Positions 1 to 64,000 of a stretch of 64,000 nt of DNA are shown here, one piece after another. Position 1 is the first letter of the stretch. Each line of letters opens with the position of its first letter. The DNA is from Mesorhizobium sp. SARCC-RB16n (GTDB lineage: Bacteria; Pseudomonadota; Alphaproteobacteria; Rhizobiales; Rhizobiaceae), in NCBI RefSeq assembly GCF_008520305.1, contig NZ_ML703277.1:1-64000 (forward strand), given 5' to 3'. The notes beneath the pieces were generated by a model. That model was not told where the DNA came from. It did no database searches and saw only the letters and a list, made by a program, of their open reading frames with translations. The position numbers and the translations under genes were made by a program.

Positions 1-38
1 TGCACCATCAAACCCTGGGATCAAACATCTAACCGGCG

Positions 39-332
39 TCAGGGCGCTATGCCATCGACCAGGATCAGATGTCGGCTGAGCGCGGCGTCGCGCACATCCA
101 GTGCCGCAGCATACTCGGCGGATGCGTACCAGCGCCGTGCCCGCTCGACGTCAGGAAATTCGACGACGATCAGCGGCCCGGGATGCCACTCGCCTTCCAA
201 CGTCTCCACCTGACCGCCGCGCACCAGATAGCGCCCGCCATACCGTTCGATAGAGGCTGCGGCACGTGAGCGGTACGTCTGGAATGCCACTTCGTTGCGG
301 ATCGTGACATCGGAAATGATATAGGCAGGCAT
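39..332 (-). CDS. DUF1330 family protein
   Basis: A 97-residue protein that fits the DUF1330 family, small ferredoxin-like alpha/beta barrel proteins of unknown function. Visible family features are the MPAYII start, the central GG(R/K)YL(V/A)RGG segment near residues 32-40, the LEG...P.R/GPLIVVEFP stretch near residues 44-59 and the W...EY segment near 68-74. Length matches the family, which usually has 95-100 residues. It sits alone downstream of rsmA on the same strand, 68 bases beyond the rsmA stop, and may be a separate transcription unit. The family assignment is from motif recall; no reaction can be stated. Confidence 0.85.
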   Translation of the reverse strand: MPAYIISDVTIRNEVAFQTYRSRAAASIERYGGRYLVRGGQVETLEGEWHPGPLIVVEFPDVERARRWYASAEYAAALDVRDAALSRHLILVDGIAP

Positions 333-400
333 TCTGGCTCTCCGGCATGTTCGCCGAACTATCTATGTCTCGATCGGGGCAATTCCAGACTTGCCGGCGC

Positions 401-1240
401 TCACACCGCGTTCGTCAGCCGGACGAATTCCTCCACGCTCAGCGTTTCGGCGCGTCGGGTAGGATCGATGCCTGCGCGCTCGAGCAGCGCCTCTCCGCCG
501 AGGCTTTTCACACTTTGCCGCAGCATCTTTCGGCGTTGGCCGAAGGCGGCTTCCGTGACCCGGCCGAGTTTCTTCACATCGGCGGGCAGGGGTGTCCTAC
601 GCGGCTCCAGGTGCACCACCGAAGAGGTGACCTTGGGCGGCGGCGTGAAGGCCTGGGGCGGGACGTCGAAGGCGATCCTGGCCTGCGTGCGCCAGCCGGC
701 GAGCACACCCAGCCTGCCATAGGCATCGCTGTCGGGTGCTGCAACGATGCGCTGGGCGACCTCACGCTGGAACATCAGCGTCATCGAGGCATAGAAAGGA
801 GGCCAGTCCGCGACCGTAAGCCATCGGACCAGCAGTTCCGTGCCGATGTTGTAAGGCAGATTGGCCACGATCCGCACCTGGCCGCTGTCTCCGGCAGCCG
901 CGGACGCGAGGGCGGCGAAGTCGGTCTTCAGCGCGTCGCCCGAAATCACTTCCAGCCGACCGGGGTAATGAGCGGAGACTTCGGCAAGCGCTGCCAGGCA
1001 GCGTTCGTCGCGCTCGATGACGACGACCCGGCGGGCGCCGTTCGACAGCAGAGCCCTTGTCAGCCCTCCAGGCCCAGGCCCGACCTCGATCACCGTGGCA
1101 TTCGTCAGGTCACCGGCGCTGCGTGCGATCTTGCCTGTCAAATTGAGATCGAGCAGGAAGTTCTGGCCGAGCGCTTTTTTCGCCTGCAGCCCATGGCGCT
1201 CGATGACGTCGCGCAGCGGCGGCAGCCCATCGATGCTCAT
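401..1240 (-). CDS. rsmA: 16S rRNA (adenine1518/1519-N6)-dimethyltransferase RsmA (KsgA)
   Basis: Dimethylates two adjacent adenines in the 3'-terminal helix of 16S rRNA during small-subunit assembly, using S-adenosylmethionine. The 279-residue product has the family signatures in order: KKALGQNFL at 21-29, the SAM loop [10 protein letters not shown] at 52-61 and the catalytic NLPYNIGT motif near residue 120, followed by the C-terminal substrate-recognition domain. The open frame extends 24 codons further upstream, into pdxA, but the ATG at 1240 gives the usual N-terminus and a 25-base gap after pdxA. It is last in the lptF-lptG-lptD-surA-pdxA-rsmA run, an order familiar from Rhizobiales. Confidence 0.95.
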
Positions 1241-1265
1241 GCGCGAAGACCGGAAGCGGAAGCAC

Positions 1266-2282
1266 TCATGCGGCGACAGCCTTTGCGTCGATGTCGGCCA
1301 GTTTTCTGGCAAGCTTCAGCGCAGCGATCAGGCTGTCCGGTCGCGCCACGCCCTTGCCGGCGATGTCGAAGGCGGTGCCGTGGTCGGGCGAGGTGCGGAT
1401 GAAGGGCAGGCCCAGCGTGACGTTGACCGCCTCGTCGAAGGCGAGCGCCTTGGCCGGGATCAATGCCTGGTCGTGATACATACACAGCGCCACATCGTAG
1501 CCCGCCCGCGCCCGAGCATGGAACAGTGTATCGGCTGGCAAGGGGCCGAAAGCGTCGATGCCTTCAGCGCGCAGGATGTCTACCGCCGGGCGCACGATAT
1601 GCTCGTCTTCCAGGCCCATGGAGCCGCCTTCGCCGGCATGCGGATTGAGGCCGGCAACGGCGAGCCGCGGCTTGGCGATGCCGAAGCGGCTGGCAAGGTC
1701 GGCCGCAGTGATGCGCGCCGTCGCGACGATCAACTCGGTGCTCAGGGCCTTCGGCACATCGGCCAGAGCGATGTGGATGGTGACGGGAACCGTGTGCAAG
1801 TCCGGGCCTGCCAGCATCATCACCGGCATCGCCTCGACGCCGCTGTGCCGAGCCGCCAGATGCGCCAGATATTCGGTGTGGCCGGGAAAGCGGAAGCCGG
1901 CATCATAGAGCGGCTTCTTGGCTATCGGGCAGGTCACCACTGCAGCGGCATCGCCGGCAAGGCAGGCCTCGACTGCGCGGTCGATCGCTTCGATGGTGCC
2001 GGCTGCATTGGCCGGATCGGGCCGGCCCGGGCTGTCGATGAAGCGCGCCGTCAGGGGAACGATCGGCAAGGCGCGGCCAAACACCTCGGCCGCCTGCACC
2101 GGCGTCACTTCCTGGACAGGCAGCGAAACGCCAAGGTGGCGCGCGCGCGCGGCGACCACGGCCGGGTCAGCCAGCAAATAGAAGGGCGGCAAGCCGACAG
2201 CGTTGCGCGCAAGGAAGGCGGCGACGGCGATTTCAGGACCGATACCGGACGGATCGCCGACGCTCAACGCCAGCGCGGTCAT
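1266..2282 (-). CDS. pdxA: 4-hydroxythreonine-4-phosphate dehydrogenase PdxA
   Basis: NAD-dependent oxidation of 4-phosphohydroxy-L-threonine in the DXP-dependent route to pyridoxal phosphate; a cytoplasmic zinc-dependent dimer. The protein opens with [15 protein letters not shown], the PdxA hallmark, and carries metal-ligand regions such as [10 protein letters not shown] and the NPHAGEGG and MYHDQ segments. It ends in a typical [19 protein letters not shown] block. The ATG at 2282 gives the normal family N-terminus (338 residues); a GTG four codons upstream (2294) would sit one base from the preceding stop and is an alternative start. Co-transcribed with the surA-like gene upstream and rsmA downstream. 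Confidence 0.95.
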
Positions 2283-2295
2283 CGCGTTGCTCACG

Positions 2296-3228
2296 TCAGC
2301 GCTTGACGATGCGGGCTTTCGCCTTCAGCTCTTCGACATATTTCTTGCTGAGATCGTCGGCGGCCTTGTCGTTGGAGCCTTCGCTCTGGAACACCATCTG
2401 GGCCGTCTTGTCGTCGGACACTTCGCGCGACGAGCAGATGCCGATGAATTCGACGCCGCGTTCGGTCTCGCGCGTGACGGTGGCGCCGCCGACCTTGGTC
2501 GCTTTGATCTGCTCGGCCCAGTCCGGCGGCAGTTGCGGCGCCAGAACCCGGCCGAGGTCGCGAACGGTGACGTCGATCAGGCCCTTGGCGAACTCACGCG
2601 TCGTGTTGCAGCCGTTGAAGCGGGCACGCATGGCGTCGGCCTCGCGCTTGCGTTTGGCCAGCGTCGCGCTGCGTTCGGCTGCCGGCACGACGAAGATGAC
2701 CTGCTGCAGCATGTATTCCATGGCGCTCGGCTTGGCTCCGCCCTTGTCCAGCATGCGCCGCACCGCGTCCTGTTCGGTCACGCTGCCACCTTCGCCGGAA
2801 CGGTAACGCGCGCTCAGGGCCTGGTTCCATGCCATCTGGGCGCGAATGAACTCCTTGAAGTGATCCTTGCCGACACCGGATTTTTCCATGACGCCATCGA
2901 GCTGACCAAGCTGCATCTTGTTGTTGGTGGCAAAGCGCTGGTAGGCGGCCTCGACCTGGGCATCGCTGATACGGATGCCAAGCCGTCTGGCCTCGGCGAC
3001 GCGCAGCGACTGGTCGATCATTTCCTGTGCAGCGTCGCCCTTCTTGCGCTGCAGCTTCAGGAAGGCGGCACGATGGGCGATATCACCACTGGTGATTGCT
3101 ATGTCGTTGACGACGTATTTGATCTCGCTGGCAAAAGCCGGCGGCGTCATCACTGTCATCGACACGGATGTCGCCGCCACAAGCAACGCGAACCCTGCTG
3201 AAAAGAGGTATTTCCTCATCGTTGGCAT
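2296..3228 (-). CDS. SurA N-terminal-domain periplasmic chaperone/peptidyl-prolyl isomerase-like protein
   Basis: A 310-residue exported protein at the position where many Alphaproteobacteria carry a surA-like gene, between lptD and pdxA. It has a signal peptide ending near AFA-SE (residue 34), then a SurA-type N-terminal helical domain ([13 protein letters not shown], then [24 protein letters not shown] near residues 62-85). The C-terminal half is alpha/beta but I see no clear parvulin active-site signature, so isomerase activity is uncertain. Likely role: chaperoning outer-membrane proteins such as LptD encoded just upstream. Starts at 3228 (ATG) or 3219 (ATG, three codons later). Its stop lies only a few bases from the pdxA start. 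Confidence 0.85.
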
Positions 3229-3316
3229 CCCAATTCTAGTCCGGCTCCGCCCAATTCCGTCCCCTTCCGGATACGCGAATCCGTGCCAGCCCTATGCGGC
3301 GAAACGATGTCGCCGC

Positions 3317-5737
3317 TTATTGGATGGTGTCGATTGCGTTGGTCGACGAGCCGAAGTCGCCGAGGGTGCGGAACGACAGGTTGAATCCGATGCTCTGCGT
3401 CACTTCCCTGGTGTTCAGGTCACGCGACTGCGCGTACGTCATCAGATAGGTGAAGCAGGAATCGTTGTAGGCGAAGCCCACCCCGTCCTTGACCAGCAGG
3501 CCCTCCTGCAAGTCGTAGGTTCCTGTCCCGAACACGCGCCAGTTCTCGGCAAGATGCGTCGATGCGCCGAGCGTGACCTCGTGACGGTCGGTCGTGAAAC
3601 CATAGAGCGGCTGGGCCTGGATGAAGGCATACTTGGCGCTCAACGACACCGGCAGGCCGGAATAAGCAGCTTTTAGCTCGGCGCGGCGGATCTCGAAGCT
3701 CTGTTCGTCGAACCGGCCGCTGACCGAGGCCGCGAAGCCATTGGGGCTGGTTATGCCAAACAGGCCGACATAGTCGGACTTGGTGGTCTCAAGCCCCGAA
3801 TTTGCGCCGACATTGACCAGATCGGGTGCCGCGAAGGAGTTTTCGCCGCCGATCTGATAGGACTGGCCGAAGATCGCATTGGTGCCCCAGCCATTGATGT
3901 AGGAGCCGGAATAGCGCAGCCCGACATTGGCACGCGAGCCGCCTTCGATGCGGTCATAACCGGAGAACTTGTCACGTTCGAACAGCGTGGTCGCATCGAA
4001 AACCATGCTTTGCGCGTCTTCGTTCGGAATGGAGAGGCCGCCGACATACTGTTCGTTCGGACGCAGGAACACCTGTGCCATCGGCTCGACAACGTGGCTC
4101 GACCCGCTGGCCAGCGAGAACAACAGGGGCCAGCTCATCTCGAGCCCAGCGGTCGCCATGTAGCGGGCAAAGGACGAGCGCATGTCGTCCTGCTCGCCCA
4201 GATTCGTCGCCATCTGGTTGACTGCGGTGAGCGAGGCCGATGAGGCTCTGACATAGTCGACGTCGCCTTGCAGCGCCAGCAACGGCGTCAGCACCAGCCC
4301 GTCATCGGTGACAAAGCTGCGTTTCCACTCGGCCTCGGCGGTAACACGGCTGGACTCGCCTTCGATGCCGCGCACACGCTGCGTACCCGAACCGGGTACG
4401 TATGGGGTAAAATAGGCCTGGTCTAGATCCTCGCGGCGGATGACGCGCGTATTGACGTTGAGCGACAACTGGCCGCCGGCGACCGACGTGTCGGGAATGT
4501 AGGCGTAGTCGAGCGAGGGCAGAACCCAGGGCTGCTGGCCGCTTCGCGCTGCCGGATTGCTGTTGAGCGTGTTTTCCTGGACCTCGAAATGCATGGCGCG
4601 CACGTCGAAATAGTTGCGGCCATTAAGGCCAGTCAGGTAGACCGACGACTGGTGGACATATGCATTGTACTTGTCGATGTTGTAGGTGTTCGAGAAGTTC
4701 TTGTCGGTCTGCAGCAGCACGTCCCAGCCGAAATTCCAGCGTTCGTTGATCGCGAACTGCCCCTGCGTGCCCATCATGCCGCGGAACTTGTTGGAATCGC
4801 CCGCCGCGCCCGAATTGATGTTGCGGCCGGCGCTGTCGATGAAGGCATCCGGATTCTGCTGCTGGATGGCAGCCATCTTGAAAGTGTATTGGCCGTTGTT
4901 GAAGCGCTGGCGCCATTCGGCTTCGCCGAGGAAGCCCTGCTTGGTATAGCCGCTTCCGGTCACCGTCAGATCATATGTCGGCGAAAGGGCGAAATAGTAG
5001 GGAACCTTGACGCTGTACCCCAGATGGCTGTTGTAGCCGATGCTGGGGATCAGGAAGCCGCTCTTGCGCTTCACCGTCGGGTCGGCGATCTCGAACGCCG
5101 GCAGGTAGGCCAGCGGAAAGCCGAAGAACTCGAAATTCGCGTTCTCGAAACGAACCGTCTTCTTCTCACCGTTCCAGATGATCTTCCTGGCTTTGACGCG
5201 CCATGTCGGTGCCTTGTCGGGCTTGTCCTCGCACGGTTCGCAGGCGGTGTAGACACCATTGTGGAAGGTGGTCAGCACGCCGCCCATGCGTTCAGCACTT
5301 TCGGCGGCGAAATAAGCCTTGTCGATGGTTTCAACGCGCAACGCGTTGACGAAACCGTCGGCGAAATCGTCGGTGATGTCGATGTGCTGCGAATTGATCT
5401 TGGTGCCGTCGCTGTTGACGATCTCGACATTGCCGCTGGCAACCATCCGCTTGGTATTGCGGTTGTAGACGACTTTCTGAGCGACGAGGCGGTTGCCGCC
5501 GTAGTCGATCTGCACGCCGCCGATGGCGGTCACTGTCTGGTTATCGTTGTTATATTCCAGCGTGTCGGCGGCCAGCAGCATCTGCGAGCCTGACGGAACC
5601 GTGGTCGCCATGTTGCTGACGTCCTGCGCGAACGCCGGCAGCGGGACGCCGCAAGCAACCAGGCACGCCAAGGCGCTCGCCGCATAAAGGCGCGCCAAAC
5701 GGGCCTGCCTGTCGCTGGGCAAAAACGCCTCCCTCAC
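3317..5737 (-). CDS. lptD: LPS-assembly protein LptD (OstA/Imp)
   Basis: Outer-membrane beta-barrel that inserts lipopolysaccharide into the outer leaflet. The 806-residue product has a signal peptide cleaved near AFAQD (residue 39), then an OstA/LptA-like beta-jellyroll (LLAADTLEYNNDNQTVTAIG.., residues about 53-190) and a long barrel of alternating aromatic strands. A paired-cysteine ACEPCED lies between the two parts (near residue 168) and may take part in disulfide bonding. Translation appears to start at GTG (5735-5737), sharing one base with the lptG stop codon (TAGTG), so it is probably translationally coupled to lptG. Confidence 0.95.
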   Translation of the reverse strand: MREAFLPSDRQARLARLYAASALACLVACGVPLPAFAQDVSNMATTVPSGSQMLLAADTLEYNNDNQTVTAIGGVQIDYGGNRLVAQKVVYNRNTKRMVASGNVEIVNSDGTKINSQHIDITDDFADGFVNALRVETIDKAYFAAESAERMGGVLTTFHNGVYTACEPCEDKPDKAPTWRVKARKIIWNGEKKTVRFENANFEFFGFPLAYLPAFEIADPTVKRKSGFLIPSIGYNSHLGYSVKVPYYFALSPTYDLTVTGSGYTKQGFLGEAEWRQRFNNGQYTFKMAAIQQQNPDAFIDSAGRNINSGAAGDSNKFRGMMGTQGQFAINERWNFGWDVLLQTDKNFSNTYNIDKYNAYVHQSSVYLTGLNGRNYFDVRAMHFEVQENTLNSNPAARSGQQPWVLPSLDYAYIPDTSVAGGQLSLNVNTRVIRREDLDQAYFTPYVPGSGTQRVRGIEGESSRVTAEAEWKRSFVTDDGLVLTPLLALQGDVDYVRASSASLTAVNQMATNLGEQDDMRSSFARYMATAGLEMSWPLLFSLASGSSHVVEPMAQVFLRPNEQYVGGLSIPNEDAQSMVFDATTLFERDKFSGYDRIEGGSRANVGLRYSGSYINGWGTNAIFGQSYQIGGENSFAAPDLVNVGANSGLETTKSDYVGLFGITSPNGFAASVSGRFDEQSFEIRRAELKAAYSGLPVSLSAKYAFIQAQPLYGFTTDRHEVTLGASTHLAENWRVFGTGTYDLQEGLLVKDGVGFAYNDSCFTYLMTYAQSRDLNTREVTQSIGFNLSFRTLGDFGSSTNAIDTIQ

Positions 5738-6819
5738 TAGCCGTCTTCCTTGTATAGCAGGAAAGTCACCCCGAAGAACATAGCTACCACGACCGGTACC
5801 CAGGCGGCTATGGCAGTCGGCACGAACCCCGCCACGCCGAACGCCTTCACAAGCACCGAAACGACATAAAGCAGAAACCCGGCAACGACGCCACCCAGAA
5901 TCATCGTTGCCGACTGCCCCATTCGCGCAAATCGCATTGAAACTGTTGCCGCAATCAGCGTCATGGCGACGAGGAGGAACGGCAACGCCACCAGCGAATC
6001 AAACTGCATGGCAAAGGCATTTGCCTTGAGGCCGAAGGAACGGGCAACCTCGATTTTTCCGGGCAGGTCATAGAAAGGAATTGTCTCCGGGCGCGCCAGC
6101 CGCTCCTGCACGAATTCCGGCTTCAGATTGGTCGGCACACGATCGTTCGCGACGGGCTGGATGGTACCGTTCCTGAAGGTCTTCACATCCTGCAATTCCC
6201 AATAGCCGTCGCGCAGGTAAGCACGTGCCGCATCCTTGCGCTCGACGATATTGCCTTGCTGGTCGAGGATGAAAAACACCGCGTCGGACATCTCCAGGCC
6301 CTGGTCGAGGATGGCCCGCGCGCCGATGATCGTGTCGCCGGAAGTGGTTTTCTGGCGAATCCAGGGAGCGGCATCGGCCGAAACCGCGTTCGATTTGCCG
6401 GAGCGCAGCTGGGTCTCGATCTGTTCGGACAAGGAGAAGGCGTGCGCGGCGAGCGGGTTGATGAGCCCGACCGACACGGCGCCGAACAGCAGTGCGCCGA
6501 TGCAGCATGGCAAAAGGAACTGCCAGGCAGAAACGCCCGCGGACCGCGCGATGACAAGTTCGTAACGTCGGTTGAGCGAAACCAGCGTCGCCATCGCCGA
6601 GAACAAGCCGACAAACGGCACTGTCTGCAGCATGATCATGGGCATTCGAAGACCTGAAATGGCCATCGCCGTGCCATAGGTGAACCCTGGCAGGCCGGTG
6701 GTGCGGCCGGACAGTTCGGTGAAATCGATAAGGAACACCAGTGCCAGAAGGCCGAGGAAGAACCAGATCGTGATCGCCACGTAGCGGAAGAAGAAATATC
6801 GGCCCAGAGTCCAGCCCAT
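5737..6819 (-). CDS. lptG: LPS export ABC transporter permease LptG
   Basis: One of the two inner-membrane permeases of the LptB2FG extractor that pulls LPS from the inner membrane. The 360-residue protein has the YjgP/YjgQ family layout: an N-terminal cytoplasmic elbow (GWTLGRYFF), three membrane helices, a periplasmic beta-jellyroll domain of about 150 residues, and three C-terminal helices. It starts with ATG overlapping the lptF stop by one base (TGATG) and shares one base with the lptD start, so lptF-lptG-lptD forms a tightly coupled unit. LptB, LptC and LptA are not encoded in this window. Confidence 0.95.
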   Translation of the reverse strand: MGWTLGRYFFFRYVAITIWFFLGLLALVFLIDFTELSGRTTGLPGFTYGTAMAISGLRMPMIMLQTVPFVGLFSAMATLVSLNRRYELVIARSAGVSAWQFLLPCCIGALLFGAVSVGLINPLAAHAFSLSEQIETQLRSGKSNAVSADAAPWIRQKTTSGDTIIGARAILDQGLEMSDAVFFILDQQGNIVERKDAARAYLRDGYWELQDVKTFRNGTIQPVANDRVPTNLKPEFVQERLARPETIPFYDLPGKIEVARSFGLKANAFAMQFDSLVALPFLLVAMTLIAATVSMRFARMGQSATMILGGVVAGFLLYVVSVLVKAFGVAGFVPTAIAAWVPVVVAMFFGVTFLLYKEDG

Positions 6820-8021
6820 CAGCCGACCCCTTGGCCTGAGGTGTCGCGTCTGGATAGACGCAACTTGAGGGCATTCCAGCCGTCACCGATGCGGCTGGCC
6901 AGGTTTGTCATCCAGTCCGCCCAGGCAACCGGCAGTTCCATGGTCCGGTTCGACACGATGAACCAGATCGCCACCGCGGAGGCCACGATCGGCACGCCAT
7001 AGACCATATAGGAATATTGCGGGACCTCGTCGGCCTTGCTCGCGGCGAAGAAACCCAGCCAGCGTACGAACAGCGATATCGCGATGGCCGTGATCAGCGG
7101 ATTGACGCGCGCCTCGCGATGCGAACGCGCGTCTCCCGCCACCGCGAGCGCGATCAGCGCAAAAACCATGGAGTACGTCCATTCCGAAAACCGCTGGTCG
7201 ACCTCGGCCCGGTATTCCTGGGGATTTTGCTGGTAATTCTTGTCGTTAGGACTTGGATTGAGCAGGTATTGGGTGGTCTGGTCTTTCGGGAGCAACGTCA
7301 CTTGGTTTGCCGCCGACATGAAAGCCGACATGTCGAAGGCATAGGACGTGAACCGGATGACACTGAGGTCGCCTGTCAGCGTTTTGCGATGGATGACGCC
7401 GTCATTCATCATCAGCACCTTTTCGCCGCCGCGTTCGATGATGCTGCCGGTCTTCGCATAATAGACGAGATTGACGCCTTCTTCGCGCGAATCGGCGACG
7501 AAGATGCCACCCAGCCGGTTGTCGGGAAGCCGCTCGCCAATCTGCAGGAACAGTCCGTCCTCGATCTTGCGGAAGGTGCCTTCCTGGATGATCAGCGACA
7601 AGAGGTCGGCGCGCGACTCCGCCACCAGGGCGCGGTTCTTCTGTCGTGCATAGGGGTCGATGCCGTTGTCCACGGCGAACGAAAAGACGCTGGCGGCCAG
7701 CGCCAGCAGCATGATCGGCCGCACGATGGTCCAGCGCGAGGCACCCGATGCATTGACCACCGCGAGTTCCGAATCCGAATTCATCACGCTCAGTGTCTGC
7801 GCGACCGCCACCACGAGCGCGAAAGGCACGACGATCGGAACGATGGAAGGGAGAATAAGAGACGCGACCTCGAAGAAGGTCAAAGCCGATTGGCCGCTGT
7901 CGGTGACCAGGTTGATCTTAGCCAGCACCTGCGTCGTCCACACGATGGCCAGTGTCCAGACCAGCGCCGCCAGGAAGACCACGAAAGCGCGGCGCATGAT
8001 GTAGCGTTCAACGACCTTCAT
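6819..8021 (-). CDS. lptF: LPS export ABC transporter permease LptF
   Basis: Partner permease of LptG in LPS export. The 400-residue protein begins [13 protein letters not shown], typical of LptF, followed by transmembrane helices, a large periplasmic beta domain (around residues 120-270) and three C-terminal helices ([15 protein letters not shown] and following). It is the first gene of the minus-strand operon. The 360-base gap upstream (8022-8381) separates it from divergent pepA and must hold both promoters. Assignment as LptF rather than LptG rests on its being first in the pair and on the N-terminal sequence. Confidence 0.93.
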
Positions 8022-8285
8022 GAAGGCTTTACTCGATTTTCTCGAACGGCATCATGCCACCACGCTAAGGGTAGCTGTCCGGCGACGCCCGCACAACTGG
8101 CACCGTCGGGCTGCATCAGGCAGGCGATCCGGTCCCCGTCCCACGTCGCGTACCGCAGTAGGCCGGAGTGTCGGCGGCAATGGATAAGAAAGGACGAACA
8201 TCGATGGTTAACAACAGGTTGCGGCTTGAAGCGGGCCGTGCCGCGACGAATCGCCATCGATTCCATGTCTCATATGGGTAGCCAT

Positions 8286-8305
8286 TTTGGCAAAGTCTTG
8301 CCAAA
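8286..8305. promoter_or_regulatory. Perfect inverted repeat in the lptF-pepA divergent intergenic region
   Basis: The arms TTTGGCAA and TTGCCAAA are perfectly complementary around a 4-base centre (AGTC). It lies 77 bases upstream of the pepA start and 265 bases from lptF, within the 360-base gap 8022-8381, in which I see no gene. Symmetry and place suggest an operator for pepA. The regulator cannot be named from the sequence. Confidence 0.4.
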
Positions 8306-8381
8306 TGCCGGAAAACGACCAAATGTCGCGGATCGCTCCAAACCGCTTCGCGCATCATCGCGCAATCCCCGAAAGCAGGAC

Positions 8382-9920
8382 ATGATGAACCCGAGACCAT
8401 CGATCGCCTTTGCAAAATTCGCCGCGCCCCAGACGGCGGCGAATAGAAAGGGCACGGTCTTCGTGCTGTCGGCGGATGACGGTGGCTTGAGCGATGCGGC
8501 CAGGGCTTACGATCCGGGCAAGACGCTGGATAGGGCTTTCCCGGTCGCCGAGTTTACCGGCAAGTTCGCCGGCACTGTCGAAATCCTGGCGCCGGAAGCA
8601 ACATCGCTCGACAGATTGGTCGCGGTCGGTGCCGGCAGGGTGTCGGGGCTCGACGAGTATGCCTGGCTGAAGCTCGGCGGTACTATTGCTGCATCGCTGC
8701 GCAAGGCAGCCGACGTGGCCGTGGTGCTCGACCTAGCCGGTGCCTCGCCCGATGGCAAGGATGCCGCGAACCTCGCGGCGGGCATTCTTTTGCGCGGCTA
8801 TTCCTTCGACAAGTACAAGACCAGGAAGGATAAGGACGACGGCCAGGGGAGCGGCCAAGAGGGCGGTAAGGCCGAACCGAAAAAACCGGTCAAGGTGACA
8901 ATCCATACCGCCGACCCGGCAGGCGCCAAGAAAGCCTTCGCCGATGCCGAGGCGGTGATCGACGGTGTGCTTCTGGCGCGCGACCTGGTCAATGAACCGG
9001 CAAATGTGCTGGGACCGGTCGAGTTCGCCGCCCGCGCCAAGGACCTCGAGGCGCTCGGCGTCAAGGTCGAGATCCTGACGGAGAAGGAGATGAAGAAGCT
9101 CGGCATGGGCTCACTGCTCGGTGTGGCGCAAGGCTCGCCCCGAGGCGCCCGTATGGCGGTCATGCAATGGAACGGCGGCAAGCCGAAGGACAGCCCGGTC
9201 GCCTTCGTCGGCAAGGGCGTCACGTTCGACACCGGCGGCAATTCGATGAAGCCGGCGTCGGGCATGGAGGACATGAAGGGTGACATGGGCGGCGCTGCCG
9301 CCGTGACCGGGTTGATGCACGCACTCGCGGCGCGAAAGGCGAAGGCCAATGTCGTCGGCATCATCGGTCTTGTCGAAAACGCCGTCGACGGTCATGCTCA
9401 GCGCCCGGGCGACATCGTCACCTCGATGTCGGGACAGACCATCGAGGTGCTCAACACCGACGCCGAGGGACGCCTCGTCCTGGCCGACGCGCTGTGGTAC
9501 TGCAACGACCGCTTCCAGCCGAAATTCATGGTCAACCTGGCGACGCTGACCGGTGCCATCATGGTTGCGCTCGGCGTGCATTATGCCGGCCTGTTCTCCA
9601 ACAATGACGAACTGGCGCAAAGGCTGACCGCGGCCGGACAGTCAACGCAGGAGCGGCTATGGCGCATGCCGCTCGGCGCCGAATACGACAAGTTGATCGA
9701 TTCCAAGAATGCCGACATGAAGAACATCGGTGGCCGCTACGGCGGCGCGATCATCGCCGCGCAGTTCCTGCAGCGCTTCGTCAAGGACACACCCTGGGCG
9801 CATCTCGACATTGCCGGTACCGCGATGGGCTCGCCATTGAACGAGATCAACCAGTCGTGGGGTTCGGGTTTCGGCGTGCGGCTGCTGGACCGGCTGGTGC
9901 GTGATCACTACGAGAGTTGA
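8382..9920 (+). CDS. pepA: Leucyl aminopeptidase (M17 cytosol aminopeptidase)
   Basis: Cytosolic two-metal aminopeptidase that removes N-terminal residues, acting as a hexamer. The 512-residue protein has the N-terminal macro-like domain and the M17 catalytic domain. Visible active-site elements are the [10 protein letters not shown] lysine/aspartate motif (Lys near 278) and the family signature NTDAEGRL at 358-365. A low-complexity Lys/Gly/Glu-rich insert ([19 protein letters not shown]) near residues 149-167 lies between the domains. The open frame runs far upstream, but ATG at 8382 (or 8385) follows an AGCAGGA Shine-Dalgarno and gives a normal N-terminus. holC follows after nine bases, as in many proteobacteria. 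Confidence 0.95.
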
Positions 9921-9929
9921 CGTCGATCC

Positions 9930-10379
9930 ATGGCCGATGTGCTGTTCTACCATCTGACCGAATCGACGCTGGAGGATGCGCTGCCGGGCCTGCTCGAGCG
10001 CAGCGTCGATCGCGGTTGGCGCGCCGTGGTGCAGACCGGCACCGAGGAGCGGCGCGACGCGCTAGACCAGCATCTATGGACTTTCCGCGATGATTCCTTT
10101 CTGGCGCACGCGACCGATCGCGAAGCTTATCCAGCCGAACAACCTATCCTGTTGACCACCGGCGACGGCAATCCCAACGAAGCCAAGATCAGGTTCCTGG
10201 TTGACGGCGCGGCGCCGCCCGACCTTGGCGGCTACGAGCGTGCGGTGTTCCTGTTCGATGGCCATGACGCGGCCCAGGTCGAGATGGCCCGGGCGCATTG
10301 GAAGACGATGAAGGACGCGGGTCACGCGGTCACTTACTGGCAGCAGACCGCGGACCGCCGCTGGGAGCGCAAGGCTTAG
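9930..10379 (+). CDS. holC: DNA polymerase III chi subunit
   Basis: Chi of the clamp-loader complex, linking the replicase to single-stranded-DNA-binding protein. The 149-residue product shows the family pattern: VLFYHLTEST at 4-13, a LLERSVDRGWRAVV helix-strand near 22-35, LDQHLWTFRDDSFLAH near 45-60 and QPILLTT near 70. The pepA-holC order with a short gap is a classical proteobacterial arrangement and supports the call. It is the last recognisable gene before the 261-base gap (10380-10640) leading into the polysaccharide locus. Confidence 0.93.
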   Translation: MADVLFYHLTESTLEDALPGLLERSVDRGWRAVVQTGTEERRDALDQHLWTFRDDSFLAHATDREAYPAEQPILLTTGDGNPNEAKIRFLVDGAAPPDLGGYERAVFLFDGHDAAQVEMARAHWKTMKDAGHAVTYWQQTADRRWERKA

Positions 10380-10612
10380 CCCTCCGCGTATCATCTGGCT
10401 CAACAGGGTGAAACGGCCGACATCGCGATCAAGTCGTCGAAGACGCGGATGATCGGTGCCCGGATGATGGACCGGCGCTTATTGGAGACAAGCGTGGGAC
10501 ATTGGCCGAATGTCTCGAAACCGAATAAAATTTTAGCATTCCGAAGAAGCATTCGTTCACTAACTAATTGAAATACATATATTATTTGTCAAAAATCAAG
10601 CAGCGCGGCGCA

Positions 10613-10636
10613 GTATCCCCGGCAGATCGGGGATAC
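10613..10636 (+). promoter_or_regulatory. Hairpin overlapping the ribosome-binding site of the GH26-like gene
   Basis: GTATCCCC and GGGGATAC form a perfect 8-bp stem with an 8-base loop, ending four bases before the ATG at 10641. The only Shine-Dalgarno-like stretch for that ATG (GGGGAT at 10629-10634) lies in the 3' arm, so the hairpin would hide it from the ribosome. The DNA just upstream (10550-10600) is strikingly AT-rich and probably carries the promoter. Whether the hairpin acts in RNA or as a DNA operator is not decided. Confidence 0.5.
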
Positions 10637-10640
10637 ATCG

Positions 10641-11633
10641 ATGCTGTTTAACCATCTCATAGTCCAACTCTGCGTGGCGTTTGGAATGATGCTTCCGGGA
10701 AACGCCTCGCTCGCTCCACTGGCTTTCACCGCGAGCCTCGAGCATGCCAATATCGACCGTATGGAAACCACGGCCCTGCCGCCCCGCCAAGACCTTGCCG
10801 TGCCCCAACCCGCGCCGATCGAATTCGGCGTCTACGATCCGGCCGACGCTTTCAAATCGGCCACCGATTTTCGCATCGAGCATGTTTTTGTCGCCTGGGA
10901 GCCGTTCGATGCCAGCAAGCTGAGGCAGAAGGCGGCCGAAGCTGCCGAACGTGGGCGCGACCTTATGGTCACCGTGGAGCCATGGCCGAAGGCATCGAGG
11001 ATGCGCCGTGGCGGCGACGCGATGCTGCGTGAAATCGCGCAGGCAAAATATGACAGCCAGATCGATCATGTCTGCTCGGAACTGGCAAGGTCGTCCGGCC
11101 GTACCTTGCTGCGCTGGGGGCACGAGATGGAGGTGGTGTCGGACCGTTATCCCTGGGCTTACAAAGACCCCGCCAGCTTCATTGCCGCCTTCCGGCATGT
11201 GGCCGAACGGTGCCGAAAGCTGTCCCCCAACACGCTCATCGTGTGGTCGCCGCGCGGCGATGGAGAGCTGAGGAAATACTATCCTGGTCCCGACTATGTC
11301 GACTATGTCGGCGTATCTCTCTGGGGACTGCAGAAGTGGGACCGCAAGCATGGCGGGCGCGATCGCGCTTTTCGCGAAGTCTTCTGGGAAACGTATCGAA
11401 ATGTGGTCGCCTACGCCAAGCCTGTGATCATCTCCGAACTCGGCATTTCTGGCGACCAGGACTATGTCGATCGCTGGCTAGCCGAGATCATGGACCACGA
11501 CACCAATGGCGCGAAATTCCCGTTGCTGAGGACCATCGTCTATTTCAACGACAAGGAACCTCATTATTGGCCGCAAGGGTTCGGTTCACCGGATTGGCGA
11601 GTCGATCCAACCAAACTGGTGGCGCTGCCCTGA
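10641..11633 (+). CDS. GH26-like beta-glycosidase, probably exported
   Basis: A 330-residue protein resembling glycoside hydrolase family 26 (beta-mannanases, lichenases, xylanases), a (beta/alpha)8 fold. The expected pair of catalytic glutamates can be seen: LLRWGHEME (acid/base, about residue 158) and VIISELGISG (nucleophile, about residue 274); FGVYDP at 63-68 begins the barrel. The N-terminus is hydrophobic (LIVQLCVAFGMML) but a weak signal peptide. It is a paralogue of the gene at 12406-13347, sharing EFGVYDP/DFGAYDP, the RWGHEME/RFAHEME site and VYFNDKE near the C-terminus. The neighbouring GT2 synthase suggests it trims or releases the polymer made there; substrate is unknown. Confidence 0.75.
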   Translation: MLFNHLIVQLCVAFGMMLPGNASLAPLAFTASLEHANIDRMETTALPPRQDLAVPQPAPIEFGVYDPADAFKSATDFRIEHVFVAWEPFDASKLRQKAAEAAERGRDLMVTVEPWPKASRMRRGGDAMLREIAQAKYDSQIDHVCSELARSSGRTLLRWGHEMEVVSDRYPWAYKDPASFIAAFRHVAERCRKLSPNTLIVWSPRGDGELRKYYPGPDYVDYVGVSLWGLQKWDRKHGGRDRAFREVFWETYRNVVAYAKPVIISELGISGDQDYVDRWLAEIMDHDTNGAKFPLLRTIVYFNDKEPHYWPQGFGSPDWRVDPTKLVALP

Positions 11634-11676
11634 CGTGCAGGCGGCCCGGACCCAGGCATCAGCCCGGAAGCGGCTA

Positions 11677-11780
11677 ATGCATGTCGCCCGGAAGTGTCCT
11701 CGGTTCCGGGATAACGACATGCATAAAATCAGAAGCTTACAGCAGGTCGGGCGAATCCTATTCGCCGCGACATGCTGTAG
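11677..11780. repeat. Composite two-hairpin palindromic repeat element
   Basis: The first hairpin (11677-11724) pairs ATGCATGTCG with CGACATGCAT and, inside, CCCGGAA with TTCCGGG. The second (about 11736-11780) pairs GGCGAAT with ATTCGCC around a 3-base loop, with an outer imperfect stem. The element lies between two convergent genes and resembles short palindromic elements dispersed in Rhizobiales intergenic regions. Its core (CCCGGAAGTG...GGTTCCGGG) matches the core of the element at 36283-36325. It could also help to stop transcription from both sides. Confidence 0.75.
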
Positions 11781-11851
11781 CCGCCCGGGGCAAAATCCAA
11801 TCCCTGGACATAGACGCTGTCTGGCAGAGGGCTGATCAGGCAGTCGCCCGC

Positions 11852-12370
11852 TCAGTCCGCGGTCGCTGGCTGGTTCAACGAATCCTTGATTTCCTGCACC
11901 CTCTTGCTGACCCGGTCGCCCGGCTTCAGCATCTTGATCTCCTGGTAGCCCTTGGTGTCGCCGGTCAGAACGTACCAGTCTCCCTTGGCCGTGTTCTTGG
12001 CATAGATCGTGTCGCCAACCCTTCTGTGGGCAAAGCATGAATGGTCCGTGCTGGATTTCTTGGCGCTGGTCCACTTCGCACGGAAGCAGAAGGTCCCGTC
12101 ATCCTTGAGGAACCAGACGCCTTCGCCGTAGGAGGCAGCCGGGCCTGTTCCGCTCCATCCGGCGAATTGCCGCTTTTCCCGCTGGAAATAGCCGGCGCCA
12201 TCCTTCCAGGTCCAGGTCATATTGTTGTAGATCGCCAGCACGTCACCTGCTGTCAGCGGCTTGCCCTGTTCTGCCCGCTTGGCGATCGAACTTACCGTTT
12301 GCGCCGACGCTGCTCCTGTCAGGAGGCAGGCGATTCCGACAGCGCCGACAACCAGTTTGAATGCACGCAT
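11852..12370 (-). CDS. Exported DUF995 family protein
   Basis: A 172-residue protein with a clear signal peptide (MRAFKLVVGAVGIACLLTGAASAQ) and a mature domain that fits DUF995, a family of unknown function found mostly in rhizobia. Recognisable stretches are GDVLAIYNNMTWTWKDGAGYF near residues 41-61, GEGVWFLKDDGTFCF near 84-98 and the Cys of DHSCFAH. The ATG at 12370 is preceded by GGGAG at a good distance; an upstream TTG (12376) is less likely. The stop of the downstream-strand GH26-like gene is 35 bases away on the same strand (12406), so the two minus-strand genes may be co-transcribed. Confidence 0.8.
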   Translation of the reverse strand: MRAFKLVVGAVGIACLLTGAASAQTVSSIAKRAEQGKPLTAGDVLAIYNNMTWTWKDGAGYFQREKRQFAGWSGTGPAASYGEGVWFLKDDGTFCFRAKWTSAKKSSTDHSCFAHRRVGDTIYAKNTAKGDWYVLTGDTKGYQEIKMLKPGDRVSKRVQEIKDSLNQPATAD

Positions 12371-12405
12371 AGCCAACTCCCTTTCTGCTTTTGCCCTCTA
12401 GGCAA

Positions 12406-13347
12406 TCAGTTGATGATGTTCTGCTTTATCCGCCAGTCAGGCAGGCCGTAATGCTCTGGCCAAGGATAGACTTCCTTGTCGTTGAAATAGACGACCGCCG
12501 TGAGTTTGGGGAACGCAGGCAAGGGCTGACGTACCTCCGCATCCCACGCCGCGACATAATCCTTGCTGCCGGAATAGCCGAGTTCCGCGACGACAATCGG
12601 TCTGTTGAACTGGAGAACCCGGTCGTAGCCCGGCTTCAACAGCTCGGAGAAAGTCCGGTCGCGGCCATATTTATCCCTGTCGAATTTCTGCAGGCCGAAG
12701 ACCGACAGGCCGATCACGTCGACATAGTTATCGCCAGGATAGTAGGCGGCCAGGCCGTCATCGCCCTTTGGCGACCACATGAACGTGGCGTGAGGGGCCT
12801 GTGTCCGGCACCGGTCAACGACATGTCTGTAGGCCTTGATGTAATCCGCCGGATCCCAGTTCGCCCAGGAGAATCGGCCCGTCTTGTCTTCCATCTCGTG
12901 CGCAAAACGTATGGTGACGGCCGTCTTCATTCCTCCGGCGATCCTGCAGATGGCATCGAGGTTCGGATCGTATTTGCCGGACAGGATGCCGTCCCTGAGT
13001 TCGTTTGGCGTGACGCGCCATTGCTGTGACCAGGTCCATGGCTCGATCGTGATCAGGATGGTCCGTCCTCTTGCGGCCGCATAGGTATCGGCCGCGGGCA
13101 GACTTGCTAGGTCGACATCTTCCCATGGCAGAAACAGATGCTCGATCTTGACCGTCTTGTCGTTGCTGAATGCGCCATACGGGTCGTACGCGCCAAAGTC
13201 AGGAGCCGAGCCCTGCGGCGTGGCCTTTTGCGATAGGTCGGTCGACGCGCCAAGCGACGGGGTCGCAGGCATGGTAACGCTGGCGGCCAATCCCATCGCG
13301 ACAAGGAGCGCGAAGCTTCTCGGGTAAGATTTCATCGTCCGTTTCAT
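12406..13347 (-). CDS. GH26-like beta-glycosidase, exported
   Basis: A 313-residue paralogue of the enzyme at 10641-11633. A signal peptide is evident (SFALLVAMGLAASVTMPATPSLGAS). The putative catalytic glutamates lie in IRFAHEMED (acid/base) and VVAELGYSG (nucleophile), and the VYFNDKE and PDWR motifs near the C-terminus are shared with the paralogue. ATG at 13347 has an AGGGAG Shine-Dalgarno seven bases upstream; the GTG just before it (13350) is not needed. It lies 147 bases downstream of the GT2 synthase on the same strand. A role in trimming, releasing or remodelling the GT2 product is inferred, by analogy with cellulase BcsZ beside cellulose synthase. Confidence 0.78.
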   Translation of the reverse strand: MKRTMKSYPRSFALLVAMGLAASVTMPATPSLGASTDLSQKATPQGSAPDFGAYDPYGAFSNDKTVKIEHLFLPWEDVDLASLPAADTYAAARGRTILITIEPWTWSQQWRVTPNELRDGILSGKYDPNLDAICRIAGGMKTAVTIRFAHEMEDKTGRFSWANWDPADYIKAYRHVVDRCRTQAPHATFMWSPKGDDGLAAYYPGDNYVDVIGLSVFGLQKFDRDKYGRDRTFSELLKPGYDRVLQFNRPIVVAELGYSGSKDYVAAWDAEVRQPLPAFPKLTAVVYFNDKEVYPWPEHYGLPDWRIKQNIIN

Positions 13348-13494
13348 CACATTACTCCCTGGCTGTGTTGAGCATCATCGGGTTTTCCGAAGATCAGTTC
13401 GGCGTCAGTGCCTCCCTCACGGGCTTGGTTTGCATTCCATCCATGCGGCCGCGTGGCCGCCGACATATCCTTGCTGATCAGACGATGGTTATCG

Positions 13495-15381
13495 TCATGG
13501 CTGGTTTCCTTTCTTCCCGGCGGTCGCGGCCTGGCTGTCCCACCAGACCTCGAAACGCAGCTTCCCGGCTTTCACGGCTGTCAGGCCTGCTCCGGACGGG
13601 CCGTAGGTGAGGCGCGTCAGTTTTAGAGGCTCGGCGCCTGCCGCCATTGTGTCCAAGCCTTCGAGGCCGTGGGACGACAATGAAACCGCCGAGATCGTCG
13701 AGACCGCGCCCGCGAACGCGCTCTGCCTGATGAGGCCGACATTCGGCTTGATCGAGTTTTCATAGGCATGCCTGAGGATGATGACGACCAGGATCAGCGC
13801 ATACACGACGGCGTTGAATATGGCGAAGAAGTAGAAGCCGCGCCCGGCCGTGGCGTCCTCGACAAAGATCGCCGGCAGCGCAGAGGTGATGGACAGAACT
13901 GCGTATGGAGCGATGACCCGGAAGGGTAGGACATCCGCTGGCCCGCCGCCCTTCGGCGTCACGCGAAAATCGACGAACGTTCCGGTAGCCCAATCGCGAA
14001 AGGCCGCCAGTATGCCAGCCAGCGCCCACGGCCACCTGGCGAACGGAAACAGGATACCTTCCCAGCTGAAGACCTTGGCATTCTTTGGCCGCCACCAGCC
14101 ATTGGCGCGAAACAAGGTGTTTATCGATGTGAGAATGATCGTCGATGGCAGGAGATGCTTGAAGAATTGTGGAAAATCCGTTCCGACGAAGTTCATGTCG
14201 AACAGAAGGGCGACAATGGGAATCGAAAACGAAATAACCATCGTTGCGCAGAACAATCCGTACCAAAGCTGGCAGAAGAGGAATTGAAACCGCAGCTTTA
14301 AGGGCAGTTTTTCGATGTAGGCGGGGGTATATTTGATAAGAAGCGTCATGATGCTTCGCGACCATTGGAATTCTTGCGTCGCGAGGTCGGCGAATGTCTG
14401 CGGACCGTCACCATTGGCAATCGCATCGATGGCGTGGGCGCCCCGCCAACCCTTTGCATTCATCATCAGGGTTGTGGAGTGGTCCTCTGCAAGCTCGGGA
14501 CCCAGGCCGCCAATGTCCTTCAGCGCGGCGGTCCGAACGGCGTAGTGCGAACCGAAGCAGATCGGCGCCCAGCCGCCATTGTAACCGGCCTGTAGAGCGC
14601 CATGCAGTATGCCTTCCGCATAAAGCCTGCTTCTGGCCGACCAACTGTTCCCTGCGTTCCTGTCACAGATGCTTGGCGCCGAGACATAACCAACTCGTGG
14701 GTCGCAGAAGGGCGCCAGCATGTGCCTGAGATAGGATGGCGAGGGGACGTGATCGGCATCCAACTGGGCAACGAAGTCGTACCGGTCGTAGCCGTAATTG
14801 TCATAGAAGAAGGCGAGGTTCCCCTCCTTGCACCGGGTTCTGCGCGGCCATTGCGGCCGGTGATAGTCGTCGCGTCCCTTTCGTGTCGAAACAAAAACGG
14901 AATGCGCGCGGCACCAAGCCAGCGTCTCCTCGGACGGATCCTCGTCCGCCAGCCAAGTGTCGTGTCGCAGATCCTGGCGGCGCATTGCCGTGAGCGTTTC
15001 GGCAATGATCGAGAATGGCTCCGACGGCGCTTTGGTGACGACCATCGCCACGCGACAGGAGGGTGAAAGGCCTATCCCGGACGCTGGAACCCTCGAGCGC
15101 AGAAATATCGTCAGTGTGTAAAGCGGCATGGCCATTGTCAGTGCCACCAGCACTGACACCATCACGAAACGCCCGGTTCCGACGTCATGCGCCGGATCAA
15201 GCCACCACGACCAGAAATAGCACAATGAGGCAAGCCAGATCAGATAGGCCGACACGTACGCGGCCTTCTGCGGCCTGGTCATCAAGGAGACCAGAAACGA
15301 ATTGCGCTCGTCGGCGCGATGCGAAACTGCATCGATAGCTCTGCCGGAAGTCCAATGTGATGGCGCGAAACTGGTTCTCAT
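13495..15381 (-). CDS. Membrane family-2 glycosyltransferase (polysaccharide synthase)
   Basis: A processive-type GT2 of 628 residues, inner-membrane, resembling the cellulose/mixed-linkage glucan/curdlan synthase group. Two membrane helices (about 41-60 and 73-95) precede the catalytic domain with AQLDADH (DxD, 206-211) and the PELAEDH acid motif (296-301). The usual QxxRW reads QEFQW at 336-340, with Gln replacing Arg. At least four further helices follow. There is no obvious PilZ domain; the last 90 residues after the final helix form a beta-rich tail. The open frame runs on through galE, but ATG at 15381 overlaps the galE stop as ATGA. The polymer made is unknown. Confidence 0.85.
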   Translation of the reverse strand: MRTSFAPSHWTSGRAIDAVSHRADERNSFLVSLMTRPQKAAYVSAYLIWLASLCYFWSWWLDPAHDVGTGRFVMVSVLVALTMAMPLYTLTIFLRSRVPASGIGLSPSCRVAMVVTKAPSEPFSIIAETLTAMRRQDLRHDTWLADEDPSEETLAWCRAHSVFVSTRKGRDDYHRPQWPRRTRCKEGNLAFFYDNYGYDRYDFVAQLDADHVPSPSYLRHMLAPFCDPRVGYVSAPSICDRNAGNSWSARSRLYAEGILHGALQAGYNGGWAPICFGSHYAVRTAALKDIGGLGPELAEDHSTTLMMNAKGWRGAHAIDAIANGDGPQTFADLATQEFQWSRSIMTLLIKYTPAYIEKLPLKLRFQFLFCQLWYGLFCATMVISFSIPIVALLFDMNFVGTDFPQFFKHLLPSTIILTSINTLFRANGWWRPKNAKVFSWEGILFPFARWPWALAGILAAFRDWATGTFVDFRVTPKGGGPADVLPFRVIAPYAVLSITSALPAIFVEDATAGRGFYFFAIFNAVVYALILVVIILRHAYENSIKPNVGLIRQSAFAGAVSTISAVSLSSHGLEGLDTMAAGAEPLKLTRLTYGPSGAGLTAVKAGKLRFEVWWDSQAATAGKKGNQP

Positions 15382-16364
15382 CGCGTCGCCTCGAGGCCAA
15401 AGAACGGGGCCGCTGTCCTGACGATGGTGTCGATGTCGGAAAACTCGGGCACGAAGCCCAGATGCTCGCGTGCATTGACCGGATCGGCATAGAGCGCGGC
15501 CGGGTCCCCGAGGCGCCGGGTTCTGTAGACAGCCGGGACCGATCGCGACGTCATCCGGCTGACTGCCTGCAAAATCTCCTTGATCGACACGCCTCGCCCT
15601 GTCCCGAGATTGACCGACAGGCTTTCGCCGCCGGCTTCCACGTGCAAGAGCGCCTTCAGATGCGCGCGGGCGAGGTCGCTGACATGGATATAGTCGCGCA
15701 CGCAGGTGCCATCCGAGGTGTCGTAGTCGGTGCCGAAGACCTCGATCTCGTCGATCAACCCGGAGGCGGCCATCAGGACCCTGGGAACCAGGTGCGTTTC
15801 TGGCGAATGCCATTCCCCCAGTTCCCCGTCGGGATCGGCGCCGCAGGCGTTGAAATAGCGCAGGATGGCGTATTTCACCCCATAGGCGGCCGAATAGTCG
15901 CCGATGATCTGCTCGCCCATCAGTTTGCTGCGCCCATAGGGGCTGATCGGATTCTGCGACGAACTCTCGCGCACCGGCAGCACCTCCGGCACGCCGTAGG
16001 TCGCGCAACTGCTGGAGAAGATGATGTTGCCGATTGCTGCGGCGCGCGCCGCATCGAGCACCGCGATGGTTCCGGCCACATTGGTCGAATAGTGCTCGGC
16101 CGGTTGGTGGACAGACTCTCCAACATAGGCCAGGGCCGCGAAATGGATGATCGCCTTCGGCTGGTATTTGCCGATCGTCTGCTCCAGCGCGCGTTTGTCC
16201 CGGATATCGCCGACGACGAGCGGACCCCAGCCGACGGATTTCTCGTTCCCGCGGCTGAGATCATCATAAACCACGGGGAGGTAGCCGGCTGCCGCCAAGA
16301 GCTTGCAGGTGTGGCTGCCGATGAAGCCGGCGCCGCCTGTCACGAGTATGACGGGCCGTGTCAT
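15378..16364 (-). CDS. galE: UDP-glucose 4-epimerase
   Basis: Interconverts UDP-glucose and UDP-galactose (or related sugars) in the cytoplasm. The 328-residue extended SDR has the NAD-binding GGAGFIGSH at 8-16, SSSCATYG near 122-129 and the YGRSK catalytic Tyr/Lys motif near 148-152. The C-terminal [15 protein letters not shown] block is typical of GalE. It overlaps the GT2 gene downstream by ATGA (15378-15381), and its own ATG (16364) overlaps the ancestral stop of the UXS-like gene, also as ATGA. It therefore most likely supplies a nucleotide sugar for the polymer. Confidence 0.93.
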
Positions 16365-17391
16365 GACACGGCGGCCTCTTTAACAGGCCGGTTGCTGTAG
16401 AGCAGGGCGTCGAAATACTCCATAGGGCAAGACCCTGGCTCAGGTTGATCGTCGGTTCCCAGCCGAGATGTTGCCTGGCAAAGGAGATATCGGGTCTGCG
16501 TTGCCTGGGGTCGTCGACGGGCAGTGGCCGGTGCACAATCCGCGACCGGGAGTTCGTATAATCGACGACCAGCTTGGCCAGATCCATGACGGTGAATTCA
16601 GCGGGATTGCCGAGATTGACCGGATGCGGCGGTGGCGTCGGGGCTCTCATCAGGCTGACAAAGCCCTCGATCAGGTCGTCCACGTAGCAGAACGATCGTG
16701 TCTGCATGCCGCTGCCATAAACGGTCAGGTCCTCGCCACGCAGCGCCTGGACGACGAAGTTCGACACCACGCGGCCGTCGTCGGGCTGCATGCGACGGCC
16801 ATAGGTGTTGAATATCCGCGCAACGCGGACATCGATGCCGAACGTTCGCGAATAGTCGAAGAACAGGGTTTCGGCCGAACGTTTACCCTCGTCGTAGCAG
16901 GATCGTGGGCCGTGCGTGTTGACGTTGCCGAGATAGCTCTCCGGCTGAGGATGGACCAGCGGGTCGCCATAGACCTCCGAAGTGGAGGCCTGGAAGATCT
17001 TGGCATTGTGGCGCCGCGCGAGTTCCAGAAGGTTCAGCGAGCCGTGTACGCTGGTCTTGAACGTGTGGATCGGATCGGCCTGATAATGCGGCGGAGAGGC
17101 GGGGCAGGCGAGATTGTAGATTTCATCGACGGGAATGTCCCCAGGTAGCGCGTCGACAATGTCATGCTCGATGCATCTGAATGCCGGATCGCTCAATATG
17201 GCATTGAGATTGTATCTCTTGCCGGTATGGAAATTGTCGAGCGCGACGACTTCATATCCGTCCGCCAGCAACCGTTCGCATAGATGCGAGCCTAGAAATC
17301 CTGCTCCCCCCGCGACCAGGGCGCGACTTTGGCGCGTGCCTTTGCGGCTGATCCCATCCCGGAGTTTCAAAACCTTGATGATTTTACTCAT
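16264..17391 (-). CDS. UDP-glucuronate decarboxylase (UDP-xylose synthase)-like NAD-dependent epimerase, 3' frameshift
   Basis: Extended SDR that should convert UDP-glucuronate to UDP-xylose. It has GGAGFLGSH at 28-36, the YxxxK site at 166-170 (YDEGK), [11 protein letters not shown] near 191-201 and [16 protein letters not shown] near 298-313, as in UXS enzymes. After residue 322 the open frame (375 residues) runs out of family and 101 bases into galE. In another frame the expected tail is present (MEYFDALL.. to EAAVS, 16364-16423) and stops at 16361 in an ATGA overlap with galE. So one base (or four, judging by family spacing) was lost near 16424. The start at 17391 follows AAGGGGAAG. The catalytic part is intact. 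Confidence 0.85.
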
Positions 17392-17948
17392 GGTCTTCCC
17401 CTTACGCACGGCGCACACCATCGACCGGGCAGGACAAAGCACCGCCCGGCCACGTTCTTTCGAACGTGACAAAACCCTCCGCTCGCGCGGAATCGCCATC
17501 TCTGATGTGCGCTACTTGCTCTTTGAGTTCACAGGATCGATGCGGCGCGGCTTATTGCCGCCGCCCAGCTTCCAGATGCCCCGAATTTTCGTGACTACAC
17601 ACTTGGTGCCACCATCGCCCATTGCCTGCGCAAATTGCACATCCCAACGGGTCAAAAATAAACCTGTGGACATTCTAGTCAACTAAATTAGCTATCCATT
17701 AACTACAATCGTTCGTGAGTGGTTAATTACGATACTGGAATCTTGGTCCCGCGCGTCAAACCATCTGATCGGCGATCCGGTCTTGGAGGGAAATAAAAGC
17801 AGAATATATCGGATGGCGCAGCGCATAGAACATCAGCTATATCGGTGTGAACGAAACTGAGATATAGGTAAAATATAAATCGCGGCGTATACCTATTAGG
17901 CAGAAGAAAACGCGGAAATTTTATAGCGTAACTGCTTAGACGTCGCCG
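17392..17948. promoter_or_regulatory. AT-rich non-coding region upstream of the polysaccharide operon
   Basis: These 557 bases hold no convincing gene on either strand. From about 17650 to 17935 the DNA is markedly AT-rich compared with the rest of the window. It contains an imperfect inverted repeat, ATTAACTAC (17698-17706) and GTGGTTAAT (17719-17727), and many TA steps. The promoter of the UXS-galE-GT2 operon should lie here. AT-rich, T-A-step-rich targets are typical of MucR/Ros regulators, one of which is encoded at 37598; that link is only an inference. Confidence 0.45.
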
Positions 17949-18239
17949 TTACACGCGCAGAAAGCAATGTGACTGCCGACCAAAGCCGCTTGGGCTGCAA
18001 ATGTGCGCGGAGTTCCCGATATAGGGATTCCAGCTTGCCGTGGTCGATGAGATGCTATTTGTCATAACGCTACGATCCGGCTTTGGGGCGGCCAAAGCAT
18101 GATATCCAGTGTTGGAGGATTGGCAGCCGGCTATACCGAGAGCAAAGCTCAGAGCCAAAAATTTGTATCTTGAATTTGGCTCCGGAACTGGTCTAGGTTC
18201 GCCAAAGCGAGTGAATTCACCTTGGTGATATTTGCACAT
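17949..18239 (-). CDS. Putative small lipoprotein with conserved-looking Cys pair
   Basis: A 96-residue product not assignable to a named family. ATG at 18239 follows a strong GGAGGGA Shine-Dalgarno. After a 26-residue basic/proline-rich N-terminus comes a hydrophobic stretch (FLALSFALGIAGC) ending in a lipobox with Cys39. The C-terminus has CSPSGFGRQSHCF, with Cys81 and Cys92, a pattern I associate loosely with small exported alphaproteobacterial proteins. The long n-region before the hydrophobic core is unusual. It could instead be a degraded remnant, since the flanking DNA is AT-rich and gene-poor. Possibly an accessory of the adjacent polysaccharide locus. Confidence 0.5.
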   Translation of the reverse strand: MCKYHQGEFTRFGEPRPVPEPNSRYKFLALSFALGIAGCQSSNTGYHALAAPKPDRSVMTNSISSTTASWNPYIGNSAHICSPSGFGRQSHCFLRV

Positions 18240-18339
18240 CAAGTCCCTCCGTCCCTGAAATGTCCGTCGTTGCCCGAATCGCCTGCAATATGCCGATTGG
18301 CTCTTTAATTATCCGGACAATAGTTAATTTAGCTACCGC

Positions 18340-18480
18340 TACTGATCGCCTGGGTAGAGCCCTTGGCGTGGGCCCGATGGTCATACATGACCGTGGCTTG
18401 CCTTGGCTCGGGCAGGGAACGGCTCCCTCCGGACCTCTACTGCATGGACTGCCCGAGGCCCGCCATTGGCGGGCCTCTTC
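18340..18480 (+). ncRNA. Candidate structured RNA / hairpin-dense intergenic segment
   Basis: Between the lipoprotein gene and the CMD-like gene, about 140 bases can form several nested hairpins: GGTCA/TGACC (18379 region), AGGGA/TCCCT (18414 region), a long-range CTCGGGCAG (18407-18415) with CTGCCCGAG (18449-18457), and the strong terminal stem at 18455-18477. AT-rich DNA just upstream (18300-18345) could carry a promoter. No open frame fits. The RNA call rests only on hairpin density, and orientation is a guess. Confidence 0.25.
18455..18477. terminator. Strong GC hairpin downstream of the CMD-like gene
   Basis: GAGGCCCGCC and GGCGGGCCTC pair perfectly over 10 bp with a 3-base loop, 32 bases beyond the stop of the minus-strand gene at 18509. 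There is no run of T on either strand (CTTCTGG follows on plus), so it is at best a weak intrinsic terminator or the 3' end of the candidate RNA. Confidence 0.4.
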
Positions 18481-18508
18481 TGGATGGCCACAGCCGTCAT
18501 CGATGGGC

Positions 18509-18979
18509 TTACTGCCCACCCATTTCCTTCTTGAATGTATCGAAATCGACCTGCATGCCGTTGAAGATCGTGCTCCAGTGGCGCGTCAGCGCCGCCATCG
18601 CCACGGCTTCCTGGATCTCCTCGTCGGTTGCGCCGGCGCGCTTGGCGTCCTGCGTGTCCGACCAGATGCAATAGGTGCAAGGGATTTGTGCCGCCACGGC
18701 CAGGGAGATCAGCGACTTGACCTTGGGCGGCAGCGCCGTCTTGTCGCTGAGTTCGATGGCCTTGACCTCGGCCCAGGCACCGGGCAGACCGGTTTTGGGA
18801 AACTGCTTCACAAAGCTCGGTACACCGCCCATGGTCGACTGGATGTCCTTGAGGGTTGCATCATAGTCGTCGGCATGGGCCGGCGCGGTGCCGAGCGACA
18901 GCACGCAGGCCGCGGCGGCGAACAGGAACGCACGTTGGGATGAAGACTGCACGGATTTGACGATGCGATGATACGACAT
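18509..18979 (-). CDS. Exported carboxymuconolactone decarboxylase (AhpD-like) family protein
   Basis: A 156-residue protein with a signal peptide ending AHA-DD (residue 36) and a CMD-type all-helical domain. The thiol motif CTYC (101-104) of AhpD-type peroxide-reducing proteins is present, but the Glu three residues before it is replaced by Gln and the usual His after the CxxC is absent, so activity is uncertain. LISLAVAAQIPCTYC..AGATDEEIQEAV is the family core. It is divergent from a TetR gene across an 85-base gap holding two matching palindromes, so it is very probably controlled by that regulator. A periplasmic redox or detoxification role is likely. Confidence 0.85.
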   Translation of the reverse strand: MSYHRIVKSVQSSSQRAFLFAAAACVLSLGTAPAHADDYDATLKDIQSTMGGVPSFVKQFPKTGLPGAWAEVKAIELSDKTALPPKVKSLISLAVAAQIPCTYCIWSDTQDAKRAGATDEEIQEAVAMAALTRHWSTIFNGMQVDFDTFKKEMGGQ

Positions 18980-19004
18980 GGTTTTCTCCTCTGGTCTTTG
19001 TTAG

Positions 19005-19019
19005 CCTTACGATGTAAGG
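19005..19019. promoter_or_regulatory. TetR-type operator, copy 1
   Basis: CCTTAC-GAT-GTAAGG is a perfect 15-base inverted repeat. Its centre is 31 bases, about three helical turns, from a second copy (19037-19049). It lies 26 bases upstream of the CMD-like gene start, where binding would block transcription. Confidence 0.75.
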
Positions 19020-19036
19020 TGACTGCGAAAATGAAC

Positions 19037-19049
19037 CTTACACTGTAAG
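19037..19049. promoter_or_regulatory. TetR-type operator, copy 2
   Basis: CTTAC-ACT-GTAAG repeats the arms of copy 1 with a different 3-base centre. It lies 16 bases upstream of the TetR ATG at 19065, consistent with autorepression together with control of the divergent gene. Confidence 0.75.
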
Positions 19050-19064
19050 TTGTCAAGCGGCGCA

Positions 19065-19757
19065 ATGGATCAATCAATCAAGAAAAAGAGAGCGCGCGGG
19101 CGTCTGTCTCGCGAAATGATCGAGGACGCGGCTTTCGAAGTGATCGAGAGGGAGGGCCTTTCCGGCTTTTCGATGCGCAAGCTGGCGGCAGCACTTGGTT
19201 GCGAGGCGATGAGCATCTACCATCACTTTCCCTCGCAGGCGCACCTCTTTGAGTCGCTGGTCGACAGGTTGATTGGTCCGTTGAAGATGCCGGCTCCGGA
19301 TCTGCCATGGCGCCAGAGGATGCGCATGGCTGTATTGGATTATCGGCGTATCGGTCGCGAGCATCCGGCCTTCGCGAGCTATTTTCTCAGCTACCGGATG
19401 AATTCGCCCATTTGCCTTTCCTATATCAACAACATCGTAGGCTTGTTCAATGACGGCGGCTTCGATCAGGAAATGGCCGCAAGGCTGTTCCGTGCGGTCG
19501 GGTACTATCTGGGGGGGGCGGTGCTCGACGAGACCGCCGGTTATTCAAAGGGCCCGTCGGCGGTCACAACGGTCAGCAGTGAGCAGCTTGAGCGCGATTT
19601 CCCCAACATCGCCACCGCGGGCCGCTACTTCGGCACCGCTGAATTCGACAAAACCTTCGATCTTGGCCTGGAGATGCTTCTGGACGAGATGGAGCGGATC
19701 CGCACTGCTACCCTGGACAGATCCGCGCAAGGCGGCAGCCCTAGCGAGCAGAAGTAG
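19065..19757 (+). CDS. TetR/AcrR family transcriptional regulator
   Basis: A 230-residue regulator with a basic N-terminal arm (KKKRARGRLSR), a TetR helix-turn-helix (EMIEDAAFEVIEREGLSGFSMRKLAAALG...MSIYHHFPSQAHLFE, about residues 18-64) and a TetR_C-type ligand domain. The ATG at 19065 is preferred to an in-frame TTG five codons upstream, which would overlap the operator. The gene is divergent from the CMD-like gene, and the two operators in the shared gap make it the probable repressor of both. The small membrane-protein gene at 19777 follows after 19 bases and may be co-transcribed. The inducer is unknown. Confidence 0.9.
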   Translation: MDQSIKKKRARGRLSREMIEDAAFEVIEREGLSGFSMRKLAAALGCEAMSIYHHFPSQAHLFESLVDRLIGPLKMPAPDLPWRQRMRMAVLDYRRIGREHPAFASYFLSYRMNSPICLSYINNIVGLFNDGGFDQEMAARLFRAVGYYLGGAVLDETAGYSKGPSAVTTVSSEQLERDFPNIATAGRYFGTAEFDKTFDLGLEMLLDEMERIRTATLDRSAQGGSPSEQK

Positions 19758-19776
19758 AAATGGCCAAGGTTTTTCG

Positions 19777-20388
19777 ATGCGCTTTCTCTCTGTCCTGCTT
19801 CTGATCGCCGGCGCCGCCATCGGCATTTTCTCTCCGTGGGCTGTGAGTAATTTTTCCGGCAGGGCGGTCGGCACATACCGCGTTTATGAGGGCCGCCAAT
19901 TCCGGCCGGTGACGGTTCAACTTACCGCGGGCGATGCGGCGTTGCGGGTGCTGGTCGACCTGACCGCGAGGGCCGAGCGCATCGTTTCGCAGCAGCGCAC
20001 GGTGTTGACACTGACCGCCGCCACCAACGGCCGCACGGTGCTTGCCTCGACGCTGCAGTTCAACCACGTGGACAATCCGCGCCAGGCCGGCCCGCAGCTG
20101 CCCGACAAGATCTTTCGCGACGAGGCCGGCCTGATTGCCACCGTCAGCCCCGGCGCTTACGTCTTCACTGTCGGCCCGGGCGATGCCGAGGACATACCGA
20201 TGCGAGCGGTCGACCTTGTCTTGCGCTCCGGCGCAGGCGAGATCGACGGTCGCGCGCGGCCGATAGGCTTCTCGCTGATGGCGGTCGGCTTGATCGGTTT
20301 CCTGCTGTCCCTGCGTTCTGGTGGCAGGCGACCGGAAAATCCGAACTCGCAACCGCCGCCGCCACGCTGGGGCAGGGGGCCAAAGTGA
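19777..20388 (+). CDS. Hypothetical membrane protein with N- and C-terminal helices
   Basis: I do not recognise a named family. The 203-residue product has a hydrophobic N-terminus (RFLSVLLLIAGAAIGIFSPWAVS), a beta-rich periplasm-type middle of about 135 residues (GTYRVYEGRQFRPVTVQL... to VRA..DLVLR) and a second helix near the C-terminus (IGFSLMAVGLIGFLLSL), then a proline-rich cytoplasmic tail. It lies 19 bases after the TetR gene, and its stop codon overlaps the rlmJ GTG start (GTGA), so it is probably transcribed with both. Confidence 0.8.
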   Translation: MRFLSVLLLIAGAAIGIFSPWAVSNFSGRAVGTYRVYEGRQFRPVTVQLTAGDAALRVLVDLTARAERIVSQQRTVLTLTAATNGRTVLASTLQFNHVDNPRQAGPQLPDKIFRDEAGLIATVSPGAYVFTVGPGDAEDIPMRAVDLVLRSGAGEIDGRARPIGFSLMAVGLIGFLLSLRSGGRRPENPNSQPPPPRWGRGPK

Positions 20389-21251
20389 ACTACCGCCACG
20401 CCTACCACGCCGGCAATTTTGCCGATGTCGTCAAGCACGTCGTGCTGACGCGCCTGCTCGCCTATCTCAAGCAGAAGGACAAGGCGTTTCGTGTCGTGGA
20501 CACACATGCCGGCATTGGCCGCTACGACCTGTCCTCACTCGAAGCGCAAAAGACCGGTGAGTGGCAGGGAGGCATCGGCAGATTGATCGATGCTCCGTTC
20601 GACGCGAAGGCGGCGGCGCTGCTGGCGCCCTATCTGGAGGCGGTGCGCTCGCTCAATCCCGAGGGCGGCGTGAAGAAATATCCGGGCTCGCCGCTGCTCG
20701 CGCGCAATCTCCTGCGCAAGCAGGACCGGTTGTCGGCGATCGAACTGCACCCGAAAGACGCCGAGAGGCTGAAGACGGAGTTCGCCGGCGATTTCCAGGC
20801 AAGGGCGATGGAACTTGACGGCTGGCTGGCACTCGGAGCGCACCTGCCGCCGAAGGAAAAGCGCGGTCTGGTGCTCATCGATCCGCCCTTCGAGGAAGAG
20901 GGTGAGTTCGGCCGCCTCGTCGACGGGCTGGTGAAGGCGCACAGGCGCTGGCCCAGTGGCATCTACGCACTGTGGTATCCGATCAAGGACCGCAAGGCGA
21001 TCATCGCCTTCAGGAAAGCGCTGAAGCAATCCGGCATCCCGAAAATCCTCGACATAGAATTCGAGATCAGGCCAGCCTCTTCCGAACCAAGCCTCGATGG
21101 CACCGGCATGGTGGTGGTCAATCCGCCCTTCACACTGGAAGGCGAACTGCGAACCGTATTGCCGGCATTGCACAAATTGCTCGCTGTGGGAAAGCCGGCC
21201 CACTGGTCGATGGAATGGCTGGCCGGCGAGCAGGTCCCGCCGCCAGTATAG
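20385..21251 (+). CDS. rlmJ: 23S rRNA (adenine2030-N6)-methyltransferase RlmJ
   Basis: Methylates A2030 of 23S rRNA using SAM. The 288-residue protein begins MNYRHAYHAGNFADVVKH, the RlmJ signature, has the SAM-binding VVDTHAGIGRYDL near residues 37-49 and the catalytic LIDPPFEE at about 165-172 (the DPPF motif of N6-adenine methyltransferases). Length matches the family at about 280. Translation starts at GTG (20385), overlapping the upstream stop by four bases. A strand-matched gap of 186 bases follows. Confidence 0.93.
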   Translation: MNYRHAYHAGNFADVVKHVVLTRLLAYLKQKDKAFRVVDTHAGIGRYDLSSLEAQKTGEWQGGIGRLIDAPFDAKAAALLAPYLEAVRSLNPEGGVKKYPGSPLLARNLLRKQDRLSAIELHPKDAERLKTEFAGDFQARAMELDGWLALGAHLPPKEKRGLVLIDPPFEEEGEFGRLVDGLVKAHRRWPSGIYALWYPIKDRKAIIAFRKALKQSGIPKILDIEFEIRPASSEPSLDGTGMVVVNPPFTLEGELRTVLPALHKLLAVGKPAHWSMEWLAGEQVPPPV

Positions 21252-21437
21252 CCGCCTTCGAACGCCGCGCTCGTTACGACCGCACGATCCGCCTCCTGGG
21301 GAACTTTGCCGTTACCTGCGGATTGCTGCTTACAGCAACAGTTCGGCGTCGGTTTCTGGAAACCATTGTTTCGGCAATCGCTTGACCGCCGCCAAGCGAA
21401 TCCGCACAGTACGCGGAATCGACCTTGAGAGGCTGCC

Positions 21438-21890
21438 ATGACTCGCTTCGCCAACTCCGCACTTGCTGCCCTGATTTCGCTCTGCACGCCCCTTGCCGCG
21501 CCTCTCGGTATCACCCAGGCGGTCAAGGCGGCTGACCTCGCCGTCTATTCCGGGGACGACGGCAGTGTCTGCGGCGAATCATGGGTACTGAGCAAGATCA
21601 CGCATCGGTTCTCCTACCAGGTACATCACGTGCCGCATCTGCCCGACGTCGCTATCACCGATTTTCGCGACATTCGCCAGCACCGCTATCAGCAGGCGAG
21701 CGAGGAATGGCCGATCGGCCGTCACTATTGCCGGGCAACCGTCAGCCTGTCGGATGGCCGGGACCGGTCGATCTTCTATCTGATCGAGGAAGGCCAGGGT
21801 TTTGCCTCGATCGGCGACAATGTCGAGTTCTGCGTCTCGGGCTTCGATCGCTGGATGGTCTATAACGGCCGTTGCCGCGTCTTGCGCTGA
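21438..21890 (+). CDS. Small exported protein of unknown function
   Basis: A 150-residue product with a plausible signal peptide (MTRFANSALAALISLCTPLAAPLGITQAVKAAD) and a mature domain with four cysteines (CGESWVL, HYCRATV, EFCVSG, GRCRVLR), likely two disulfides in the periplasm. Segments such as ITHRFSYQVHHVPHLPDVAITDF, with many histidines, could bind metal. I cannot name the family; similar short exported proteins are common in rhizobia. The ATG at 21438 follows GAGAGGCTG. A hairpin 30 bases past the stop may end transcription. Confidence 0.8.
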   Translation: MTRFANSALAALISLCTPLAAPLGITQAVKAADLAVYSGDDGSVCGESWVLSKITHRFSYQVHHVPHLPDVAITDFRDIRQHRYQQASEEWPIGRHYCRATVSLSDGRDRSIFYLIEEGQGFASIGDNVEFCVSGFDRWMVYNGRCRVLR

Positions 21891-21919
21891 ACGCGTCTCT
21901 TCCTTCCAGATCTTTTTTC

Positions 21920-21951
21920 GCGCCTGCTGCCTGAAGGGTCGCAGGCGCTTT
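21920..21951 (+). terminator. Probable terminator hairpin
   Basis: GCGCCTGC and GCAGGCGC pair perfectly with a 13-base loop and are followed by TTT on the plus strand. It sits 30 bases after the stop of the exported-protein gene and between two convergent genes. The T run is short, so efficiency is uncertain. Confidence 0.4.
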
Positions 21952-21989
21952 GGTGTCCTGTGTTGACAGGTGTTCGCTCGATCGCAGTG

Positions 21990-22301
21990 CTACTTCCTGC
22001 GTTGCGGCGCTTGGGCTTGATCGATGATCTTGCGAAGAAAGGCAATGTGACCGCGAAAGGCCCGCCGCCCGGCCGTTGTGGCCCTGATCCGTGTCTGCGG
22101 CCGACGTCCGACAAAAAGCTTTTCAATATCGACATAGCCAGCCCTGGCCAGCGTATCGAGATGTGCGCCGAGATTGCCGTCGGTGGCCTCGATCATGGCC
22201 TTCAACTGGGTGAACTCCAGCGCCTCGCGCCTCTCCAGCGTGTTCAGGACGGCCATGATCCTGAGCCGCGTCCTCTGGTGGATAATGTCGTCGGCGCTCA
22301 T
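21990..22301 (-). CDS. Winged-helix transcriptional regulator (HTH_34/MarR-like)
   Basis: A 103-residue single-domain regulator: MSADDIIHQRTRLRIMAVLNTLERREALEFTQLKAM (helices 1-2), then TDGNLGAHLDTLARAGYVDIEK (recognition helix, about 41-62), the wing FVGRRPQTRIRATTAGRRAF and a closing helix. The T.GNLxxHLxxLxxAGYV pattern is that of HTH_34-type winged-helix proteins. ATG at 22301 has a TTGGAG Shine-Dalgarno; the longer open frame upstream is not needed. It is a lone gene, with a perfect 37-base palindrome 116 bases upstream that may be its operator. Confidence 0.85.
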   Translation of the reverse strand: MSADDIIHQRTRLRIMAVLNTLERREALEFTQLKAMIEATDGNLGAHLDTLARAGYVDIEKLFVGRRPQTRIRATTAGRRAFRGHIAFLRKIIDQAQAPQRRK

Positions 22302-22416
22302 CAATGGGCTCCAATGCGGCAAAGCTTGGGCTGCCGCCGTGTGACTCGGCAATCTCTGCCACCGGTGATGTTACTTGCCTTTGTATGACCGAAATCGAAG
22401 GCGCGATCACGTCCCT

Positions 22417-22453
22417 TGACAGAATACTCTGCAATACGGAGTATTCTGTCAAT
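22417..22453. promoter_or_regulatory. Perfect 14-bp-arm inverted repeat upstream of the winged-helix gene
   Basis: The left arm TTGACAGAATACTC (22417-22430) and right arm GAGTATTCTGTCAA (22440-22453) match perfectly around a 9-base centre; a smaller palindrome AATAC-GGA-GTATT (22434-22446) is nested inside. Each arm also offers a TTGACA box on its own strand. It lies in the 552-base gap 22302-22853, where I see no gene. It is likely an operator/promoter, as no T run follows. Confidence 0.6.
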
Positions 22454-22853
22454 CGGAAAGCGGGCGCTCGAAACATGCTTGACAAGGTGATCTTCAAATC
22501 GGGCGCTGCATCGCGCTCGTGATCCGCAGGGATCGCTCGCTTGCAAAAGATGATCGCCTCGATGAGACGGCAAGTCATGATGTTCACGGCCGAAGATCAT
22601 GCGCGAAGTTGCTCGCTAATCTTCGGAGTCTGATGGCGAGCTCGCATCGGGAGTGCCGGTGTCAGATTGCCGGCGACGTCAGAAGATCAACGGCGGATTT
22701 TTCCGGAGGTGAGTGTGATTGTGTGTCGGTCGCAACCAAAATTTAAGTTGAGAAAATCATACCATTGCTTCGCTGGCTAGCGAGACGCGAGTCAGATATG
22801 CATTGCGCGCCGGGGTCATTCACGGCCATCGGCATAACGTGAAGGGGCATGAC

Positions 22854-23312
22854 ATGGCTAAGCAGTCATCTAAAGCGCCGGCATCCAAGGCACCGGCAAA
22901 GAAAGCACCCGCAAAAGCAGTCGCGGCGAAGGCCGCAACGGCAGTGAAGAAAGCAGCACCCGCCGCCAAGCCGAAGGCAACTGCTGCCAAGGCACCGGCG
23001 AAGAAACCTGCGGCAGCGGCAAAGGCCGTTGCGAAGCCGGCAGTGAAGAAGGCAGCGCCCGCGAAGGCCGCGGCGAAGCCGGCAGCGAAAGCGGCACCGG
23101 CCAAGAAGCCGGCGGCCAAGGCGGCGGTCAAACCCGCAGCGAAGAAGGCAGCGCCCGCGAAAGCCGCGGCAAAGCCGGCAGCGAAAGCGGCGCCGGCCAA
23201 GAAGCCGGCGGCCAAAGCAGCCGCGGCCGCGACCAAGCCGGCGGTAAAAAAAGCCGCGGCGCCGAAGGCAAAGGCAGCGCCTGCGAAGGCGAAGGCTCCG
23301 GCTAAGAAGTAG
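22854..23312 (+). CDS. Histone H1-like Lys/Ala/Pro-rich protein
   Basis: A 152-residue protein made almost wholly of Lys, Ala and Pro (repeats such as KKAAPAKAA and AKKPAAKAA), like the C-terminal tail of histone H1 and bacterial H1-like proteins. It should be disordered, very basic and bind DNA or RNA. It contains two consecutive 32-residue repeats. No globular domain is visible, whereas many bacterial relatives carry a HU or DUF domain. ATG at 22854 follows GAAGGGG at a good distance. Chromatin-like compaction is an inference from composition only. Confidence 0.8.
   Translation: MAKQSSKAPASKAPAKKAPAKAVAAKAATAVKKAAPAAKPKATAAKAPAKKPAAAAKAVAKPAVKKAAPAKAAAKPAAKAAPAKKPAAKAAVKPAAKKAAPAKAAAKPAAKAAPAKKPAAKAAAAATKPAVKKAAAPKAKAAPAKAKAPAKK
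23045..23236 (+). repeat. Two tandem 96-bp repeats inside the H1-like gene
   Basis: The unit starting GAAGAAGGCAGCGCCCGCGA at 23045 recurs at 23141, a 96-base (32-codon) period. The copies are nearly identical at first and diverge towards the end of the second. The repeat is in frame, so copy number could vary without breaking the gene. Confidence 0.75.
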
Positions 23313-23734
23313 ACAGATCGTTGGGCGTCCCGTGTCCTTCGGGGCACGGCAAGGACGCAAGACGCTCTAGGTCAGAGCATGTTCGGCAGCGGGTTCAGCC
23401 CTCGGGCTGATCGTCGGGAAGGGCCGAGGGGCAAGCAAAGCGAGGCGCCGGTTGGCTGCCTCGCTCGCCCGCCTCTTTCTCCTCGCCGTGGTTGGCGAAG
23501 GTCTCTGCGCGACGACTAGCGCCTGTGAAGTGTGGCGCCTGTAAACGCAGGTTTGAACACCCGGCAGCTTGCTGTCGTGGCCTGTTGATATTTTCCAGCG
23601 TACCGGTTTCAGGCGTGTCATGATGCGTGGGCGGAAACTGCGGCCGGTTTCTGGCCGCTGTTTTTTTGCACTCTGGTGATTGATCGCAACAGCTCTGCGG
23701 TCAACAGTGGACGTCCGCAAACAGGAAACCGATC
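23313..23734. other. Non-coding gap with a UUCG hairpin
   Basis: No gene is supported here; the reading frames are of low plausibility. Seventeen bases past the H1-like stop, CCGTGTCC and GGGCACGG (23330-23349) form a stem with a TTCG tetraloop and one G-T pair, possibly a 3' stabiliser or a weak terminator, though no T run follows. The promoter of the GST gene should lie near 23640-23720. Confidence 0.4.
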
Positions 23735-24331
23735 ATGCCGAAGCTGCTCTACGCGTCCACCTCTCCCTACAGTTCCAAGGTAAGGATGGCCGCGGTCTAT
23801 GCCGGGATCGCCATCGATGAGGTGCCGGTCAAGACCGAGGACAGGCCGGCCGAACTGATCGGCGCCAATCCGCTCGGCAAGATCCCGGTGCTGGTGCTCG
23901 ACGATGGCCGTTCTGTTCACGACAGCCGAGCCATCACCCAACACCTCAACCGGATTTCGAAGAACGCGTTGTTTCCACGCAATCCCGACAAGCGTCTGGA
24001 AGCGGAAGTGCTGGAGGCGCTGGCTGACGGTATCTGCGATTGCGCGCTGTCGATGGTCTACGAGCGCCGCACCCGCCCCGAAGAGATGGTCTATCAGCCC
24101 TGGCTCGACCGCCAGTGGGCGAAGATCACAGCAGCACTCGATCTGCTCAATGCCAATCCGCCAAAGCTGCCGAAGAAGATCACGGCCGGTCAGTTGGCGT
24201 TGCGTGCCTGCCTCGGCTATCTCTCGCTGCGCTTTGGCGGTCAGTGGGAGAAGGGGCACGGCCGGTTGACCCGCTGGGCAGCGCGCTTCGACGAAAAATT
24301 CCCGGAGCTCAAATCCGCGGTTCCGGCCTGA
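23735..24331 (+). CDS. Glutathione S-transferase family protein
   Basis: A 198-residue cytosolic GST. The N-terminal thioredoxin-like domain has the STSPYSSKVRMAAVYAGI start (Ser residues around 8-13 are candidates for the thiol-activating residue), the NPLGKIPVL cis-Pro loop near 46-54 and the DSRAI glutathione-contact motif (E/D-S) near 63-67. The C-terminal part is all-helical, ending RWAARFDEKFPEL. The closest resemblance is to the YibF-like group. It ends at a strong bidirectional terminator shared with the convergent Omp25-like gene. The substrate is not predictable. Confidence 0.88.
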   Translation: MPKLLYASTSPYSSKVRMAAVYAGIAIDEVPVKTEDRPAELIGANPLGKIPVLVLDDGRSVHDSRAITQHLNRISKNALFPRNPDKRLEAEVLEALADGICDCALSMVYERRTRPEEMVYQPWLDRQWAKITAALDLLNANPPKLPKKITAGQLALRACLGYLSLRFGGQWEKGHGRLTRWAARFDEKFPELKSAVPA

Positions 24332-24344
24332 GCGACCGGACATA

Positions 24345-24373
24345 AAAAAGCCGGGCGCGAGGCCCGGCTTTTT
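24345..24373. terminator. Bidirectional intrinsic terminator between GST and Omp25-like genes
   Basis: AAAAAGCCGGGC ... GCCCGGCTTTTT is a perfect palindrome with a 5-base loop, flanked by A and T runs. It can stop transcription of both convergent genes (GST from the left, Omp25-like from the right). Confidence 0.92.
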
Positions 24374-24393
24374 CGTGTCGTGGCTTGAACGAC

Positions 24394-25047
24394 TTAGAAC
24401 TTCATACCGAGGCCGAAGGTGACGCGGTTGTCCGTCGCCTTGACCTTGCCGATATTATCGAAGCTCTTGCTGCCGAAGTCGGTGTAGCGATACTCGACGC
24501 GGCCGAACACATTGTCGGTCAGCTTGATGTCGGTGCCGACGCCGGCCGTCCAGCCGATCATGGTGGCCGTGTCGCTGCCAAAGGTGTCATCTTGCACCTT
24601 GAGGCTCCTGCCGGCGAGACCGCCGGTGCCATAGAGCAGGATTTCCGGGGTCACGGCGTAACCGAGACGGGCACGCAGCGAGCCTTCGAAGCCACCCTTG
24701 GAGTGGACACCGTTGTCGTCGCCCTTGACGCCGTTGTAGCCGAGTTCGGCTTCACCGCCGTACACGAAGTTCTCCTGCTGCCACTGATAGCCGCCGAAGA
24801 CACTACCGACAAAACCCTTGGTATTGGTCGAGAAGCCGAGATCCTTTTCCTTGGTCTTGCCGCTGAAGCCGTAGCCCAGATTGATACCGGCATAGGGGCC
24901 GGCCCAGGATGCGACGGGCAGTTCGGCAACCGGTGCCGGTGCCGGCGGCTCTTCCTGGACGACGTCCGCCGCATAAGCGGTACCACCGAGGGCGAAGAGC
25001 CCGAGCGCAACAGCCAGCGGCCGTGCGAATTTAAGATTGGCTTGCAT
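24394..25047 (-). CDS. Omp25/RopB-type outer-membrane beta-barrel protein
   Basis: A 217-residue outer-membrane protein. It has a signal peptide (ending AYAAD, residue 27), a short proline-rich linker (PPAPAPVAELP), then an 8-stranded barrel opening with WAGPYAGINLGYGFSGK and closing with a terminal Phe (VTFGLGMKF), as in Omp25/Omp31 of Brucella and RopB of rhizobia. FGRVEYRYTDFG near the end is a hallmark. ATG at 25047 has an AAGGAGTAAA ribosome-binding site. Such proteins are abundant structural barrels in Rhizobiales. The gene is convergent with the GST gene. Confidence 0.92.
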   Translation of the reverse strand: MQANLKFARPLAVALGLFALGGTAYAADVVQEEPPAPAPVAELPVASWAGPYAGINLGYGFSGKTKEKDLGFSTNTKGFVGSVFGGYQWQQENFVYGGEAELGYNGVKGDDNGVHSKGGFEGSLRARLGYAVTPEILLYGTGGLAGRSLKVQDDTFGSDTATMIGWTAGVGTDIKLTDNVFGRVEYRYTDFGSKSFDNIGKVKATDNRVTFGLGMKF

Positions 25048-25458
25048 TGTTCTTTACTCCTTAAGCCACAGGACACAGGCTTGTTTCTCACGATCGCCAT
25101 CAACCCGCCCGGGGGGTGAAACGGATCTGGCGTTCGTCGGTTCCGAATGTCGTGTCAAAATACGGCTGAACCGAACCTGAACTTGGGTCATTACCCGGCA
25201 CGAATGAGGCAGAACCTTGACGTTGCATCTTCGCAACAGCGAAATGTCAGCAGCAGTTCATGCTGCGCTGCACGCGGCTTGGTGCAAGGACTCCAGCGAC
25301 CTATATTGCGGTCCGGCGGTTCCGAGTCCAGGAGGGCACGGCATGCCGAACGGGCACTTCGCCACAATATTGCCCCAGGTGCGAACGCCGTTTAACGCAT
25401 GCCGGGCCATATTTCGTCGGCGTCGCGTTTTCGAGCCGAAATTGAGGATTGACAGCAA
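25048..25458. other. Divergent non-coding gap
   Basis: A 411-base stretch between the Omp25-like gene and the SDR gene, which diverge. It should carry both promoters. The overlapping open frames have no recognisable domain or ribosome-binding site. Nothing further can be supported here. Confidence 0.5.
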
Positions 25459-26223
25459 ATGAGCAAAGCCACTGCCGTGGCGTTGGTGACCGGTGGGGCG
25501 AAACGGATCGGCAAGGCGATTGTCGAGGACCTCGCCAGCCATGGTTTTGCGGTCGCCATCCATTCCAATCGCTCGCACGATGAGGCGGATGCGCTGGCCG
25601 CGAGGATCAACCGGTCGGGCGGCCGGGCCGCCGTGATCGCGGCTGATCTGACCGACATGGACGCCGTCAGCGGCCTCGTCGGCCAGGCGGAAGCAGCACT
25701 TGGCCCAATCTCGCTGCTGGTCAACAACGCTTCGCTCTTCGTCGATGATTCAGTGGAAGATTTCGACTGGCATGCCTGGGACCGCCACTTTGCCATTCAT
25801 GTAAAGACCCCGGCGCTTTTGGCGCAGACCTTCGCTCGTTCCTTGCCGGAAGGGCAGGAAGGCCTGATCGTCAACATCATCGACCAGCGCGTCTGGCGGC
25901 CGACACCGCGCTATCTCTCCTATGCGCTGTCGAAATCGACGTTGTGGACCCAGACACAGATGTTGGCCCAGGCACTCGGACCCCGCATCCGCGTCAATGC
26001 GATCGGGCCGGGCCCGACGCTGAAGAACGTGCGCCAGGACGATTCGGATTTTGACGCGCAGGTCGCCGGCTTGATTCTAAGGCGCGGCCCGGAATTGCCG
26101 GAATTCGGCGCCACCATCCGCTATCTATGGGATGCGCGCTCGGTCACCGGCCAGATGATCGCGCTCGATGGTGGCCAGCATCTTGCATGGCAGACGCCCG
26201 ATGTGACAGGCATGGCGGAATGA
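25459..26223 (+). CDS. Short-chain dehydrogenase/reductase, pteridine-reductase-like
   Basis: A 254-residue classical SDR. It has [11 protein letters not shown] near 12-22 (the TGxxxRIG variant with Arg that marks NADPH-dependent pteridine reductase/FolM-like enzymes), NNAS near 91-94, and YALSK (Tyr/Lys of the active site, near 155-159). The usual Ser of the catalytic triad is replaced in the NIIDQR region (Asp), as in FolM/PTR1 proteins. A dihydrobiopterin/dihydrofolate reductase role is likely but not proven. The stop overlaps the uvrC start as ATGA, so the two are co-translated, an arrangement seen in other Rhizobiales. Confidence 0.85.
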
Positions 26224-28286
26224 GTCCTTTGGATCACAAGAACAAGGCGCGCGGCGGCGCCGATGATCTTCCTCCCGAAATCGACCTCGAGGATGAGGCT
26301 CTGGAGGAGATCGTCGAACCGGTTGGCCCGGATGTCGCCTTCACGGCCATCGACTGGACGCAGCACGCCGGCGACGCCGAAGGCATGGTCGGCGCCGAGG
26401 TGATCCAGACGCTGGTCAAGCGGCTGCCCAATGCGCCCGGCGTTTATCGGATGATGAACGCGGCCGGCGACGTGCTCTATGTCGGCAAGGCGCGCAGCCT
26501 GAAGAAGCGCGTCACCAACTACGCGCAAGGCAGGTTCCACACCAACCGCATCGGCCGCATGGTGCGCGAGACGTCGACGATGGAGTTCGTCGTCACCCGC
26601 ACCGAGATCGAGGCGCTGCTGCTCGAAGCCAATCTTATCAAGCGTTTGCGGCCGCGATTCAATGTTCTGATGCGGGACGACAAGTCGTTTCCGTATATTC
26701 TTTTGACCGGCGACCATGTCTCGCCCGGCATCTACAAGCATCGCGGCGCGCGGTCGCGCAAGGGCGATTATTTCGGGCCCTTTGCTTCGGCTGGCGCCGT
26801 CGGCCGCACCATCAATTCGCTGCAGCGCGCCTTCCTGCTCAGAAGCTGCACCAATTCCTTCTACGAGAACCGCACGCGGCCGTGCCTGCTCTACCAGATC
26901 AAGCGCTGCGCCGGTCCGTGCACCGGCGAAATCTCGCATGAGGGCTATGCCGAGTTGGTCGCTGAGGCGAAGGACTTTCTCTCGGGCCGCAGCCAGAAGG
27001 TGAAGACCGAGATTTCGGCCGCCATGCAGCAGGCTTCGCAAGACCTCGATTTCGAGCGCGCCGCCATCTATCGCGACCGGCTGGCGGCTTTGTCGCACGT
27101 GCAGAGCCATCAGGGCATCAACCCGGCGACCGTCGACGAGGCCGATGTCTTCGCCATCCACCAGGAAGGCGGCCAGGTCTGCATCCAGGTGTTCTTCTTC
27201 CGCACCGGCCAGAACTGGGGCAACCGCGCCTACTTCCCGAAGGCCGATCCGGCGCTGGAGGGATCTGAAGTCCTGGGCTCTTTCCTGGCGCAGTTCTACG
27301 ACGACAAGCCGACACCGCGTGCCATTCTCCTGTCGCAGACCGTCGAGGACCAGGAACTGCTGGCCGAGGCGCTCTCGACCCGGGCCGGCCGCAAGGTGGC
27401 GATCTCGGTGCCGCAGCGCGGCGAGAAGAGGGACCTGACCGACAACGCCTTGCAGAATGCGCGTGAGGCGCTCGGCCGCCGGCTGGCCGAAACCTCGACG
27501 CAAGCACGGCTGCTTGCCGGTTTCGCCGAGACCTTTGGCCTGGCCAAACCGCCGGTGCGCATCGAAGTGTATGACAACTCGCACATCATGGGCACCAACG
27601 CCGTCGGCGCCATGGTCGTCGCGGGGCCGGAAGGCTTCGTGAAGAACCAGTACAGAAAATTCAACATACGCTCGACAGAGATCACGCCGGGCGACGATTT
27701 CGGCATGATGCGCGAAGTGATGGAGCGGCGTTTTTCGCGATTGCTCAAGGAGCATGGCGATGTTGCCCCCGACGAGACGGCCCCGGGTGATCCGGGTGAG
27801 GATATCGAAGACGATATCTCCGGAAGCTTCCCGGCCTGGCCCGATGTCATCCTGATCGACGGTGGTCAGGGCCAGATGACGGCGGTGCGCAAGATCCTTT
27901 CCGATCTCGGCATCGAGGACCGTGTCGTCGCCATCGGCATCGCCAAGGGACAGGACCGCGATGCAGGCCGCGAACGCTTTTTCGTCAAGGGCAGGGACTC
28001 GTTTTCGCTGCCCGTGCGCGATCCCGTGCTCTATTTCGTCCAGCGGCTGCGCGACGAGGTCCACCGCTTCGCCATCGGTTCGCACCGGGCCCGCCGCAAG
28101 AAGGAAATGGTCAAGAGCCCGCTCGACGAAATCGCCGGCATCGGCCCCGGCCGCAAGCGCGCGCTTCTCTTGCATTTCGGCACCGCCAAGGCGGTCAGCC
28201 GCGCCGCGGTGGAGGATCTGAGGAAGGTCGACGGCATTTCCGAACAGGTGGCGAAACTGGTCTACAATCACTTCCACGAGAGCTGA
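26220..28286 (+). CDS. uvrC: UvrABC system protein C
   Basis: Excinuclease subunit making both incisions in nucleotide excision repair. The 688-residue protein has an acidic 60-residue N-terminal extension, a GIY-YIG nuclease domain from about residue 70 (GVYRMM at 74, [13 protein letters not shown]), a cysteine cluster region ([15 protein letters not shown]), a UVR domain for UvrB contact, an RNase H-like C-terminal nuclease ([16 protein letters not shown]) and a terminal helix-hairpin-helix ([13 protein letters not shown]). ATG at 26220 overlaps the SDR stop; the longer frame upstream is not coding. An insert [12 protein letters not shown]-like acidic loop lies near residue 520. Confidence 0.96.
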
Positions 28287-28383
28287 AAAAATCGCCGCTT
28301 TCAGCTGGCCAGTCGAATCTGACCTGTTGACCCCCTACATCCGCTTCTGATTTGAGTACGCAGGCAGAAAGAGTCGACCAGAC

Positions 28384-28980
28384 ATGGCCCAGCGCGCGTT
28401 CAACTTGCCTAACATGCTGACCTACGCCCGCATCATCGCGGTGCCTCTGGTCGTGCTGTGCTTTTTTCTGGAGGGCCACCTGAAATCGAGCGACTTCGCC
28501 CGCTGGTCGGCGCTGGTCATTTTCCTGCTGGCGTCGGTCACCGATTACTTCGACGGCTATTTCGCGCGCGCCTGGCAGCAGACCTCCAACATCGGCAAGA
28601 TGCTCGATCCGATCGCCGACAAGCTGCTGGTCGCCACTTGCCTTTTGCTGCTTGCTGCCGACACCGATCGCCATGCCGGTATTGCCGGCTGGTCGCTGTG
28701 GGCGGCGATCATCATCCTGTGTCGCGAAATCCTGGTTTCGGGCCTGCGCGAATATCTGGCGGCGCTCAAGGTCTCGGTGCCGGTGACGCAGCTTGCCAAG
28801 TGGAAGACCACCATCCAGATGGTCGCCATCGCCTTCCTGCTGGCGGGACCTGCCGGTGACAAGATCTTCCCGCTGACCACGCAGACCGGCCTTGTGCTGC
28901 TGTGGATCGCGGCCCTCGTGACGCTCTACACGGGCTATGACTATTTCCGCGCCGGCCTCAAGCACATCATGGACGAGTGA
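28384..28980 (+). CDS. pgsA: CDP-diacylglycerol-glycerol-3-phosphate 3-phosphatidyltransferase
   Basis: Inner-membrane enzyme making phosphatidylglycerophosphate, the first step to phosphatidylglycerol and cardiolipin. The 198-residue protein begins FNLPNMLTYARI, typical of PgsA, and carries the CDP-alcohol phosphotransferase motif DG(x2)AR(x8)G(x3)D(x3)D at about 57-79 (DGYFARA..GKMLDPIAD). About five to six membrane helices are visible. It lies between uvrC and moaD, an order familiar in Rhizobiales. A second CDP-alcohol transferase lies at 62282-62836. Confidence 0.94.
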   Translation: MAQRAFNLPNMLTYARIIAVPLVVLCFFLEGHLKSSDFARWSALVIFLLASVTDYFDGYFARAWQQTSNIGKMLDPIADKLLVATCLLLLAADTDRHAGIAGWSLWAAIIILCREILVSGLREYLAALKVSVPVTQLAKWKTTIQMVAIAFLLAGPAGDKIFPLTTQTGLVLLWIAALVTLYTGYDYFRAGLKHIMDE

Positions 28981-28981
28981 G

Positions 28982-29239
28982 ATGACGACCCGTCTCATCT
29001 ATTTCGCCTGGGTTCGCGAACGCATCGGCATGCCGGAAGAAGATGTCGAATTGCCCGCCGGCATCGAGACGGTCGCCGACCTCTTGCGCTGGCTGCAATC
29101 GCGCGGTGAAGGTTACCAACACGCGCTGCAATACCCCGATGTGATCCGCGTCGCCATCAACCAGGAACATGTCGATCACCGCGAGAAGATTTCGGGCGCG
29201 CGCGAGATCGCACTGTTCCCGCCGATGACCGGGGGCTGA
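28982..29239 (+). CDS. moaD: Molybdopterin synthase sulfur carrier subunit MoaD
   Basis: Ubiquitin-like carrier (85 residues) whose C-terminal Gly-Gly is adenylated and thiocarboxylated to give sulfur to molybdopterin. The sequence ends LFPPMTGG, the exact functional terminus. ATG at 28982 lies one base after the pgsA stop. It is followed by moaE after five bases, and the two products form the MPT synthase heterotetramer. A molybdopterin enzyme is encoded in this window at 40169. Confidence 0.95.
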   Translation: MTTRLIYFAWVRERIGMPEEDVELPAGIETVADLLRWLQSRGEGYQHALQYPDVIRVAINQEHVDHREKISGAREIALFPPMTGG

Positions 29240-29244
29240 CACTC

Positions 29245-29727
29245 ATGTCGGCCGTCCTGGTGCCGATCGTGCGCATTCAGCGCCAGGATTTCGATGTTGC
29301 CGCCGAGATCGCCGCGCTGACGCAGAGCCGTGCCGACATTGGCGCGGTGGTGACCTTCTCTGGCCTGTGCCGCGACGAGCAGGGCGCGCTCTCGGCACTC
29401 GAACTCGAGCACTATCCCGGCATGGCTGAAGCCGAGATCGGCCGCATCGCAACCGAAGCCACCGAACGCTGGCCGCTGCAAGGTCTCACCGTCATCCACC
29501 GCCATGGCAAGATCGCGCCAGGGGCGAACATCGTGCTGGTGGTGGCCGCTTCGGCGCACCGCCAGGCGGCGTTCGAGGCCGCGAACTTCCTCATGGACTA
29601 CCTCAAGTCTCGTGCACCCTTCTGGAAGAAGGAACATCGTACCGACGGCTCCGAGGGCGGCTGGGTAGAGGCCAAGGAAACCGACGCTGAGGCAGCCCAG
29701 CGCTGGAAGCGGCCGCCGTCCGAATAA
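29245..29727 (+). CDS. moaE: Molybdopterin synthase catalytic subunit MoaE
   Basis: Catalytic subunit of molybdopterin synthase, 160 residues. Visible features: GAVVTFSGLCRDE near 33-45, LELEHYPGMAE near 52-62, RHGKIAPGANIVLV near 86-99, and the C-terminal LKSRAPFWKKE with the active-site lysines (near 120-130), as in E. coli MoaE. The ATG at 29245 follows the moaD stop by five bases. It is cytoplasmic and co-transcribed with pgsA and moaD. Confidence 0.95.
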   Translation: MSAVLVPIVRIQRQDFDVAAEIAALTQSRADIGAVVTFSGLCRDEQGALSALELEHYPGMAEAEIGRIATEATERWPLQGLTVIHRHGKIAPGANIVLVVAASAHRQAAFEAANFLMDYLKSRAPFWKKEHRTDGSEGGWVEAKETDAEAAQRWKRPPSE

Positions 29728-29805
29728 TACCGTGCAGGCGTCACGGAACGACCGCAATCCTTCTGCCAACTGGTCACCTGACTGATTTGGACAAGGGAGA
29801 CGGTC

Positions 29806-30570
29806 ATGCTGGACAGGATCGCCGAATTCTTCGTCTTCGGTTTCGTGCCTCTGGTCGTCGGTATCCTGGCCGTGCCGGAATTGTCCGCCGCCGCCGAAAA
29901 GGCGGTGAGGGGCGAGGTGATCTATCGCGAGCGTATCGCATTGCCGCCCAGCGCGGTGCTCTCCGTCGAGCTTGCCGATGTCTCGCTGGCCGACGCGCCC
30001 GCCAAAATCATCGGGCAACAGAAGATCAAGCCCGCCGGCCAGGTGCCGATCAGCTTCGAGATAAAATTCGACCCCTCTGTTATCCGGCCGCAGATGACCT
30101 ACGCGCTGCAGGCCCGGATCACTGTAGACGGGAAGCTGATGTTCATCTCCGATCTACGCCATCAGCTCGATCCGCTGACCGACGCGCCGCAGACAGTCAT
30201 GCTGAAGATGGTCACACCCAGCAAGGAGCCAGCGGCTTCCGTCTTTGATCAGCTCTGGGTGGTCGACTATGTCGATGGTGTTGGCGCCGTCACCGCGCCG
30301 CAGGCGACCTTCAGGGTCAGCGAGGCCGGCAAGGCTGGTGGCAGCGGCCCGTGCAACAGCTATTTTGCCACGGCTAAGGTCGAGGGCCAGGCGATCGCGA
30401 TCGGCGAGATCGGTTCGACCTACAAAGCCTGCGCGCCCGACGTGATGGCCGAGGAAAAAGCCTTGTTCGATGCGTTGGCCAAGGCGGCGTCATACATTGT
30501 CGATGCCGGCAAGCTCACCATATCGGACAAGGACGGCCGCGAAATCCTGCGTTTCAGTGCCGCGAGTTGA
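29806..30570 (+). CDS. Exported YbaY-like plus META-domain protein
   Basis: A 254-residue envelope protein with a hydrophobic N-terminus (FFVFGFVPLVVGILAVPELSAAAE) acting as signal peptide. The first half (VRGEVIYRERIALPPSAVLSVELADVSLADAPAKIIGQQ) fits the YbaY/YscW-type beta domain. The second half, from about residue 150, has features of a META/HslJ domain: ATFRVSEAGKAGGSGPCNSYFA and IGSTYKAC, with two cysteines likely to form a disulfide. Such two-domain proteins occur in Alphaproteobacteria; function is unknown, perhaps envelope stress. An in-frame start at 29806 follows AAGGGAGA. The next gene is convergent, four bases away. Confidence 0.85.
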   Translation: MLDRIAEFFVFGFVPLVVGILAVPELSAAAEKAVRGEVIYRERIALPPSAVLSVELADVSLADAPAKIIGQQKIKPAGQVPISFEIKFDPSVIRPQMTYALQARITVDGKLMFISDLRHQLDPLTDAPQTVMLKMVTPSKEPAASVFDQLWVVDYVDGVGAVTAPQATFRVSEAGKAGGSGPCNSYFATAKVEGQAIAIGEIGSTYKACAPDVMAEEKALFDALAKAASYIVDAGKLTISDKDGREILRFSAAS

Positions 30571-30574
30571 GTTC

Positions 30575-31180
30575 TCACTCTGCCTGTTCGAACACGACGC
30601 CGTAGTGATAAGGCGGGACGTCAACCATTTCAGCCAGCTTGAAACCGGCCGGCTCGACGGCGATGATGGTCTGTTCCGGCGACAATCTCAACTCGGTCTT
30701 CGGCCCGCGAGGCTCACCCAGCACTACCGTTCGCTCGCGCGGCGTCCGATGCCAGTTCACAATGGCAAAACGGCCTGACGGGCCAAGCGTCGCATGGACC
30801 GCGCGGGCTAGGCGCAGCTGATCCGGAACACCATGAAAGGCGTTTGCCATGAAGATGAAATCGGCGGGGCGGGCCGCCAGGCTGGCAAGCTCATAGGCGT
30901 CGCCCGCCACGAAGTCGCAATTCGACAGGCCATTTTCAGTCAGGCGCCGGCGCGCGACTTCGAGCAGGTCGGCGTCGATATCGATGGCGGTGACATGACG
31001 CGCGATCCTGGCAATCTGCAATGTGAACCAGCCATCGCCGGAGCAGAGATCGATCACGTCCATACCCGGCTTGATCCCGGTGGCCGCAAGCACTGTCGCC
31101 GGGTCGGGCCACAGCGCCTCCCACCATCCGCTGGTCGGCATATCGGTGCCCTGGAAGAACCCTGGAATGGCGCTAGTCAT
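30575..31180 (-). CDS. Class I SAM-dependent methyltransferase
   Basis: A 201-residue Methyltransf_11/25-type enzyme. It has VIDLCSGDGWFTLQIA (motif I with the GxG-type loop, about 42-57), IDIDADLLEVARRR (acidic post-motif, 64-77), DFVAGDAY (motif II) and ADFIFMANAFHGVPD (motif III, near 106-120). ATG at 31180 is chosen over the further upstream frame because it gives a normal N-terminal helix. The substrate is not predictable. It ends four bases from the convergent META-domain gene, with no room for separate terminators. Confidence 0.88.
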   Translation of the reverse strand: MTSAIPGFFQGTDMPTSGWWEALWPDPATVLAATGIKPGMDVIDLCSGDGWFTLQIARIARHVTAIDIDADLLEVARRRLTENGLSNCDFVAGDAYELASLAARPADFIFMANAFHGVPDQLRLARAVHATLGPSGRFAIVNWHRTPRERTVVLGEPRGPKTELRLSPEQTIIAVEPAGFKLAEMVDVPPYHYGVVFEQAE

Positions 31181-31306
31181 GGTCGGGTCGGCTCCATCGC
31201 GACGGTGCTCCGCGCCCGGTCTATTCACGCATCTCGTATTTTTCGGGACTTTCCGGCGGCTCGCTTCATATGAGATGCCGTCGAGTTCGAGATCATGTCC
31301 TATACG

Positions 31307-31333
31307 AAAAAGGCCGACATTTCGCCGGCCTTT
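31307..31333 (-). terminator. Intrinsic terminator of ndk
   Basis: On the minus strand AAAGGCCG and CGGCCTTT form an 8-bp stem followed by a run of T (plus-strand 31307-31311 AAAAA). It lies 28 bases after the ndk stop, a classical rho-independent signal. Confidence 0.85.
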
Positions 31334-31360
31334 CTTGCATGTGAGATATGGGCTGTCGGC

Positions 31361-31783
31361 TCAGCCGACGATCTCGGTGTCCGAGAACCAGTACTTGATC
31401 TCCTGCGCGGCGGTTTCCGGCGCGTCGGAGCCGTGCACCGAGTTCTCGCCGATCGACAGCGCATGCACCTTGCGGATGGTGCCTTCGGCGGCGTTGGCCG
31501 GGTTGGTGGCGCCCATCACGTCGCGGTTCTTGGTGATGGCACTCTCGCCTTCCAGCACCTGCACGATGGTCGGGCCCGAGGACATGGATTCCACCAACTC
31601 GCCGAAGAACGGCCGCTCCTTGTGGACTGCGTAGAAACCTTCTGCCTCGCGGCGGCTCATCCACACCCGACGCGAGGCGATGACGCGCAGGCCGGCGTCT
31701 TCCAGCATCTTGGTGATGGCGCCGGTGAGGTTACGCCGCGTTGCGTCGGGCTTGATCATGGAGAAGGTGCGTTCGAGCGCCAT
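31361..31783 (-). CDS. ndk: Nucleoside diphosphate kinase
   Basis: Transfers the gamma phosphate from ATP to NDPs through a phosphohistidine. The 140-residue sequence starts [18 protein letters not shown], has [12 protein letters not shown] near 56-67, and the active site NSVHGSDAP with His117. Length is exactly that of the bacterial hexamer or tetramer family. ATG at 31783 is preferred to the longer frame. It is an isolated minus-strand gene with its own terminator. Confidence 0.97.
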
Positions 31784-31879
31784 GGGTCGTCCTTGTCTGA
31801 ATTTGAATTGAGAGTGGCGGGCTCTATACAAGCCGGCCGGCCCATTGCCAAGGGGTGAGGAGCGGTCCGCGTAGCGGGC

Positions 31880-31903
31880 GGAAAGCCAATTGCCTGGCTT
31901 TCC
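31880..31903. repeat. Perfect inverted repeat upstream of ndk
   Basis: GGAAAGCCA and TGGCTTTCC (9-bp arms, 6-base loop) lie in the 279-base gap between ndk and the DUF2934 gene. The surrounding 31860-31950 segment is GAGCG-rich and resembles a dispersed repeat more than a promoter. A second small palindrome, AAGCAA/TTGCTT (31995-32010), and TATAGT (32013) lie nearer the DUF2934 gene. Confidence 0.45.
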
Positions 31904-32062
31904 GAGCGACGAACACCCGGAGCGATAGCGGGGGGCCGGAACGGTCTGTGCTCCTGTGGCTGGTCGCCGCAGGCAAGCGGATCAGGCGGCTGTAAAGCAA
32001 CGGTTTGCTTGCTATAGTCACTCGGTCGGCGCCGCGCTGAAGTCGGCCCGAATGGAGACAAC

Positions 32063-32335
32063 ATGACCATGACAGACGATCGTCAGGAGCGCATTCGCAA
32101 CCGTGCACATCAGATTTGGCAGGAAGAAGGGCAACCGGCAGGTCAGCATGAACGCCATTGGCACCAGGCGGCAGCCGATGTCGATCAGGAGGACGCGGGC
32201 AAGCCGTCGGCGGACAAGAAGCCAGGCAAGAAGGCATCCGGCGCCGGCAAGGCAAAAGCCGCCCCCAAGGAAGAAAAGACCGCCGCGAAAGCCAGCAAGC
32301 CGAAGGCCAGCAAGCCCAAGAAGGCGGCCAAGTAG
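32063..32335 (+). CDS. DUF2934 protein with Lys/Ala-rich tail
   Basis: A 90-residue protein. The N-terminal 40 residues (RIRNRAHQIWQEEGQPAGQHERHWHQA) are the DUF2934 motif, common in rhizobia and of unknown function. The rest is Lys/Ala/Pro-rich (KKPGKKASGAGKAKAAPKEEK to KKAAK), resembling a histone H1-like tail and the gene at 22854. The gene may therefore encode a small nucleic-acid-binding protein; that is inference. The start at 32063 follows ATGGAGACA; a second ATG two codons on is possible. Confidence 0.85.
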   Translation: MTMTDDRQERIRNRAHQIWQEEGQPAGQHERHWHQAAADVDQEDAGKPSADKKPGKKASGAGKAKAAPKEEKTAAKASKPKASKPKKAAK

Positions 32336-32415
32336 GGCCAGCTGTTCCGCCGCTGGTTTTCGCAACAGTTGACGGCGCTCGAGCTGCCTTGCGGGCAGGC
32401 AGGTCGTTGCGCCCG

Positions 32416-33108
32416 TCACGCTGCCGCCGCAACCTTTCGTCCCAGCCCGCCATGCAGGTCGAGGCAGCGGGCGAACCACTGCGCCACCGCGTCGCTATCT
32501 TCGAGCAACTTGTAAGGCGATGCGATGCGCGCCCATTGCAGTGCGCCAAAGACGATATAGTCGGCAAACAGCGGCGAGGCGCCGCCGATGAATGGCTGGT
32601 AGCTCAACATGGAGCGCAGCGGCTCCAGCGCTGCCCGGAAGGTTGCCAGGCCGGCGTCGCGTGCGGCGACGACGTCCTCCAGCCGCTTGCCGAAGCGCTG
32701 CTCCCGGCTCTGGCGGAAATACGAGGCGTTCTCCTCGTCTTGCATGGCGTGAAGGTCAACGAGCGCCGCGGTGGTGACATAAGGGTGGATGGTCAATTGC
32801 GACCAGCGCTCGATGAAGCGCGCCATCGCCTTGCCGCCCTCGCCGCCAAACAGCGTCGGGCGATCCGGATAGGCTTCGTCGAGATAGAGCGCGATGGCGA
32901 AGGAATCGATGACGACCTTGTCGCCATCGCGGATGACCGGAACGGTTTTTGAGACACCGCCTTCAATGGCCGGCACGTCGAGAAAACGCGTCGGCGCGGT
33001 CGAGATATCAAGTCCCTTATGGGCCAGCGCCATCGTTGCCTTCCAGCAATGCGGACTGAACGGGCGGCTCTCGTCACGCCCGACGAGATCGTAAAGCAGA
33101 ATGGTCAT
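32416..33108 (-). CDS. Glutathione S-transferase family protein
   Basis: A 230-residue GST-like protein: N-terminal thioredoxin-fold domain (TILLYDLVGRDESRPFSPHCWKATMALAHKGL), a KTVPVI cis-Pro loop, the DSFAIALYLDEAYP glutathione-contact segment near 68-81, and an all-helical C-terminal domain with MARFIERW and PLFADYIVFGALQWAR. The (S/R)PFSPHCWK pattern, with a Cys near residue 21, recalls the beta-etherase/LigE-like GST branch, which suggests but does not prove aromatic substrates. It is divergent from the DinB gene with a short gap. Confidence 0.88.
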   Translation of the reverse strand: MTILLYDLVGRDESRPFSPHCWKATMALAHKGLDISTAPTRFLDVPAIEGGVSKTVPVIRDGDKVVIDSFAIALYLDEAYPDRPTLFGGEGGKAMARFIERWSQLTIHPYVTTAALVDLHAMQDEENASYFRQSREQRFGKRLEDVVAARDAGLATFRAALEPLRSMLSYQPFIGGASPLFADYIVFGALQWARIASPYKLLEDSDAVAQWFARCLDLHGGLGRKVAAAA

Positions 33109-33174
33109 TGGCGTCGGCCCCTTCGCGGTCTAGGTATCCCCCGAAAACCCGAAACGGGCGCGGCGGGAGAAAAG

Positions 33175-33687
33175 ATGAAACAGCATTTCATGATGTTTGC
33201 GGCATACAATCAATGGGCCAATGGCCGCATCTACGATGCCGCCGACGATCTCGACGATGAGGAATTCAACCGCGACGTCGGCGCCTTCTTCGGCTCGCTG
33301 ATGGGCACGCTCAACCACCTGCTCGTCGCCGATCGCATCTGGATGAAGCGCTTCACCGGCGAAGGCGCCGCGCCGACGACATTGGATGCCATATTATACC
33401 GGGCCTTGCCTGTCCTGAGGACAGCGCGCGAGGCCGAGGACCGGCGGATTATCGATTGGCTCGGCGGTTTGAACGACAAGGCGCTGTCGGGCCGCTTCAC
33501 CTATATGACCTTATCGGATATGCGCACCGTCTCGCAACGCCTGGCGCCCGCACTGGCTCATGTCTTCAACCACCAGACTCATCACCGCGGTCACGCGCAT
33601 ATGATCCTGACGGTTCTGGGCCGCCCTTCCGTACCGCTGGACCTGGCACATTTCCAGCGGACCGAGGAGGGAAGGGCCTTCGCCTGA
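33175..33687 (+). CDS. DinB family metal-dependent protein
   Basis: A 170-residue four-helix-bundle protein of the DinB/DUF664 type. The three metal-ligand histidines can be placed: LNHLLVADRIWMKRF near 43-57, and HVFNHQTHHRGHAHMIL near 126-142. Members include bacillithiol or mycothiol transferases and many of unknown role; in rhizobia the thiol is probably glutathione or something else. ATG at 33175 follows GGGAGAAAAG. Downstream is the convergent GNAT gene (ends 33735). Confidence 0.88.
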   Translation: MKQHFMMFAAYNQWANGRIYDAADDLDDEEFNRDVGAFFGSLMGTLNHLLVADRIWMKRFTGEGAAPTTLDAILYRALPVLRTAREAEDRRIIDWLGGLNDKALSGRFTYMTLSDMRTVSQRLAPALAHVFNHQTHHRGHAHMILTVLGRPSVPLDLAHFQRTEEGRAFA

Positions 33688-33734
33688 TCCAGATGGGGTC
33701 GTTTTTAAATTCGAGGGCGAGCGGTTCACGCGGA

Positions 33735-34325
33735 CTACCGCCGCATTTTTTGCCGGAGCATCGCCTTCACATCCGGCCACTCGGTATCGATGATGCTGAA
33801 GCGGACGGAATTGCGTTTCCGGCCGTCCGGCATGATCCGTTCATTGCGAACGATTCCTTCCTGTTTTGCTCCTATTCTCAAAATGGCCGCTCTCGACGCG
33901 TCGTTGAGTTCGTCGGTGGTGAATTGCACGCGAACACAGTCCATGACCTCAAATGCCTGAACCAGGAGAAGATATTTAGCCTCGGTATTGACCCCCGATC
34001 GCTGGACCGAACTGCCGAGCCACGTGTGCCCAATCTCCAACTTTCTGTTCGCGCGATCGATTTTCCAGAACCGCGTGCTCCCGCAAATCATGCCGGTGGC
34101 GCGCAAGACGATTGCATAAGGCATGACAGTCCCGGACTGCCGTCCAGCCAAGGCGTCGGCAATATAGCCATCGATCGTGCCTGGCCCCGGAACTACGGTG
34201 GTCTTCAGGCTCCATAGCTTGCCATCCGCGGCCGCACTCAAAAGCCCCGCGGAATGCTCCGGTTGAAGGAGCCTGAGTTCAACGATATCACCGACCAAGG
34301 CCGGTTGCCTGGATTGGATATCCAT
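33735..34325 (-). CDS. GNAT family N-acetyltransferase (RimJ/RimL-like)
   Basis: A 196-residue GNAT protein: IVELRLLQPEHSAGLLSAA near the start, IVLRATGMICGSTRFWKID (beta4 region), KLEIGHTWLGSSVQRSGVNTEAKYLLLVQAF (acetyl-CoA-binding segment) and RVQFTTDELNDASRAAILRIGAKQEG, all typical of the RimJ/RimL branch that acetylates proteins or small molecules. Q/RxxGxG is modified as QRSGVN. ATG at 34325 gives the family N-terminus. It lies 50 bases downstream of the LysR gene on the same strand and could share its transcript. Confidence 0.88.
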   Translation of the reverse strand: MDIQSRQPALVGDIVELRLLQPEHSAGLLSAAADGKLWSLKTTVVPGPGTIDGYIADALAGRQSGTVMPYAIVLRATGMICGSTRFWKIDRANRKLEIGHTWLGSSVQRSGVNTEAKYLLLVQAFEVMDCVRVQFTTDELNDASRAAILRIGAKQEGIVRNERIMPDGRKRNSVRFSIIDTEWPDVKAMLRQKMRR

Positions 34326-34375
34326 TGATCGATGGTTCTCAATTTCCTGGTTGGCGGCGATAAACAAGGCTGATT

Positions 34376-35332
34376 TCAGACAGCCTCTAAAGCCAAGCCC
34401 GCGACTTCGTTGTCCAACTGGCGTTGGGTCATGGCCGCTTCGGCCATCACCCATTGCTTGAACAGCAGCATCTTGCGTGCGGCAAGGCTCTTGTGCGAGA
34501 CGAAATACCAACCGGCCGTGTTCGGATGATGAACTGCAAAGGGAGCGACTAGCTTCTCGGCGCGGATATCGCTGGCCATATAGGCGCGGTTGGCAACGGC
34601 AAAACCCATTCCGGCGTTGGCCGCCTCGTAGGACATCATGCACGAGTCGAAATAGATGCTTTTGGTCTCGCTGAGCACAAAACTGGCACCGGCGAAACCA
34701 AGCCAGGACTGCCAGTTCTGGGTGCAGGTGTCGGAATGCAGCAACGTGAAGTATCTGAGGTCGTCCGGCGTCACCTTTGACAGCGGCCTGTCGCCGAGAA
34801 CCTCATGGAACAGCTTACGGCTGCACACCGGCGTCAGATCTTCCCGAAACAGCAGGTCGGATGGCAGCCCGTTGAAATGGCCGTCGCCATAGCGGATCTC
34901 GAGATCGAAATCCGACGTCGTGAACTCATGCGTCGCGTACGAGGTCGAAACCCGCATCACGATATCGGGATGTTGCTGCTGGAACAGCGGCAGGCGCGGA
35001 AACAGCCAGCGTGCGGCAAATGTCGGCAGTACGGATATCTTCAGCACATGTTCCTGTGATTGCCCGGTCGCTTCCATGCTGGCGGCGACGATCCGCTCCA
35101 GCGCCTCGCGAACACGCGAGACATAGGTCTCGCCCTCCGGTGTCAGCGACACCGCATTGCCGCCGCGCTGGAAAATCTTGAAGCGCAGCTGGTCCTCCAG
35201 GCTCTTGACGCGCTGGCTGACCGCCGAAGCGGTGATGAACTGCTCTTCGCCGGCACGCGTAAAATTGCCATGCCTCGCAGCACTCTCCACGATTTTCAGC
35301 GAATTGAGGTTGACCTGACTGAGCAGACGCAC
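34376..35332 (-). CDS. LysR family transcriptional regulator (GcvA-like)
   Basis: A 318-residue LTTR: N-terminal winged HTH (LNSLKIVESAARHGNFTRAGEEQFITASAVSQRVKSLEDQL, about 8-49) and a two-lobed effector domain. HTH plus the RLPLFQQQHPDIVMRVS and DFDLEIRYGDG segments match the GcvA branch. A GTG start (35330-35332) with AAGG upstream is used. The gene diverges from the oxygenase-EamA operon across 111 bases, the usual arrangement for an LTTR and its target, so it probably regulates that operon. Confidence 0.9.
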   Translation of the reverse strand: MRLLSQVNLNSLKIVESAARHGNFTRAGEEQFITASAVSQRVKSLEDQLRFKIFQRGGNAVSLTPEGETYVSRVREALERIVAASMEATGQSQEHVLKISVLPTFAARWLFPRLPLFQQQHPDIVMRVSTSYATHEFTTSDFDLEIRYGDGHFNGLPSDLLFREDLTPVCSRKLFHEVLGDRPLSKVTPDDLRYFTLLHSDTCTQNWQSWLGFAGASFVLSETKSIYFDSCMMSYEAANAGMGFAVANRAYMASDIRAEKLVAPFAVHHPNTAGWYFVSHKSLAARKMLLFKQWVMAEAAMTQRQLDNEVAGLALEAV

Positions 35333-35443
35333 GGTTTCGACCTTAAGCTTGGCTTACGGTAGCACTAGCATTCCTAATTTTACAGGGGGTGCTAATTTAA
35401 TTGACTGTTAACCAAGTGTTTGCCCCCCACTTGGAGAAGTACA

Positions 35444-36277
35444 ATGAACGCACATACGATACCCGAACTGCGCTATGCGATGAGCCGCGAGGCCATCATC
35501 GGCCACGAAACCGCCTGGAAAGTGTCGAGCTTCGGCGTTGCGCAGTATCTGCATGGCTATGATCCGGCACTGCTTGCCGCGATCGAGGAGGCCGCCCTGA
35601 AGCTCAAGGCCAGCCATGCCGTGCACAAGCACCTCGATCTGACCTTTATCACCGGCGCCGACCGTTTCATCCCCGAAATCAAGGAGTTGCTGAACGACAA
35701 GTTGCGCCTGGAGCGGCTGTCCGACATGATGGGCACGAAGCTCGAGCCCTATCCGCTGTCGATCGTCGGCTCGACCGTTACCTTCATGAATCCCAGGGAT
35801 GGCGCCGTCGAATGGCATTGCGACGGCGTTCCTGTGACCGAGCTCATTCCACTGTCGATCAGCGATCCGCTGGTCGGCGGCCATCTCGAAATCTATTGCC
35901 ACGATTCCGAGACCGGCCGCGCCATTCTCGAATCCGGCCGTGAGATTCCGCGCAACCGCATCATGCGCATCGATCACAAGATGAACTACGCGACCCTCGG
36001 GCAGTTCCTGGGCGTCCTGCACCGCACGGCGCCGATTCAGTTCGGCGAGCGCGTCACGCTGGTGCTCAACCAGCGCTCCGTGGCCAAGCCCTATGTCGAC
36101 GATAACCGGATGTTCTATCTTGCCGCCGACAACGATCACGACCGCGAGTGGGTCAAAGAGCTGGCCGAAGATGTATGGACCAACCAGCTGCCGGCCTATC
36201 GCCGGTTCGAAGCGGAGCATCCGACGCCGGCCGCCGCCGAAGCGGCGGTTCCGGGGGGAGCCAGAGAATCATGGTAG
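35444..36277 (+). CDS. Putative Fe(II)/2-oxoglutarate-dependent oxygenase
   Basis: A 277-residue protein that I cannot assign to a named family, but the facial triad of the double-stranded beta-helix fold is visible: WHCDG with His125 and Asp127, a distal His193 in GVLHRTAP, and Arg203 or Arg211 (RVTLVLNQRS) as the 2-oxoglutarate ligand. HxD rather than HxG favours hydroxylation over halogenation. ATG at 35444 follows a GGAGAAG ribosome-binding site. It is divergent from a LysR and upstream of an EamA permease, so a regulated small-molecule hydroxylase with its exporter (perhaps amino-acid-derived) is plausible inference. Confidence 0.6.
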   Translation: MNAHTIPELRYAMSREAIIGHETAWKVSSFGVAQYLHGYDPALLAAIEEAALKLKASHAVHKHLDLTFITGADRFIPEIKELLNDKLRLERLSDMMGTKLEPYPLSIVGSTVTFMNPRDGAVEWHCDGVPVTELIPLSISDPLVGGHLEIYCHDSETGRAILESGREIPRNRIMRIDHKMNYATLGQFLGVLHRTAPIQFGERVTLVLNQRSVAKPYVDDNRMFYLAADNDHDREWVKELAEDVWTNQLPAYRRFEAEHPTPAAAEAAVPGGARESW

Positions 36278-36282
36278 CGATC

Positions 36283-36372
36283 CATGATCCCGAAAAGTGG
36301 GAACCGGTTTTCGGCCAGGATCATGGCCGAACGCGGAGATAGGGATCCATGCCGATTCCTTCGGCATGGATC
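36283..36372. repeat. Composite palindromic repeat inserted at the oxygenase-EamA junction
   Basis: Hairpin one (36283-36325) pairs CATGATCC with GGATCATG and CCGAAAA with TTTTCGG. Hairpin two (36344-36372) pairs GATCCATGCCGA with TCGGCATGGATC (12-bp arms, 5-base loop). The core resembles the element at 11677-11724 (CCCGxAAxGTG...CCGGTTxxCGG) with different outer arms. Such elements are dispersed in Rhizobiales. Here it begins six bases after the oxygenase stop and reaches into the EamA coding frame. Confidence 0.8.
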
Positions 36373-37249
36373 AGGCTCGATATCCGCGCTGGTCTTCGCA
36401 ACCGGCGCGGTGGCGCTGTGGTCGACAAATGCGCTGGTTGGCAAATCCCTGCTGGCCAGTCACCCGGTGTCGCAGGTGCAGTTCCTGCAGTTTGTAGGGG
36501 CTGCCCTGGTCTTCGCGATCATCCGGTCGATGAGCCGCGAGAAAGCCGCAGCGGTCACGGCGGGCACCGCGCTAGTATCGCTCGCGGTCGGCTTCATCGG
36601 TCTCGTCGGCACCATGGTGCTGCAATATATCGCCTTTGCCTCGATGCCGGTGATTGAAGCCAATCTCGTGGCCTACACTTGGCCCTTGATGGTTGCCGCG
36701 GCAGTGATCGCCTTCGAAAATCCCCGGCGTCCGGCTTTGCTGGGCCTTGCCGCGGCCCTTGGGTTCGTCGGTGTCGTGCTGGTGATTTCGGGTGGACGTG
36801 ACCGCACCTGGTTCCAGGGTGATCTCGCCGGCTATTTGGCCGCATTCGGGTCTGCGCTGTGCATGGCTTTCTATTCGGTGATGGTGGGACGGCTCGCCAC
36901 GTCGCCGGACCGCCTGTTGCTGCCGTCGTCGCTGGTTGGCGTCGCCTTGACGCTTATTTGGTCCGCTCGCGAAGGCGTCGCCTGGCCCACCGGGGTGGAT
37001 CTGGCCCTCGGGCTCTATCTCGGCGTCGGCCCGATGGGGCTGGGTTATTACTTCTGGTCGCGCGCCTTGAAGCTCGGGGGCAGCGGCAAGGTGGCTGTCG
37101 TTGCCTATCTCACGCCGATCGCATCGACGCTGCTGTTGACCTTGTCCGGCGAACGGCTGACGACGACCGCCATCGCCGGAGCCGTCCTCGTGATTGGCAG
37201 TTGTGTCGCGGTCGGCCTGGAGCGTTCGGAGGCGCAAGACTATGTTTGA
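36323..37249 (+). CDS. EamA-domain (DMT superfamily) permease
   Basis: Inner-membrane drug/metabolite transporter with ten helices in two EamA repeats (first helix ISALVFATGAVALWSTNAL; second repeat begins near GDLAGYLAAFGSALCMAFY; last helix AIAGAVLVIGSCVAVGL). The frame opens at 36284, but residues before the first helix are encoded by the repeat element, so the true start is unclear: ATG at 36323 (in the repeat, weak AGGA upstream) is used here. The original start may have been overwritten. It follows the oxygenase gene and overlaps the next small gene by eight bases; export of a small metabolite is likely. Confidence 0.8.
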   Translation: MAERGDRDPCRFLRHGSGSISALVFATGAVALWSTNALVGKSLLASHPVSQVQFLQFVGAALVFAIIRSMSREKAAAVTAGTALVSLAVGFIGLVGTMVLQYIAFASMPVIEANLVAYTWPLMVAAAVIAFENPRRPALLGLAAALGFVGVVLVISGGRDRTWFQGDLAGYLAAFGSALCMAFYSVMVGRLATSPDRLLLPSSLVGVALTLIWSAREGVAWPTGVDLALGLYLGVGPMGLGYYFWSRALKLGGSGKVAVVAYLTPIASTLLLTLSGERLTTTAIAGAVLVIGSCVAVGLERSEAQDYV

Positions 37250-37445
37250 CGACAATGAACGTCTCGCCAGGCAGGAAGCGCATTGGCTCATCAAGGAATT
37301 CGGCGCCGAGGCACCGCTTTACGCCGCGATGAAAGCCGAAAAGGCGATTGAACAGAAGGATTTTGGGCGTTGCGCCCGCTGGAAGCGTATTCTTGAGATA
37401 TTGGCGGATGGTCGGACAACCAAATCTGCCGCTTCCAAGTATTAG
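37242..37445 (+). CDS. Conserved-looking 67-residue hypothetical protein
   Basis: A small soluble helical protein starting MFDDNERLARQEAHWLIKEFG and containing YAAMKAEKAIEQKDFGRCARWKRILEILA. The (Y/A)AMxAExxxxxxDxxGxxxWKRIL pattern recurs, from memory, in small Rhizobiales hypothetical proteins, so the gene looks real; function unknown. It starts inside the last codons of the EamA gene (8-base overlap), which suggests translational coupling. It lies ahead of mucR. Confidence 0.65.
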   Translation: MFDDNERLARQEAHWLIKEFGAEAPLYAAMKAEKAIEQKDFGRCARWKRILEILADGRTTKSAASKY

Positions 37446-37490
37446 ATTTTCTAATTTGCGCGACGTCGATTTCCCATAAAAATAGTTGAT

Positions 37491-37520
37491 GCCAAGTCTT
37501 GATTCGTGTCGGGACTTGGC
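37491..37520. promoter_or_regulatory. Inverted repeat upstream of mucR
   Basis: GCCAAGTC and GACTTGGC are perfect 8-bp arms separated by 14 bases. It lies 78 bases before the mucR start, after a short AT-rich stretch, in the 150-base gap after the 67-residue gene. It could be an operator or a weak terminator; no T run follows. Confidence 0.35.
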
Positions 37521-37597
37521 GGTCCGTTGGGGGACGCGGTTAAAGAGATACATCGACAAAAGTCTTCACTGGGGTAGATGACTTTGTCACAAATAAG

Positions 37598-38059
37598 GTG
37601 AAAGAATTGTCAAATATCGAGGATAAGATCGTTATCGAGCTAACCGCCGATATTGTCTCGGCTTATGTAGGCAACAATCCGCTTCCGGCTTCCGGCCTGC
37701 CTGACCTGATTGCCAGCGTCAGCGCCTCGGTCCGCAAGCTGGCTGGTGCGACCGTCGTGGAAAGCCCGAGCCTGGTTCCGGCCGTAAATCCGAAAAAGTC
37801 GGTGTTTCCCGACTACATCATCTGCCTGGAGGACGGGAAGAAGTTCAAGTCGCTCAAGCGACACCTCAGGACAGACTACGGTTTGAGCCCGGACGACTAT
37901 CGCGCCAAATGGGGCTTGCCGCCGGACTATCCGATGGTCGCGCCGAATTACTCGGCGACCCGGTCGGCGCTGGCGAAATCGACGGGACTTGGCCGCAAGC
38001 CGGCCGCTGCGCCGGCGGTCGTGGCCAAGGCGACAAAGCGTGGCAAGGCCACTGCCTGA
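37598..38059 (+). CDS. MucR/Ros family transcriptional regulator
   Basis: A 153-residue regulator of the MucR/Ros group, which in rhizobia controls exopolysaccharide, motility and symbiosis genes. The N-terminal part (VIELTADIVSAYVGNNPLP) is the oligomerising region. The C-terminal zinc-finger-like domain reads CLEDGKKFKSLKRHLRTDYGLSPDDYRAKW. Compared with Ros (two Cys, two His) it keeps one Cys and one His, with Asp replacing the second Cys, so the metal site is atypical, as reported for some Mesorhizobium Ros homologues. It starts at GTG 37598, or at TTG 37607, which has a better AAGGTG ribosome-binding site. A Lys/Ala-rich tail follows. Confidence 0.9.
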   Translation: MKELSNIEDKIVIELTADIVSAYVGNNPLPASGLPDLIASVSASVRKLAGATVVESPSLVPAVNPKKSVFPDYIICLEDGKKFKSLKRHLRTDYGLSPDDYRAKWGLPPDYPMVAPNYSATRSALAKSTGLGRKPAAAPAVVAKATKRGKATA

Positions 38060-38196
38060 GGCCTTGCTGGCCGGTATGGCAGGCCACTGATCGGCTGCTC
38101 TGAACGGCGCATTGTGTGCGCCGTTTCCAGGCCTTGTGCGGCCAACTGGCCCGCAAGGTCTTGCGAAGCGTTGATGTCCAGTGCAAAAGCGCGGCC

Positions 38197-40074
38197 ATGC
38201 TTATCATCAATGACCTTTCACTCCGCATGGCGGGGCGCTTGCTTCTCGACCACGCCTCGCTCACCTTGCCGGCCGGCACCAAGGCCGGCCTTGTCGGCCG
38301 CAACGGCACCGGCAAGTCGACCCTGTTCAAGGCAATAACAGGCGATTTTCCGTCCGAGACCGGCTCGATCAGCCTGCCGAAAAACACACGCATCGGTCAG
38401 GTGGCGCAGGAAGCACCGGGAACCGAGGACCCGTTGATCGAGATCGTGCTCAAGGCCGACCTTGAGCGCTCCGCGCTGCTCGAAGAAGAAAAGACGGCAA
38501 CCGATCCGCACCGCATCGCCCACATTCACATGCGGTTGGCCGACATCGACGCCCATTCGGCCGAGTCGCGCGCGGCCACCATCCTCGCCGGCCTCGGCTT
38601 CGACGACGCCGCGCAACGCCGTCCGGCCTCGTCCTTCTCCGGGGGCTGGCGCATGCGCGTTGCGTTGGCCGCCGTGCTGTTTTCAGAGCCGGATCTCCTG
38701 CTGCTCGACGAGCCGACCAACTATCTCGACCTCGAAGGCACGCTCTGGCTGGAAAACTACGTTTCAAAGTATCCGCACACGGTGCTGCTGATTTCGCACG
38801 ACCGCGATCTGCTCAACCGTGCGGTCAATTCGATCGTTCACCTAGACCAGAAGAAGCTGACGTTCTGGCGCGGCGGCTACGACCAGTTCGAGCGCCAGTA
38901 CACCGAGCAGAAGGAACTGCAGGAAAAGGGCCGCGTCAAGCAGGAAGCCGCCCGCAAGCACATGGAATCCTTCGTCGAGCGGTTTCGCGCCAAGGCCTCC
39001 AAGGCAAGACAGGCACAGTCGCGCATCAAGGCGTTGGAAAAGATGAAGCCGATCTCGGCAATCGTCAACGACACGGTACGGCCGTTCTCTTTCCCCGAAC
39101 CTGTGAAGACGGTGGCCTCGCCGATCGTGGCGCTGAACAACGTCAATGTCGGCTATACCGAGGGCCAGCCGATCCTGAAGAAGATGACGCTGCGCATCGA
39201 CGCCGACGACCGCATCGCGCTGCTCGGCGCCAATGGCAACGGCAAGTCGACCTTCGCCAAACTGCTGTCGGGCCGTCTGAAGCAGGAGACCGGCACCATG
39301 ACGGTGGCGCCCGGTTTGAAGGTAGCGATCTTCGCCCAGCACCAGCTCGACGACCTTCGCCCTGAGGAAAATGCCTATGAGCATGTCCGCCGGCTGATGC
39401 CGGAGGCGCCGGAATCCAAGGTGCGCGGCCGCGTCGCCCAGTTCGGTCTCACGACCGAGAAGATGAATACGCCCGCCAAGGATCTGTCCGGTGGCGAGAA
39501 GGCACGGCTTTTGATGGGCCTGTCCGCCTTCGAGGGGCCGAACCTGTTCATCCTCGACGAGCCGACCAACCACCTCGACATCGACAGCCGCGAATCGCTG
39601 ATCCATGCGCTGAACGAATTTCCCGGCGCCGTTATCCTGATCTCGCACGACCGCCATTTGCTCGAGGCGACAGCCGACCGGCTGTGGCTGGTCAAGGACG
39701 GTGCGGTCAATCCCTATGACGGCGACCTCGAGGACTACAAGACACTGGTCACCGGCGTGTCCGGCGACCGTCGCGGCAAGCGCGAGGCCGACAAGGCGTC
39801 AAAGGCTGACCGCCGCCGCGATGCGGCCGCGCGCCGTGCCGCGTTCGAACCATTGGCCAAGGAGATCCGCGCCACTGAGGCGCTGATGGACCGCATCCGC
39901 AAGCGCATCGACGGCATCGAGGACGAACTATCCAACCCGGCGGTCTACGAGAAGGATCCGTCGACGGCGACAAGGTTGGCCAAGGAACGCTCGCAGCTTG
40001 CGCAGACGCTTGCCGGCCACGAGGAAAAATGGCTGACCATGTCCGCGGAGTATGAGGAAGGCACGGCGGAGTAG
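38197..40074 (+). CDS. ABC-F family ATPase
   Basis: A 625-residue cytoplasmic protein of two fused ABC domains without membrane parts, of the Uup/YheS-like ABC-F type that acts on ribosomes. First domain: GRNGTGKST (about 39-47), SFSGGWRMRVALA, LLLLDEPTNYLDLE. Second domain: GANGNGKST, LSGGEKARLLM, FILDEPTNHLDID. The linker between them is charged (GRVKQEAARKHMESFVERFRAKASKARQ), as in ABC-F arms. The C-terminus is a coiled coil (ADKASKADRRRDAAARRA, then EALMDRIRKRIDGIEDEL). ATG at 38197 is preferred to a longer in-frame start at 38116. Confidence 0.92.
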   Translation: MLIINDLSLRMAGRLLLDHASLTLPAGTKAGLVGRNGTGKSTLFKAITGDFPSETGSISLPKNTRIGQVAQEAPGTEDPLIEIVLKADLERSALLEEEKTATDPHRIAHIHMRLADIDAHSAESRAATILAGLGFDDAAQRRPASSFSGGWRMRVALAAVLFSEPDLLLLDEPTNYLDLEGTLWLENYVSKYPHTVLLISHDRDLLNRAVNSIVHLDQKKLTFWRGGYDQFERQYTEQKELQEKGRVKQEAARKHMESFVERFRAKASKARQAQSRIKALEKMKPISAIVNDTVRPFSFPEPVKTVASPIVALNNVNVGYTEGQPILKKMTLRIDADDRIALLGANGNGKSTFAKLLSGRLKQETGTMTVAPGLKVAIFAQHQLDDLRPEENAYEHVRRLMPEAPESKVRGRVAQFGLTTEKMNTPAKDLSGGEKARLLMGLSAFEGPNLFILDEPTNHLDIDSRESLIHALNEFPGAVILISHDRHLLEATADRLWLVKDGAVNPYDGDLEDYKTLVTGVSGDRRGKREADKASKADRRRDAAARRAAFEPLAKEIRATEALMDRIRKRIDGIEDELSNPAVYEKDPSTATRLAKERSQLAQTLAGHEEKWLTMSAEYEEGTAE

Positions 40075-40168
40075 GGACGAGCGCTTCTTCCTTCTCCCAC
40101 AACAAGGGGAGAAGGGATGGCGCCATCTGGCCCTACACGTGACCATCATAAACGGCTAGTTTGCCCCC

Positions 40169-42289
40169 ATGAACCAGCACGCGAACCTCCGCATCGGCCA
40201 TTCTGCCTGTCCGCATGATTGCCCGTCGACCTGCGCGCTCGAGGTCGAACTGCTCGACGGCAACCGCATCGGCCGCGTCCATGGCGCCAAGGCCAACAGC
40301 TACACATCGGGCGTCGTCTGCGCCAAGGTCGCCCGCTATGCCGACCGTGTCCACCATCCCGATCGTTTGCTGAAGCCGCTGGTGCGCAAGGGCGGCAAGG
40401 GTGACGGCGTCTGGAAAGAAGCCAGCTGGGAGGCCGCCCTCGACCTCGTCGCTGAAAAGTTCGTTGCCGCCGAGGAGAAGTATGGCTCGGAGACGGTCTG
40501 GCCTTATTACTATGCCGGCACGATGGGGCTGGTGCAGCGCGACGGCATCGACCGGCTGCGCCACGCCAAGAAATATTCAGGCTTCTTCGGGTCGATCTGC
40601 ACCAATCTCGCCTGGACCGGCTGGATGATGGGGGCGGGCGCCTTGCGCGGTCCCGATCCGCGCGAGATGGCCAAGTCCGACTGCGTCGTGATCTGGGGCA
40701 CCAATGCCGTGGTCACGCAGGTCAATGTGATGACCCATGCAATCAAGGCGCGCAAGGAGCGCGGCGCGAAAATCGTCGTCATCGACGTCTATGAAAACGC
40801 CACCATGAAACAGGCCGACATGGGCTTGGTGCTGAAGCCGGGCACCGACGGTGCGCTGGCCTGCGCCGTGATGCATGTGCTGTTTCGCGAGGGCATGGCC
40901 GATCGCGCCTATCTCGAAAAATACACTGACGACCCCAAGGGACTGGAAGCGCATCTGAAGACGCGCACGCCGGAATGGGCCTCTCTCATCACTGGCCTTG
41001 GCGTTGCCGAGATCGAGGCCTTCGCGCGATTGGTCGGCACGACCAAGAAGACCTATTTCCGCCTCGGCTATGGCTTTGCGCGGCAGCGCAACGGCGCCGT
41101 CAACATGCATGCGGCGTCCTGCATCGCCGCGGTCACCGGCGCCTGGCAATATGAGGGCGGCGGCGCCTTTCATTCCAATTCCGGCATCTTCAAGCTCAAC
41201 CAGGATGTGCTGGAAGGCACAAGGATGCGCGATCCCTCGATCCGCTATCTCGACCATTCGCGCATCGGCCCGGTGCTGACCGGCGCCAGCGACGCGCTCT
41301 ATGGCGGACCGCCGGTGACCGCGATGCTGATCCAGAACACCAATCCGGTGAATGTCGCGCCCGAGCAGCGGCTGGTGAAGCAGGGCTTTCTGCGCGACGA
41401 TTTGTTCGCCTGCGTGCACGAGCAGTTCATGACCGACACGGCCAAGCTCGCCGATGTCGTACTGCCGGCGACGATGTTCGTCGAGCATGACGACATATAC
41501 AAGGGCGGCGGCAACCAGCACATCACGCTCGGCCCCAAGCTGATCGAGCCGCCGGAAGGGCCGCGCACCAACCATTTCGTCATCGAGCAACTGGCTGGGC
41601 GCCTTGGTGTCGCCGATCGTCCGGGCTTCGGCCTCACCGAGCAGCAGCATATCGACATCATTCTGGGCAAGCGCGGGCTGGGCAGCTTCGACTCCTTGAA
41701 GGAAGAGAAGTGGATCGACCTCCAGCCGGATTTCGACACGGCGCATTTTATCCGGGGCTTTGGCCATGCGGACGGCAAATTCCGTTTCCGCGCCGACTGG
41801 ACGGGCCAGCCGGCTCCCAACCGGCCGCCGAAGAGCATGGGCCTGTTCGGCCCGGTGGCCCGATTGCCTGAATTTCCCGATCATGTCGACCTGATCGAGG
41901 TGGCCGACGAAGCCCATCCGTTCCGACTGACGACCTCGCCGGCGCGCAACTTCCTCAACTCGACCTTTTCCGAGACACCGGTGTCGAAGGCCAAGGAGGG
42001 CCGCCCGGAGCTCCTGCTGCATCCTGACGATGCGGCGGCTCTCGATCTTGCAGACGGCGACCGTGTCGAAATCGGCAACATGCGCGGCGAGGTGGTGCTG
42101 CATGTCAAGCTGTTTGATGGCATCAAGCGTGGCGTCGTGATCGCCGAAGGCATCTGGCCCAACAGCGCGCATGAGCGCGGCGAGGGCATCAATGTGCTGA
42201 CCGGCGCCGACGCCCCCGCACCCTATGGCGGCGCTGCCTTCCACGACAACAAAGTGTGGCTGCGCCGGGCGGGTGAGCTGGCGGCCTAG
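40169..42289 (+). CDS. Molybdopterin oxidoreductase (DMSO-reductase family)
   Basis: A 706-residue cytoplasmic Mo-bis-MGD oxidoreductase, by family likeness. The N-terminal [4Fe-4S] motif is Cys14, Cys18, Cys22, Cys51. Mo-cofactor domains follow (AGTMGLVQRDG, VVIWGTNAVVTQ, LIQNTNPVNVAPE, ADVVLPATMFVEHDDIY) and a C-terminal aspartate-decarboxylase-like domain (LDLADGDRVEIGN). There is no Tat signal. The catalytic ligand residue is not identified with certainty. Cofactor genes moaD/moaE are 11 kb upstream in the window. The substrate is unknown; related cytoplasmic enzymes are annotated as BisC/YyaE-like. It ends near the convergent flavin monooxygenase gene. Confidence 0.9.
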   Translation: MNQHANLRIGHSACPHDCPSTCALEVELLDGNRIGRVHGAKANSYTSGVVCAKVARYADRVHHPDRLLKPLVRKGGKGDGVWKEASWEAALDLVAEKFVAAEEKYGSETVWPYYYAGTMGLVQRDGIDRLRHAKKYSGFFGSICTNLAWTGWMMGAGALRGPDPREMAKSDCVVIWGTNAVVTQVNVMTHAIKARKERGAKIVVIDVYENATMKQADMGLVLKPGTDGALACAVMHVLFREGMADRAYLEKYTDDPKGLEAHLKTRTPEWASLITGLGVAEIEAFARLVGTTKKTYFRLGYGFARQRNGAVNMHAASCIAAVTGAWQYEGGGAFHSNSGIFKLNQDVLEGTRMRDPSIRYLDHSRIGPVLTGASDALYGGPPVTAMLIQNTNPVNVAPEQRLVKQGFLRDDLFACVHEQFMTDTAKLADVVLPATMFVEHDDIYKGGGNQHITLGPKLIEPPEGPRTNHFVIEQLAGRLGVADRPGFGLTEQQHIDIILGKRGLGSFDSLKEEKWIDLQPDFDTAHFIRGFGHADGKFRFRADWTGQPAPNRPPKSMGLFGPVARLPEFPDHVDLIEVADEAHPFRLTTSPARNFLNSTFSETPVSKAKEGRPELLLHPDDAAALDLADGDRVEIGNMRGEVVLHVKLFDGIKRGVVIAEGIWPNSAHERGEGINVLTGADAPAPYGGAAFHDNKVWLRRAGELAA

Positions 42290-42354
42290 CGTCGTCGGTC
42301 TTCGGCATGATGCTCAGGACATCGCCCGCTGCGGATTGAGAGCGCGGCCCAACT

Positions 42355-43530
42355 TCATACCGGCAGGGTTTCGACCGCCTTTTTCCTGTTTTGCCGCTGA
42401 CGGATGTCGTTTGCGACCGCCTGGGCTTCGATGCCGATTTCGCGCAGCAACCCGGTGACCGCGTTGTGAAAGCCGACCAGGTAGAGGCCGAGATCCGAGG
42501 CGCGCGCATTGACGCCGCTGGGACCCGGCTCGATGGCGGGTTCGAGGAACCTGGCATAGCCAGGCCGGTAGCCGGTGGCGAAGAGGATGGTGTCGAATTC
42601 GCCGTGCCTGCCGTCCGCAAAACGGGCGCCGCGTTCCGAAATCTCGGCGATGTCGGGCGCCACCTTGATCGCGCCTTCGCGGATCTTGCCGATGGTACCG
42701 ACATCGATCACCGGAATGCGCGACGAAAGGGCGATCTGCTGCAGCAATCCGTGCTTCGGCCGTCTGAGCCCAAATTTCTCCAGCCTGCCCAGCACCAGAT
42801 CGAGGATGATGGGGAACTGGGCGTCATTGATGCGCTGCGGCCCGAGCCGTGTCGCCATGCCGACCATCTGGATCGGCACGCCGAACAATTCGCGCGGCAC
42901 GATGTGAACGCCGTCGCGCACCGAGATCGTCGGTCGGGCACCGCCTTCAGCCAGATCGAGCGCGATCTCCGCACCGGTGTTGCCCATGCCGATGATCAGC
43001 ACCGATTGACCGGCAAAAGGCGTGGCGTTGCGATAGTCGGCGCTGTGCAGCGTCTTGCCCTTGAAGGCTTCGAGGCCGGCGAATCTGGGCAGCAAGGGCT
43101 CTGCATTGTAGCCGGACGCGATCACCACATGCGAAGCGCGTAAGGGACCGGACGTCGATTCCACCCGCCAGCCGCGGCCCTCCCGGGCGATCGTCCGCAC
43201 CGTTTCGCCGAAGCGGGGCTCGAGGTCGAAACGTTTTGCGTAAGTGTCGAGATACTCGACCACGAGATGGCGCGGCACATAGCGTGGATAATCCCTGGGG
43301 AACGGGACGAAGGGCAGCGACGAGTAGCGCTTGGTCGTATGCAGATGCACGCGCTCGTAGTGGCGCCGCCAGGCTGGCGCGGCCTGCTGCTCCTTTTCGA
43401 GCATGACGAAATCCAGCCCGGCTTGCCGCAGGCAGGCCGCAACCGCCAGGCCCGCCGGCCCCGCACCGATGATCGCAACCGTGGTGCTGTCCCGCAACCG
43501 CGCCTCCGCCGCCATTTGCCGGCGCACCAT
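42355..43530 (-). CDS. Flavin-containing monooxygenase / NAD(P)/FAD-dependent oxidoreductase (CzcO-like)
   Basis: A 391-residue enzyme with two nucleotide-binding folds: FAD-binding IIGAGPAGLAV (GAGPAG at 22-27) and NADPH-binding LIIGMGNTGAEIALDLA near 174-190. The ERVHLHTTKRYSSLPFVPFP segment and the C-terminal ATGYRPGY motif mark the FMO/YUCCA-like branch. In bacteria such proteins are usually named CzcO or YhiN-like and substrates are rarely known. Start at 43530 (ATG) or 43515 (ATG). The gene ends 66 bases from the end of the convergent molybdopterin gene and lies 28 bases downstream of the Lrp gene, so it may share the Lrp transcript. Confidence 0.88.
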   Translation of the reverse strand: MVRRQMAAEARLRDSTTVAIIGAGPAGLAVAACLRQAGLDFVMLEKEQQAAPAWRRHYERVHLHTTKRYSSLPFVPFPRDYPRYVPRHLVVEYLDTYAKRFDLEPRFGETVRTIAREGRGWRVESTSGPLRASHVVIASGYNAEPLLPRFAGLEAFKGKTLHSADYRNATPFAGQSVLIIGMGNTGAEIALDLAEGGARPTISVRDGVHIVPRELFGVPIQMVGMATRLGPQRINDAQFPIILDLVLGRLEKFGLRRPKHGLLQQIALSSRIPVIDVGTIGKIREGAIKVAPDIAEISERGARFADGRHGEFDTILFATGYRPGYARFLEPAIEPGPSGVNARASDLGLYLVGFHNAVTGLLREIGIEAQAVANDIRQRQNRKKAVETLPV

Positions 43531-43558
43531 GTCAGAAACCCGGCAGTGGCGCCACCGA

Positions 43559-44038
43559 TCATCCAGGCAGCGGCACGGTCAATCCGACCTTCACACGGTC
43601 CATGGCGACGAAGGTGCGGAACTTCCGCACATTGTTGCTGCCGAAGAACAGTTTTCGCGTCAGCGCCTCGTAGGCGCCCATGTCAGCCACCGTGATGACG
43701 AGGATAAAGTCGGCCTCGCCGGTGACATAATAGCATTGCTGCACCTGCGGCTCTGCCGAGAATTGTCGCTTGGCCGCATCGATCAGTTCGGTGCGTTCGC
43801 TCTCCAGCTCGACCTCGACGAAAATAGTGATGGGCTGGCCGACGGCCGCAGGGTCGATGTTTGCGACATTGCCGGCAATGACGCCGGTCTGCTCCATGCG
43901 CTTGATGCGGCGCTGCACGGCCGGGGCCGACAGGTTCACCGCTTCGCCGATCAGGCGCTGCGGCGTCGTGTTGTCCCGCTGCAGGATGGCAAGGATGGCG
44001 AGATCGAAACTGTCGAGTGAAGGGGGCGGCTGAGGCAC
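43559..44038 (-). CDS. Lrp/AsnC family transcriptional regulator
   Basis: A 159-residue regulator: N-terminal HTH (LDSFDLAILAILQRDNTTPQRLIGEAVNLSAPAVQRRIKRMEQTGVIAG) and a C-terminal RAM domain (ITIFVEVELESER..., VQQCYYVTGEADFILVI). The open frame reaches TTG 44059, but GTG at 44038 has a clear AGGAT ribosome-binding site six bases upstream and is preferred. The gene diverges from the diaminopropionate ammonia-lyase operon across 108 bases, so it very likely senses an amino acid and controls that operon. Confidence 0.9.
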   Translation of the reverse strand: MPQPPPSLDSFDLAILAILQRDNTTPQRLIGEAVNLSAPAVQRRIKRMEQTGVIAGNVANIDPAAVGQPITIFVEVELESERTELIDAAKRQFSAEPQVQQCYYVTGEADFILVITVADMGAYEALTRKLFFGSNNVRKFRTFVAMDRVKVGLTVPLPG

Positions 44039-44146
44039 TGGCGTATCCTGACGAAACAAACTTGCATTTGGGAAGCCGAATTACAGCGCTTTTTGCGCGT
44101 ATCCTGCAATATCTTCTCTCGGACGACGCCGAGGAGGAAACCGTCG

Positions 44147-45355
44147 ATGTTCCTGCCCAATCGCAATGCCTTGCATCGCCGGCCGCTGGACGCTGCCGAT
44201 GCCGAAACCCTCGGCATTGCCGGGGCGGACACGGTCGAGCGTTTCCTTGCCCGTCGTGACAATCACCGGACAACCCCGCTGCACGCGCTGCCGGCGCTGG
44301 CTGGCGAACTCGGTCTGGCTGCGGTCCATGTCAAGGATGAGGGTTTTCGCCTCGGCCTCGGCAGCTTCAAGGCGCTGGGCGGCGCCTATGCGGTCTTCCG
44401 CCTGGTCCTGGAGGAGGCCACCAAGCGGCTCGGCCGCCCCGTCGATATCGGCGATCTCGATCGGCCTGAAGTCCGGTCGGTTGCCGCGACCATGACGGTT
44501 GCTTGCGCCACCGACGGCAATCATGGCCGATCCGTCGCACAAGGCGCCGAGCTTGTCGGTGCCAAGGCGGCGATCTTTGTCCATGCCGGCGTCAGCGACG
44601 AGCGCGTCGCGGCCATCGCCCGCTATGGCGCCGAGATGTTCCGCGTCGATGGCAATTACGACGATTCGGTCAGGCAGGCCGCGCAGACCGCTGCCGAGAA
44701 AGGCTGGACGGTGGTTTCCGATACCTCATGGCGGGGCTACGAACGCATTCCGGGCCTCGTCATGCAGGGCTACACGGCGATCGTGCGCGAGGCGCTGCGC
44801 CAGCTCTCCGAACCGCCGACCCATGTCTTCGTGCAGGCCGGCGTCGGCGGCATCGCGGCGGCGATCGCCGGCCATCTCGCCATCGTGCTTGGCGAAGCCA
44901 GGCCGGTTTTCACGGTGGTGGAACCCGCCCGTGCCGCCTGCGTTTTCGGTGCCGCCAAGGCCGGGCATCCGGTCAAGATCGCGCATGACGAGGCGACGGT
45001 CATGGCGATGCTCGAATGCTACGAGGCTTCGCCGGTCGCCTGGCGGGTGCTGGCGCGTGTCGCCGACGCCTTCATGACGGTGGAGGAGGACGACGCCGTC
45101 GCCGTGATGCGGCGGCTGGCACGCCCGGCCGGCAACGATCCGGCCATCGTCGCCGGTGAAAGCGGCGGGGTCGGCCTTGCCGGGCTGATCCGGGCTATGG
45201 CCGATCACCGGACTGAGCTTAGCCTCGACACCACTTCGCGCGTGCTGGTCGTCAACACCGAAGGCGCGACCGATCCCCGCCGCTATGCCGAACTCGTCGG
45301 CATGAACCCGGCGGATGTGCTTGCCGGCAAGATGCTTTCTGGAGCGACGCCATGA
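44147..45355 (+). CDS. Diaminopropionate ammonia-lyase (PLP enzyme)
   Basis: A 402-residue fold-type II PLP enzyme of the DpaL/YgeX type, which splits 2,3-diaminopropionate to pyruvate and ammonia. GLGSFKALGGAYA carries the Schiff-base Lys75; TDGNHGRSVA binds the phosphate; VQAGVGGIAAAIAGHL, EPARAACVF and GESGG complete the cofactor site. ATG at 44147 follows GAGGAGGAAA, an excellent ribosome-binding site. Its stop overlaps the next start as ATGA. E. coli YgeX also lies beside an M20 hydrolase (YgeY), supporting a shared pathway. Confidence 0.88.
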   Translation: MFLPNRNALHRRPLDAADAETLGIAGADTVERFLARRDNHRTTPLHALPALAGELGLAAVHVKDEGFRLGLGSFKALGGAYAVFRLVLEEATKRLGRPVDIGDLDRPEVRSVAATMTVACATDGNHGRSVAQGAELVGAKAAIFVHAGVSDERVAAIARYGAEMFRVDGNYDDSVRQAAQTAAEKGWTVVSDTSWRGYERIPGLVMQGYTAIVREALRQLSEPPTHVFVQAGVGGIAAAIAGHLAIVLGEARPVFTVVEPARAACVFGAAKAGHPVKIAHDEATVMAMLECYEASPVAWRVLARVADAFMTVEEDDAVAVMRRLARPAGNDPAIVAGESGGVGLAGLIRAMADHRTELSLDTTSRVLVVNTEGATDPRRYAELVGMNPADVLAGKMLSGATP

Positions 45356-46599
45356 CCTCGATCGACGCGCAAAGGCTGCTTGGCCGCATCCGTGAGCTCG
45401 GCGGCATCGGTCGTGATGGCGAGGGCAGGCTGGTGCGGCTGGCAGCCTCCGATGCTGACAGGCTGGGTCGCGACCGCTTGGTCGGCTGGCTGCGCGAGGC
45501 CGGTCTCGAAATCGCCGTCGATCGCATGGGCAACATCTTCGGCATCTGGCAGGTGCCGGAGAATGCTGGCCATGCGCCGATCCTCATCGGCTCGCATATC
45601 GACACCGTCATCGACGCCGGCATTTATGACGGCTGCTATGGCGTGCTCGCCGGGCTGGAGGTGATCGAAACGCTGAAGGCGTCGGGTCTTGTTCCGTCGC
45701 GCCCGCTCGCGGTCGCCGCCTTCACCAATGAGGAAGGGGTGCGCTATTCCCCCGATATGATGGGTTCACTGGTCCATGCGGGCGGCGTCGGTATCGACGA
45801 GGCGCTGGCGGCCGTCGGCACCGACGGCAGCGTGCTGGGAGAGGAACTGGCCCGCATCGGTTATGCCGGCGACGAGGAGCCGGGCTTCCTCAAGCCGCAT
45901 GTCTATCTCGAACTGCATATCGAGCAAGGCCCGGTCCTGGAACGCGAAGGCGTGCCGATCGGTGCTGTGGAGAACCTGCAAGGCATCTCCTGGCAGCGCA
46001 TCACCATAGACGGCGTCGCCAACCATGCCGGCACCACGCCGATGTCGATGCGCAATGACGCCGGCTATGCGGCTGCGCGTGTCGTCACGTTCCTGCACGA
46101 CCGTGCCAAAGCTTCGAACACGCCGACCGTTGCAACCGTCGGCACGATGCGCTTCGAGCCAAACGCCATCAATGTCATTCCCTCGCGCGCTGTCTTCACC
46201 GTCGACCTGCGCGACCCTTTCGAGGATCGCCTGCAAGCGGAGGAAGCGGCACTCGCCGCATTTCTTGAAGAATGCGCGGCCGCCGATGGCGTCGTGATCT
46301 CGGTCGAGCGGCTGGCCCGCTTCGAGCCGGTGATCTTCGACAGCCGCATCGTCGAACTGATCGAGGCTGCCGCGAAGCAACGCGGACTTGCGTCGAAGCG
46401 CATGACCTCAGGCGCCGGCCACGATGCGCAGATGATGGCGCGCCTTGCGCCCGCGGCGATGATTTTCGTGCCGAGCGCCGGCGGCATCAGCCACAATCCG
46501 CGCGAACATACCGCGGATGCCGAGCTTGTCGCCGGCGCCAACATCCTGCTTGATGTCGTCGGCCGCCTTGTGGATCAGGAGATATCAGGCAATGGCTGA
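45352..46599 (+). CDS. M20 family Zn-dependent hydrolase (N-carbamoyl amino acid/allantoate amidohydrolase-like)
   Basis: A 415-residue hydrolase of the hydantoinase/carbamoylase branch, which removes carbamoyl groups from N-carbamoyl amino acids or allantoate. Metal motifs: IGSHIDTVIDAG (near 81), GCYGVLAGLEV, AFTNEEG and LELHIEQGPVLE; the dimerisation domain holds VANHAGTTPMSMRNDAG. Length is near the 410 norm. It overlaps both neighbours by a few bases (ATGA upstream, eight bases downstream), so the three genes are one operon. A link to diaminopropionate or ureido metabolism is inferred from context. Confidence 0.9.
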   Translation: MTSIDAQRLLGRIRELGGIGRDGEGRLVRLAASDADRLGRDRLVGWLREAGLEIAVDRMGNIFGIWQVPENAGHAPILIGSHIDTVIDAGIYDGCYGVLAGLEVIETLKASGLVPSRPLAVAAFTNEEGVRYSPDMMGSLVHAGGVGIDEALAAVGTDGSVLGEELARIGYAGDEEPGFLKPHVYLELHIEQGPVLEREGVPIGAVENLQGISWQRITIDGVANHAGTTPMSMRNDAGYAAARVVTFLHDRAKASNTPTVATVGTMRFEPNAINVIPSRAVFTVDLRDPFEDRLQAEEAALAAFLEECAAADGVVISVERLARFEPVIFDSRIVELIEAAAKQRGLASKRMTSGAGHDAQMMARLAPAAMIFVPSAGGISHNPREHTADAELVAGANILLDVVGRLVDQEISGNG

Positions 46600-47752
46600 A
46601 ATCGACCGCGACGCGCTGAAGCTGGAGATGACCGGATGGCGGCGCGATCTGCACGCGCACCCCGAATTCGGCTTCGAGGAGAAGCGCACGGCGGCCTTCG
46701 TCGCGGCCAAGTTGCGCGAATTCGGCCTGGACGATGTCGCCGAGGGTGTCGGCGGCACCGGCGTCGTCGGCACTTTGAAGCGCGGCAGCGGCAACCGCGC
46801 CATCGCGCTGCGGGCCGACATGGATGCGCTGCGCATATCGGAGCAATCGACCCTGCCATACCGCTCCGGCAATCCCGGTCTCATGCATGCCTGCGGCCAT
46901 GACGGCCACACGGCGATGCTGCTGGGTGCGGCCAAGCTTCTGGCCGGGGAGGGCGGTTTCGACGGCACCGTGCGCTTCATCTTCCAGCCGGCGGAGGAAT
47001 GGGGAAAAGGCGCGTTGGCGATGCTCGACGATGGCCTGATGCAGCGCTTTCCCTTCGACGAGATCTTCGGCCTGCACAACGTGCCGGGCCTGCCCATCGG
47101 GCATTTCGAAACCCGCGCCGGTCCGGTCATGTCGGCCGAGGATATCTTCGAGATCGTGCTCAGCGGGCTGCGCGGCCACGCGGCGCGGCCGCATTCGGGT
47201 CAGGAAACGTTGGTCGCCGCCTGTGCGCTGGTCACCAACCTGCAAACCATCGTCTCGCGCCGGCTGAGCCCGGCGGACATTTCCGTGGTTTCGGTGACCG
47301 AATTGATCACCGACGGCACCCGCAACGCACTGCCGGGCCTTGCCCGCATCCTCGGCGACGCGCGCAGCTTCCGCCCCGAGGTCAGCGCCGAGATCGAACG
47401 CCAGATGCGCATCATCGCCGAAGGCATCGCTGCCGCCTACAATGTCACCGCCGAGGTCAACTACACCAGGGAGTTCGTGCCGTTGCGCAACGATGCCGAA
47501 CTGGTCGATGCGGCTTTCGCCGCCGCCAGGACCGTTTTCGAGCCCGGCAATATCGCGGTCGCCCGCGAGCCGAGGACGGCGTCGGAGGATTTCGCCCGCT
47601 TTCTCGACCACGTGCCGGGCTGCTTCGTCTTCCTCGGCAACGGCGAGGTCTCGGCACCGCTTCACAATTCCGGCTACGACTTCAACGATGATGGGCTGCT
47701 GTTCGGCGTCGATTTCCATGTCGCCATCGCCAGGCAGCGGCTTGGGACTTGA
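46592..47752 (+). CDS. M20 family amidohydrolase (hippurate hydrolase/IAA-amino acid hydrolase type)
   Basis: A 386-residue M20D metallo-amidohydrolase. It begins with LEMTGWRRDLHAHPEFGFEEKRTA, then ALRADMDAL near 70-78, the metal-binding HACGHDGHTAMLLGAA near 97-112 and IFQPAEEWGKGA near 130-142. It cleaves N-acyl amino acids in related proteins. It starts inside the preceding gene (ATG 46592, eight-base overlap), so translation is coupled. Its place after the ammonia-lyase and carbamoylase suggests it removes an acyl group before deamination or supplies the lyase substrate. Confidence 0.92.
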   Translation: MAEIDRDALKLEMTGWRRDLHAHPEFGFEEKRTAAFVAAKLREFGLDDVAEGVGGTGVVGTLKRGSGNRAIALRADMDALRISEQSTLPYRSGNPGLMHACGHDGHTAMLLGAAKLLAGEGGFDGTVRFIFQPAEEWGKGALAMLDDGLMQRFPFDEIFGLHNVPGLPIGHFETRAGPVMSAEDIFEIVLSGLRGHAARPHSGQETLVAACALVTNLQTIVSRRLSPADISVVSVTELITDGTRNALPGLARILGDARSFRPEVSAEIERQMRIIAEGIAAAYNVTAEVNYTREFVPLRNDAELVDAAFAAARTVFEPGNIAVAREPRTASEDFARFLDHVPGCFVFLGNGEVSAPLHNSGYDFNDDGLLFGVDFHVAIARQRLGT

Positions 47753-47819
47753 AACCCCGGGGCTTTTCGCGGCATTTTACCGGGGGAAAAAGCCCGGAAA
47801 GGGTCGAAATCCTTGATCT

Positions 47820-47925
47820 CGCATGACGCTGCGGCAAGACTCAGCTAGCCTCCGTCATGCGGCGGACCTGATATCCGCCTGGCCGGCGCTATCAGATTAC
47901 CTCCCAAGCGGCGCCGGCCTTCTTC
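47820..47925 (+). terminator. Two successive hairpins after the M20 operon
   Basis: CGCATGACG with CGTCATGCG (47820-47861, 24-base loop) is followed by GGCCGGCGC with GCGCCGGCC (47881-47919), then a TTCTTCC pyrimidine tract. The second hairpin, about 130 bases after the operon stop, could be an intrinsic terminator. The 280-base gap 47753-48032 holds no clear gene. Confidence 0.4.
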
Positions 47926-48032
47926 CTCGCGCTAAATTAGCTTTCGTTAAATTTAGAATGCTCGCGCTTGGCGGAAGTTAGGGTTTTGCCGTCATGACTG
48001 CGGCAGGCTTTTGGTGTGCTGCGGGTTCATAG

Positions 48033-48230
48033 ATGCGCGGGCGGAGCTGGATAAAGGCGTTGCGTCAGGACGAAGCGCGGCGGGTGCGCGTGCGTATCGC
48101 GGAACTCGAACGAAACTTGACCGCTGCCTCGGCCGAAACACGACAGCTGCGCCAGGACGCAGGCCATGAACTGCGCAATGCCAAGTTTCGCCTCGAGCGC
48201 CTCGAGGAATGCATCGCGGCGACGCGTTGA
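48033..48230 (+). CDS. Possible small coiled-coil protein
   Basis: A 65-residue, highly charged helical product (ARRVRVRIAELERNLTAASAETRQLRQDAGHELRNAKFRLERLEECIAA) with heptad-like Leu spacing. No family is recognised, the ribosome-binding site is weak, and the DNA around it is open on the other strand too, so it is uncertain that this is a gene. A small hairpin (AAGACG/CGTCTT) follows its stop. Confidence 0.4.
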   Translation: MRGRSWIKALRQDEARRVRVRIAELERNLTAASAETRQLRQDAGHELRNAKFRLERLEECIAATR

Positions 48231-48396
48231 AGACGCAATCGTCTTGCGCAGGACACCAGCGCGAGGATCGTTCCCAGCTTTTTTCTCGCCACCTCTTCCA
48301 ATCTCGGAACGAAGCGCGCCGGTTTGATTGCTGCGATTGCGCCGAGGGAACAAAACGCCCAGCCTCAGGTTGACCCAGCGAAGGAGGACCGTCGAC

Positions 48397-48570
48397 ATGA
48401 TCCGTTTGCTTCTGGTTGGTACGCTGGCCCTTGTCACTTACCGTCTCGCCCGCAAGATGATCGACGAGGTACCCGACACTGTCGATCCGCTCTTGCTGCC
48501 GGCGCCCGCGAACGACCGCGAGGCGCTGCGCCGGCAGTCGGCGGCGATGGGCGTTGACCCGAAACGCTGA
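48397..48570 (+). CDS. Small single-pass membrane protein
   Basis: A 57-residue product with one N-terminal membrane helix (MIRLLLVGTLALVTYRLA) and a charged tail (PAPANDREALRRQSAAMGVDPKR). ATG at 48397 follows an excellent AAGGAGGA ribosome-binding site, which makes it likely to be translated. No family is recognised. It precedes the UvrD-like helicase gene by 71 bases on the same strand. Confidence 0.65.
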   Translation: MIRLLLVGTLALVTYRLARKMIDEVPDTVDPLLLPAPANDREALRRQSAAMGVDPKR

Positions 48571-48641
48571 CCTTCCTGTTCCACCGAATGGCGGAGCTGC
48601 TTCTCTGTTGCGAACAAAGCGGAAACGATGCTTGATGGGCG

Positions 48642-50735
48642 ATGAACCTTGCCGCCCATGATTCGACCTTTTTGGACTCGACCGTCCAGCCGGCCTATCT
48701 CGCCCGGCTGAACGACGCGCAGCGTCAGGCCGTCGAACATGGCGACGGCAAGATTGCAGGCCCGCTGCTGGTCATTGCCGGCGCCGGCTCCGGCAAGACC
48801 AACACGCTGGCGCACCGCGTCGCCCATCTGATTGTCAAGGGAGCCGACCCGCGCCGCATCCTGCTGATGACGTTTTCGCGGCGCGCCGCATCCGAAATGG
48901 CAAGGCGTGTCGAGCGCATCGCCGGTGAAGTGCTCGGCCGCGACGCCACGGTGATCACGGATGCGCTGACCTGGGCCGGCACTTTTCACGGCATCGGCGC
49001 GCGGCTGTTGCGCGATTATGCGCTGGAGATCGGCCTCGATCCGGCCTTCACCATCCATGATCGCGAGGATTCCGCCGATTTGATGAATCTCGTGCGGCAT
49101 GAACTCGGTTTCTCCAGGACGGAAGCGCGCTTTCCGACCAAAGGCACCTGCCTTGCCATCTATTCGCGCGCCGTCAACGCGCAGGCGCCGCTTGGTGAGG
49201 TCCTGGGATCTGCTTTTCCCTGGTGCGCCGGCTGGGCCGAGCAGCTCAAGCAACTGTTTGCCGGTTACGTCGAGGCCAAGCAGGCGCAGAACGTGCTCGA
49301 TTACGACGATCTGCTGCTCTATTGGGCGCAGATGACGGCCGAGCCTGAAATCGCCACGCATCTGGGCGGACGTTTCGACCATGTGCTGGTCGACGAATAC
49401 CAGGACACCAACCGGCTGCAGGCGTCGATCCTGCTTGCACTGAAACCCGACGGCGCTGGGCTGACGGTGGTCGGTGACGACGCGCAGTCGATCTATTCGT
49501 TCCGGGCCGCCGAGGTGCGCAACATCCTCGACTTCCCCGGGCAGTTCGCGCAAACCGCCGATGTGGTGATGCTGGAGCGCAATTATCGCTCGACCGAGAC
49601 CATTCTGGCGGCTGCCAATGCGGTCATCGGCGAAGCCTCGGAGCGCTTCACCAAGAACCTGTGGTCGGAACGCAAGTCCGCCGACAAGCCAAGGCTCGTG
49701 ACCGTGCGCGACGAGGTCGAGCAAGCGAACTTCGTTTGCGACACCATCCTGGCGGAGCGCGAGGCCGGCACCGCGCTGAAGTCCCAGGCGGTGCTGTTTC
49801 GTGCTTCGCACCACAGCGGGCCGCTGGAGATCGAACTGACGCGGCGCAACATTCCTTTCGTCAAGTTCGGTGGCCTGAAATTCCTCGATGCGGCCCACGT
49901 CAAGGATGTGCTGGCGGTACTGCGTTTTGCCGAAAACCCACGCGACCGTGTCGCCGGTTTTCGCGTGCTGCAGCTCTTGCCGGGCATCGGCCCTTCCGCC
50001 GCCGCGCAGATCGTCGAAGCCATGACGTCGGCGCTGGACGAGGCGATGGGCCTGGCCGGCTGGCGTCCGCCGCAGCGCGCCGCGGACGACTGGCCGGGTT
50101 TTGTGTCGCTCTATTCCGGCTTGCGGGCCGGCGCCAAATGGCCGGCCGATCTCGAACAGATCAGGCTCTGGTACGAACCGCATCTGGAGCGCATCCACGA
50201 AGATGCGATCACGCGCCGGGCTGATCTGCTGCAACTCGAGCAGATCGGGTCGGGCTATGCCTCGCGCGAACGCTTCCTGACCGAGCTGACGCTCGATCCG
50301 CCGGACGCGACCAGCGACCAGGCCGGGCCGCCGCATCGCGACGAGGACTATCTGATCCTGTCCACCATCCATTCGGCCAAGGGCCAGGAGTGGAAGAACG
50401 TCTTCGTGCTCAACACGGTCGACGGCTGCATTCCCGCCGATCTCGGCGTCGGCACCAAGGAGGACATCGAGGAGGAGCGCCGGCTGCTCTACGTGGCGAT
50501 GACACGGGCCAAGGACAGCCTCAACCTGGTCATGCCGCAGCGCTTCTTTCCGCACGGCCAGGCGGCGCGCGGTGACCGTCATCTCTATGCCTCGCGCACG
50601 CGTTTCATTCCGGCCTCCATCCTTGCCGCGTTCCAGCAGCTTTCGTGGCCGCCCGCGCAAGCGGCGCAAGGCAGGGCACCCCGGCCGGAGGTGCGCGTCG
50701 ACATCGGCGCGCGCATGCGCGGCATGTGGAAATAG
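48642..50735 (+). CDS. UvrD/Rep-type ATP-dependent DNA helicase
   Basis: A 697-residue superfamily 1 helicase. Motif I (Walker A) AGAGSGKT at 46-53, motif Ia [10 protein letters not shown], motif II DEYQDTN, motif [14 protein letters not shown], motif IV ERNYRST, motif [12 protein letters not shown] and motif [12 protein letters not shown] are all present. It lacks the long PcrA C-terminal tail and resembles the UvrD-like helicases often annotated as PcrA homologues in rhizobia. It should unwind 3'-5' in repair or recombination. The stop is nine bases before dapB, which may share the transcript. Confidence 0.93.
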
Positions 50736-50743
50736 CAGAGCCG

Positions 50744-51526
50744 GTGTCGCAGCCGCCGATCAGGATCGCCATCGCTGGCGCGCTCGGCCGCATGGGACGC
50801 CAGATGGCGCAGGCCGTGCAGGCCGATGCGCGCCTGGTGCTTGCCGGCTGCTTTCACCGGCCAGGCAGTGCTGGTGATGGGCTGATGAGCCGCGACGAGG
50901 CGCTTGCCACAGCCGACGTCGTCATCGACTTCACCACGCCGGCGGCTTCCGCCGATCTCGCCAGCTTCTGTGCGGAGCGCGGCGGGCCAGCACTGGTGAT
51001 TGGCTCGACAGGTTTCGATACCGCCGAACTGGCGACCATCGCCGCCGCCGCGAAAACCGTCGCTATCGTGCGGTCCGGCAGCTTCTCGCTCGGGCTCAAC
51101 ATGCTGGTCGGATTGGTCGGGCAGGCGGCGCGGGCACTCGGCCCGCAGGACTGGGATGCCGAGATTTTCGAGGCGCATCATCGCCACAAGGTCGATGCGC
51201 CATCGGGCACGGCGCTGATGCTGGGCCAAGCCGTCGCCGGCGGACGCGGCGTCGAACTGGACACGGTTGCCAGGCGCGTCCGCGATGGCCACGCCGGCGC
51301 GCGACCGGCTGGCGAGATCGGCTTTGCGGTGGCGCGGGGCGGCAGCATCGTCGGTGAGCACAGCGTCAGCTTCTGCGCCGAGGGCGAGACCGTCACCCTG
51401 TCGCATGCGGCCTGCGACCGTATCATGTTTGCGCGTGGCGCCATCGCCGCAGCACTCTGGGTGGCGGGCCGTGCTCCCGGCGAATATGACATGCGCGACG
51501 TGCTGGGGCAGGGCGCTCGGGCGTGA
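50744..51526 (+). CDS. dapB: 4-hydroxy-tetrahydrodipicolinate reductase
   Basis: NAD(P)H-dependent step of lysine and diaminopimelate synthesis, cytoplasmic. The 260-residue protein has the nucleotide-binding GALGRMGR at 12-19, [12 protein letters not shown], and the catalytic [15 protein letters not shown] motif near 145-160. A GTG start (50744) gives the usual N-terminus, nine bases after the helicase stop. The frame extends upstream but would run into the helicase. If no other copy exists elsewhere in the genome this is the essential gene; a second copy cannot be ruled out. Confidence 0.92.
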
Positions 51527-51687
51527 CGCTGCGAACCAATTTTTTTGTCTCGCCGCTGAAAGCCAGCTGAAAGCTTGGGCATGTCATGACAGTTTTGCGG
51601 TGTCACCGCATGTCCGGCCCGCGACGGTCGGCGAGGGAGGAATGCGGCGCGGCTTCACAGCGCGTCGCCCAAATGGAGGAAGTTTTT

Positions 51688-52704
51688 GTGACCGGTTTCA
51701 TCTCGAAGTGTGCCTTGCGCACGGCTGCCTTGACGCTTGCCATCACCGCCACGGGCGCCACAGTGGCATCGGCGGCCGACGAAAAGATTTCCATCATGGT
51801 GGGTGGCTACGAAAAGCAGATCTATCTGCCTGCCAAGCTCACCGAAGCCCTGGGCTACTTCAAGGACGAGGGCCTCGACGTCGAGTTGCTGAACGAACCG
51901 GCCGGCGTCGATGCCGAAAACGAGATGCTGGCCGGCGCCGTGCAAGGCGTTGTCGGCTTCTACGACCATTGCATCGACCTGCAGGCCAAAGGCAAATTCG
52001 TCGAGTCCATTGTCCAGTTCAGCCAGGCGCCCGGCGAGGTCGAACTGGTTTCGACGAAGCATCCCGAGATCAAGTCGCCGGCCGATTTCAAGGGCATGAA
52101 CCTCGGTGTCACCGGCCTCGGCTCCTCGACAAACTTCCTGACGGAATACCTTGCCGTGAAGAACGGCCTGAAGCTGGGTGAATTCACCTCAATCCCCGTC
52201 GGCGCCGGGGATACGTTCATCGCTGCGATGCAGCAGGACAAGATCCAGGCGGGCATGACGACCGAACCGACCATCACCCGACTACTCAAGACGGGTGAAG
52301 CCAAAGTCCTTATAGACATGCGTACGTTGGAAGGCACCAAGGCCGCGCTCGGCGGCACATACCCGGCCGCCTCTCTCTACATGCAGACGGACTGGGTCGA
52401 GGCCCACAAGGATGTGGTGCAGAAGCTGGCCAATGCTTTCGTCAAGACGCAGAAGTTCATCAATAGCCATAGCGGCGCTGAAATCGCCGACAAGATGCCG
52501 AAGGACTACTATGTCGGCGACAAGGAAGGTTATGTGAAGGCCCTCGATGCCGGCAAGGCGATGTTCACCGCCGACGGCATAATGCCCGAGGGCGGCCCCG
52601 AGACGGTGCTGACTGTGCTGTCGGCCTTCAAGAAGGAACTGCAAGGCAAGCAGATCGACCTGTCGAAGACCTATACGACGGAATTCGTCAAGAACGCGAA
52701 GTGA
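51688..52704 (+). CDS. NitT/TauT-type ABC transporter substrate-binding protein
   Basis: A 338-residue periplasmic binding protein of the NMT1/SsuA group (nitrate, taurine, aliphatic sulfonates or thiamine-pyrimidine precursors). It has a signal peptide ending VASAAD, then two lobes: IYLPAKLTEALGYFKDEGLDVEL near 34-56, and GVTGLGSSTNFLTEYL near 141-156. GTG at 51688 follows GGAGGAAG and gives a proper signal peptide; an in-frame ATG at 51673 has no such site. It is first in an operon with the ATPase and permease genes. The ligand is not decided by the sequence. Confidence 0.88.
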   Translation: MTGFISKCALRTAALTLAITATGATVASAADEKISIMVGGYEKQIYLPAKLTEALGYFKDEGLDVELLNEPAGVDAENEMLAGAVQGVVGFYDHCIDLQAKGKFVESIVQFSQAPGEVELVSTKHPEIKSPADFKGMNLGVTGLGSSTNFLTEYLAVKNGLKLGEFTSIPVGAGDTFIAAMQQDKIQAGMTTEPTITRLLKTGEAKVLIDMRTLEGTKAALGGTYPAASLYMQTDWVEAHKDVVQKLANAFVKTQKFINSHSGAEIADKMPKDYYVGDKEGYVKALDAGKAMFTADGIMPEGGPETVLTVLSAFKKELQGKQIDLSKTYTTEFVKNAK

Positions 52705-52811
52705 CCCGTCTGCCGGCGCGATGCACCGCATCGTGCCGGCAGTCGTCTGGTTTTTCACGCCCGGCGGCCCTGGCCGACGGCAGTCTTCGTTCGAACCCGG
52801 AGTAGCCCAGC

Positions 52812-53621
52812 ATGGCACAAGAAAAAAGCGCACCGGCAATTGAGCTGATCAATGTCAGCCGCCGCTTCCTGTCACCCACCGGCAAGTCGCTGACCGCGAT
52901 CCGTGATTTCACCATGACCGTCGAGCGGGGCGAATTCGTCGCCGTTGTCGGCCCGACCGGCTGCGGAAAGTCCACCACACTCAACCTCGTCACCGGATTG
53001 GCGAGCCCAAGCGCGGGCGAGGTCAGGGTCATGGGCGCACCCGTCAAGGGCATCGATTCCCGCATCGGCTTCGTCTTTCAAAGCGACGCGCTGTTTCCAT
53101 GGCGCACGGTGATCGAGAACGTCATGGCCGGGCCGCTCTTCCGTGGCAAGGCCAAGGCAGAAGCGACGGCGGCGGCGCGCGACTGGCTTGCGCGCGTCGG
53201 CCTGGCGCGGTTCGAACATCACTATCCGCACCAGCTCTCCGGCGGCATGCGCAAGCGCGTGGCACTGGCGCAGACCTTCATCAATGGTCCCGAGATCCTG
53301 CTGATGGACGAGCCTTTTTCCGCGCTCGACGTGCAGACGCGTGTTCTCATGCACGAGGAACTGCTGCGTCTGTGGTCCGAAGCCAGGGCCTCGGTCGTTT
53401 TCGTCACCCATGACCTGGAGGAAGCAATAGCGCTGGCCGACAAAGTCTATGTGCTGACCGCCGGGCCGGCGACGGTGAAGTCGGTCTACACCATCGACCT
53501 GCCGCGCCCGCGCGTCGTCGCCGACATCCGCTACGAGCAAAGCTTCATCGACTATTCGCGCACTATCTGGGCCGATCTCAAGGAAGAGGTCGAGACCAGC
53601 TATGCACGCGCTGCCGCGTGA
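52812..53621 (+). CDS. NitT/TauT-type ABC transporter ATPase
   Basis: A 269-residue ATPase: Walker A GPTGCGKST (47-55), Q-loop GFVFQSDALFPWRTV, signature LSGGMRKRVALA, Walker B EILLMDEPFSALD, and H-loop VFVTHDLEEAIALADKVYVL. It is of the SsuB/TauB class, pairing with the permease at 53633. The 107-base gap after the binding protein is unusual within such operons but no terminator is visible. The permease starts 11 bases downstream. Confidence 0.93.
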   Translation: MAQEKSAPAIELINVSRRFLSPTGKSLTAIRDFTMTVERGEFVAVVGPTGCGKSTTLNLVTGLASPSAGEVRVMGAPVKGIDSRIGFVFQSDALFPWRTVIENVMAGPLFRGKAKAEATAAARDWLARVGLARFEHHYPHQLSGGMRKRVALAQTFINGPEILLMDEPFSALDVQTRVLMHEELLRLWSEARASVVFVTHDLEEAIALADKVYVLTAGPATVKSVYTIDLPRPRVVADIRYEQSFIDYSRTIWADLKEEVETSYARAAA

Positions 53622-53632
53622 GGGAGGATATA

Positions 53633-54511
53633 ATGACCGATGCCGCCATCGACATCAGGGCAGGAAGCTTCAAGCCGGGAACCTCGGACGCCGAAATAGA
53701 AGCCGCCGCCGCCAAGGCCGCGCAGCATCGCCGCCGCACGGTGATCTTCTGGCGGTATGCCATCCTCATCGTCTTCCTCGCCGCCTGGGAAATCGCCGGG
53801 CGCAAGGCCTGGATCGATCCGTTCTTCTACGCCACGCCAAGTGCGATCGCGCAGAGGCTCTATGAGTGGATGACGGAAGGCACGTCCGAAGGGCCGCTCT
53901 GGTACCATCTCTATGTCACGATGGAGGAGTCTGTCCTCGGCTTCGTCACAGGCTCGGTTGCCGGCATCATCATCGGCGTCGCGCTTGGCCGCAACCGCAT
54001 GGCCGCCGATATTTTTTCCATTTACATCAAGGTGATCAACTCCATCCCTCGCGTGGTGCTGGCGCCGATCTTCATCATGATCCTCGGCCTTGGCCTTGCT
54101 TCGAAAGTGGCACTGGCCTTCGTCATGGTGTTCTTCGTCGTCTTCCACAACGCCTTCCAGGGCGTGCGCGAGGCAGACCGTGCGATGATTGCCAATGCCC
54201 GTATCCTCGGCGCCTCCGACTGGCAGCTGACCCGCTCGGTGATCGTGCCGTCGGCGATGAGCTGGATCTTCGCCAGCCTGCACGTCAGCTTCGGCTTCGC
54301 CATCATCGGCGCCATCGTTGGCGAGTTCGTCGGCTCACGCTACGGTATCGGGCTCTTGATCAACATCGCCAAGGGCTCGTTCGATGCCGCAGGCATGTAT
54401 GCGGCGATCGTCATCATCATGGTGGTGGCGCTGGGCGCGGAATATCTGATGACCATGGTCGAGAACCGGCTGGCGAAATGGCGTCCGCAGCCGCTGCACG
54501 AGACGCAGTAA
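53633..54511 (+). CDS. NitT/TauT-type ABC transporter permease
   Basis: A 292-residue permease with a cytoplasmic N-terminus of about 40 residues, then six or so helices (YAILIVFLAAWEIAG first) and the EAA loop ANARILGASDWQLTRSVIVPSAMSWIFASL (near 195-220), as in SsuC/TauC. ATG at 53633 follows GGGAGGATATA; an in-frame start at 53618 is possible. It completes the ABC importer. It is convergent with the histidine kinase gene, the two stops being 51 bases apart across a short tandem repeat. Confidence 0.92.
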   Translation: MTDAAIDIRAGSFKPGTSDAEIEAAAAKAAQHRRRTVIFWRYAILIVFLAAWEIAGRKAWIDPFFYATPSAIAQRLYEWMTEGTSEGPLWYHLYVTMEESVLGFVTGSVAGIIIGVALGRNRMAADIFSIYIKVINSIPRVVLAPIFIMILGLGLASKVALAFVMVFFVVFHNAFQGVREADRAMIANARILGASDWQLTRSVIVPSAMSWIFASLHVSFGFAIIGAIVGEFVGSRYGIGLLINIAKGSFDAAGMYAAIVIIMVVALGAEYLMTMVENRLAKWRPQPLHETQ

Positions 54512-54535
54512 GCAGATCCGACCGGGCAGGGCCCT

Positions 54536-54589
54536 TAGCCGCAGGCCAATGGCAGACGCACCTAGCCGCCGGCCAATGGCAGGCGCACC
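54536..54589. repeat. 27-bp tandem duplication at the 3' end of the histidine kinase gene
   Basis: The segment 54536-54562 repeats in 54563-54589 with 25 of 27 bases identical. It duplicates the last codons of the kinase: reading the minus strand, VRLPLAGG-stop is followed by a second in-frame VRLPLACG-stop. The gene still ends normally, at the first stop. Confidence 0.85.
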
Positions 54590-55920
54590 TCGACCACCAG
54601 GCCGGCGGCCGCGCCATCCGCAAGGGTGACGCGGCCGCCGGCATTTTCCACCACCTCGCGCACGATGGCGAGCCCGAGCCCGCTGCCATCGTCGGTCGCG
54701 CCGGCGAGCCGGTAGAAGCGCTCGAAGACATGGTCGCGCTCGTCGGCGGGTATGCCTGGCCCGTCGTCGGTAACCGTCAGCACCGCCTCGCCATCGGTGG
54801 CGGCGAGTTTTACGGTGACAGTGCCGCCTGTCGGTGTGTAGCGCAGCGCGTTGTCGACCAGGTTGACGATCATCTCCCGCAGCATCGTGCCGTCGCCGAT
54901 GACCGGTACGGAGCCGGTCTCATCGAGACCAAGATCGATGTTGCGATCGATGGCCCTCGGCGCGTGCGTTTCCAGCACTTGGCGCGCGGCTTGCGTCAGG
55001 TCGATGCGGTCGGCGCGCGGTCGCCGGCTACCTGGTTCAGCGCGCGACAAGGTCAGGAGTTGCTCGGCCAGCCGCGCCAACCGGGCGGAGCTTGCCTGCA
55101 GGGCGACAAGCGCTTCGCGGCGCGCATCGACAGCGGTTTCGCGCAGCGCGTAGCTCGCTTGCGTCGACAACAGCGCCAGCGGCGTGCGCAGTTGATGCGC
55201 GGCATTGGCGATAAAACGGCGCTGTGCCGCCATCTGCGCCCGCACCCGCTCCATATAGGCGTTGAGTGCATCGACCAGCGGCCGGATTTCGCTCTGCGCA
55301 CCGGCGACTTCGATGGGATCGAGTTCGCTGCGTTTCGGTGAACGCACTGCGTCGCGCAGCCTGATGAGTGGCGCCAACCCTCGCCGCAGGCCGAGCAGCA
55401 CGAAGACGCCGGCAATCGCCACCGGCGCCAGTTGCTGTGTGAAGGCGCTGAACCAGAGATGCCGTACCATCGCGTCGTGGCCGAAAAGCGTGACGCCGAC
55501 GGTGACCGATATCGGCGAGTCTTCGCCGGCGCCGACCACGGCGTGCGTAAACGTCAGCAGCCGCAGCGTCTGGTCGCGATAGGTCGCTTCCATACTGGGA
55601 CGCCCGGGAGTCCTGGGCAGCCCGGGATAACCGGTCAACAGACGTCCGCCCGCAGCCTCGACACCGTAGTAGACCCTGTCGCGGTCGCCGGTATCGAACA
55701 TCTCGAGCGCTGCCGGCGGCACCGTGGCGTTGATCACTCCGTCGGTCATTGCGACCTGCTCGGCAATCATCCGTGCCGACCCGACCAGCATGCGATCAGT
55801 GATCAGATCGGCGGTCGCCAGTGCATTGCCATGGCTGGTCCACAGATTGACGGTGGCGAGCCCGGCGAGCGGCAGCACCACCCAGGCCAGCAATTGCAGG
55901 CGAAGGCTGTTAATCCTCAT
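54562..55920 (-). CDS. Sensor histidine kinase (TctE-like)
   Basis: A 452-residue membrane kinase. Two membrane helices (8-25 and 160-178) enclose a periplasmic sensor of about 130 residues of the TctE type; a short HAMP-like linker follows. The phosphoacceptor is His242 in NAAHQLRTPL, with NLVDNALRYTP (N box), DDGPGIP and GSGLGLAIV (G boxes) downstream. It partners the response regulator at 55933; TctDE-type systems often respond to carboxylic acids. ATG at 55920 lies just after a 16-bp duplication of the junction. It is convergent with the ABC importer, which may be a target, but this is only inferred. Confidence 0.92.
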   Translation of the reverse strand: MRINSLRLQLLAWVVLPLAGLATVNLWTSHGNALATADLITDRMLVGSARMIAEQVAMTDGVINATVPPAALEMFDTGDRDRVYYGVEAAGGRLLTGYPGLPRTPGRPSMEATYRDQTLRLLTFTHAVVGAGEDSPISVTVGVTLFGHDAMVRHLWFSAFTQQLAPVAIAGVFVLLGLRRGLAPLIRLRDAVRSPKRSELDPIEVAGAQSEIRPLVDALNAYMERVRAQMAAQRRFIANAAHQLRTPLALLSTQASYALRETAVDARREALVALQASSARLARLAEQLLTLSRAEPGSRRPRADRIDLTQAARQVLETHAPRAIDRNIDLGLDETGSVPVIGDGTMLREMIVNLVDNALRYTPTGGTVTVKLAATDGEAVLTVTDDGPGIPADERDHVFERFYRLAGATDDGSGLGLAIVREVVENAGGRVTLADGAAAGLVVEVRLPLAGG

Positions 55921-55944
55921 GGCGCCAAATCCTCATGGCGCTAA
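55913..55944. repeat. 16-bp tandem duplication at the response regulator-kinase junction
   Basis: 55913-55928 and 55929-55944 are 16-base copies differing at one position; each contains CTCATGGCGC (minus strand GCGCCATGAG). The regulator stops at one ATGA and the kinase starts at the other, so a former ATGA overlap seems to have been split by the duplication. Confidence 0.85.
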
Positions 55945-56610
55945 ATCATCGTGGCGCAAGAGGTAGCCGAGGCCACGCAAGGTGGCGATCTGGACCCGCG
56001 ACCCCTCAAGCTTCTTGCGCACACGATGCACATAGATCTCGATGGCGCTTGGATCGGCATCGGTCTCGAAATCATAGATCGCGGCGGACAATGCGGCCTT
56101 GCTCACGGTGCGTCCCGCCTTGATCATCAATTGCTCGAGCACGGCATGTTCGCGCGGCGTCAGTGCCAGCGTCTCGCCGCCGAGCGAAAACAGTCTGGTG
56201 TTGGTGTCGAAGACGAGGTCACCGCAGGCAACGACGGGTGCCGTCCGGTCATTGGCGCGGCGCAGTTGGACGCGGATGCGTGCTTCGAGCTCCTCGATCT
56301 GGAAGGGCTTCGCCAGATAGTCGTCGGCGCCTTCGTTGAGGCCTTTGACCCGGCCATCGAGGCTGGCGTTGGCGGTAAGTACGATCACGGGCACCCGGTT
56401 GCCGCGCGTTCGCAGCATGCGCAGCACTTCCAGTCCGCTCATGCGAGGCAGCGCAAGATCGAGAATGACAAGCGCGTGGTCGCCCGCGGCAAGCGCATGC
56501 TCGACATCCTCGCCGTCATGGACGATGTCGACGACATAATTCGCCTGGCGCAAGGTCTTGCCCAGCCAGTCCGCCAGTTCGCGATTGTCCTCCACAAGCA
56601 GCAATCGCAT
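55933..56610 (-). CDS. OmpR/PhoB-family response regulator (TctD-like)
   Basis: A 225-residue regulator: receiver domain with acidic pocket Glu7/Asp8, phosphoacceptor Asp51 (VILDLALPRMSG), and the conserved Lys in DDYLAKPF near residue 101; then an OmpR-type winged helix (LALTPREHAVLEQLMIKAGRTVSKAALSAAIY..., IEIYVHRVRKKLEGS, RGLGYLL). It is transcribed before the kinase gene. The stop at 55933 leaves 12 bases before the kinase ATG, explained by the 16-bp tandem duplication. The 5' region (56611 on) is shared with the DUF680 cluster. Confidence 0.93.
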   Translation of the reverse strand: MRLLLVEDNRELADWLGKTLRQANYVVDIVHDGEDVEHALAAGDHALVILDLALPRMSGLEVLRMLRTRGNRVPVIVLTANASLDGRVKGLNEGADDYLAKPFQIEELEARIRVQLRRANDRTAPVVACGDLVFDTNTRLFSLGGETLALTPREHAVLEQLMIKAGRTVSKAALSAAIYDFETDADPSAIEIYVHRVRKKLEGSRVQIATLRGLGYLLRHDDLAP

Positions 56611-57096
56611 GTTTATTGCCGTTCCAGCATCCGCCTGCTTCCGGTCTCAACGGGCCGCCTGGGCTCGATCGGCGCCCCCATTCGGCAATCGGACCCGAAA
56701 TGATCGATAGTATCGATCGCAACGCAAGGCAAATCCGGATTGGCGGCGGCCGGCGACGGTTTTTCGCAGGCTAAGGTAGCCCGTTCAGAGTATTAATCGA
56801 ACCGAACGGTTCGGTTCTGGTTGACGGATTGTATCGCAGACGGTGAACAATGGCCCTAGTCTGCCTTGGCTTGCGCCCCAGGACAAAACGCTAATAGACT
56901 GAAAACATTTGAAAAATCAGACTGAAAATGCTGCACCGCAATATTCATTGTCTATAATATAATGAAGTTCTGCAAAATCGATGCGACTGGAAATCCCAAA
57001 AGGCCTTCCCCATCTGCAGGTGGTCCGAGCGACGCGAAATCCTCCCAAGGGCACGCCACTAGACGGACAGAACAGAGAAATTCTGGAGTAAATAAA
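56611..57096. promoter_or_regulatory. Intergenic region upstream of the DUF680 cluster
   Basis: A 486-base divergent region with no gene. It holds the inverted repeat at 56799-56817, a TTGACG at 56821-56826, a TATAAT box at 56953-56958 in AT-rich DNA, and the conserved leader that starts at 57018. Both the response-regulator promoter (towards the left) and the first DUF680 promoter lie here. Confidence 0.5.
56799..56817. promoter_or_regulatory. Inverted repeat GAACCGAA-CGG-TTCGGTTC, cassette 1
   Basis: Perfect 8-bp arms with a 3-base centre, of the type bound by TetR-like repressors. Its centre is 289 bases before the first DUF680 gene (57097). A related palindrome (57728-57741) lies at the same distance from the third DUF680 gene, and TTGACG follows shortly after both, so the two seem to be homologous. 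Confidence 0.6.
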
Positions 57097-57297
57097 ATGA
57101 CCAAGATCGCTCTTACCGCCGCCGCTATCCTCGTTGCCACGGGCACCGCTTTTGCCGGCAGCGACAATTATGGCTCGGCCAACGCCAACCAGCCCGCCGC
57201 CACTGTCGACCATTCGGTCACCGCTTCGACCTCGAAGTCGACGGCCGCGTCGGTCCAGGCTCCGCAGGGCGCTGACCGCAACCTCTTCGGCCGCTAA
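57097..57297 (+). CDS. DUF680 family small exported protein 1
   Basis: A 66-residue protein with the DUF680 pattern: a 20-residue signal peptide (MTKIALTAAAILVATGTAFA) then GSDNYGSANANQPAATVDHSVTAS... The mature part is about 46 residues and unstructured. DUF680 is known to me chiefly from Mesorhizobium; function unknown. ATG at 57097 follows TGGAG. The upstream leader (from 57018) is nearly repeated before the third gene. It is transcribed with gene 2, 46 bases downstream. Confidence 0.85.
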   Translation: MTKIALTAAAILVATGTAFAGSDNYGSANANQPAATVDHSVTASTSKSTAASVQAPQGADRNLFGR

Positions 57298-57343
57298 TCG
57301 CGACTGCCAATCCATCCAACCTTCAAATTCAGGAGTACTTGAA

Positions 57344-57571
57344 ATGACCAAGATCGCACTCACCGCCGCTGCCATCCTCGTTGCCACCGGCACTGCTTTT
57401 GCCGGCAGCGACAACTACGGCTCCAACAACGCCAACCAGCCGGTTGTCAGCCAGTCGACCTCCAACGTCGACACCTTCCACACCGGCTCTATTCTGAAGT
57501 CCGACAAGGCGCAGGCTGATGCCAATGCCAACGTTCCGGCTCAGTCGGGCCAGGGCATCTGGGGCCGCTGA
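57344..57571 (+). CDS. DUF680 family small exported protein 2
   Basis: A 75-residue paralogue with an identical first 20 residues to protein 1 (MTKIALTAAAILVATGTAFA) and then GSDNYGSNNANQPVV..., ending SGQGIWGR. The ribosome-binding site CAGGAG and the spacing match those of protein 1. It ends 34 bases before a terminator that is repeated after gene 3. Sharing of the N-terminal codons suggests recent duplication. Confidence 0.85.
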   Translation: MTKIALTAAAILVATGTAFAGSDNYGSNNANQPVVSQSTSNVDTFHTGSILKSDKAQADANANVPAQSGQGIWGR

Positions 57572-57605
57572 TCCCTTCAAGCATCGCGTGACTACCGTGA
57601 CTACA

Positions 57606-57641
57606 AAGAGCGGTGGGCCTGGCCCGCCGCTCTTGTTTTTT
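57606..57641 (+). terminator. Intrinsic terminator after DUF680 gene 2
   Basis: AAGAGCGG and CCGCTCTT with an inner GGGC/GCCC stem form a hairpin followed by TTGTTTTTT. The sequence is repeated almost exactly at 58289-58324. Confidence 0.9.
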
Positions 57642-57727
57642 GCGGAAGAGTAGGGTGAGCCAACCCCGGGGCAGGCCATGCCGGACTGCCATCGCGCGGG
57701 CGCAGCCCCGCGTGTTCATTGCGGATC

Positions 57728-57741
57728 GAACCAATCGGTTC
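57728..57741. promoter_or_regulatory. Inverted repeat GAACC-AATC-GGTTC, cassette 2
   Basis: Shorter (5-bp arms) and less perfect than its counterpart at 56799-56817, but centred about 289 bases before the ATG of gene 3, the same spacing as in cassette 1, and followed by TTGACG (57750). It lies in the 452-base gap 57572-58023, which has no gene. The loss of arm symmetry suggests drift after duplication. Confidence 0.5.
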
Positions 57742-58023
57742 AATTAATGTTGACGAGCCGTGAGCGCACTGCGAATCCGTGCCCGGCGAAACAAAGCTCA
57801 ATGCTTCGTGAATTGCGCAATAAATGACTGACATTGTTGACGAAAAGCACTGCTGCTCAAATCTGTGTCTCAACCTCGAGGTCCGCAATCGGGCCGTGAA
57901 GGAACATCTTCGTGATTGGAAGCCGGCGAACGAAAACCCACTTTGAGGTGGTCCGAGCGACGCGAAATTCCTCCCCAGGGCACGCCACTTGACGGACAGA
58001 CCAGAACGACTGGAGTAAAGAAA

Positions 58024-58257
58024 ATGACCAGGATCGCACTTACCGCCGCCGCCATTCTCGTTGCCACGGGCAGCGCCTTCGCCGGTAGCGGCAACTATGG
58101 CTCCGACAACGTCAATCAGCCGGCTGTCACCGCGCCAGCGGGCAAGATCGACCACAGCTACACGGCTTCGATCCGCAAGCCGGTCGAACACCGCGACTTC
58201 AAGCTGACGCCCGATTCGAACCAGCCGGAGTCCGGCCAGGGTAACTGGGGCAACTGA
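58024..58257 (+). CDS. DUF680 family small exported protein 3
   Basis: A 77-residue paralogue: signal peptide MTRIALTAAAILVATGSAFA, then GSGNYGSDNVNQPAVTA..., ending SGQGNWGN. The upstream 78 bases (from 57946) repeat the leader of gene 1. A terminator follows at 58289. The C-terminus QGNWGN echoes QGIWGR and QGIWGN in proteins 2 and 4, so this end is conserved although the middle varies. Confidence 0.85.
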   Translation: MTRIALTAAAILVATGSAFAGSGNYGSDNVNQPAVTAPAGKIDHSYTASIRKPVEHRDFKLTPDSNQPESGQGNWGN

Positions 58258-58288
58258 TCCACGCAGGGCCTCGACTACCTCGACGACA

Positions 58289-58324
58289 AAGAGCGGTGGG
58301 CCTGGCCCGCCGCTCTTGTTTTTT
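58289..58324 (+). terminator. Intrinsic terminator after DUF680 gene 3
   Basis: The same AAGAGCGG...CCGCTCTT hairpin plus TTGTTTTTT as at 57606-57641. It shows that the gene 3 cassette was copied together with its terminator. Confidence 0.9.
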
Positions 58325-58474
58325 GGATGAGTCCAAGGGCATTGGCCGTATCGGCCGATCTTCGCAGTCGGCAAAAAATTCCCGTCCAGGAATAAACCCA
58401 AGCTGCTTCTGGTCTTCTCCTCAGCGGAACCGTCCTCCCAAGACGCCGCCCAACGGATGAACCAGGAGATTGAA

Positions 58475-58714
58475 ATGAACAGACTTGCTCTCGCTACCGC
58501 CGCTATCCTTGTCGCAACCGCAGGTGCATTCGCTGGCAGCGACCACTTTGGCTCCGACAATGCCAACCAGCCTGTTGCCCCGATCACCGGCGTGGATCAC
58601 GACGCCACTGGCGCCGTCAGCAACAACACGAATATGACCGGGCACAAGGCCGACACCAAGATGAAGCCCGCAACCGACTGGCCGGAGCCCGGCCAAGGCA
58701 TCTGGGGCAATTGA
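58475..58714 (+). CDS. DUF680 family small exported protein 4
   Basis: A 79-residue, more divergent paralogue: MNRLALATAAILVATAGAFA, then GSDHFGSDNANQPVAPITGVDHDATGA..., ending PGQGIWGN. The ribosome-binding site is AGGAGAT. It is the fourth member in 1.6 kb. No terminator of the repeated type follows it, and the next gene is convergent (58766). Confidence 0.85.
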   Translation: MNRLALATAAILVATAGAFAGSDHFGSDNANQPVAPITGVDHDATGAVSNNTNMTGHKADTKMKPATDWPEPGQGIWGN

Positions 58715-58765
58715 TGTCAGCGGTGCGGCAGGCCTGATCCGCCGTACTCGCCAGACACCGGATTT

Positions 58766-59281
58766 CTACCTTAAATCCTTCGGCCGCAGGCAATGTGTCA
58801 GCCGGGCGGCCGACAGGCCAGACCAATCGTCTTCAAAGACAAAGCGCGCGAGAGCTGTTGTCGGAAACTTTTCCTCGAGCCTCTCGCGCGCCTTGGCCTC
58901 CGATCCCGGTCCGGCAATCTGTTTTGCCAAATCCTCAAGGCCTGGATTGTGGCCGAGAACCAGCAGGCAGCCGCTCGACGGGTCTGCTTTGCGTATCTGG
59001 CGCAGAATATCCGCCGCTGACGCATCGTAGAGTGCTTCGGCAAACGCGACGCGAGGATGCACGGGCAGTTCCGCAGCCACCAGCCGCCACGTATCGCGGG
59101 TGCGCAGTGCCGGCGAAACCAACGCCAGGTCCGGCAGCCAGTCGCGCGCGGCAAGCTCGCGGCCGATCAATCGGGCTGCCTTCACTCCACGGTCCGCCAG
59201 CGGCCGGTCGAAATCATCGAGGTCAGGATCATCCCAGCTCGATTTGGCGTGGCGCAGCAGAAGCAGCTGTCTCATCGGCAT
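58766..59281 (-). CDS. Histidine phosphatase superfamily protein (SixA-like)
   Basis: A 171-residue phosphatase with RHAKSSW near residues 10-16 (catalytic RHG-type His), LVSPALRTRDTW near 54-65, and LVLGHNPGLED near 107-117 (second His). This is the SixA-like branch, which dephosphorylates phosphohistidine on proteins, but substrates vary. ATG at 59281; two codons later is another ATG. It lies in the same strand as the toxin-antitoxin pair further upstream, with only four bases to the preceding gene. Confidence 0.9.
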   Translation of the reverse strand: MPMRQLLLLRHAKSSWDDPDLDDFDRPLADRGVKAARLIGRELAARDWLPDLALVSPALRTRDTWRLVAAELPVHPRVAFAEALYDASAADILRQIRKADPSSGCLLVLGHNPGLEDLAKQIAGPGSEAKARERLEEKFPTTALARFVFEDDWSGLSAARLTHCLRPKDLR

Positions 59282-59284
59282 CGT

Positions 59285-59647
59285 TCAGGACCAGGGAATG
59301 TCGGCATTGAAATCCTTGCCATATCCACCACCATACCGCGCGCCCGTGGTGGTATCAAAGGCCGCCGCCAAAGTACCGAAGATGAACAGGCCTACAAATC
59401 GCTCGTTCCGATCCCACCTGACGGTGACATCTGCCCCGGTGATCGCCCACGCGCCTGAGCGAATATGAATTCTGCCGGCGACCGGTTCAGATGCCTGGCC
59501 CTTGATTTCGCTCAGATAGAAATAGGCCGTGGCATTTTGTGGTCCTTCGGTCTCATCGTATTCGAAGACACCGGCAAGATCACCTTTTCTTCGAATTGCG
59601 CTGTCAAAGACATCCAAGAGTTCGATCCTAAAGCAGCGTCGAGACAT
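59285..59647 (-). CDS. Hypothetical protein overlapping the toxin gene
   Basis: A 120-residue protein of unknown family, beta-rich (FEYDETEGPQNATAYFYLSEIKGQ...ITGADVTVRWDRNERFVGLFIFG), ending YGKDFNADIPWS. ATG at 59647 overlaps the ParE stop by 20 bases, suggesting coupling, but a later start is possible. The gene lies between parE and the phosphatase. It could be a third component of the module or an unrelated small protein. Confidence 0.65.
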   Translation of the reverse strand: MSRRCFRIELLDVFDSAIRRKGDLAGVFEYDETEGPQNATAYFYLSEIKGQASEPVAGRIHIRSGAWAITGADVTVRWDRNERFVGLFIFGTLAAAFDTTTGARYGGGYGKDFNADIPWS

Positions 59648-59921
59648 CGCGCGCGCCGTGCACAATGCGCACGATCTCGATCTGTCCCTCGGCCAGGCGA
59701 CAGAGGATCAGATAGTTGCCAATGGTCAATGCTCTGGCGTCGACGCAGATGACGGGTCTGCGCGGTCCAGATTCGGGAAAGGCAGCAAGCTGCAGGATGC
59801 GCTCGGCGATAGCATCCAGAAAATGGTCGGCGGCACGTGGGCTCCCCTCGGCGACGGCAAGCCAGATATCGACAAGATCATTTTCCGCCGCTGGGCTGCG
59901 GATGATCGGGATTCTTGCCAT
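59628..59921 (-). CDS. ParE/RelE-superfamily toxin
   Basis: A 97-residue toxin of the ParE type: IIRSPAAENDLVDIWLAVAEGSPRAADHFLDAIAERILQLAAFPESG, followed by the strand-rich C-terminus ALTIGNYLILCRLAEGQIEIVRIVHGARD (RIVHGARD is the ParE signature). Such toxins inhibit gyrase or translation. It begins three bases after the antitoxin stop and is thus co-transcribed and coupled. Confidence 0.9.
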   Translation of the reverse strand: MARIPIIRSPAAENDLVDIWLAVAEGSPRAADHFLDAIAERILQLAAFPESGPRRPVICVDARALTIGNYLILCRLAEGQIEIVRIVHGARDVSTLL

Positions 59922-59924
59922 AGG

Positions 59925-60200
59925 CTATTTCTTGGCGGCTTCAACGAGCCGGCTGCGGGCCTTCCGCTTGATGTCTTCGACGTCAAAAGCAGCAAATGGA
60001 CCGCTCTCCAGCCCGTCCGTCCAAGCCTGACGCAATCGGTCCACTTCGGCCTCGCGGAGCGGTTGACGCAGGCGCCACTCGCGTAGCGCCTCGCGGATCA
60101 CTTCGCTTGCCGATCCATAGCGACCGCTGCCGACGGCGTCCTTGACCATCGCCAGCAGTTCAGGGGAAAGCGCCACGCTGACTTTTTCGACTGTCGTCAT
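59925..60200 (-). CDS. ParD-type antitoxin (ribbon-helix-helix)
   Basis: A 91-residue antitoxin: KVSVALSPELLAMVKDAVGSGRYGSASEVIREALREWRLR is a typical ParD/CopG ribbon-helix-helix (SGRYxSASEVIREALR). The C-terminal tail (DIKRKARSRLVEAAKK) should wrap the toxin. ATG at 60200 has an AAGGAGACA site. A palindrome at 60224-60240 lies just upstream and is its likely autoregulatory operator. Confidence 0.9.
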   Translation of the reverse strand: MTTVEKVSVALSPELLAMVKDAVGSGRYGSASEVIREALREWRLRQPLREAEVDRLRQAWTDGLESGPFAAFDVEDIKRKARSRLVEAAKK

Positions 60201-60223
60201 CGAATTGTCTCCTTGAACGGCAA

Positions 60224-60240
60224 GTAGCAATATTTGCTAC
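60224..60240. promoter_or_regulatory. ParD operator palindrome
   Basis: GTAGCA-ATATT-TGCTAC, perfect 6-bp arms with a 5-base centre, 24 bases upstream of the parD ATG. Position and symmetry fit autoregulation by the ParD dimer or the ParDE complex. Confidence 0.65.
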
Positions 60241-60251
60241 CAACCTCAAGG

Positions 60252-60965
60252 TTAGGGCGTGATCCGCGCCAGATGCTCCAGGTCGGCTTCCTCGCGCAGC
60301 GGGTCGGGCGCCATCACCACCGAGGTGCCGTTGTCGGCATCGTCGGCAAAGTGAGCAAGCACGGCGCGGCCGGCCTCCATGCGTGCCTTGCCTTCGGCGA
60401 CGAGTCCCAGCGCCAGCGGATAGAGCCGGTGCTCGGCCTTGAGCACCCGGGCTGCCAGCGTATCGGCATTGTCGCCGACCATCACCGGCACAGCCGCTTG
60501 GGCGATGATCGGGCCGTCATCCATCTCGGGCGTCACGAAATGCACCGTGCAGCCATGGATGCGGATACCGGCGGCCAGCGCCCTTGCATGGGTGTCGAGG
60601 CCCTTGAAGGCCGGCAGCAGGGCAGGGTGGATGTTGATCATGCGACCCTGCCATTTCTGGACGAAGCCGGGGGTCAGGATGCGCATATAGCCGGCCAGCG
60701 CCACGATCTCGGCTTTGAAGGCCGTAAGTGCTGCGTCGATCGCCGCGTCATGTGCTTGCTTACTGCCGTGGTCGGTGCGGGAAATGACCTGGATGGCGAT
60801 GCCGCGTGCCTTGGCGATGCCGAGGCCGGCAGCGTCCGCCTTGTCGGAGATGACGCCGACGATCTCGGCCGGGAAGGCCGGATCGCTGGCCGCCGCGATC
60901 AGCGCGGTCATGTTGGAGCCGCGCCCCGATATCAGGACGACGGTGCGTTTTCTCTGCGTGCTCAT
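60252..60965 (-). CDS. purN: Phosphoribosylglycinamide formyltransferase
   Basis: Transfers a formyl group from 10-formyl-THF to GAR in purine synthesis. The 237-residue protein begins [15 protein letters not shown], and has LAGYMRIL near 90-97, the catalytic [12 protein letters not shown] motif (Asn and His) near 107-118 and the [11 protein letters not shown] segment with the Asp. It is longer than E. coli PurN (212) by a C-terminal extension of about 25 residues. ATG at 60965 overlaps the purM stop as ATGA, so the two are translated together. Confidence 0.95.
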
Positions 60966-62071
60966 AGGCCGATCGAGCCCCGATAGATGACGCCGGCGTC
61001 CCGGCGCGGCACGATGCGGCCGATCGGCGTCACCGTCTCGCCGGCTTCCTGCAGCACGGCCGCGACCTGAGCTGCCTGACCCGAAGCGACAGCCAAAATC
61101 ATGCCGACGCCGCAGTTGAAGGTGCGCATCATCTCCTCCGGCGCCACGCCGCCGGTCTTGGCCAGCCACGAGAACACGGGTGGCACGTCGATGGCTTCGA
61201 GATCAAGCTCGGCCGAAAAATCCTTGGGCAGCACGCGCGGAATGTTTTCCGGGAAGCCGCCGCCAGTGATGTGGGCCAGCGCTTTTATGCCATGCGTGTT
61301 GCGGATCGCCTTGAGGAGCGATTTCACATAGATGCGGGTCGGCTCGAGCAGCGCCTCGGCCAGCGTCGCCTCGTCGTTGAACGGCGCCGGATCGCTCCAC
61401 GCCAGGCCGCTCGCGGCAACGATGCGGCGCACCAGGGAAAAGCCGTTGGAATGGAGGCCGGAAGAGGCAAGGCCGAGCAGCACATCGCCTTCGACGATGT
61501 CGTCGGTAGGCAAAAGCTGCCCGCGTTCGGCCGCGCCCACCGCAAAGCCGGCAAGGTCGTAGTCCTTGCCGTGATACATGCCGGGCATTTCGGCGGTCTC
61601 GCCGCCGATCAGCGCGCAGCCGGCCTGGCGGCAACCCTGCGCGATGCCGCCGACGATCGCGGCACCTTGTTCGGGATCGAGTTTGCCGGTGGCGAAATAG
61701 TCGAGGAAGAACAGCGGTTCCGCGCCCTGCACGACGATGTCGTTGACGCACATGGCGACAAGGTCGATGCCGATCGTGTCGTGCTTGCCGGCATCGATGG
61801 CGATCTTGAGCTTGGTGCCGACGCCATCATTGGCGGCGACCAGCACCGGATCGGTGAAACCGGCTGCCTTCAGGTCGAACAGGCCGCCGAAGCCGCCGAT
61901 CTCGCCATCCGCGCCTGGTCGGCGCGTCGCGCGCACCAGCGGCTTGATCTTCTCCACCATAAGATTGCCGGCATCGATGTCGACGCCGGCCTCGGCATAG
62001 GTGAGCCCGTTTCTGCGCTTGGCCGTTTTGTTCTGGCCCGTTTTGTGCTGGCCGGTTTCGCGCTTGCTCAT
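60962..62071 (-). CDS. purM: Phosphoribosylformylglycinamidine cyclo-ligase
   Basis: AIR synthetase, fifth step of purine synthesis, cytoplasmic. The 369-residue protein has [12 protein letters not shown] near 69-80, [19 protein letters not shown] near 101-119, [11 protein letters not shown] near 144-154 and the C-terminal [12 protein letters not shown] Lys/Thr/Gln-rich N-terminus with two short repeats ([12 protein letters not shown]) precedes the catalytic domain. ATG at 62071 is used; the longer frame upstream would add non-homologous sequence. It stops within the purN ATG (ATGA). Confidence 0.95.
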
Positions 62072-62281
62072 CGCAATGTTCCTGCTCGTTTGCGGGCTCT
62101 TCGCATGAACGGTTTCGGTCCGCAAGGATAACGGCCGAACCGGGCGCCGTTTGGCCCGACAAAAGCGTGGATAGCCGGGGCATTGCACACTGCGTCTGCT
62201 GCCGGCCCAGCCTGCTTCTCCCTTGCCTCGGTCCTCCATCTCCCTCATCTATTTCAGGGCATAATACGGCGGGACAATGCC

Positions 62282-62836
62282 TTGACCATCCCCAACCTGA
62301 TCACCATCCTGCGCCTTGTCCTGGTGCCTGCCTTGGTGCTGGCCATGTTGCAGGCGCGCTGGGACTGGGCTTTTGCCGGCTTCGTCGTTGCCGGCATTTC
62401 CGACGGTGTCGACGGTTTCATCGCCCGCCGCTTCAACCAGCAATCCAGGTTAGGCGCCTATCTCGATCCGTTCGCCGACAAGCTGCTGCTGGTTTCGGTG
62501 TTCGTCGTCATGGGCTTCATCGCGCAGTTGCCGCTTTGGCTGGTCGTCACCATGGTGTCGCGCGATGCGCTGATCGTCTGCGCGGTCCTGCTGTCCACGG
62601 TGATGGCTCATCCAGTCGAGATAAAACCGTTTCTGGTGTCGAAGGCCAATACCGCCATCCAGATCGTGCTGGCGGCGGTTGTGCTGGGGGAACTCGCCTT
62701 TGCCGTGCACCTCGACCCTCTGCGGCCAGCCCTCATATTGCTGTCCGGGGTCTTGACCGTGACTTCGGCCGCGGCCTATCTCGTGGCTTGGCTGAGGCAT
62801 ATGAGCGGCTATGGCGAAGGCGGTAAATCAGGCTGA
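62282..62836 (+). CDS. CDP-alcohol phosphatidyltransferase family protein
   Basis: A membrane enzyme of about 184 residues with the CDP-alcohol motif DGVDGFIARR-LGAYLDPFADK and about five helices. It is a second member besides pgsA, so it may make cardiolipin, another phospholipid, or be a PgsA-like paralogue. The start is uncertain: TTG at 62282 (MTIPNLITILRL) gives the family N-terminus; ATG at 62183 would add 33 residues of non-family sequence. Its last 26 bases overlap the downstream permease, which suggests coupling. The divergent purM-purN pair is on the other strand. Confidence 0.85.
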   Translation: MTIPNLITILRLVLVPALVLAMLQARWDWAFAGFVVAGISDGVDGFIARRFNQQSRLGAYLDPFADKLLLVSVFVVMGFIAQLPLWLVVTMVSRDALIVCAVLLSTVMAHPVEIKPFLVSKANTAIQIVLAAVVLGELAFAVHLDPLRPALILLSGVLTVTSAAAYLVAWLRHMSGYGEGGKSG

Positions 62837-64000
62837 CAAGCCCATCGACAGCAAGGCTGCCCGCAAGCCGGCCGCCCGCAAAGCGGTGGCGCGGGGCAAG
62901 GCCGCCGATGACCAGATCGTCGTCGTGCCGGCCGGCGAGACGGCGGCGGAGGCCGAGGCGTCGTCCACGTTCCACCGGCAGATCTTCTTCTGGCTGGCGG
63001 GTGCCGCGATCCTGGCGCTTTTTCTTTATGTCTTCAGCGCCATCCTGCTGCCCTTCGTCGCCGGCATGGTGCTTGCCTATTTCCTCGATCCGGTCGCCGA
63101 CCGCCTGCAGCGGCTTGGCCTCAGCCGCTTCATGGCGACGGTGGTCATCCTCATCACCTTCCTCATCGTGCTGGTGCTGGCCTTCGTCATCCTCATTCCG
63201 GTGCTGGCGACGCAGATGGCCGATTTCGCCGGCAAGCTGCCAGAGTACCTGACCCGGTTGCAAAGCCTGATCACCTCCTTTGATCCGAAATGGCTGGAGC
63301 AGAGATTCGGCGTCAACGCCAACGGCCTGCGCGACGGGCTGAATTCGCTGCTGACCTCCGGCTTCGGTCTGATAACCACGGTCTTCACCTCCCTGTGGAG
63401 CTCCGGCTTGGCGCTGGTCTCGGTGGTCAGCCTGTTCGTGGTCACGCCGGTCGTCGCTTTTTACATGCTGCTGGACTGGGATCGCATGGTGGCGATCATC
63501 GACAGCTGGGTGCCGCGCGACAACGTCGCGACGGTGCGCGCGATTGCGCGCGATATCAACACCGCTACCGCCGGCTTCGTGCGCGGCCAGGGCACGCTGT
63601 GCCTTGTCCTGGGCGCCATGTATGCCACCGGCCTGACGCTGACCGGGCTGAATTTCGCCATCCTCATCGGCCTGTTCGCCGGGCTGATCTCCTTCATCCC
63701 CTATGTAGGCTCGTTGACCGGGCTGGTGCTGGCCGTCGGCGTCGCCTTCGTCCAGTTCTGGCCCGACTGGACGATGATCGTCGCCGTCGCCGTGGTCTTC
63801 TTCATCGGCCAGTTCATCGAAGGCAACATCCTGCAGCCCAGGCTGGTCGGCAAGAGCGTCGGCTTGCATCCGGTATGGCTGATGTTCGCGCTGTTTGCCT
63901 TCGGCGCGCTGTTCGGCTTCGTCGGCCTGTTGATTGCCGTGCCGGCTTCGGCGGCGATTGCGGTGCTGGTCCGGTTTGCCATTGCCCGTTATCTCGAATC
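62811..64000 (+). CDS. AI-2E family (PerM) permease, truncated by window end
   Basis: An incomplete gene that leaves the window; 396 codons are present. After a Lys/Ala-rich cytoplasmic N-terminus of about 60 residues (MAKAVNQADKPIDSKAARK...), there are helices such as FFWLAGAAILALFLYVFSAI and ATVVILITFLIVLVLAFVI, then the family segments GTLCLVLGAMYATGLTLTG, FIPYVGSLTGL near 300 and FFIGQFIEGNILQPRLVG near 330. The ATG at 62811 overlaps the upstream gene by 26 bases and has no strong ribosome-binding site, suggesting coupling. Substrates vary in this family. Confidence 0.9.
   Translation, partial: MAKAVNQADKPIDSKAARKPAARKAVARGKAADDQIVVVPAGETAAEAEASSTFHRQIFFWLAGAAILALFLYVFSAILLPFVAGMVLAYFLDPVADRLQRLGLSRFMATVVILITFLIVLVLAFVILIPVLATQMADFAGKLPEYLTRLQSLITSFDPKWLEQRFGVNANGLRDGLNSLLTSGFGLITTVFTSLWSSGLALVSVVSLFVVTPVVAFYMLLDWDRMVAIIDSWVPRDNVATVRAIARDINTATAGFVRGQGTLCLVLGAMYATGLTLTGLNFAILIGLFAGLISFIPYVGSLTGLVLAVGVAFVQFWPDWTMIVAVAVVFFIGQFIEGNILQPRLVGKSVGLHPVWLMFALFAFGALFGFVGLLIAVPASAAIAVLVRFAIARYLE

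Follow-up and report, generated by a model that had tools for sequence, protein, structure and literature searches.

The locus considered here raises the question of what polymer is made by a membrane-bound GT2 synthase encoded among nucleotide-sugar genes, and why this synthase is accompanied by two GH26-like glycosidases. The window (the whole stretch of 64,000 nucleotides that was analyzed) had previously been interpreted in a sequence-only reading as harboring a gene combination that it did not recognize. The present analysis leads us to conclude, with high confidence, that the locus is a synthase-dependent polysaccharide operon of the APS type, from a Mesorhizobium that is close to M. comanense. 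The combination is that of the aps operon of S. meliloti, as seen in annotated neighborhoods and in the accessible part of PMC7902896, which supersedes the earlier impression; as regards novelty, the EPS cluster is already known and its product assigned, and it is present here in a variant form. The identification is based on gene content, homology, catalytic residues, co-occurrence, single ORFs joining synthase and hydrolase, and purifying selection, all of which are observed here.

Composition of the locus

The minus strand carries, from 17391 down to 11852, the uxs, galE-like, membrane GT2, GH26-B, and DUF995 genes, and GH26-A lies on the plus strand, convergent to this operon (Table 1). 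The gene names in the window are backed by Pfam and NCBIfam, except for GH26-A, which falls below the Pfam cutoff. Profile and structure-sequence matches confirm the polysaccharide locus with membrane GT2, galE-like, UXS, and DUF995 proteins that had been proposed from the letters alone, as well as the two GH26-like proteins on opposite strands, which share 40% identity. The neighbors scanned all belong to ordinary families: HolC on one flank of the locus, and a CMD protein, TetR, and RlmJ on the opposite flank. The hydrophobic N-termini of GH26-A, GH26-B, and the DUF995 protein would be compatible with export, and a low-confidence structural model of the latter, which resembles small calycin-like beta barrels, weakly suggests that it may be a small beta barrel.

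Table 1. Features of the aps-type locus and their positions in the window.
Feature	Positions	Strand	Assignment and remarks
GH26-A	10641..11633	+	extra, putatively exported GH26-like glycosidase; E162 and E266 conserved; hydrophobic N-terminus
DUF995 protein	11852..12370	-	apsH2 position, final operon gene; E 1.1e-35; hydrophobic N-terminus
GH26-B (ApsE counterpart)	12406..13350	-	putatively exported GH26-like glycosidase; passes Pfam cutoff
UDP-glucose dehydrogenase scar	~13351..13498	-	initial codons and the final ~100 bases remain
ApsS counterpart	13495..15381	-	membrane GT2, processive-synthase-like
Uxe counterpart	15378..16364	-	galE-like UDP-sugar 4-epimerase; TIGR01179 388.6 bits, cutoff 262.3
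Uxs	16264..17391	-	UDP-glucuronate decarboxylase (UDP-xylose synthase); ATG at 17391; frameshifted
Upstream intergenic region	17392..17948	-	one weak sigma-70-like match, 17682-17655; CuxR gene not found

The S. meliloti operon reads uxs1-uxe-apsS-apsH1-apsE-apsH2, and its product is an arabinose-containing polymer, according to the accessible part of PMC7902896. The available portions of further papers describe APS as activated by CuxR (PMC9495663, PMC8546604), as one of the biofilm EPS (PMC9993111), and as c-di-GMP-activated and linked to aggregation and biofilm (PMC9495663). In the pSymB record CP140934, an AraC gene is divergent from uxs, galE, GT2, DUF995, GH26, and DUF995 genes, in this order, from which it follows that apsE is the GH26 gene and that apsH1 and apsH2 are DUF995 genes. 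The window proteins are 58% (ApsS), 67% (Uxs), and 61% (epimerase) identical to those of pSymB. The uxs-uxe(galE)-apsS order and direction are present in the window, with GH26 (apsE) and DUF995 (apsH2) downstream of apsS; a DUF995 gene between ApsS and GH26-B, corresponding to apsH1, is absent in the window. In the original reports (PNAS 2017 and J Bacteriol 2019), Uxe reportedly acts as both UDP-xylose and UDP-glucose 4-epimerase, and APS is said to consist mainly of arabinose.

The closest named relative, M. comanense (L001), has the same gene order plus one gene. Three aps blocks show 82-87% nucleotide identity between the two, and the dN/dS values of the six remaining genes are 0.06-0.12 (0.115 for uxs, over its first 350 codons), which indicates purifying selection as an average over the whole divergence. 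The gene order kept at this identity, together with the low dN/dS, argues that the locus is more than a chance assembly. The additional gene encodes an intact UDP-glucose dehydrogenase, overlapping the apsS end and the GH26-B start; at this position the window retains only a scar, which the sequence-only reading had missed. In locus L051 (genome G044), a 48-residue UDP-glucose dehydrogenase match at 7885-8028 is all that occupies the usual place, and the gene may, judging from this remnant, have been lost there as well.

The uxs gene of the window is frameshifted near 16418-16425, in a segment that is shorter by four bases than its M. comanense equivalent. Its last ~20 residues are replaced by an out-of-frame tail overlapping galE, and the ORF as read runs past the galE start to 16264, such that the uxs/galE junction is disturbed. 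In nine relatives with readable ends (L001, L007, L010, L054, L082-L085, and L087), uxs is open to its normal end. Of the ATGA couplings proposed earlier, the GT2/galE overlap is real, while the uxs/galE ATGA stands in a reading frame no longer followed by the main uxs ORF at that point.

The synthase and the GH26-like enzymes

ApsS, ~58% identical to the S. meliloti pSymB copies, matches the cellulose synthase catalytic region and aligns with BcsA across regions that we take to be the DxD, ED, and QxxRW motifs, the R of the last being Q in ApsS. The Pfam scan gave no PilZ match in ApsS, and the score against TIGR03030 (CelA equivalog) is 64 bits, below the cutoff of 699.1.

GH26-B scores 32.9 bits against PF02156 (gathering cutoff 20.2), and GH26-A 17.2 bits. 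The latter nevertheless matches a solved GH26 lichenase at 2.1e-11 (phmmer), and a nine-row GH26 profile recovers both this lichenase and a beta-1,3-xylanase, the closest solved structure to GH26-A and GH26-B being the lichenase Endoglucanase H (8.6e-21 with the profile). The catalytic glutamates, whose absence the earlier reading had named as the point of concern, are both present in all 51 rows of the sequence alignment, as is the preceding Arg; their assignment as acid/base and nucleophile follows known GH26 enzymology. The residue preceding the acid/base Glu is His in 19 rows and Gln in 32.

The two proteins had been regarded as diverged paralogues. Divergence is indeed seen, but the tree (45 rows, with the G991 and G1102 sequences outside it) shows two separate lineages meeting at the locus and no recent pair. 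The 37 ApsE rows form a group apart from GH26-A (support 100/100), and GH26-A clusters with the convergent GH26s of M. comanense, L002, G087, and G046 (89/80; 90% of bootstrap trees). GH26-A is thus no recent copy but a member of a separate, moderately supported group, a second lineage that is joined to the aps-type operon in some strains. GH26-B, by comparison, is 93% identical to its M. comanense counterpart and ~50-56% identical to plasmid GH26 genes among the matches listed (40 rows). In the window and in L001, L002, L047, L090, L097, and L100, a gene of the GH26-A type follows the aps operon immediately, in convergent orientation; for the convergent genes of G991 (two in tandem) and G1102 (with no other GH26 in the examined stretch), the assignment to this type is by best match only. 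The tandem pair of G991 spans 8033-10032 of L097, and five GH26 matches were found in that genome in total.

The linkage to the synthase was surveyed in 146 Mesorhizobium genomes with E limits of 1e-60 (ApsS) and 1e-30 (GH26). ApsS was detected in 69 genomes, at 70 loci, and GH26 in exactly these 69, at 73 loci, with neither in the other 77; since the genomes are related, a hypergeometric statistic on this co-occurrence overstates independence. For 72 of the 73 GH26 loci, ApsS is no more than 5 kb away on the same contig; in the remaining case (G022), GH26 is on another contig. In a sample of 398 genomes from across the phylum, 13 also have ApsS-type synthases.

A selection of 44 loci was examined more fully, comprising the window, 37 loci reached via ApsS, and six reached via GH26 (L009, L010, L097, L100, L102, and L103). 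It covers 22 of the other 69 Mesorhizobium ApsS loci, eight of the 13 phylum-sample genomes (the remaining five being G004, i.e., L004, and four Mesorhizobium), and four of the 22 genomes of a further set. The window and all 37 ApsS-reached loci contain GH26, and all six GH26-reached loci contain ApsS. A DUF995 gene of any kind is present in 32 of the 44, so that apsH1, in which the relatives vary, is not defining. Outside the 44, GH26 genes stand without ApsS in the examined stretches L098 and L099 (G991) and L101 (G1102, a 3.2 kb contig), which shows that such GH26 enzymes are not confined to the synthase and argues against a strict link.

In three betaproteobacteria, GT2 and GH26 form one ORF, of 918 residues in Neisseriaceae bacterium JH1-16 (L003), 909 in Herminiimonas fonticola (L004), and 925 in Crenobacter oryzisoli (L005). 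The fused ORF stands after uxs, galE, and UDP-glucose dehydrogenase genes in each case. Pfam detects GH26 only in the L004 fusion, but all three align with GH26-A and GH26-B over the domain, including both Glu residues. The fusion is rare and known here from two families, Neisseriaceae and Oxalobacteraceae: in the phylum sample it is present only in the genome of L004, which is also the only genome with a match at E 1e-60 among 399 of its order. Together with the shared 69 genomes, the single ORFs tie GH26 to the synthase, which supports the cellulose-like logic suggested earlier, i.e., a GT2 synthase paired with an exported GH26. The neighborhood, for which the sequence-only reading had proposed a search of other genomes, is moreover kept in order in M. 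comanense and S. meliloti pSymB. Neither a regular GH26 partnership across genomes nor GT2-GH26 single ORFs were found in the accessible parts of the literature searched.

Precursors, product, and alternative explanations

Uxs matches structures of UDP-glucuronate decarboxylase 1 (E 2.5e-103), and the galE-like epimerase shares 61% identity with its counterpart in the S. meliloti aps operon, against 53% with the next epimerase of pSymB. The uxs and galE genes are each found in 42 of the 44 loci; uxs is missing from L047 (where the upstream stretch holds just part of galE) and from L053, which lies at a contig end, and galE from L053 and L089. UDP-glucose dehydrogenase is present in 20 loci (one as a fragment), including M. 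comanense and the three betaproteobacteria, where a single place thus encodes the route from UDP-Glc via UDP-GlcA and UDP-Xyl to UDP-Ara. The likely pentose is arabinose, with xylose as intermediate, which modifies the galactose- or xylose-containing polymer envisaged earlier. The aps-like cluster of L089 (G842) contains uxs, ApsS, and GH26, no galE-like gene being found in the examined stretch; by its gene content it is possibly a xylose-only version, so arabinose need not be general.

The loci L053-L061 (Mesorhizobium) display a second arrangement, with GH26 and DUF995 divergent from ApsS and, except in L053, a nearby uxs-galE unit. Their uxs/galE are 76-86% identical to those of the window and their ApsS only 53-54%, which indicates that operon parts may have been exchanged.

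We infer the following sequence of events, in which the arabinose product is carried over from the S. meliloti literature by analogy. Uxs would convert UDP-glucuronate to UDP-xylose, from which the galE-like epimerase would form UDP-L-arabinose, possibly serving UDP-Gal too. ApsS would polymerize the pentose and extrude the growing polymer across the inner membrane. On the periplasmic side, the emerging chain would be cut by GH26-B (ApsE) and GH26-A for trimming, release, or clearance, in analogy to BcsZ acting on cellulose, while the DUF995 protein would be a small secreted accessory. An inverting transfer from UDP-beta-L-arabinopyranose would create an alpha-L-arabinopyranosyl bond in equatorial position, similar in shape to the beta-D bonds cleaved by GH26 enzymes. 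We tentatively propose, as a possible rather than an established reading, that the self-made chain is of the L-arabinopyranan type (or beta-xylan-like) and that window-type GH26s are dedicated endo-hydrolases at the synthase exit, forming a distinct functional kind. If true, the GH26 family would gain a new specificity, which in some bacteria is fused to the synthase and which in the window is represented twice, through a second old lineage.

Control by c-di-GMP is likewise carried over by analogy. CuxR gives no match above 50 bits in the window, and no ortholog was found in the draft genome of M. comanense (best candidate 30%, all 55 scored). An adjacent CuxR, which is not defining for the operon type, is found in 18 of the 44 loci; counted among these are L006 with a fragment, L010 with a gene truncated at the end of the locus, and L100, where the AraC match is weak and partial. 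At E 1e-45, with 13 candidates scored per genome, a CuxR-like gene is present in 62 of the 146 Mesorhizobium genomes, 34 with ApsS and 28 without, and is absent from 35 ApsS genomes. GGDEF genes or matches lie close to four of the 44 aps clusters (L010, 9139-10140; L047, 13528-14001; L003, 14204-14791; L056, 4408-4950) and would fit c-di-GMP control. A further aps operon (L006) is located on the S. meliloti SM11 plasmid pSmeSM11b, an accessory plasmid typed conjugative, with only a 38-residue cuxR fragment and flanked at either end by transposase genes (ISRm32-like, Tn3 family); from this setting, the aps operon appears mobile.

We have also considered a different product, either a beta-glucan (mixed-linkage or other) or a polymer that contains galactose, with uxs and galE serving other glycans. 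Such a product would suit the lichenase as nearest solved structure, the match of ApsS to the cellulose synthase catalytic region, and L054-L061, where uxs-galE is a separate unit uncoupled from ApsS. It is nevertheless very unlikely, in view of the recurrence of both genes in nearly all of the 44 loci, in one directon in the window, S. meliloti, and many others, of the CelA score far from its cutoff, and of the arabinose in the S. meliloti product (accessible part of PMC7902896). An unlikely alternative of another kind is that GH26-A is a separate enzyme scavenging plant or foreign pentosans, here by accident. Its own transcription unit on the opposite strand, the matches of at least 45% in only three of the 146 Mesorhizobium genomes, and the relatives in G991 and G1102 stretches without ApsS speak for it, but the convergent position right behind the aps operon, shared by the window with six relatives, and L100, where the GH26-A type is the sole GH26 in the examined stretch, speak for a partner of the synthase.

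The scar and the uxs frameshift, in genes that are both intact in M. comanense, indicate that the operon may be decaying, and it is conceivable, if somewhat unlikely, that precursor supply in the window strain is broken and the polymer is not made. UDP-glucuronate must come from elsewhere in this strain, and Uxs may be impaired, such that output may be low or nil. The purifying selection on six genes, averaged over the divergence from M. comanense, argues against a remnant, and the uxs change lies behind the part aligned to the solved decarboxylase (residues 57-357). Moreover, another dehydrogenase-like gene is present elsewhere in M. comanense (42%, the match being interrupted by one stop codon), and in the S. 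meliloti loci UDP-glucose dehydrogenase was not found beside the operon.

For the APS-type operon, the main implication is that GH26 is, in the loci examined, a regular neighbor of the ApsS-type synthase and, in three bacteria, one protein with it. The substrate and role of the hydrolase are directly testable in S. meliloti, and clusters for arabinose polymers gain a recognizable gene signature.

Comparison with known systems

The window shares with S. meliloti aps the uxs, uxe, GT2, GH26, and terminal DUF995 genes in order and orientation, and differs from it by the missing apsH1, CuxR not found, the extra convergent GH26-A, the dehydrogenase scar, and the frameshifted uxs.

The cellulose-system hydrolase BcsZ, of family GH8, trims, releases, or clears the emerging chain, and the BcsA/BcsZ pair resembles, by analogy, the GT2 synthase with a putative periplasmic hydrolase described here. 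The hydrolase of the window is GH26 instead, and ApsS differs from BcsA by the lack of a PilZ match, the Q for R in QxxRW, and the missed CelA cutoff. With the GH26 lichenase (Endoglucanase H) and beta-1,3-xylanases, the window enzymes have the family and the catalytic Glu pair in common; they are, however, distant from these, GH26-A even falling under the Pfam cutoff, and linked to a synthase, and, unlike lichenase and xylanases, they likely act on the polymer of their own operon. The single ORFs of L003-L005, finally, recall the NdvB-type glucan synthases, which are GT2-GH17 fusions. In both, a glycosidase-like domain is joined to GT2, with GH26 taking the place of GH17 in L003-L005 and with different sugars.
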